IMG/VR virus record: IMGVR_UViG_3300024509_000050
Coordinates: 1-24,671 of that record
Source of the DNA: a virus
Reading direction: 5' to 3' (one strand)
Length of the DNA: 24,671 nucleotides
In this document: positions 1 through 24,671 of the stretch, one piece after another
How the letters are laid out: each line of letters begins with the position of its first letter
Position numbering within the stretch: the first letter of the stretch is position 1
Program-made: the position numbers and the translations under genes
Notes under the pieces: generated by a model
What the model was told of the DNA's origin: nothing
The model's input: the letters and a program-made list of their open reading frames with translations, nothing else
Database searches by the model: none

Positions 1-1019
1 CCATCTGCTGTCTGTGGGAAGAAAAAATCTTCATTGGTACTGAGTGGATTATAAGTGGCATCCATCATATTCTGTCCACCACCTGTTTGTGTGGGAATAC
101 GACGTTGGTGTACTTCGTTTTTTACACGTTCCACAAAGGCCATAGCCATATGGCTGGGCATATTACCAACATCAATTTTAAATATTCTACGCTCCGGCGC
201 ACGTTGCACACGGTAGATGATAATAGCGTCTTCCAGTAATTCTTTTTGCTTAAAAACTTTAAAAACATTTTCCAACACACTTACACCAAAAGGCCAGGTT
301 GCATCTAGTCCTTCAGTTAGACTAATATGTATTACGTGCTCGGCATTGATAGCTGCTTCGTTAGCAGCTCGACTGAATCTTGTACCCCCAGTGTGTGGTG
401 CTTGAGTCTGTATGTAGCTACCTGAACTGCCACCTACCTGAGGATGGTTTACACTTATATCTGTGGCTGCGATAGTGGTTGCTGTTAGGTTTTCAAAATT
501 AGGCGCAATATCTTTTATTACATACTGTTCGGGTTTTTTACCTTCACTCTCATTGACAATGACCTTGACAACTTTACTCATTTCAACCCAGAACAATTTA
601 AATGTTTCTGGATCACGGATAAAAATCTGATCGCCGTACTTTAGTGTATTGCGAAAAATTTTGTAGGCACGTTCTTGAAGATCATTTAACTTAACCCATT
701 TGTGAAGTTGATCTTTTACAATCTTGATTTCATTATCTGTGGGGTTATCCAGCCATTCGATTTTGAAGGGTGTGCGATTATCTTTACTAGCTTGTGTGCT
801 GAACTCTGCAAGTATGTCCAGGGCCGCGTTAATTTCAGGATCCATATCCATATTTTCATACTGGTTATAGCGTTCCACACGATTGGGGTGTCCAATATAA
901 ACCTCAGGAAGTTGACTCTGATAGTTACGATAGGATACATTCTGGGTGACTCCCGCTATGGGGCTCACAGTGCCAGTAGAATTTACAGGTGAAGATCTAA
1001 AATATTTTTTCCAGGACAT
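1..1019 (-). CDS. 20: Portal vertex protein, gp20-like (partial, C-terminus beyond window)
   Basis: Portal proteins form the dodecameric ring at one capsid vertex through which DNA is packaged and to which the neck and tail attach. Translating the minus strand from the ATG at 1019 gives 339 open codons running off the left edge. The N-terminus starts MSWKKYFRSSP, and around residues 35-65 there is a run including YRNYQSQLPEVY and DMDPEINAALDILAEF. About residues 268-282 read RAPERRIFKIDVGNMP, a hallmark stretch of T4-type gp20 portals. T4 gp20 is 524 residues, so roughly the first two thirds are here. The gene lies 33 bases downstream of the tape-measure stop on the same strand, so the two are probably co-transcribed. 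A late-promoter-like ACTAAATA (one mismatch to NATAAATA) sits at 1040-1047 in the gap. No strong Shine-Dalgarno is visible. Family assignment is firm. Confidence 0.93.
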   Translation of the reverse strand, partial: MSWKKYFRSSPVNSTGTVSPIAGVTQNVSYRNYQSQLPEVYIGHPNRVERYNQYENMDMDPEINAALDILAEFSTQASKDNRTPFKIEWLDNPTDNEIKIVKDQLHKWVKLNDLQERAYKIFRNTLKYGDQIFIRDPETFKLFWVEMSKVVKVIVNESEGKKPEQYVIKDIAPNFENLTATTIAATDISVNHPQVGGSSGSYIQTQAPHTGGTRFSRAANEAAINAEHVIHISLTEGLDATWPFGVSVLENVFKVFKQKELLEDAIIIYRVQRAPERRIFKIDVGNMPSHMAMAFVERVKNEVHQRRIPTQTGGGQNMMDATYNPLSTNEDFFFPQTAD

Positions 1020-1052
1020 CGTTCAGTCTCTTTATAGTGTATTTAGTGGCAG

Positions 1053-3320
1053 TTAGCTTTGTACACTATAAATTCTTTCCTGGACGTCCACACTGTCGCG
1101 CAGATATCGTAGAATTTGTTCGTTTTGTTGAGTTTGCTTTTCTAATAGACTTGTCAGTGCGCTCATATCTAGATTAATTGGAATTTTTCCGCCGTTGGGT
1201 AGCGGTATTACTGCTTCTGGACCAGCCTCACCAGCAATGCTGGGTGAATTTACTACACCACCAGATGCTTTTTGTGGAAGGTCGGGAATTTCTAATTCTC
1301 GGAATCTACCCGCTGCGCCAGATCCACCGCTAAACCCACGGGTTGGCTCGCGGGGGCTAGCCCTGTTACTAGGCTCCGCGGCTTCCCGCAACGACATACC
1401 TTTTAGTGTTTGCTCATTTGCAGACTTTATGGAAGCATAAAGATCGGGAAAAAGATCTTTAAAACCTTTTTTAACAAAATCTATCAGCTCAAGGAAACCG
1501 TTTTCCAGTTTCTTAAGCATACCTGAAATACTAAAATCTTTAATATTAAGTCCACCGCCGTCAGCAAGAGCTCCAGTATAGTGCTGCAATGCTGCAATTT
1601 GACGCCTTAATTCTTCGTTCAACTTATCCACAAACTTAGGCATCTGGGCTACGATGCCAGTTTCCAATTGTACTCTTAGTGCCTGCCCTGCTGTTTCTAT
1701 GGCAGCAATCTGAGCATTTAATCTACCAGCACCTTTTTCAGTTTTGTCAATGTTTGCTTCTATATTTTTAGTTTCTATACCAGCAAGGCCCAATTGGAAC
1801 TGTCGTTCTTGCATTAACAGAGTATTAGCACCACTAAACTCACCAAATAGATTACCAGCTCGACTCATTGCGCTCTGTTGCTCAGTGATAGCCTGATCCT
1901 GTTTAGCCATTTGTTCATAGAGAGCATCAGCCTGTGCAATATTGCCCTTCTTGTAGAGCTCACCAGCCTCGTAGAACATACGCTGATATTCTGCGCTCTT
2001 CTGACTCAGTGCCACTGCTGCATCTCCCACCACTGCACCATTTGCAAAGAAACTGTTCATTGCACTAGCAAACAACGGACCTTTCTTAGTAAGGCTGGCT
2101 GTCATATTTTCTGTGAACTCGGTTGTTTCCCTGGCGTTTAAACCCAGTGAACGTGCAGTACGTAATAGTTCATCCTGGAAGGCTAGATTTTCCATCTGCT
2201 TGCGCTGCTCATCCATTTTCTTTCTAGCATCATCACCAGTTATATCAGCAATTATCTTTAAATCACGAGCATATTTTTGTGTCAGTGAAGCAACTTCCTT
2301 GGCATCCAGTTGTTTACCCAGTCTACCAGCATCGGCTATGACCTGTGCTGATATACCATAAATTTCTTCTGTATTGTATCCCAGGCGACGCAGACTCTCC
2401 TGTTGTTGCTTGGTCATTGCCTGGCCAACATCTGCTAGTTTTTTTATACCACCAGTTATACCTAGGCCTGATTTAGCTAGTAGAGCTTGATTTTGTGTGA
2501 CAACCTCACTCATCTGTTTGACTGTCAGTCCGGCACGATGTGATTGTGTAGCTAGTTCATCTATGCCACTGGCAAAATTGGCACCAGATTTAGTTATATT
2601 ACGATAGCCATCAAGTAGTTGCTGAGCCCCCTCGGCCATAATCTCATTGGCCTTGGCCTGTAGTTCAGCATTTCTTTTCTGAACCATACCAAAGAATTCA
2701 GCGATGCCACCAATGGCCAAGGCTGCTATTCTTAATGCTGTGCCCAGTCCCGGCAGGAAGGCTAGAGTTTTCATCATACCACCAAATACATTGGCTAGGC
2801 CCGCGGCTTCTTCTGCTGCAATACGTAGTTGACGATTCATACCACTGACAGCTATCTTGATGCCACTGGCACCACCCTGTATAGTGGCGATCTGATCTAG
2901 TATAGCGTCAGCCTGCATAAAATACAGATCTACGTAGAGTTTGCCTAGACTTAGTAGACTGGTGCCCAGTGCCTGACCAGTTAAATTGAGTCTTTGCTGC
3001 GTCTGTATGGCGCTCTGTTGTGCCACTATTTGTTGTATGTAGGATTTTTTCTGGGCATCAGTTAGACCAGTGTTTTCCCTGATGGCCTTGGCCTGTCTGC
3101 CTAAGGCACTGTAGGCCTCATCCAGACCCATTTCACCTGACTCGAGCCCGTCTTTAAAATTTTTAAACCATTTTTCAACATCTTCTTTTTTAGCACTCTT
3201 GGCCATAGTCATATTAAGGCCCTTGAGGTTTTTAAATAACTTATCTACCTCGTCAGCACTTACACCCAGCTTCTCGGCCATTTTTTCTACGGCTTCACGC
3301 CATTTTTCGTTTTCATCCAT
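1053..3320 (-). CDS. Tail tape-measure protein
   Basis: The tape-measure protein fills the tail lumen and sets tail length during tube polymerisation; T4's counterpart is gp29 (590 residues). This product has 755 residues, which at about 0.15 nm per residue would suit a tail near 110 nm. It is dominated by long Ala/Gln/Lys/Glu-rich helical stretches. A strongly hydrophobic segment at about residues 177-212 (LAFLPGLGTALRIAALAIGG) could insert in the host membrane during DNA delivery. Close to the C-terminus is GEAGPEAVIPL, a motif common at the end of many phage tape measures. It starts at ATG 3320. A minus-strand AATAAATA at 3375-3382 is a plausible late promoter. It is divergent from the gp26-like gene, which probably encodes its chaperone. 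Sequence similarity to T4 gp29 itself is not obvious by eye; the assignment rests on composition, motif, size and context. Confidence 0.85.
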   Translation of the reverse strand: MDENEKWREAVEKMAEKLGVSADEVDKLFKNLKGLNMTMAKSAKKEDVEKWFKNFKDGLESGEMGLDEAYSALGRQAKAIRENTGLTDAQKKSYIQQIVAQQSAIQTQQRLNLTGQALGTSLLSLGKLYVDLYFMQADAILDQIATIQGGASGIKIAVSGMNRQLRIAAEEAAGLANVFGGMMKTLAFLPGLGTALRIAALAIGGIAEFFGMVQKRNAELQAKANEIMAEGAQQLLDGYRNITKSGANFASGIDELATQSHRAGLTVKQMSEVVTQNQALLAKSGLGITGGIKKLADVGQAMTKQQQESLRRLGYNTEEIYGISAQVIADAGRLGKQLDAKEVASLTQKYARDLKIIADITGDDARKKMDEQRKQMENLAFQDELLRTARSLGLNARETTEFTENMTASLTKKGPLFASAMNSFFANGAVVGDAAVALSQKSAEYQRMFYEAGELYKKGNIAQADALYEQMAKQDQAITEQQSAMSRAGNLFGEFSGANTLLMQERQFQLGLAGIETKNIEANIDKTEKGAGRLNAQIAAIETAGQALRVQLETGIVAQMPKFVDKLNEELRRQIAALQHYTGALADGGGLNIKDFSISGMLKKLENGFLELIDFVKKGFKDLFPDLYASIKSANEQTLKGMSLREAAEPSNRASPREPTRGFSGGSGAAGRFRELEIPDLPQKASGGVVNSPSIAGEAGPEAVIPLPNGGKIPINLDMSALTSLLEKQTQQNEQILRYLRDSVDVQERIYSVQS

Positions 3321-3335
3321 AGTTTAGTGGTTAAA

Positions 3336-3343
3336 TATAAATG
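3336..3343 (+). promoter_or_regulatory. Candidate T4-type late promoter for gp26 operon
   Basis: TATAAATG lies 49 bases ahead of the gp26 ATG. T4 late promoters recognised by gp55 have the -10-like element TATAAATA; this copy has one mismatch at the last base. It is in the divergent gap between the tape measure and gp26. Confidence 0.45.
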
Positions 3344-3374
3344 TGTGAAATGATATTCAACAATACTCCTCATT

Positions 3375-3382
3375 TATTTATT
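3375..3382 (-). promoter_or_regulatory. Candidate T4-type late promoter for tape measure/portal
   Basis: On the minus strand this reads AATAAATA, a full match to the NATAAATA form of the late element, about 54 bases upstream of the tape-measure ATG at 3320. Together with TATAAATG at 3336 on the other strand, it makes this short gap a divergent late-promoter region. The transcripts would overlap at their 5' ends. Confidence 0.45.
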
Positions 3383-3392
3383 GGATCAAAAT

Positions 3393-4262
3393 ATGGCTAA
3401 TTCTCGTGTAGTAACACCTGCAAAAAATACTGTTATAGATAACCCACTTAGTGGGCATTTTAGGCAGGCCGCAGTCTATCTTAAGCTTCCCAGCGGTGGT
3501 GAACACTGGCCTCAGGGTAGTTTGGAAATGCCACCTGATGGGCAGCTACCCATCTATCCAATGACTGTTCAAAATGAAATTACTTTAAAAATGCCCGATG
3601 CACTGTTAACTGGCGCCGCAGTGGTTGATGTAGTTCAAAGCTGTTGCCCCTGCATAAAAGATGCCTGGAAAATGCCCAACATAGATGTAGACACTATATT
3701 GATGGGTATTAGAATTGCCAGTTACGGAGAGAATATGGAGGTCAGCACTGTCTGCCCTAATTGTAAGACAGAAAGCAACTATGACATACCTCTCTACAAT
3801 GTAATTAACAGCATTAAAGCGCCTGACTACACTCAGGCCTATCAGATTGGCCAGCTGGAATTTGTGTTTAAGCCCCAAAACTATCAGAGTCTAAGCGAAC
3901 TAAATCTTGCTAATTTTAGTGAAGCTCGTGTGGCACAGGCCTTCCAGGACGATGATATCACTGACGATCAAAAGAAAAAAATTGCCGAGGAGCATCTTTT
4001 AAAATTAGTAGAGCTTAATCTCACAATGCTAGCTGGTAGCACACATAGTATAACCACTCCCGAGGGAGTCGAAGTCAGTGACACAAAATTAATAATGGAT
4101 TTTTATCGTAATGCAGATATGAATACTGTGCGGGAAGTACAGGAACTGGTCAGTGAATTAGCCAAACAGGGTAAAACTCCTGATCAGAAAATCCAGTGTA
4201 TGGAGTGTGGGCACAACTATGATACCCCTGTGGAGTTTGACTATAGTACTTTTTTCGGCTAA
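3393..4262 (+). CDS. 26: gp26-like baseplate hub/tail assembly protein
   Basis: This is a 289-residue protein of the T4 baseplate (gp26) type, longer than T4 gp26 (208). An upstream in-frame TTG at 3381 is open, but the ATG at 3393 is preferred; a weak GGA lies nine bases before it. Three cysteine clusters suggest metal binding: CCPC near residues 84-87, CPNC at 121-124, and CMEC at 269-272 close to the C-terminus. The segment between the first two (MPNIDVDTILMGIRIASYG) is the part most typical of the family. Its neighbour on one side is the tape measure; on the other is a small ORF in the -1 frame, reached through a slippery heptamer just before this gene's stop. That arrangement resembles lambda G/G-T chaperones, so the protein may chaperone the tape measure rather than, or as well as, being a hub part. 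The family call is firm; the chaperone role is inference. Confidence 0.82.
   Translation: MANSRVVTPAKNTVIDNPLSGHFRQAAVYLKLPSGGEHWPQGSLEMPPDGQLPIYPMTVQNEITLKMPDALLTGAAVVDVVQSCCPCIKDAWKMPNIDVDTILMGIRIASYGENMEVSTVCPNCKTESNYDIPLYNVINSIKAPDYTQAYQIGQLEFVFKPQNYQSLSELNLANFSEARVAQAFQDDDITDDQKKKIAEEHLLKLVELNLTMLAGSTHSITTPEGVEVSDTKLIMDFYRNADMNTVREVQELVSELAKQGKTPDQKIQCMECGHNYDTPVEFDYSTFFG
4250..4256 (+). other. Candidate -1 ribosomal frameshift site (T TTT TTC)
   Basis: Read in the gp26 frame, the end of the gene is ACT TTT TTC GGC TAA. The heptamer T TTT TTC fits the X XXY YYZ rule for simultaneous -1 slippage exactly in the zero frame. Slipping moves ribosomes into the frame of the downstream 4268-4489 ORF and past the gp26 stop. 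A Shine-Dalgarno-like GGAG at 4232-4235, 14 bases upstream of the heptamer, could stimulate slippage. No convincing downstream stem is seen by eye. The downstream frame is closed by TAG at 4244-4246, just upstream, so the usable overlap is only a few codons and contains the heptamer. Confidence 0.6.
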
Positions 4263-4267
4263 GGCTT

Positions 4268-4489
4268 TTGCTGTTAACTCAGGCTGAAGATATCAAGGAA
4301 TTCACTGATAGTCTAGAACGCCAAGCAAAAGCCCTAAAAGAAGAAATTGTTAGAATATGTTGGTGGATGCGAGGTAGTATCAGCTACACTGAAGCCCATA
4401 TGCTGAGTCCTCAGGATCGCGACCTCATAGGTAAGCTTATATCCGAAAATCTAGAAGCTAGTAAAAAAGTAGGACAACCTATATATTAA
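4268..4489 (+). CDS. Small T-like tail assembly chaperone extension downstream of gp26
   Basis: This 73-residue ORF has no ATG start; the first usable codon is TTG at 4268, with AAGG three bases upstream. It is helical, and its core (CWWMRGSISYTEAHMLSP, then DLIGKLISENLEASKKVGQPIY) resembles a small protein I associate with the position after gp26 in marine T4-like phages, but I cannot place it precisely. It lies in the -1 frame relative to gp26 and begins six bases after the gp26 stop. It could be made as a separate protein by reinitiation from TTG, or as the C-terminal part of a gp26 fusion of about 365 residues through the T TTT TTC site at 4250-4256. The second option would parallel lambda gpG-T, where the T part links the tape measure to tail-tube subunits. 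It might also be compared with T4 gp51, but it is much shorter. Coding is likely; the mode of expression is inference. Confidence 0.65.
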   Translation: MLLTQAEDIKEFTDSLERQAKALKEEIVRICWWMRGSISYTEAHMLSPQDRDLIGKLISENLEASKKVGQPIY

Positions 4490-4497
4490 CCATCTTG

Positions 4498-4516
4498 AGA
4501 CTTGCTACGCAAGTCT
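4498..4516 (+). repeat. 8-bp perfect hairpin after the gp26 operon
   Basis: AGACTTGC, loop TAC, GCAAGTCT forms a perfect inverted repeat nine bases after the stop at 4489. It directly abuts the next hairpin (4517-4541), which carries the U-tract. It may be part of a tandem terminator or protect the 3' end of the transcript. Confidence 0.7.
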
Positions 4517-4549
4517 GTTATCTTCGCTGGCGCTCGATAACTTCTTTTT
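4517..4549 (+). terminator. Rho-independent terminator of the gp26 operon
   Basis: GTTATC pairs with GATAAC (4536-4541) around a 13-base, partly GC-rich loop. The stem is followed immediately by TTCTTTTT. This is a typical intrinsic terminator for plus-strand transcripts and sits 28 bases after the small ORF. On the minus strand the stem is not followed by a U-tract. Confidence 0.65.
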
Positions 4550-4631
4550 ATTCCATCACAGTGATTTTATTCTAGATTAATTTATTTCTTAATCCTATTG
4601 CTCTTGGTATTCCGACAGATCCTTCAGCCAT

Positions 4632-4654
4632 AATTTGCCCGATACGGGCAAATT
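4632..4654. repeat. Perfect 10-bp inverted repeat
   Basis: AATTTGCCCG, loop ATA, CGGGCAAATT. Both arms match exactly, and an outer GCC/GGC pair lies two bases out on the left. There is no U-tract on either side, so it does not look like a simple terminator. Confidence 0.8.
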
Positions 4655-4792
4655 GGCAGAGTCTTCCGACGAGTCCGGACACAGCCTATGGTTGGAAGAG
4701 CTAGTATAATATACTGGGAGGCGGTTGACCTGTACCCCCACTACTCTCGCCTTTGCACTATCAACGGTACCTTCTCAGTCACAACCATACTG

Positions 4793-4822
4793 CAACGAGA
4801 AAGCTCAGGTTGTCTCTTTTTC
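4793..4822 (+). terminator. Possible plus-strand terminator inside the structured region
   Basis: CAAC-GAG pairs with CTC-(AG bulge)-GTTG around the loop AAAG, and the stem is followed at once by TCTCTTTTTC. An alternative outer pairing is ACAACC (4781-4786) with GGTTGT (4808-4813). This would end a short plus-strand RNA; on the minus strand there is no matching U-tract. Confidence 0.4.
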
Positions 4823-4916
4823 ACAGAGCCTGAATCATTTATGCCTAGAGCGGCACTTACTTTACTGGCACCCAAGATCCGCTGGCAACGAGCCTTACCT
4901 CGGCTAGCTCAATGGG

Positions 4917-4933
4917 GGTAGGACACTCCTACC
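4917..4933. repeat. 7-bp perfect hairpin beyond the nuclease gene
   Basis: GGTAGGA, loop CAC, TCCTACC. On the minus strand it lies 11 bases after the stop codon at 4945, where an operon-ending structure would be expected. It is followed there by CCC rather than a U-tract, so it is at best a weak terminator or an RNA 3'-end structure. Confidence 0.6.
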
Positions 4934-4944
4934 AACTGGGCCTG

Positions 4945-5502
4945 TCAAGCGCACAATGTTTTAAATTGTGCAGCGTTTAATTCAAAAAATTTGTCCTGGG
5001 ACATTAGTACCCAGGTGCCCTTGTGGGCAGTCTGATAGATAAAATGATTGGTAAAACTAAGATTTGACGTGGTGTCTGTGATGTCCTGAGAATTATCCCT
5101 TGACTTGGTGTCTGCAGAATTAATCTGAAATAATATGTATCGACCTTTTCTGTTAAACTTCATAAAAATAATATTGGCGTCACCGGGATCACCAGCATCT
5201 AAACACTGATCTATCCAGTTGTCCAACTGTTTTACGCTGCCAGCAAAGAGTTGATGAAAAGGTAAATCTGCGTAACTCTTGCATTCGGCATTAAGACGAG
5301 GAAAACTCTGTCCGGGCACAATATCGCCTTTAAAGCTTCTAATCTGCCCTTCGTGTAGTACTTCCTTGCGTCGGGAGTTTGAACCTCCCACATAGGCACC
5401 TGACCCGGGTGCTCGAATAAATGTTTCTCCGTAGAGTGCAGTTAGAAATTGAGCTACCTCGCGTTCAAAACTGTTACCTTTATTCTTACTGGGACTGGTC
5501 AT
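4945..5502 (-). CDS. PD-(D/E)XK nuclease, Holliday-junction-resolvase-like
   Basis: This is a 185-residue protein with the layout of a small PD-(D/E)XK nuclease. GNSFEREVAQFL (residues 9-20) gives the N-terminal helix with a conserved Glu; RAPGSGAYVGG (30-40) follows. The catalytic set is then KGD at 58-60 and ECK at 73-75, that is D60, E73 and K75, which coordinate metal and activate water in this superfamily. Archaeal Hjc-like resolvases share the GxxxERxxA...R..GSG...D...ExK order, and a DNA-branch or restriction-type nuclease is possible. It is the last gene of the minus-strand recombination operon, 40 bases after the radical-SAM stop, with no clear Shine-Dalgarno. Context with gp46/gp47 suggests work on recombination or replication intermediates. 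T4 uses gp49 (endonuclease VII, a different fold) for that job, so this could be a replacement. Fold call is good; exact substrate unknown. Confidence 0.75.
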   Translation of the reverse strand: MTSPSKNKGNSFEREVAQFLTALYGETFIRAPGSGAYVGGSNSRRKEVLHEGQIRSFKGDIVPGQSFPRLNAECKSYADLPFHQLFAGSVKQLDNWIDQCLDAGDPGDANIIFMKFNRKGRYILFQINSADTKSRDNSQDITDTTSNLSFTNHFIYQTAHKGTWVLMSQDKFFELNAAQFKTLCA

Positions 5503-5542
5503 ATGCTGTTTACTTATCTAATATTCTAGTGATTCTATTTTT

Positions 5543-6646
5543 TTAATTGGTAAGCCAGCCCACAGCATAGTCCTGATCTACTAGTTCTCTGCTACATTTC
5601 TGACTGCATTCCACCCAGCTCTTACTGGCATCCTGCCAGCCCTGGCTACACTTGCTCCAGAGCGGATCTGCTATAATTTCCTGAAAGGAACGATGATTTA
5701 AATTCATTCTATCGCGATATTTCGCAAAGAAACTGTCTTGCCATTGTATAGTCTTATCAGCATAAGTCAAACTATTATAGGGGAAACTTACCCAACTACA
5801 GGGAAATATAACTCCCTCGGCATTGACATAGACTCCACGATTGCCTATTTCGCACATAGGAACTATGGGATAGTTCTCATATTGTTTTTTAATGGCTCTA
5901 TATTTTTCCTGATTGACGGCAAGATATTCACCATTGTCAATGATACGGCCACTTAGATTTATTAACTGACGTTCATAACGATGACTGCTGCTGATAAACT
6001 CTGCACGTGGTTCCAGCGGATCTTGTTCACCACCGTAGGCTTCACCGTACTTACTACCAAACTTAGTGCTTAGAGTAAGTTGTAGACCATCCATAGACAG
6101 GCTTCGAGCTAGCTGTTTTATATCATCTAGTCTGTCCTGATTAAAACTGAACACAATGGTGGCCCAGTTTAAATGTACTTGTTTATTAACTTCACGTATA
6201 CTTTTTATTCCCTCTAGTATACTGTCAAAGTCTGTGTTTACTCTATATAAATTATTACTGGCTTGATCGTAGCCATCCACACTAAAGTTAATAGTATCAC
6301 GTTCATCTAGCAATTGTGCTAGGTCACGCCACCATTGTGGTCGTCTGCTACTGCCATTTGTTATGATAAACAAATGAATTAGGGGATTAGTCTGTTTAAT
6401 ATATTGTACAATTTCTAAAAATTCTTTACAGTAGATAGGATCACCAACATCACCGCACATAGTAACTCTACGTACCTGATTGGTCAACATATCCACTGTA
6501 AAAAACTTTTTAACAAACTCCAGAGTCATATTTTTATTCAACCAGGGAGTATCTGGATGCTCTGTGCGAGGGCAACGTGGGCATCGAGCCACACAGACTG
6601 CGCTGGGTTCCAGATGCCAATGATAGAATTGCCAGTTTATAGCCAT
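5543..6646 (-). CDS. Radical-SAM protein with SPASM-like cysteine-rich C-terminus
   Basis: This is a 367-residue protein. Cys18, Cys22 and Cys25 form the CxxxCxxC motif (CVARCPRC) that holds the 4Fe-4S cluster cleaving S-adenosylmethionine. The barrel continues with MCGDVGDP (63-70, GGE-like position), ITNGS (95-99) and FSVDGYD (121-127). The C-terminal part contains C265, C283, C333, C347 and C351, with GVYVNAEGVIFPC around 271-283, the pattern of a SPASM/twitch domain holding auxiliary Fe-S clusters. Such enzymes often modify peptides, proteins or small carbohydrates. The substrate here is unknown, and no precursor peptide is visible next to it. The ATG at 6646 lies inside the last codons of the dehydrogenase gene (10-base overlap), so the two are translationally coupled. 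Radical-SAM family is firm; the role is not known. Confidence 0.88.
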   Translation of the reverse strand: MAINWQFYHWHLEPSAVCVARCPRCPRTEHPDTPWLNKNMTLEFVKKFFTVDMLTNQVRRVTMCGDVGDPIYCKEFLEIVQYIKQTNPLIHLFIITNGSSRRPQWWRDLAQLLDERDTINFSVDGYDQASNNLYRVNTDFDSILEGIKSIREVNKQVHLNWATIVFSFNQDRLDDIKQLARSLSMDGLQLTLSTKFGSKYGEAYGGEQDPLEPRAEFISSSHRYERQLINLSGRIIDNGEYLAVNQEKYRAIKKQYENYPIVPMCEIGNRGVYVNAEGVIFPCSWVSFPYNSLTYADKTIQWQDSFFAKYRDRMNLNHRSFQEIIADPLWSKCSQGWQDASKSWVECSQKCSRELVDQDYAVGWLTN

Positions 6647-7155
6647 AGGTCCACTCTCTTAATCCTTGGGTCAAATATAAACTTAGACATACACTCAGCA
6701 GCTTCCGTGACAGGCATCTTGGTAATTTCTAAATTTCTAATCAAGTCTGTGTCCAGTGGACCGGGATTGATTAATTTTATATCACACTGGCTGTTAACCA
6801 TTTTTTCCCAGGCTTTTTCCAGTGCCTGTTTGTGCAAGCGATAGGGCCAGTATTCAGAGTCTAGATGTTGTTCACTGCGGGGGAAGTAACTGGCTCTGCT
6901 TCCTATATTAATAATGTGTTTGTTGGCATCTAGATGCCAGTGAGAATAAAAATATTCCAGTACCTTGAGTTGACCTAGGCCATCATAGGCGTTATTGATT
7001 ACCATATCATAGTCTAAAAAATTGCTTGCCCAGGTATCAACTTCCAGTATATCGTAGCCAGTGGATCTACTCACACAGGTAATTGTGTGCTCTAGTTCCA
7101 GTAAATTAAGCAGTCCTTGTGCCAGACCTGATGTGCCCGTGATTAAAATCTTCAC
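6637..7155 (-). CDS. Short-chain dehydrogenase/reductase-like protein (compact)
   Basis: This 172-residue protein has the short-chain dehydrogenase pattern. The N-terminal nucleotide-binding turn is TGTSGLAQG (Gly7, Gly10, Gly14), followed by MVINNAYDG (51-59, the NNAG position). Ser86 lies in IINIGSRAS, and the catalytic pair Tyr105/Lys109 is in YRLHK, with NPGPLDTDL further on. It is clearly shorter than the usual 230-250 residues, lacking much of the C-terminal substrate region, so it may rely on a partner. It starts with GTG, overlapping the gp46 stop (GTGA), and its own end overlaps the radical-SAM start. This tight coupling implies the three are made together, and that the dehydrogenase and radical-SAM protein act in one pathway. 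Reaction and substrate cannot be read from the sequence. Confidence 0.78.
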   Translation of the reverse strand: MKILITGTSGLAQGLLNLLELEHTITCVSRSTGYDILEVDTWASNFLDYDMVINNAYDGLGQLKVLEYFYSHWHLDANKHIINIGSRASYFPRSEQHLDSEYWPYRLHKQALEKAWEKMVNSQCDIKLINPGPLDTDLIRNLEITKMPVTEAAECMSKFIFDPRIKRVDLWL

Positions 7156-8924
7156 GCTGTCTCCAGGTCTGTGTTATACATAGTATAGCCGTTTTCCTTG
7201 ACCACACGCATTATATTACTTACTCGTCCAATTAGTTCGTCTTTGTGACTGACTAACCAGACACTCTTGTTACCCTCACGGCTCATCTTCTTGAGCAGTG
7301 CTAGACTATTTTCCACTCCGGAACTATCCAGTCCACTATCAATAAGCTCATCGATGAACAACAAGTTCACAGGCTGATACAAGCTTTCCCAGACATCACG
7401 GAACGCCCAGCTCAAACTTAGAATCAATCTGTTGCGTTCACCACGGCTTAGGTTGTCAAAGTCCAGTTCACGACCAAGTTCTTCAATGCTCACAGTGAGG
7501 TCGTTGTTAAATTTAACCGTGTGTGGTAGACCAATTTTATCTAGATAGTAACCCAGACGAGCATTTAGATAGTTTAAGTTTTGGTCAATGATACGCTTAC
7601 GTATAAAACTGTCCTTGTTGCTCAATAGTTTAAGTAAAAATTCCTGATGATCTCTTAGACTAGTAAGTTCATTAATTAGATCATAACTTACCTCCTGTAG
7701 TGCCTGCTCACGCATTTCTATGATGGCATCCTGATAGGGATCTTGTTCGGATTGTTTAGATACTAGTTGTGTAAGTAGAGCTGCCATACTGCTGCGATGT
7801 TCAAAAGCATCGCTCTCAGTGGCGTAGAAGGTTGTGGGTGCTGGTCCAAGATTTTTCAAAGATTCTACTATTTGCTGATGTTCCTGACGTTGTGTTTCGT
7901 TAGTCAAAATCTGTAAGGTTGCTTCTTGTAATTGTTTGTTTTTTGCACTACGTATTTCATCTTGTTTGTCGTCGTGCAATGCTTGACCACAGGCATAACA
8001 TTCGTGCTTGGCCAAAGCATCTAGATCTCGCTGTAAAGCTTCTACAGCCTTGTTTAATTTTGCATTATCACTATCTATGCTCTTGATCCAGCGTTCACTT
8101 TCCTGGAGAGTTCGTGTTTTTTCTCTATGATTAACAAGGGCCTGATGCGCTAGTAATTCTTGTTCGATGTCCAGTTTAGCCAGCTCGTCATAGGCTGATT
8201 GTATAGCAACCAGTTCTTCATCGTGTTTCTGACGCCAAAGTTTCTGTCTACGTTCAGTACTGGCTATCTGTTCCTGAATACGTTTGTTGGCATCCAGTGT
8301 GGCCTTGATCCTAAAGTCTTCTTCCTGAATCGCTTCCTTGGTTAACTTCTGCTGTTCTTTGAGAGCTTCAGCTTTTTCGCTGAGTAGGGTTATACCCAGT
8401 AGTTGCTCAATTATACTTCGTTGATCATTAGCCCTGAGACTCAGGAAAGGCTCTGTGTAGGTGTTTAGCGCCACAATGTGTCTAAACATATCGGGACTCA
8501 TATTAAGAAGATGCTCGATAGCCGCCTGTGTTTCACGACTATCGCCCTGGCTCTCATCTTCCTTCTGCTCTTGCTCGTCACCACCAATAAAAAACTTCAT
8601 TATATTGGGTTTACGACCGCGCTCAATTCTATATTCCTGACCGTTACACTCAAAGTCAATGGTCACCAACATATTTTTGGCATTGGTGCGGTTAATCAGA
8701 TTATCTTTTTTAATTTTGGTCAATGCTTCGCCATAGAGCGCATAGGAAAGAGCATTAATAATTGTGGTCTTGCCAGTGCCATTACGTGCGCCAGCATCAT
8801 CACCACCAAGGTCTACGTTCTCTCCCAGTACCAGTGTGAGATCATCGCGATCAAAATTAACACCCTGAGTGGCGTTACCCACACTCATAAAGTTTTTTAA
8901 TGTTAACGACTTAATCTTGAACAT
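7152..8924 (-). CDS. 46: Recombination endonuclease subunit gp46 (SbcC/Rad50-like ATPase)
   Basis: gp46 with gp47 forms the phage Mre11/Rad50-type complex, which resects DNA ends for recombination-dependent replication and host DNA breakdown. The 590-residue product (T4 gp46: 560) shows Walker A as GARNGTGKTT at residues 45-54, a long charged coiled coil, and the zinc hook CYAC near residue 306 at its apex. After the second coil come the ABC signature LSRGERNRL near 491 and Walker B LLFIDELID near 520, followed by the D-loop region. The stretch before Walker A carries a short insertion (NVDLGGDDA). The gene starts 5 bases after the gp47 stop region, and its TGA overlaps the GTG of the next gene. 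Codon use and strand match its neighbours. Assignment is firm. Confidence 0.96.
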   Translation of the reverse strand: MFKIKSLTLKNFMSVGNATQGVNFDRDDLTLVLGENVDLGGDDAGARNGTGKTTIINALSYALYGEALTKIKKDNLINRTNAKNMLVTIDFECNGQEYRIERGRKPNIMKFFIGGDEQEQKEDESQGDSRETQAAIEHLLNMSPDMFRHIVALNTYTEPFLSLRANDQRSIIEQLLGITLLSEKAEALKEQQKLTKEAIQEEDFRIKATLDANKRIQEQIASTERRQKLWRQKHDEELVAIQSAYDELAKLDIEQELLAHQALVNHREKTRTLQESERWIKSIDSDNAKLNKAVEALQRDLDALAKHECYACGQALHDDKQDEIRSAKNKQLQEATLQILTNETQRQEHQQIVESLKNLGPAPTTFYATESDAFEHRSSMAALLTQLVSKQSEQDPYQDAIIEMREQALQEVSYDLINELTSLRDHQEFLLKLLSNKDSFIRKRIIDQNLNYLNARLGYYLDKIGLPHTVKFNNDLTVSIEELGRELDFDNLSRGERNRLILSLSWAFRDVWESLYQPVNLLFIDELIDSGLDSSGVENSLALLKKMSREGNKSVWLVSHKDELIGRVSNIMRVVKENGYTMYNTDLETA

Positions 8925-8929
8925 AGAGA

Positions 8930-9952
8930 TTAAAGATTCCTATAGATGTCTAGTAATAGTTTTTTATCAAACTGTCCTTCTACAATATTAGTCAGCTGAT
9001 TAATTACAATCTGATCTACGCTTTCAAATTTTACATTACCCTGAATCTCGTATTGTTCGAGGTCAGTGTTTTTCTTGGGCAGTAGACTGATTTCACGGAG
9101 TTTATACTGATTTAAAAAGGTATCACGTAAAAAGCTAGCTTCTTCGTAGCTTATGTCAATGTCTAGATTGACTCTTACGTGCATATTTTCCAGCAATTTT
9201 TGTGCTGCGTCTGCTTCTTCTAGAAGCTCTCCGAGATTATAGACACGGTACTTGGGTTGATCAGGCCAGGCAAAATATTCTTCAGTTCCGTCCCAGTCCA
9301 ACACCAGCATACCACGTTCATCATCACCAGCATCAGCGTAGTTGTGCGGGAAACAATTACCAATGTAGGTAATATTGCCTCGTGTCTGTCTTTTGTGAAA
9401 ATGACCTGTGTAGACACGATCAAAATTCTTGAATAGGTCAGCTTTTACTTCGCCGTGTTCGGGCATCTGCACCATCGCATTCATATAAAAATGCGGTAGT
9501 TCAAAATGCCCAAACATATAACGTGCCTTTAATTTGGGAATTCTTTTATGGTCATTACCAACCAGCCAAGGAGCAATAACCACGTCGCCACTGTCAAACC
9601 AATCATTGCATATATGAACGTTAGGTAGGTGCCGTGCCCATTCCACACTTTGTACATCACGTTTGTCACGATAATAAAGATCGTGATTGCCAGGAATAAA
9701 ATAAACAGCATTAAAATTGTCATTTAGATGCTCCAGTGCCCTAAGGCTATAGTTAAGCGTGACAATGTTGATGCTTGCACGATTGTTATGCCAGTCGCCC
9801 AGGAACAAGGCTGTATCACAACCCTCTTCTCGGGCCTTGGCGGTAAACCACTTGATAAAGTTTAGACAATCTTCATTGTGCTGTGTACTATTAGATTTTA
9901 ACCCAAAATGTATATCAGTGCAGATAGCTGCTCGTTTAAAAAGTGTAGACAT
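8930..9952 (-). CDS. 47: Recombination endonuclease subunit gp47 (SbcD/Mre11-like nuclease)
   Basis: This is a 340-residue metallophosphoesterase, matching T4 gp47 (339). The metal-binding motifs appear in order: DIHFG (13-17), GDWH (52-55), GNHD (88-91), GHFELPHF about 147-154 and TGHFHKR about 187-193. These coordinate two Mn ions in Mre11-type nucleases. It partners gp46, encoded directly downstream, in end processing. The ATG at 9952 has AGGTG five bases upstream. A sigma70-like promoter lies within the preceding 45 bases, so the gene may be transcribed both from there and by read-through from gp55. Assignment is firm. Confidence 0.96.
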   Translation of the reverse strand: MSTLFKRAAICTDIHFGLKSNSTQHNEDCLNFIKWFTAKAREEGCDTALFLGDWHNNRASINIVTLNYSLRALEHLNDNFNAVYFIPGNHDLYYRDKRDVQSVEWARHLPNVHICNDWFDSGDVVIAPWLVGNDHKRIPKLKARYMFGHFELPHFYMNAMVQMPEHGEVKADLFKNFDRVYTGHFHKRQTRGNITYIGNCFPHNYADAGDDERGMLVLDWDGTEEYFAWPDQPKYRVYNLGELLEEADAAQKLLENMHVRVNLDIDISYEEASFLRDTFLNQYKLREISLLPKKNTDLEQYEIQGNVKFESVDQIVINQLTNIVEGQFDKKLLLDIYRNL

Positions 9953-9959
9953 AACACCT

Positions 9960-9995
9960 ATTATAGCTTATAGTCTGTCTGAAATGCAATAGCAA
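9960..9995 (-). promoter_or_regulatory. Candidate sigma70-type promoter for gp47
   Basis: On the minus strand, TTGCTA (9990-9995), a 17-base spacer and TATAAG (9967-9972) form a fair -35/-10 pair. A perfect TATAAT also occurs at 9960-9965, right before the AGG of the gp47 ribosome binding site. Initiation from the latter would leave almost no leader. Confidence 0.4.
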
Positions 9996-10012
9996 GATTA
10001 CCTAACTGAAGT

Positions 10013-10897
10013 TTACTCGTCATAATAATTTGAATCTCCACCAGACCAACTACCTGCCCCCTGACGAGTGTAACTGGGATTCAGTCCGTTCATTTCTAAT
10101 ATATCATCTCGAATATTTTGATTGCGTTTTTCGATGTTGAGTACTCGAGTAAAACTATTTGTGATGGCGGCGGTGTAGTAGGCAAAGGGATTCTGACTTT
10201 TACTCTCGTCAAATTGTAGTCCAATTTGTGATAGCTGTAGCAGTGCCTGACTTCGCATTTCATCGTTATAGGTGTAGCCGCGCCAGTTACTACGAGTGGC
10301 ATAACGTTCACATAATTTAATAAACATATGAGCCAGCTTGTTGGTCATCTGTCCGTGATCACGGCAAAACTTTCCACGTTTTAGGCCACCCTGCCAGTGG
10401 CTCTTGCCCACCAAGACCGGTGTCCCTTCTTCATCCACCCTAAAATGCTGAAAAGGTGGGAAGTTTACCTTGACGTATTTGTTATGTTTAGGATCATCCT
10501 CGTCATATTCAGTGTAGGCTTCTTCCTCTTCGTCCTCGTAGAGTTCACGAGCAGCATCACGGGCTCGCTGCGTCTTGGCATCATCCAGTGGAATATGCTC
10601 CCAGGTCATCACTCTGAACACTACATCAGTCTGAGGAATCTTGGTATACTTTATTTCAAAGTTTTCCATTTTTTGCTTTTGCCCAGTGGCTGCCACGGCA
10701 TTGTCGTGTGCAAGTTTGGCTAGGCGCTCAGCACGATTCTTTCTAGCTTGTAGTATGTTCTTTTTATTGATCTTGGAGACGTCAGCGAGTATGAGGTCAT
10801 AGTCAGCTGCGTCTTGATCTTTGTATACACAATAACTATTTTTGCTTTTATGTATTTCCTTCAGTATGTCTTTGTTGTTTAGATAGTTAAATTTCAT
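10013..10897 (-). CDS. 55: Late-transcription sigma factor gp55
   Basis: gp55 is the phage sigma factor that binds host RNA polymerase and recognises the short late-promoter element. The C-terminal half carries the recognisable part: MTNKLAHMFIKLCERYATRSNWRGY and then QNPFAYYTAAITNSFTRVLNIEKR (about residues 236-259), which correspond to sigma region 2-like sequences shared by T4-type gp55. The product has 294 residues against 185 in T4. The extra N-terminal part, about 100 residues, includes an acidic patch EDEEEEAYTEYDEDD near 120-135. The start at ATG 10897 is supported by TGAGGA at 10905-10910, seven bases away. It heads the minus-strand operon and has a sigma70-like promoter just upstream, which fits expression before the late genes. 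NATAAATA motifs elsewhere in the window are its likely targets. Confidence 0.85.
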   Translation of the reverse strand: MKFNYLNNKDILKEIHKSKNSYCVYKDQDAADYDLILADVSKINKKNILQARKNRAERLAKLAHDNAVAATGQKQKMENFEIKYTKIPQTDVVFRVMTWEHIPLDDAKTQRARDAARELYEDEEEEAYTEYDEDDPKHNKYVKVNFPPFQHFRVDEEGTPVLVGKSHWQGGLKRGKFCRDHGQMTNKLAHMFIKLCERYATRSNWRGYTYNDEMRSQALLQLSQIGLQFDESKSQNPFAYYTAAITNSFTRVLNIEKRNQNIRDDILEMNGLNPSYTRQGAGSWSGGDSNYYDE

Positions 10898-10904
10898 TTT
10901 TTGG

Positions 10905-10910
10905 TCCTCA
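10905..10910 (-). promoter_or_regulatory. Strong ribosome binding site of gp55
   Basis: TGAGGA on the minus strand, seven bases before the ATG at 10897. It is the clearest Shine-Dalgarno in the minus-strand operon and fixes the gp55 start. Confidence 0.7.
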
Positions 10911-10915
10911 ATGGA

Positions 10916-10944
10916 ATATTACTAAAAAATAAATGTTTTGTCAA
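10916..10944 (-). promoter_or_regulatory. Sigma70-type promoter for the gp55 operon
   Basis: Minus strand: a perfect -35 TTGACA (10939-10944), a 17-base AT-rich spacer, then -10 TAATAT (10916-10921). It is 19 bases from the start codon of gp55. This is the best host-type promoter in the window and suggests early or middle expression of gp55, gp47, gp46 and the genes behind them. Confidence 0.65.
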
Positions 10945-10987
10945 TACCTTGTTAATAATTTTTAAAATAATAGTAGTTAATTTTACT

Positions 10988-10995
10988 GATAAATA
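10988..10995 (+). promoter_or_regulatory. T4-type late promoter for the baseplate operon
   Basis: GATAAATA, a full match to NATAAATA, lies 25 bases ahead of the gp48 start. It is divergent from the sigma70-type promoter of gp55 and would be read by gp55-programmed polymerase. Confidence 0.6.
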
Positions 10996-11020
10996 CCCAA
11001 TATTATAGGGTCTTCGCGCT

Positions 11021-11974
11021 ATGGCTGGATATTGGGAACAAAAACAATTAGAACAAAACTTTTCTGGTGCCAAGCAGTCCTCGGGCACAATGGGTACATT
11101 TAGTCTAGAAAAAGTTAAACAATCAGTGTCCACGGGCGCCACAAAATTATTAAACAATGTGGGCGAGGGTGCATCTAGACTAGGGGGTGCTATTGCCAAG
11201 GGTGGCCGTGATGCTCTAGACAGTATCAAGGGGCAAGTACTTAACATTGATATGAAAAGTGGGGGCGCACAAGTATTAAATGCAGATAGTGATTGGCGTG
11301 TGAGAATTAGTCTAGCTCCAGCAAGCTCGTCTTATTTTAAGTACAGTGATAGTATATTTATGTCTCCACTTCAGGAGACCAACGGCGTTATATTTCCCTA
11401 TACACCACAGGTGTCTATAGCACACTCCGCCAAGTATGGTGTGGAAAGTCTTACTCATAGCAATTATCCCATAGTGTTCTATCAGAGCAGCGAGGTTGGT
11501 GCTATAACTATCAACGGCGAATTTACTGTACAAAATATGGCCGAGGGTAGATATCTTATGGCTGCTGTACATTTTTTCCGTAGCTGTACCAAGATGTTTT
11601 TTGGAGGCGACAGCATTGCCGGCACTCCTCCGCCACTAGTATTTTTAAACGGCTATGGAGCACCTTATTTGCCCAATGTTCCCTGTGTGGTAACACAGTT
11701 TAGCCATACTATGCCCAGTGACGTAGATTATATAAATGTGCCTATGACACGCAGTACTACTAGACAGCCAAAATATGACTGGAGTGGTGGACCAACAGAG
11801 CCTATAACAACTATTGACAAAGCCACAGTAAGATTACCCACAATGAGTTCCCTAAGCGTTACCCTACAGCCAGTTTATAGTCGTAGAAATATCTATGAAA
11901 ACTTTACTCTGGACAAATATGCCAAGGGCGAATTAACCAAGGGCCCAACTAGCAATCGTGGAGGATTTATCTAA
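11021..11974 (+). CDS. 48: Baseplate tail-tube cap/initiator, gp48-like (gp48/gp54 family)
   Basis: gp48 and gp54 sit on top of the T4 baseplate hub and start tail-tube assembly. The 317-residue product has an Ala/Gly/Lys-rich helical N-terminus (1-85). A tube-protein-like domain follows, including SPLQETNGVIFPYTPQVSIAHSAKYG broken into conserved pieces (about 114-139), SNYPIVFYQSSEVGAITINGEFT and AEGRYLMAAVHFFRSCTKMFFG (about 185-206). This last stretch, Y-L-x-A-x-H-F-x-R-x-x-x-K-M-x-F, is typical of the gp48 proteins of marine T4 relatives. Size lies between T4 gp54 (320) and gp48 (364); gp48 versus gp54 is not certain, and only one such gene is present here. The start has AGGG ten bases upstream, and the stop overlaps the gp53 start by one base. 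Confidence 0.75.
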   Translation: MAGYWEQKQLEQNFSGAKQSSGTMGTFSLEKVKQSVSTGATKLLNNVGEGASRLGGAIAKGGRDALDSIKGQVLNIDMKSGGAQVLNADSDWRVRISLAPASSSYFKYSDSIFMSPLQETNGVIFPYTPQVSIAHSAKYGVESLTHSNYPIVFYQSSEVGAITINGEFTVQNMAEGRYLMAAVHFFRSCTKMFFGGDSIAGTPPPLVFLNGYGAPYLPNVPCVVTQFSHTMPSDVDYINVPMTRSTTRQPKYDWSGGPTEPITTIDKATVRLPTMSSLSVTLQPVYSRRNIYENFTLDKYAKGELTKGPTSNRGGFI

Positions 11975-12279
11975 TGGTTAAAGTTAGTTACGAAAAAAAT
12001 AGTCCCTATTATTTTGCCACTGGCAGTACAGGCAAATATCTAGGTGTTCTAGACTTGCCAGTTATTCCTAAGTTAGCCAATGATGTGCTCTACACTCTGC
12101 CAGCAGCCTATAAATGGCGTCCGGATCTCTTGGCTTATGACCTATATGACGATGTAAATCTTTGGTGGGTGTTCGCTATGCGCAACCCTAATATACTTCA
12201 AGATCCTGTTTTTGATATGGTACCAGGAATTCAAATTTATATACCAAAACAAACTAACCTAATTTCTATTCTAGGGTAA
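11974..12279 (+). CDS. 53: Baseplate wedge protein gp53
   Basis: gp53 clamps gp6/gp25/gp7 in adjoining wedges and is required to join six wedges around the hub. The product here has 101 residues against 196 in T4, and most of it is the conserved part: YKWRPDLLAYDLYDDVNLWWVFAMRN (about 47-72) followed by PNILQDPVFDMVPGIQIYIP (73-92), a LysM-like fold in T4. The family's extra C-terminal portion is absent. The start codon overlaps the gp48 stop (TAATG), with GGAGG nine bases upstream, so it is coupled to gp48. Assignment is firm. Confidence 0.9.
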   Translation: MVKVSYEKNSPYYFATGSTGKYLGVLDLPVIPKLANDVLYTLPAAYKWRPDLLAYDLYDDVNLWWVFAMRNPNILQDPVFDMVPGIQIYIPKQTNLISILG

Positions 12280-12285
12280 CGATCA

Positions 12286-14436
12286 ATGGCTGAACTTTCA
12301 AGATTTCGTGAACCAGCACCACCTCCACCAGATCCTCAACAACAGCAACGTATATCAGAGCCACCACTAAGGGTCGATGTAGCTGGTGGCGCTGGGTACG
12401 AAGAAAAGTCTCTGCCTCCAGTGGAAGTAGTAGCCGAACGCGAATATGAGATCAAGCAAAAAGTTATAGTTAATCCTCTACACTATTTTGCTAGTTATAC
12501 CTATAGTCTAAGCCTAGCACTGCTTGAACAGCAGGACTACAACGACGTAGTTAGCAAGGGAAAATATACACCAAAAAATGTTCTAATTGCTGGCGCTGGG
12601 CGCCGCGGGGAAGATTTTAAACGTAATGATTTTTTTCAGGAAGATTTTTATTGGGACAATCTTAAAATACGCACAGTTGTTGGCAAGACATTTCAAAATA
12701 AAAACAGCAACCTAGTTAATTTAAGTTTTACAATAATTGAACCAGTGGGATTTACGCTGCTAAATCGTATGGTTGCTTTATGCAAACAAAAGGGTATACG
12801 GGACTGGTCTCGAGCTCCCTATATGTTGCAAATAGATTTTTATAGCAGCGACCCGCCACGTCCAGGATTAATTCCCGGGCTCACAAAGTATCTCCCCATT
12901 AGTATAATAACTATGAAAACTAAAATTTCTACTAGGGGAACAGAATATGCTATAGAAGCAGTACCTTTTAATCAAAATGCAATGACAGAAGTTGTAGCGC
13001 AAGCCCCCACCTCGTTTAGTATTAAAGGGGAAAATGTAATTGATTTTCTAGGCGTAGGGGCTAGTAAACCAATAACTTTAGCGGCCCAGTCAGATGCTCC
13101 CGAGATACAACCAGCCAAACCTAGCCAGAAGTTTTTAGCTTCAGGCTTTGTGGACGCAGTCAACAAGTTCTATCTAGATCAGGTTGCTCTGGGAAAAATG
13201 CAATATGCTCACGAATATCGCGTTATTATGGATAAAGAGATAGGTGAGTCTCCTACCTATCAAAATAACAAAAATAGCATACCTGTAGTTAATAATACAA
13301 GAGACTCAAAAAAGGCTAGTATACAAAGTTCTGTAGGTAAGGAGTTTACTGCGATTAGTTTTGAGGGTAACGAATTTAAAATACCTAGCAGGACTCGAAT
13401 AGACAATGTAATAGAGGATTTAATTATTAACAGTGAGTATTACAGAACTCAAGTTGTGCCCTACCAGGTCAGCGTCAAAGATATTAAATCAGATAAAGAT
13501 AAAACTAATCCTATTTCCAGTAATAGCTTTAAAGGATTTAAAATAATTCCCATAGTCAAAATTAAAAATTTTGATACAAAAATAAACAGCTATATCTATG
13601 AAGTAGAATATCACGTAAAGAAATGGCTTCAGCATAATTCACATCCAGCTAGTGAACTAGCCGGACAGATACCCGGTGTAGTAAAAGATTATCAATATAT
13701 CTACACGGGAAAAAATAATGACATAATTGAATTAGCTTTAGATTTCAATATGTTATACTTCAACGAATCAACTATACTTAACACCACTAACTTTATGGCT
13801 GGTGCTGACAATAAGGAACGTGGGCTGGCTACAGAAAATATGGCTGATACAAACGCCACCAAGGTAATACGATCAGGAGAAACCACCAACCCCAGTAGTT
13901 TCACACAGGTAATACCAGTACGCTATATTCAGGGAGATGCTGAAGCTCCTGGTGCAGATGGAAAGAGTGCTGCAACAATGGATGCCCATCGAGCCAGACA
14001 GATGGATAGTCGTGGGGATATGATCAAGGTTAGATTGCGCATAGTGGGAGACCCCACATTTATAAAACAAGATAATATTTTTGATAATGTGGGTATCTAT
14101 CAGACAGTGCCAATTAGTAACGGAAGTCTAGCAATGGATGGACACGAACTCTATGTGCATCTTACTTTTCTATCTCCCACTGACTACAGTGAGCAGACTG
14201 GCCTAGCTGATCCTACGAAAGGACCTTACAGCTATGTGCCTTTTTCCGGCAAGTACAGCATAGTAGACATAGAAAATGTATTTGCCAATGGCAAGTTTGA
14301 ACAAACTCTTAATCTTGTAAGATTACCTATCCAGGAATCCGAGGCATTGGCACTGCAGAAATCCCCTGATGGAGCACAGGAAGCCAACGAACTTCCCGAA
14401 ACAAAATCCAGGGTAGGAGCTTCTTTTACAATATAA
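12286..14436 (+). CDS. Large virion structural protein, candidate baseplate hub component
   Basis: I do not recognise a T4 counterpart with certainty. The 716-residue product begins with a Pro/Gln-rich tether (APPPPDPQQQQ near 10-20). A mixed alpha/beta domain (about 58-260) then includes NPLHYFASYTYSLSLALL and a basic AGAGRRGEDF. The long remainder contains EYHVKKWLQHN, DYQYIYTGKNNDIIELALDFN and a final beta-rich part with GDPTFIKQDNIF. It sits between gp53 and gp5, six bases after gp53 and three bases before gp5. That position, immediately upstream of the spike gene, suggests it could be the hub protein holding gp5 (the role of gp27 in T4, 391 residues). The hub role is inference from order only. 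Similar proteins appear to be common in marine T4 relatives, annotated simply as structural. Confidence 0.6.
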   Translation: MAELSRFREPAPPPPDPQQQQRISEPPLRVDVAGGAGYEEKSLPPVEVVAEREYEIKQKVIVNPLHYFASYTYSLSLALLEQQDYNDVVSKGKYTPKNVLIAGAGRRGEDFKRNDFFQEDFYWDNLKIRTVVGKTFQNKNSNLVNLSFTIIEPVGFTLLNRMVALCKQKGIRDWSRAPYMLQIDFYSSDPPRPGLIPGLTKYLPISIITMKTKISTRGTEYAIEAVPFNQNAMTEVVAQAPTSFSIKGENVIDFLGVGASKPITLAAQSDAPEIQPAKPSQKFLASGFVDAVNKFYLDQVALGKMQYAHEYRVIMDKEIGESPTYQNNKNSIPVVNNTRDSKKASIQSSVGKEFTAISFEGNEFKIPSRTRIDNVIEDLIINSEYYRTQVVPYQVSVKDIKSDKDKTNPISSNSFKGFKIIPIVKIKNFDTKINSYIYEVEYHVKKWLQHNSHPASELAGQIPGVVKDYQYIYTGKNNDIIELALDFNMLYFNESTILNTTNFMAGADNKERGLATENMADTNATKVIRSGETTNPSSFTQVIPVRYIQGDAEAPGADGKSAATMDAHRARQMDSRGDMIKVRLRIVGDPTFIKQDNIFDNVGIYQTVPISNGSLAMDGHELYVHLTFLSPTDYSEQTGLADPTKGPYSYVPFSGKYSIVDIENVFANGKFEQTLNLVRLPIQESEALALQKSPDGAQEANELPETKSRVGASFTI

Positions 14437-14439
14437 ATT

Positions 14440-16689
14440 ATGGCTAATAATAAAACAAACAGCTTTAAACCCAGTATAGAGCAGTTAAATTCTAAATTAA
14501 ATCCACTTAATCTAGGCAATATCTACGTGGGGGTTGTTAAAGATATAGACACATTTACTAGAAACGGTTCCCTGTTTGTGTATATTGATGGACTGGGAAA
14601 TCATTCACCAAACAATAGACAGGGTTGGTTTCCAGTAAGATATGCTAGCCCTTTTATGGGGCATACCACAGGCATAGACATATTGTCAGGAAAAAATACC
14701 TACGAAAATACTAGACAGAGTTATGGTATGTTTATGACTCCACCAGACATAGGCAATAAAGTTCTATGCTGCTTCCCCAACGGTAAAAATTCAGACGGCT
14801 TCTGGTTCGCTTGTATCAGTGATTTTATGGGTAAAAGTATGATACCTGCAAACGCAGCTGAACCTCTAGCTAGTATCGATCCTGATAGTATTCCTAGTGA
14901 TCTTAAGTCACGAATGAAACCCAACGGTTACTATCCCACAGGGGAGTACAACGACAGCAAGGACACTGCTTTTACACCTGGATGGTTTAAAAATGCTAAA
15001 CCTGTAAATCCCTATCTTGCAGAACAATATATTAACCAAGGTCTAGACCGTGATCCACTTCGTGGTCCTATAAATTCCACCCCTAATAGAGATGTTATTA
15101 ACGGTGTGTTTGGTATAAGCACGCCAGGCAGACCAGCCCCTGATCCTGCCAACAACAAGCAACTAAAAGACCAAATAGAAAAGGGCGAATTTGAAATCGA
15201 AGATTTCGCCACGCAAGTGAGAAGTGGCGGTCATAGCTTTGTTATGGACGATGGTGATTTGTTTGGTAATAGCAAACTTACACGCTGGCGCAGCGCCAAG
15301 GGTCATCAGATAGTAATGCACGACCAGGACGACGAGGAATTTATCTATATCAGTAATGCTCGTGGCGACAGCTGGGTAGAACTAAGTCCAGCAGGGGAAG
15401 TAATAGTTTACAGTGCTCTTGGTATCAATATGCGTAGTCACGGACCCATACAGATACACAGCGACAATAGTTTGAACATTAATGCAGATTATATTCGTAT
15501 GTATGGCAAAAATGGAGTGCATATAGAAAGCACCGCCAGTGTGAAAATACGAGGAGATAATAGTATTAATCTCTACGGTAAAGACTACATAACCACTAAT
15601 ACAAATAGTCTAATTATGAACAGTGGCAAGGGAGTACTTAGCTGTACTGGTCCACTTAATATACTAGGCGGCCCAGTTAATATAAACAGTGGCGGTAATG
15701 CCTCAGCTCCTATAGTTGATAAATTACCTCAAAATAGTCACGCAGAAACAGAATATGTCAATGATGCCTGGGAAAGTCAACCTAACAAAACAAAGTCTAT
15801 TAATACACATATAGCTACTCACGAGCCCTATACAAGAAAAACACTAAGCGAATTAGAATCTTTAAGCAAGACACAGGCGCAGGCTGCCGCTGCGGCAGGG
15901 AATAGTACTACTACTGCTAAGAATCCACAAGAGGAATACCAAAATCAACAGGAAGCTAAACGTGGAGGTTCAGCTTCAGGTTCAGGCAACGCCAGCAGTT
16001 CAGCCAGTGGCGGCGGTAACTCAGGCACAGGCAGTGGTGGAGGTACAGGTGGTGGTACAGGTGGTGGGAAACCCGATCCTTCAAAATATGCTAATCCTAA
16101 AAAACAAGCTCCTGAAGCCTTCCTACGTAGACAACCAGAGCCCAAGGGCGGTATAGGAAATCTTGAACAGTCGGAAGTTAAGGCCCTGTTTGGTCAGACT
16201 GGATTCACAGAAAGTTCGGGAAAATATGACACTGTTAACTCACTGGGTTATGTTGGCAAATATCAGATGGGCGCAGCAGCCCTAGTAGATCAGGGATTGG
16301 TCAAACGAGGAACCACGGAAGCTCAATTAAAAGACCCCAGCGTCTGGATTGGCGGGCCTGGGAAACCAGCTAGTAGGGATGAGTTTTTAAATAACAAACA
16401 ATTACAAGAAGATGTAATGTACAAATACACACAGAGTAACTACAATACTCTAAAGAAAAATGGCACAATAACTGATTCTACTAGCAAGGAAGAAGTAGCT
16501 GGTTTACTTTCTGCATCACATCTAGGTGGCACAGGCAACGCCACAAAGTTTTATAATGGCAAGGCCAATGCTAGCGATGCCTACGGAACTGGTGTTGGTA
16601 ACTATTACGCCAACGGTGTATATGCTGTACAAGGTGCAGCGCCCAAGCTTGCCGCAGCATCAGAAAGTAAGAATAAACTAGGAGCATAA
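14440..16689 (+). CDS. 5: Baseplate central spike gp5 with C-terminal cell-wall hydrolase domain
   Basis: gp5 is the trimeric needle that pierces the outer membrane. The 749-residue product opens with an OB-fold (about 24-135: NIYVGVVKDIDTFTRNGSLFVYIDG, SYGMFMTPPDIGNKVLCCF). A linker follows, then a VgrG/gp5-type beta-helix (about 262-418) with repeated short strands such as IVMHDQDDEEFIYIS, MRSHGPIQIHSDNSLNINAD and VKIRGDNSINLYG. After a Gly/Ser-rich flexible linker (508-543) comes a C-terminal domain (about 570-735) with GFTESSGKYDTVNSLGYVGKYQMG split around Glu591. That motif is like lytic-transglycosylase or muramidase folds. In T4 the lysozyme domain lies between OB and helix; here it is at the tip end. 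Start at 14440 follows the previous stop by three bases; AGGAGC is more than 20 bases upstream, so reinitiation is likely. Spike identity is firm; the hydrolase call is good, catalytic type uncertain. Confidence 0.87.
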   Translation: MANNKTNSFKPSIEQLNSKLNPLNLGNIYVGVVKDIDTFTRNGSLFVYIDGLGNHSPNNRQGWFPVRYASPFMGHTTGIDILSGKNTYENTRQSYGMFMTPPDIGNKVLCCFPNGKNSDGFWFACISDFMGKSMIPANAAEPLASIDPDSIPSDLKSRMKPNGYYPTGEYNDSKDTAFTPGWFKNAKPVNPYLAEQYINQGLDRDPLRGPINSTPNRDVINGVFGISTPGRPAPDPANNKQLKDQIEKGEFEIEDFATQVRSGGHSFVMDDGDLFGNSKLTRWRSAKGHQIVMHDQDDEEFIYISNARGDSWVELSPAGEVIVYSALGINMRSHGPIQIHSDNSLNINADYIRMYGKNGVHIESTASVKIRGDNSINLYGKDYITTNTNSLIMNSGKGVLSCTGPLNILGGPVNINSGGNASAPIVDKLPQNSHAETEYVNDAWESQPNKTKSINTHIATHEPYTRKTLSELESLSKTQAQAAAAAGNSTTTAKNPQEEYQNQQEAKRGGSASGSGNASSSASGGGNSGTGSGGGTGGGTGGGKPDPSKYANPKKQAPEAFLRRQPEPKGGIGNLEQSEVKALFGQTGFTESSGKYDTVNSLGYVGKYQMGAAALVDQGLVKRGTTEAQLKDPSVWIGGPGKPASRDEFLNNKQLQEDVMYKYTQSNYNTLKKNGTITDSTSKEEVAGLLSASHLGGTGNATKFYNGKANASDAYGTGVGNYYANGVYAVQGAAPKLAAASESKNKLGA
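16036..16071 (+). repeat. Three 12-base tandem repeats encoding Gly-rich linker
   Basis: GGTGGAGGTACA, GGTGGTGGTACA and GGTGGTGGGAAA occur back to back inside gp5 and encode GGGT-type repeats. Such a repeat can change copy number by slippage, altering linker length without breaking frame. Confidence 0.75.
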
Positions 16690-16690
16690 A

Positions 16691-17062
16691 ATGGCACAGT
16701 ACAAGGGTTTTAGCACAATAAATCGTGTAAAGAGATTTAAACTGACAGATTTTCAGTTGGCAAAACAGGATCTATATAATAGCTTTCATATTCGTAAAGG
16801 TGAAAAATTAATGAATCCTGATTATGGCACAATCATACAGGATATGGTTTTCGAACCTTTTGATGCTGATACTAAAAATAAAATTATTAATGACATCAAC
16901 AGAATAATTAGTAGCGATCCAAGGATAGCTGCGGAAAATATCAGTGTGATTCAGGCCGAGCAGGGTTTTCAGATTGAGCTAGACTTAATTTATATTAAAA
17001 CCAACGAACGTGACACACTAAAAATACAATATAACAGATCAATTGGGCTAGACACCGCCTAG
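16691..17062 (+). CDS. 25: Baseplate wedge protein gp25
   Basis: gp25 is a small wedge protein that starts sheath assembly; its homologues occur in all contractile systems. The 123-residue product (T4: 132) shows the conserved helices and the EPR-type core: YNSFHIRKGEKLMNPDYGTIIQDMVFEPFD (about 29-58, in two parts) with Glu55-Pro56, then a helical and strand segment ending in Thr-Ala. The start is well placed, with GGAG six bases upstream of ATG 16691, and lies one base after the gp5 stop. The stop is followed immediately by a hairpin and a late promoter ahead of gp6. Assignment is firm. Confidence 0.92.
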   Translation: MAQYKGFSTINRVKRFKLTDFQLAKQDLYNSFHIRKGEKLMNPDYGTIIQDMVFEPFDADTKNKIINDINRIISSDPRIAAENISVIQAEQGFQIELDLIYIKTNERDTLKIQYNRSIGLDTA

Positions 17063-17066
17063 ATCT

Positions 17067-17083
17067 TGGGTTTTTTAAACCCA
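17067..17083 (+). repeat. 7-bp hairpin between gp25 and gp6
   Basis: TGGGTTT, loop TTT, AAACCCA. It begins four bases after the gp25 stop and runs directly into the late-promoter motif at 17082-17089. It could end or attenuate upstream transcripts or stabilise their 3' ends. There is no following U-tract, so it is not a classic terminator. Confidence 0.6.
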
Positions 17084-17089
17084 TAAATA
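17082..17089 (+). promoter_or_regulatory. T4-type late promoter for gp6
   Basis: CATAAATA matches NATAAATA fully and lies 21 bases before the gp6 ATG (weak GGA at 17101-17103). It overlaps the right arm of the hairpin by two bases. Confidence 0.55.
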
Positions 17090-17110
17090 TATTAATAACT
17101 GGATTTTCAT

Positions 17111-20100
17111 ATGGCAAACACTACCAGACAAAATAGTCTATTGGTAAATCAGGACTGGACAAGAGTCTACGAAAGTTTTAGAAACGCTGATTTTCAGAGT
17201 TATGATTATCAAACTCTTAGAAAGTCAATGATAGAATATCTACAGCTCTATTATCCCGAAGACTTTAACGATTTCATAGAAAGCAGTGAGTACATAGCAC
17301 TGATAGATATGATAGCATTTCTAGGACAGAGCCTAGCTTTTCGTACGGATTTAAACGCTAGAGAAAATTTTATTGACACCGCGGAACGTCGAGAGAGTGT
17401 TTTAAAGCTAGCCAAATTAGTAAGTTATGCACCAAAGAGAAATAGATGTGCTGAGGGCTTTCTGAAAATAGAAAGTCTTAGAACAACGCAACCGCTTAGG
17501 GACAGTGATGGCAATGATCTCACTAATTTAAACATCAACTGGAACGATAGTACAAATGAAAATTGGTACGAACAGTTTATAACAATATTGAATGCTACAC
17601 TTATTAGTGGACAAAAGGTTGGACGACCTAGTAACAGTCAGACTATTGGTGGTATAGTTAACAGTGAATACAACCTAAACACCCCAAGCGATATATTTCC
17701 TATTTTTAGTTTTGACGCAGAAGTTGAGGGAACACAATTACCCTTTGAATTTGTTAGCGCCACTAGCGTAAATAAAACCTATATCTATGAAGCAAGTCCT
17801 AGAGTAGGTCAATTGTTTAATATTTTATACAAAAATGACGGACAGGGCAATGCTAGCAACAACACCGGTTTTTTTGTTTATTTTAAGCAGGGGGTGTTAA
17901 ACAGTATTAATTTTAGTATTACAGAAAGCATTCCTAATAATTTGCTTAACATAAATGCTGACAATATTAATAATGACGATGTCTGGCTTTTTGAAAGAAA
18001 TAGTAACAATGTCTTGACCAACGAATGGAACCAGGTACTATCAGTACAGGCGCCCAATATTATATATAACGACAACGCCGCTAAAAAAAGCTATCAGGTT
18101 ACAACTAGAGCCGGGGATCAGGTAAGTTTAGTATTTGGAGATGGTACATTTAGTTCAGTACCACAGGGCAATTTTACAGCTTTTTATAGACAAAGTGCAG
18201 GCACAACCTACAAAATTGTGCCAAGTGAAATGCAGAATATTAATTTAAATATTCCCTACGTTAGTTCTACAGGAAGAAATGAGACCCTAACAGTTGTATT
18301 GAGCTTAAAGTATACCGTGGCCAATGCCTTGGCTGCAGAGTCTATAGAAGAAATTAGAAGCCGAGCACCACAACAATACTATACTCAAAATCGTATGGTA
18401 ACAGGAGAAGATTATAATACCTTCCCCTATGCAAATTTCAGTAGTATTAGCAAAATTAAAGCAGTTAATCGTTCTAGCAGCGGCACAAGTAGATTCCTAG
18501 ATACAGCTGATACTACAGGAAGATATAGTTCTACTAATATTTTTAACGAAGATGGTATTCTTCTCAAAGAAGATATTATTGATGACAGTATAACCTTTAG
18601 TTTTAGCACTAACCAGGATATTAATAGGGTAATACAAAATCAAATTTTACCTAAAATTAAATCCAAGGAACTTTTACACTTCTACTACAAGTATTTTAAC
18701 AGATTTAGTTTACAGGATCTTTACTGGGAACAGGTCACAGCTGGTAGTAGTAGTTGCACTGGGTATTTTAAAAACTCATCCGAAACACCACAACAAATCG
18801 GTTCTTTAGTAACTGGTAATAACAAATATCTTGGCGTAAATTGTATAATAATTTTTACGCCTGGTGAAGGCAATTACTTTAATGCGCAAAATAAAATTAT
18901 GACTATACCTAGTTCAGGAGTAATTCCTGAAGGGGGGAAAGACAAAATATACGCCACACTCACAAATGTTATAGGTAATGGCGGGCAGGGAGTATTAAGC
19001 ACAGGACTTGGTCCTGTCAGTGTTAGTGAAATTATTCCAGATAATGCCATTGCCAGTGTAGTTATACCTAGTTATAATAACACCTTTAGTACTGAGTTTA
19101 CGACCTCTCTAATACGTGAAATTAGTAACTACAGTGAATTTGGTCTACGATATGACCAAAGCACTACTTCTTGGAAAATTATCCCCAAATCTTATCTGCT
19201 AACCAATGTAGACACGCAGGGCAATTATGTATTTTCTCAAACTCGAGAAGGACAGGGCGAGGATAATAGCTGGTTATTGAATTTCACACTAACAAACACC
19301 GTGTACACAGTAGAGATAAGAGGACTAAGATATCGTTTTGATAGCTTAAGAGCAACTAAGTTTTATTATGATGACACTACTAAAATATTTGATCCTATCA
19401 CGGGACGCACAATTAATGATACAGTAAAAATCCTTGAGGTCAATAAAAATCCTCAAGGCACTGGCCTCTTGGCGCACGATGTTAACTGGTGGGTACGCGG
19501 TCAGGTACTAGACACGGATGGATTTGTAAATTCTGGCAAAGTATATTTAAGTTATAGTGACAAAAATGATGATGGTGTTCCTGACGATCCCGATATTTTC
19601 GATATGGTGGTAGAAGACAATCTAATATTTTTTGAACGTGATACTAGCGACATAAGTTTTATTAACTATAATATTCTAGATACAGATGCAGTTAACACAG
19701 ACTATGCAGTAAGTTCTGACATACTACCAGACATCAATCTATATGTGGTTGGGCAACTATTCTTTACAACAAATTTTGATGACGTTACCGGCTATAAATT
19801 TTATCAAATTGTAGAAGATTCCAATGGAGTAAGATCTCTAGAAAATGTTACACTAGATCAAAATGGCTTCTATAAGTACAAGTTTTATACTGGGCGTAGA
19901 GATCTTTATTTCCAGTATAGGCACAATGCACTTAACAGTAGAAGAATAGACCCTAGCCCAAGTAATCTAATAGATCTTTATATTCTTACTAAAAATTATG
20001 AAACTGACTATAGAATCTGGGCCACAAATACTTCTAATAATTTAATTGATGAACCTGTCAGACCCACTAGTGAGGAATTAAGACTTCAATTTAGTAAACT

Positions 20101-20548
20101 GGAAGATTATAAAAGCGTAAGTGATGCCTTGATTTACAACAGTGCAAAATTCAAACCTTTGTTTGGTAGTCGTGCTAGCCCCGAGCTTCAGGCTACATTT
20201 AAAGTAGTGAAAAATACTGGCATAAATCTAAGCGACAGTGAGATACGCACTCAGGTATTAAAATATATCAATAATTTCTTTACAAGTGGCAACTGGGATT
20301 TTGGAGATACATTTTACTTTACTGAACTTGCCACCTACATACAGCAGAGTATGGCACCTAATATAAGCAGTATAATCATAGTGCCGAACTCTACAGATCA
20401 AATATTTGGTAGCCTACAACAAATAGGTAGCGAAGCTAATGAAATATTAATTAGTGTAGCCACAATTGACAACATAGAAGTTATAAGCGGAATTACCTCT
20501 ACTAAACTAGGGGCGAATTCTAATGCAGTAAATACAATAATAACATAG
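17111..20548 (+). CDS. 6: Baseplate wedge protein gp6
   Basis: gp6 forms the inner iris ring of the baseplate and holds the wedges together with gp7, gp25 and gp53. The 1145-residue product is much longer than T4 gp6 (660). The N-terminus is the recognisable part: YDYQTLRKSMIEYLQLYYPEDFNDF (about 32-56), SEYIALIDMIAFLGQSLAFRTDLNARENF (about 60-88) and ERRESVLKLAKLVSYAPKRN (about 92-111), characteristic of J/gp6-type wedge proteins. The domain around 395-500 includes RAPQQYYTQNRMVTGEDYN, also typical. The C-terminal end (about 985-1100) includes the helix-strand part LRLQFSKLEDYK and YINNFFTSGNWDFGDTFYFTELATYIQ. The middle (about 560-960) is an extra beta-rich insertion including a Ca-binding-like loop DKNDDGVPDD near 817. 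Assignment is firm. Confidence 0.93.
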   Translation: MANTTRQNSLLVNQDWTRVYESFRNADFQSYDYQTLRKSMIEYLQLYYPEDFNDFIESSEYIALIDMIAFLGQSLAFRTDLNARENFIDTAERRESVLKLAKLVSYAPKRNRCAEGFLKIESLRTTQPLRDSDGNDLTNLNINWNDSTNENWYEQFITILNATLISGQKVGRPSNSQTIGGIVNSEYNLNTPSDIFPIFSFDAEVEGTQLPFEFVSATSVNKTYIYEASPRVGQLFNILYKNDGQGNASNNTGFFVYFKQGVLNSINFSITESIPNNLLNINADNINNDDVWLFERNSNNVLTNEWNQVLSVQAPNIIYNDNAAKKSYQVTTRAGDQVSLVFGDGTFSSVPQGNFTAFYRQSAGTTYKIVPSEMQNINLNIPYVSSTGRNETLTVVLSLKYTVANALAAESIEEIRSRAPQQYYTQNRMVTGEDYNTFPYANFSSISKIKAVNRSSSGTSRFLDTADTTGRYSSTNIFNEDGILLKEDIIDDSITFSFSTNQDINRVIQNQILPKIKSKELLHFYYKYFNRFSLQDLYWEQVTAGSSSCTGYFKNSSETPQQIGSLVTGNNKYLGVNCIIIFTPGEGNYFNAQNKIMTIPSSGVIPEGGKDKIYATLTNVIGNGGQGVLSTGLGPVSVSEIIPDNAIASVVIPSYNNTFSTEFTTSLIREISNYSEFGLRYDQSTTSWKIIPKSYLLTNVDTQGNYVFSQTREGQGEDNSWLLNFTLTNTVYTVEIRGLRYRFDSLRATKFYYDDTTKIFDPITGRTINDTVKILEVNKNPQGTGLLAHDVNWWVRGQVLDTDGFVNSGKVYLSYSDKNDDGVPDDPDIFDMVVEDNLIFFERDTSDISFINYNILDTDAVNTDYAVSSDILPDINLYVVGQLFFTTNFDDVTGYKFYQIVEDSNGVRSLENVTLDQNGFYKYKFYTGRRDLYFQYRHNALNSRRIDPSPSNLIDLYILTKNYETDYRIWATNTSNNLIDEPVRPTSEELRLQFSKLEDYKSVSDALIYNSAKFKPLFGSRASPELQATFKVVKNTGINLSDSEIRTQVLKYINNFFTSGNWDFGDTFYFTELATYIQQSMAPNISSIIIVPNSTDQIFGSLQQIGSEANEILISVATIDNIEVISGITSTKLGANSNAVNTIIT

Positions 20549-20554
20549 TAAAAG

Positions 20555-23500
20555 ATGACAACTAGAACACTGGATTTTTTACCATCAGTTTTTCAAACTG
20601 AGACTAATAAAAAGTTTTTAAATGCCACGCTGGATCAATTAACCACGGATGCTAATTTAAAGCCTATCAACGGTTATATAGGTCGCAAGAGTAGCCCAGG
20701 CTTTAAAAATATAAATGAATATTTGATAGAACCTAGCGTAGAGAGAGCAGATTATCAGCTCGAGCCCAGTGTATTAGTAACTAATCCCCAAGACAACAGT
20801 ATAGACTTTCACGTAACCTATCCTGAACTCTTACAAAAAATACAGTACTATGGTGGAATAACTCAGGATCCTAATAAATTATTTTCCAGTCAATCCTATA
20901 GTTACGACCCTAAAATTAATCTAGATGCATTTGTAAATTTCAATGAATACTATTGGGTACCCAACGGCCCCGACGCAGTAGACCTATTCGCTAACGAAGT
21001 AGATCTAGAAAAAGTATTCACACCCAATATTAATACAACATTAAATTATTATCTTTTTGGTACAGATGAAACGCAGGTAAACCCTGACATAACTCTAGCA
21101 CGAGGCGGAACTTATACTTTTGAAATCGACCAAGTGGGAGAAGGCTTCTGGATTCAAACTGAACAAGGAACTTCGGGAGTTAAGCAGACTGACCCCACTA
21201 TTAGTACTCGAGATATCCTAGGTGTAAGTAATAATGGTACAAGTAATGGCACAATAACATTTAATGTGCCACTGAAAAATTCACAGGATTTTTTCCTTAA
21301 TTTGCCCGCTGTAGATCTTCCTGATAATTTAACATTATACACCTCGGATTTAGAATTTGCAGACGTTTATAATCAGACACTGGATAATATTGTTGAGAGA
21401 TTTGGTGGTATAGATGGCATAACCACTCCCGAACAACTTAATAACAATTTGTTGGTATTCAACAAATTTTATAACGATGTACAGGCCTGGAATCCTTCAG
21501 GCATCTTTGATGAAACTGCTGTGGGTTTTGACACAGTTAATTACGATATACCCAGTGATGATCTGCCACTAACACTAGATGTTATTAGCAATGATGAAGT
21601 TATAACCTCGGCGCTTCGCTACGATGTCTGGCAGATTAATCTAATAAGCATTGGTGATGGACAATATAGAATAAAGTTAAGTTACTATGCTGACATACCC
21701 AATCAGCACAAAGTGACAATTACTGGTGGACAGACATTGAGATCTACCTCCTGGTACAAAAATTCTCTGGACTATCTAGAAAAGATTCCTAATATTACTG
21801 CTAATCTAGATAGACTTTACTATCAGAACGGTAGCAGAGAGGGCGCCTGGGGATATTTTAAAATAATTGATATTGAAAATAATGTAATTAATGTAGAAAA
21901 TGATATACTGGGCAGAACCTATTATACAAGCCCCAATGGTGTTAAATTTACGAATGGCCTAAAAGTAAGATTTGATAGCGCAGCTAGATCAGACACCTAC
22001 AAGGGCAAAGAATTTTATGTTGATGGAGTGGGTAAGTCCATTAGGCTAACGGATGTAACTAAATTAGATACATTACCCACAGACGTTGTGGATATTAATC
22101 TCCCAGATTATATTACAATTAATAGAAGCAGTCTAGACTATAATCCCTGGAGTAAGACTAATCGTTGGTTCCATCAACAAGTACTGTTTGATACTGCTAG
22201 ATATAATAACACCAACATAGAACTTACACAAGCAGTCAAGGCAAGAAGACCCATTATTGAGTTTAATTCTGACATAAAATTATATAACTCTGGTTATATT
22301 GGTATAGAGCCTGTGGACATAATAGACCAAGTTCACGAAACACCATTTATATCAATACAGGGCCAACCCTCGGCCTACGATAATGCAGGTACTCAATACG
22401 AAGACGGAATGCGAGTAGTATTCACCCGCGAGCTAGATCCCGAAGTACGTAAAAAAGTTTTCAGAGTAGTGTTTGTAGATACAGACATCAACTCTTTTAA
22501 TCCAGCGCCTATTATTAATTTAGTAGAAGAGCCCGATGTAGTGGTGCCTTTTACCAGCGTTAGGGCCAAAAAATCCAGTAACAATGGAAAATATTTTTGG
22601 TGGGACGGCGAAAATTGGAATGAAGGACAACAAAAAACCAATATAAATCAACCGCCGCGGTTTGATGTATACGATAGCAATGGTATAAGTTTTAGCGACA
22701 CTAGCATCTATCCACCCACAAGTCTTGCTACATCATTTCAGGGTTCAAGCATATTTGCCTACAAACAAGGCACTGGTACCAACGACTCTGTACTAGGGTT
22801 CCCGTTAGCATACAAAAATCTTGCTACATCAGGTGATATAGTTTTTGAAAATACCTTTGAGAATCAGAGTTTTGATTATACCATTGATGGAGTAACCTAT
22901 AATCAAAAAATAGGACTGGGTAGTCTAAGAGAATTTAGCACAGGAGAACTTAAAAAACTTGTAACTTGGAGAAAGATCAGAGATATTTCTGTACAGTTTC
23001 AAAATATACCCTATATCTATAATGGACAAGATAATATTTTCCTAGTAGATGTGCCTATAGAAGAAAGTATAACTAGAAAAAACATACGTGTACTACAGAA
23101 TTTTAAAGAGCTGGATAGCAGCTACTATACTATCACTGACAGACTTGGTGGCAAACACGACATAACTATTAATCCTGACCTATTAACGTCCGGCGATAGA
23201 ATTGATATAAACTTTTATAGTAAGCAAACCAGTCAGATTGGTTTTTATATTATTCCAGATAATTTAAACTATAATGCGCAGAATTTTATTGTTGATGAAA
23301 TTACTCTGGGGCAAATGCGATCACACGCAACCAATCTTGCTCAGAGTACAATAGAATTATCAGGAAGTTTTCCTGGTGTCAATAATAGTAGAGACATTGA
23401 TTTTAATACCGGTGTAGGTACAATTTTACAACATTCTAGTCCTGTAAGTCTTGCTGCATTATTTTTAAGTAGCGAAAAATTTAATTTCGTAGACAGTGTT

Positions 23501-24671
23501 AGATACGCGGAACAGGAATACAGTAAATTTAAAAAGAAGTTTCTGAGTCTAGCAGTAACAGAACCTTATCTAGATCTAGATAGTCCTATTCTAGCTGTAG
23601 ATAAAATTCTAGCGCAAATAAATCTAGTTAAAAACGAAAGTTTTGCTTGGTTTGCCAGCGATATGATACCCTATGGCAGCAACAAAAACGTTATTACTTA
23701 CTATGTTCTAGATACAGAAAGAAAAAGCTACCTACTGTCCAACGTTTTCAATTCTAAAGCTTTGTCAAATAAAGCAGTAATTGTGTATTATAACAAAACT
23801 CAGGTATTATTGGACAGAGATTATGAATTTTTAACAACCACTCCTGCAATTAGATTTAAAGATAATTTCAATTTAACTGTAGGTGATAGAATTACAATTT
23901 TTGAGTATGATAATACAGACGGCTGTTACGTTCCAGAGACACCTACTAAACTTGGGCTATGGCCTAAATTTACACCAGAAATCTACGACGACTATTCTTA
24001 CATAGACGGTCCTGTAAAAATGATAAGAGGTCACGATGGTAGCCTTACTCCGGCATTTGATGATTTCCGTGACGATCTTTTACTAGAATTAGAAAAAAGA
24101 ATATACAATAACATCAAAGTAGAATTTAATAAAGACAATATAGATATATTTTCTACAAAGCCAGGTAGATTCCGTCAAGAACTTAACCGTGATTATTCTA
24201 TCGATCAACTGGAACAAATTTTAAGCACAACTTTCCTTAACTGGACAGGTTCCCTGGGTATAAGTTACAGTAACAATGACATTTACAATGTTGATGATCC
24301 ACGCACTTACAATTATGGTGGAGCCCCGGACATTTTAACCGGACAGGCACTGCCAGGAAGTTGGCGTGCCTGCTTCCAATATTTTTATGATTGTGAACAG
24401 CCTAATCTTAGACCCTGGGAGATGCTGGGATTTAGTGAAGAACCTCTTTGGTGGCAAGATCAATATGGCCCTGCTCCTTATACATCAGACAACCTATTGC
24501 TCTGGGAAGATCTTGAAGCAGGAATTATTAGAGACGGAGTAACCGTCAAGCAAGATGCTAGATTTGCAAGACCAGGGCTTTCACAAATCTTACCTGTTAA
24601 TAATCAAGGCGAAATAATTTACCCACTAGGCTTATTGACCAACACCTATAGTGATCAAGACTTTGATAAAC
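20555..24671 (+). CDS. Giant virion structural protein at gp7 position (partial, C-terminus beyond window)
   Basis: From ATG 20555, six bases after the gp6 stop, 1372 codons stay open to the right edge. In T4 the gene after gp6 is gp7 (1032 residues), the wedge backbone; this product is already longer. The N-terminus, MTTRTLDFLPSVFQ followed by TNKKFLNATLDQLT, resembles a start I associate with large structural proteins of marine T4 relatives. The body is beta-rich with many Asn/Asp/Tyr, without collagen or long helical parts. Around residues 1286-1312 is an aromatic-rich stretch with RPWEMLGF, LWWQDQYGPAPYTS and LLWEDLEAG, which looks like a conserved folding module. No clear Shine-Dalgarno is seen, so coupling with gp6 is likely. 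A wedge role is inferred from position; identity with gp7 is not shown by sequence here. Confidence 0.7.
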   Translation, partial: MTTRTLDFLPSVFQTETNKKFLNATLDQLTTDANLKPINGYIGRKSSPGFKNINEYLIEPSVERADYQLEPSVLVTNPQDNSIDFHVTYPELLQKIQYYGGITQDPNKLFSSQSYSYDPKINLDAFVNFNEYYWVPNGPDAVDLFANEVDLEKVFTPNINTTLNYYLFGTDETQVNPDITLARGGTYTFEIDQVGEGFWIQTEQGTSGVKQTDPTISTRDILGVSNNGTSNGTITFNVPLKNSQDFFLNLPAVDLPDNLTLYTSDLEFADVYNQTLDNIVERFGGIDGITTPEQLNNNLLVFNKFYNDVQAWNPSGIFDETAVGFDTVNYDIPSDDLPLTLDVISNDEVITSALRYDVWQINLISIGDGQYRIKLSYYADIPNQHKVTITGGQTLRSTSWYKNSLDYLEKIPNITANLDRLYYQNGSREGAWGYFKIIDIENNVINVENDILGRTYYTSPNGVKFTNGLKVRFDSAARSDTYKGKEFYVDGVGKSIRLTDVTKLDTLPTDVVDINLPDYITINRSSLDYNPWSKTNRWFHQQVLFDTARYNNTNIELTQAVKARRPIIEFNSDIKLYNSGYIGIEPVDIIDQVHETPFISIQGQPSAYDNAGTQYEDGMRVVFTRELDPEVRKKVFRVVFVDTDINSFNPAPIINLVEEPDVVVPFTSVRAKKSSNNGKYFWWDGENWNEGQQKTNINQPPRFDVYDSNGISFSDTSIYPPTSLATSFQGSSIFAYKQGTGTNDSVLGFPLAYKNLATSGDIVFENTFENQSFDYTIDGVTYNQKIGLGSLREFSTGELKKLVTWRKIRDISVQFQNIPYIYNGQDNIFLVDVPIEESITRKNIRVLQNFKELDSSYYTITDRLGGKHDITINPDLLTSGDRIDINFYSKQTSQIGFYIIPDNLNYNAQNFIVDEITLGQMRSHATNLAQSTIELSGSFPGVNNSRDIDFNTGVGTILQHSSPVSLAALFLSSEKFNFVDSVRYAEQEYSKFKKKFLSLAVTEPYLDLDSPILAVDKILAQINLVKNESFAWFASDMIPYGSNKNVITYYVLDTERKSYLLSNVFNSKALSNKAVIVYYNKTQVLLDRDYEFLTTTPAIRFKDNFNLTVGDRITIFEYDNTDGCYVPETPTKLGLWPKFTPEIYDDYSYIDGPVKMIRGHDGSLTPAFDDFRDDLLLELEKRIYNNIKVEFNKDNIDIFSTKPGRFRQELNRDYSIDQLEQILSTTFLNWTGSLGISYSNNDIYNVDDPRTYNYGGAPDILTGQALPGSWRACFQYFYDCEQPNLRPWEMLGFSEEPLWWQDQYGPAPYTSDNLLLWEDLEAGIIRDGVTVKQDARFARPGLSQILPVNNQGEIIYPLGLLTNTYSDQDFDK

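Follow-up and report, generated by a model that had tools for sequence, protein, structure and literature searches.

Gene 26 of the T4-like phage studied here and the small reading frame that overlaps its 3' end very probably encode a tail assembly chaperone pair of the lambda G/G-T type, the longer member of which would arise by programmed −1 frameshifting. The conserved slippery heptamer, the selection acting on the second frame, an RNA stem 3' of the shift site and homology to T4 gp26 and gp51 together lead to this assignment. The window, the whole stretch of DNA that was analysed, is 24,671 nt long (IMG/VR record IMGVR_UViG_3300024509_000050). A preliminary description of the window had proposed the same equivalence, and it is supported by 166 of 166 junctions and a dN/dS of 0.057.

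Gene 26, the shift site and the neighboring genes

Gene 26 (3393–4262, + strand) starts at the ATG at 3393 and encodes 289 residues of the T4_baseplate family (PF12322, E = 1.4e-17; phrog_150, E = 7.7e-19), scoring 64.6 bits against its family profile (PF12322, phrog_150) at a curated cut-off of 24.5. Its 3' end reads AGT ACT TTT TTC GGC TAA and contains the slippery heptamer T TTT TTC (4250–4256, + strand) in the zero-frame X XXY YYZ register; the zero-frame codons TTT TTC become TTT TTT in the −1 frame. The heptamer is followed by a 6-nt spacer, GGCTAA (4257–4262, + strand), that holds the gp26 stop codon TAA (4260–4262). The −1 frame ORF (4247–4489, + strand) is opened by a TAG at 4244–4246 and ends with a TAA at 4487–4489, and the codons read after the slip (4256–4486, + strand) specify 77 residues. 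The predicted fusion is 288 + 77 = 365 residues with the junction STFF-RLRLL. The preliminary description had placed the gp26 end, the heptamer, the −1 frame and the TAG exactly, and translation returns its fusion of about 365 residues with an FF-RLRLL junction. Its account of the next ORF as a −1 frame that ends at 4489 and lacks an ATG is borne out; there is no ATG upstream of a W-M-R-G segment, and translation could start no earlier than a TTG at 4268. Profile searches gave no family match for the −1 ORF of the window.

A predicted model of gp26 (pLDDT 83.9) had no convincing match in the PDB and no known chaperone among the matches listed; the top viral hits were baseplate hub proteins of T4-like phages. 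A gp26 sequence profile found no solved relative.

The divergent neighbor (1053–3320, − strand) encodes a 755-residue probable tail tape-measure protein. The adjacent divergent gene had been called the tape measure from the outset, and RaK2, 121Q and Cassandra likewise have a divergent gene in this position. Its C-terminal GGVVNSPSIAGEAGPEAVIPLPNGG motif, which we take to be typical of tape measures, also agrees with this identification; profile searches returned no tape-measure match. The gene after gp51 in cyanophages does match tape-measure profiles (phrog_167, E = 2.5e-12; phrog_1535, E = 3.7e-8), as does the corresponding gene of S-RIM12, which is annotated as an endolysin.

A long non-coding stretch, whose several hairpins include AATTTGCCCG/CGGGCAAATT at 4632–4654, lies 3' of the −1 ORF (4490–4940). 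It folds better than its shuffles (z = −2.65), and searches of Rfam and of phage DNA gave no match. The first part, with the hairpins GACTTGC...GCAAGTC and GTTATC...GATAAC, is kept in one relative (L002). The segment 4945–7155 (− strand), between a gp46-like gene and gp26, encodes a PDDEXK_15 endonuclease, a radical SAM protein and a 172-residue ORF; the last has no Pfam match and looks like a short-chain dehydrogenase from its sequence.

Conservation of the junction and selection on the second frame

Relatives were collected through gp26 similarity and through scans with mid-protein motifs that lie far from the junction, so the sample was not selected for the junction itself. Scanning used two narrower gp26 alignments because a single alignment of all types was too diverse. 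The resulting 166 distinct junctions come from IMG/VR contigs and isolated phages and take in Phosso, Atu_ph07, Cassandra, RaK2, 121Q, one Vibrio jumbo phage, SCTP-2, XacN1, RAS14, Kyanoviridae and Methylophilales phages.

An in-frame TTTTTTN is present at every one of the 166 junctions (TTTTTTC in 162, TTTTTTT in 4). The −1 frame stays open for at least 58 codons beyond the gp26 stop in all 166, and the same stretch carries about six stops in each of frames 0 and +1. Of the 103 Phe-Phe pairs elsewhere in these genes, not one reads T TTT TTC, and the codon preceding the heptamer ends in T at 166 of 166 junctions against 95 expected. The heptamer and the open −1 frame are far beyond chance. Outside the overlapping part, strong purifying selection acts on the −1 ORF, with a median dN/dS of 0.057 across 47 independent pairs of relatives. 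Its product in the relatives has an invariant FF, conserved MRGG and (D/E)R motifs, and conserved FFR-x-x-LL residues located upstream of any possible start. The second ORF is thus a conserved frame that overlaps gp26 in −1, has no start of its own and is selected at the protein level. The preliminary description had suggested an alignment of related junctions as a check; the X XXY YYZ heptamer and the −1 relation are conserved in 166/166 and persist down to about 20–30% gp26 identity, and no strong start or Shine-Dalgarno sequence precedes the second ORF in this clade.

The site varies in position and length at a few loci. XacN1 and RAS14 have a TTTTTTT shift site 37–40 nt 5' of the gp26 stop, and the T run extends to eight in Methylophilales and C48C1 phages. 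The gp26 relative of a 595-kb uncultured phage (LR756511) has TTTTTTC about 70 nt 5' of the stop, so its short form would carry an extra tail of about 20 residues.

A reading without any fusion, in which the −1 ORF would be an independent gene and its translation would begin at a start codon of its own or by reinitiation after termination at the gp26 stop, is very improbable. The TTG at 4268, directly past the gp26 stop, could serve such a gene in the window, but an ATG before +30 nt is found in only 16 of the 84 members of this clade, and an SD-like motif accompanies a start in 14 of 84. The case is better in cyanophages, 64 of 82 of which have an in-frame ATG soon after the heptamer and whose annotators call a small separate gp51. 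Separate translation would nevertheless leave the in-frame heptamer without a role and the conserved FFR-x-x-LL ahead of any start, and in T4 the fused form exists physically, as gp51. The annotated gp51 genes of four Kyanoviridae loci (L022–L025) are truncated, starting 50–90 nt past the gp26 stop; the actual Kyanoviridae product probably begins at the heptamer.

Stimulatory elements flanking the heptamer

Folding of the window places a predicted stimulatory stem, with the 5' arm GGCUUUUGCU (4263–4272, + strand) and the 3' arm AGCAAAAGCC (4324–4333, + strand), 6 nt 3' of the heptamer and around a 51-nt loop. This spacing is canonical, and the stem was absent from the preliminary description. 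Both arms are assigned from folding, a synonymous-codon null and covariation. The 90 nt 3' of the heptamer had a mean shuffle z of −3.26 in 74 relatives of the window type compared to −0.20 in gp26 control stretches. When the −1 protein was kept and synonymous codons were drawn, the window stem had z = −3.06 with 0 of 100 draws as stable, and the mean z in 73 relatives was −2.95; the departure of the window stem from a dinucleotide null was modest (z = −1.25).

Covariation was scored in 59 aligned sequences, in which the column pair 18–83 has a T-A to C-G double change in 12 and the pair 21–80 a G-C to A-T double change in 14. The covariation score was reached by none of 500 shuffles and by no slid register, and the gp26 tree indicates that the compensatory changes arose several times. 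Both double changes couple the silent third position of Leu codons to a second position on the opposite arm, so protein constraint alone is an insufficient explanation. In Atu_ph07 and XacN1 the 6-nt spacing is the same but the complementary arms differ; the XacN1 stem is a perfect 11 bp of unrelated sequence 6 nt downstream of its shift site. No 3' structure signal was detected in Cassandra or RaK2 using the synonymous-codon null.

This stem bears on whether the fusion could come from an mRNA made by transcriptional slippage on the T run instead of from the ribosome, which we regard as less probable still than separate translation. Six consecutive T, and eight in the Methylophilales and C48C1 phages, offer the polymerase a homopolymer, but six is short for slippage by bacterial polymerases. 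The C at position 7 in 162 of 166 junctions indicates that the run is held at six, and ribosomal slippage predicts a conserved 3' stem such as the covarying one found here 6 nt from the heptamer, the canonical distance. Chance or decay, with a non-coding or remnant second ORF and no product, is hardly credible: a fragmentary record and an ORF without a family profile match speak for it, but 166 of 166 open −1 frames, the dN/dS of 0.057, the invariant FF and the conserved MRGG and (D/E)R motifs contradict it.

A GGAG (4232–4235, + strand) had been pointed out 14 nt upstream of the heptamer. The motif is present at that position, but GGAG occurs within the 25 nt upstream of the heptamer in only 7 of the 84 members of this clade. 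It is probably incidental rather than a stimulator because so few relatives have it, and it was rejected in that capacity. On the sequence comparisons, the conserved stem on the 3' side is a stronger candidate.

Cyanophage-type loci (L022–L025 and L109–L188, including Kyanoviridae) have an SD-like purine tract 6–16 nt 5' of the heptamer in 82 of 82 cases, against a background of 6%. The Glu codon at this tract is GAG in 69% compared to 31% elsewhere. The tract is likely to be an internal Shine-Dalgarno stimulator. On balance, we favor a history in which the stimulator of one homologous chaperone gene was swapped repeatedly while the heptamer stayed fixed. This clade would have the covarying stem and its loop of about 50 nt, sister lineages other stems that keep the spacing, and cyanophages the internal SD-like tract; T4-type phages, in which two genes for the short and long forms would have taken the place of frameshifting, have none. 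These lineages form a natural series for the study of how frameshift stimulators evolve. No description of the covarying stem or of lineage-dependent stimulators was found in the literature searched.

Proposed mechanism and comparison with known systems

In the proposed mechanism, the majority of ribosomes would read gp26 to the TAA and release the 289-residue short chaperone. A minority would pause at the stem that starts 6 nt 3' of the heptamer, and the paused ribosomes would move one base back on T TTT TTC as the Phe-tRNA re-pairs from TTT TTC to TTT TTT. The slipped ribosomes would then add 77 residues in the −1 frame to give the 365-residue long form. The site, its frame, its conservation, the selection on the −1 ORF and the conserved RNA pairing are seen in the sequences; the slippage, its efficiency and the chaperone roles are inferred. 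By analogy with lambda, gp26 would be the chaperone N-domain (TAC-N, the gpG equivalent) and the short form would coat the tape-measure protein as gpG does. The −1 ORF would be the C-domain (TAC-C, equivalent to lambda T and resembling the gp51 tail), and this extra domain of the long form would recruit tail-tube subunits as gpGT does. The assignment would give gp26 and gp51 testable roles and correct many jumbo phage and cyanophage annotations.

Frameshifted chaperones have already been reported in T4-like phages, so the present case is not a first. Vladimirov, Gautam and Davidson reportedly named genes 26 and 51 in 2022 and found frameshifting conserved in several T4-like groups. Their paper on the tail assembly chaperones of T4-like phages (Virology 566:9-15) is cited in PMC10885494 and PMC12846349, and the latter credits it with poly-T −1 shift signals in T4-like TAC-N genes. 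It reportedly shares with this work the genes (26 and 51) and the frameshifting, and it may not cover this lineage or the covarying stem. The arrangement is already known in outline for T4-like phages, and the conserved stimulatory stem is the addition made here. PRFect has no entries for the terms myovirus, cyanophage, baseplate or jumbo.

The Kyanoviridae gp26 and small gp51 resemble the window locus in having an in-frame TTTTTTC or TTTTTTT and the −1 relation, and differ in the SD-like tract (82/82) and shorter hairpins that stand in place of the long-loop stem of this clade.

T4 gp26 and gp51 are both members of phrog_150, as is gp26 here, and gp51 bears an extra C-terminal tail; the two are homologous, and both proteins are likewise phrog_150 members in RB43. 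Unlike the window locus, T4 has two separate divergent genes without a heptamer. Separate gp26 and gp51 genes were found in five Straboviridae genomes and RB43, none of which has a heptamer at the gp26 Phe-Phe position; T4 gp26 retains the Phe-Phe, coded TTC TTT. Profile comparison pairs the gp51 tail with the cyanophage −1 ORF (97.2%, E = 3.6e-11) and, weakly and in the same register, with the window-type −1 domain (58.6%, E = 9.5e-5). On the simplest reading of these comparisons, Straboviridae would have exchanged frameshifting for two separate short and long genes. The other lineages sampled from the T4 superfamily have a single gene whose poly-T heptamer is fixed. T4 gp26 and gp51 are hub assembly chaperones, and gp51 is essential, of unknown function and absent from the final particle (PMC3004832), an absence that fits the chaperone reading. 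T4 is listed as the exception to G-T frameshifting among long-tailed phages (PMC5009743), which its two separate short and long genes would explain.

Lambda gpG and gpG-T are −1 frameshifted tail assembly chaperones whose mechanism is reviewed in PMC5009743. The locus described here differs from lambda in its protein family (PF12322) and heptamer (TTTTTTC), in the probable tape-measure gene, which is divergent here where that of lambda lies downstream, and in the covarying 3' stem with its loop of about 50 nt.
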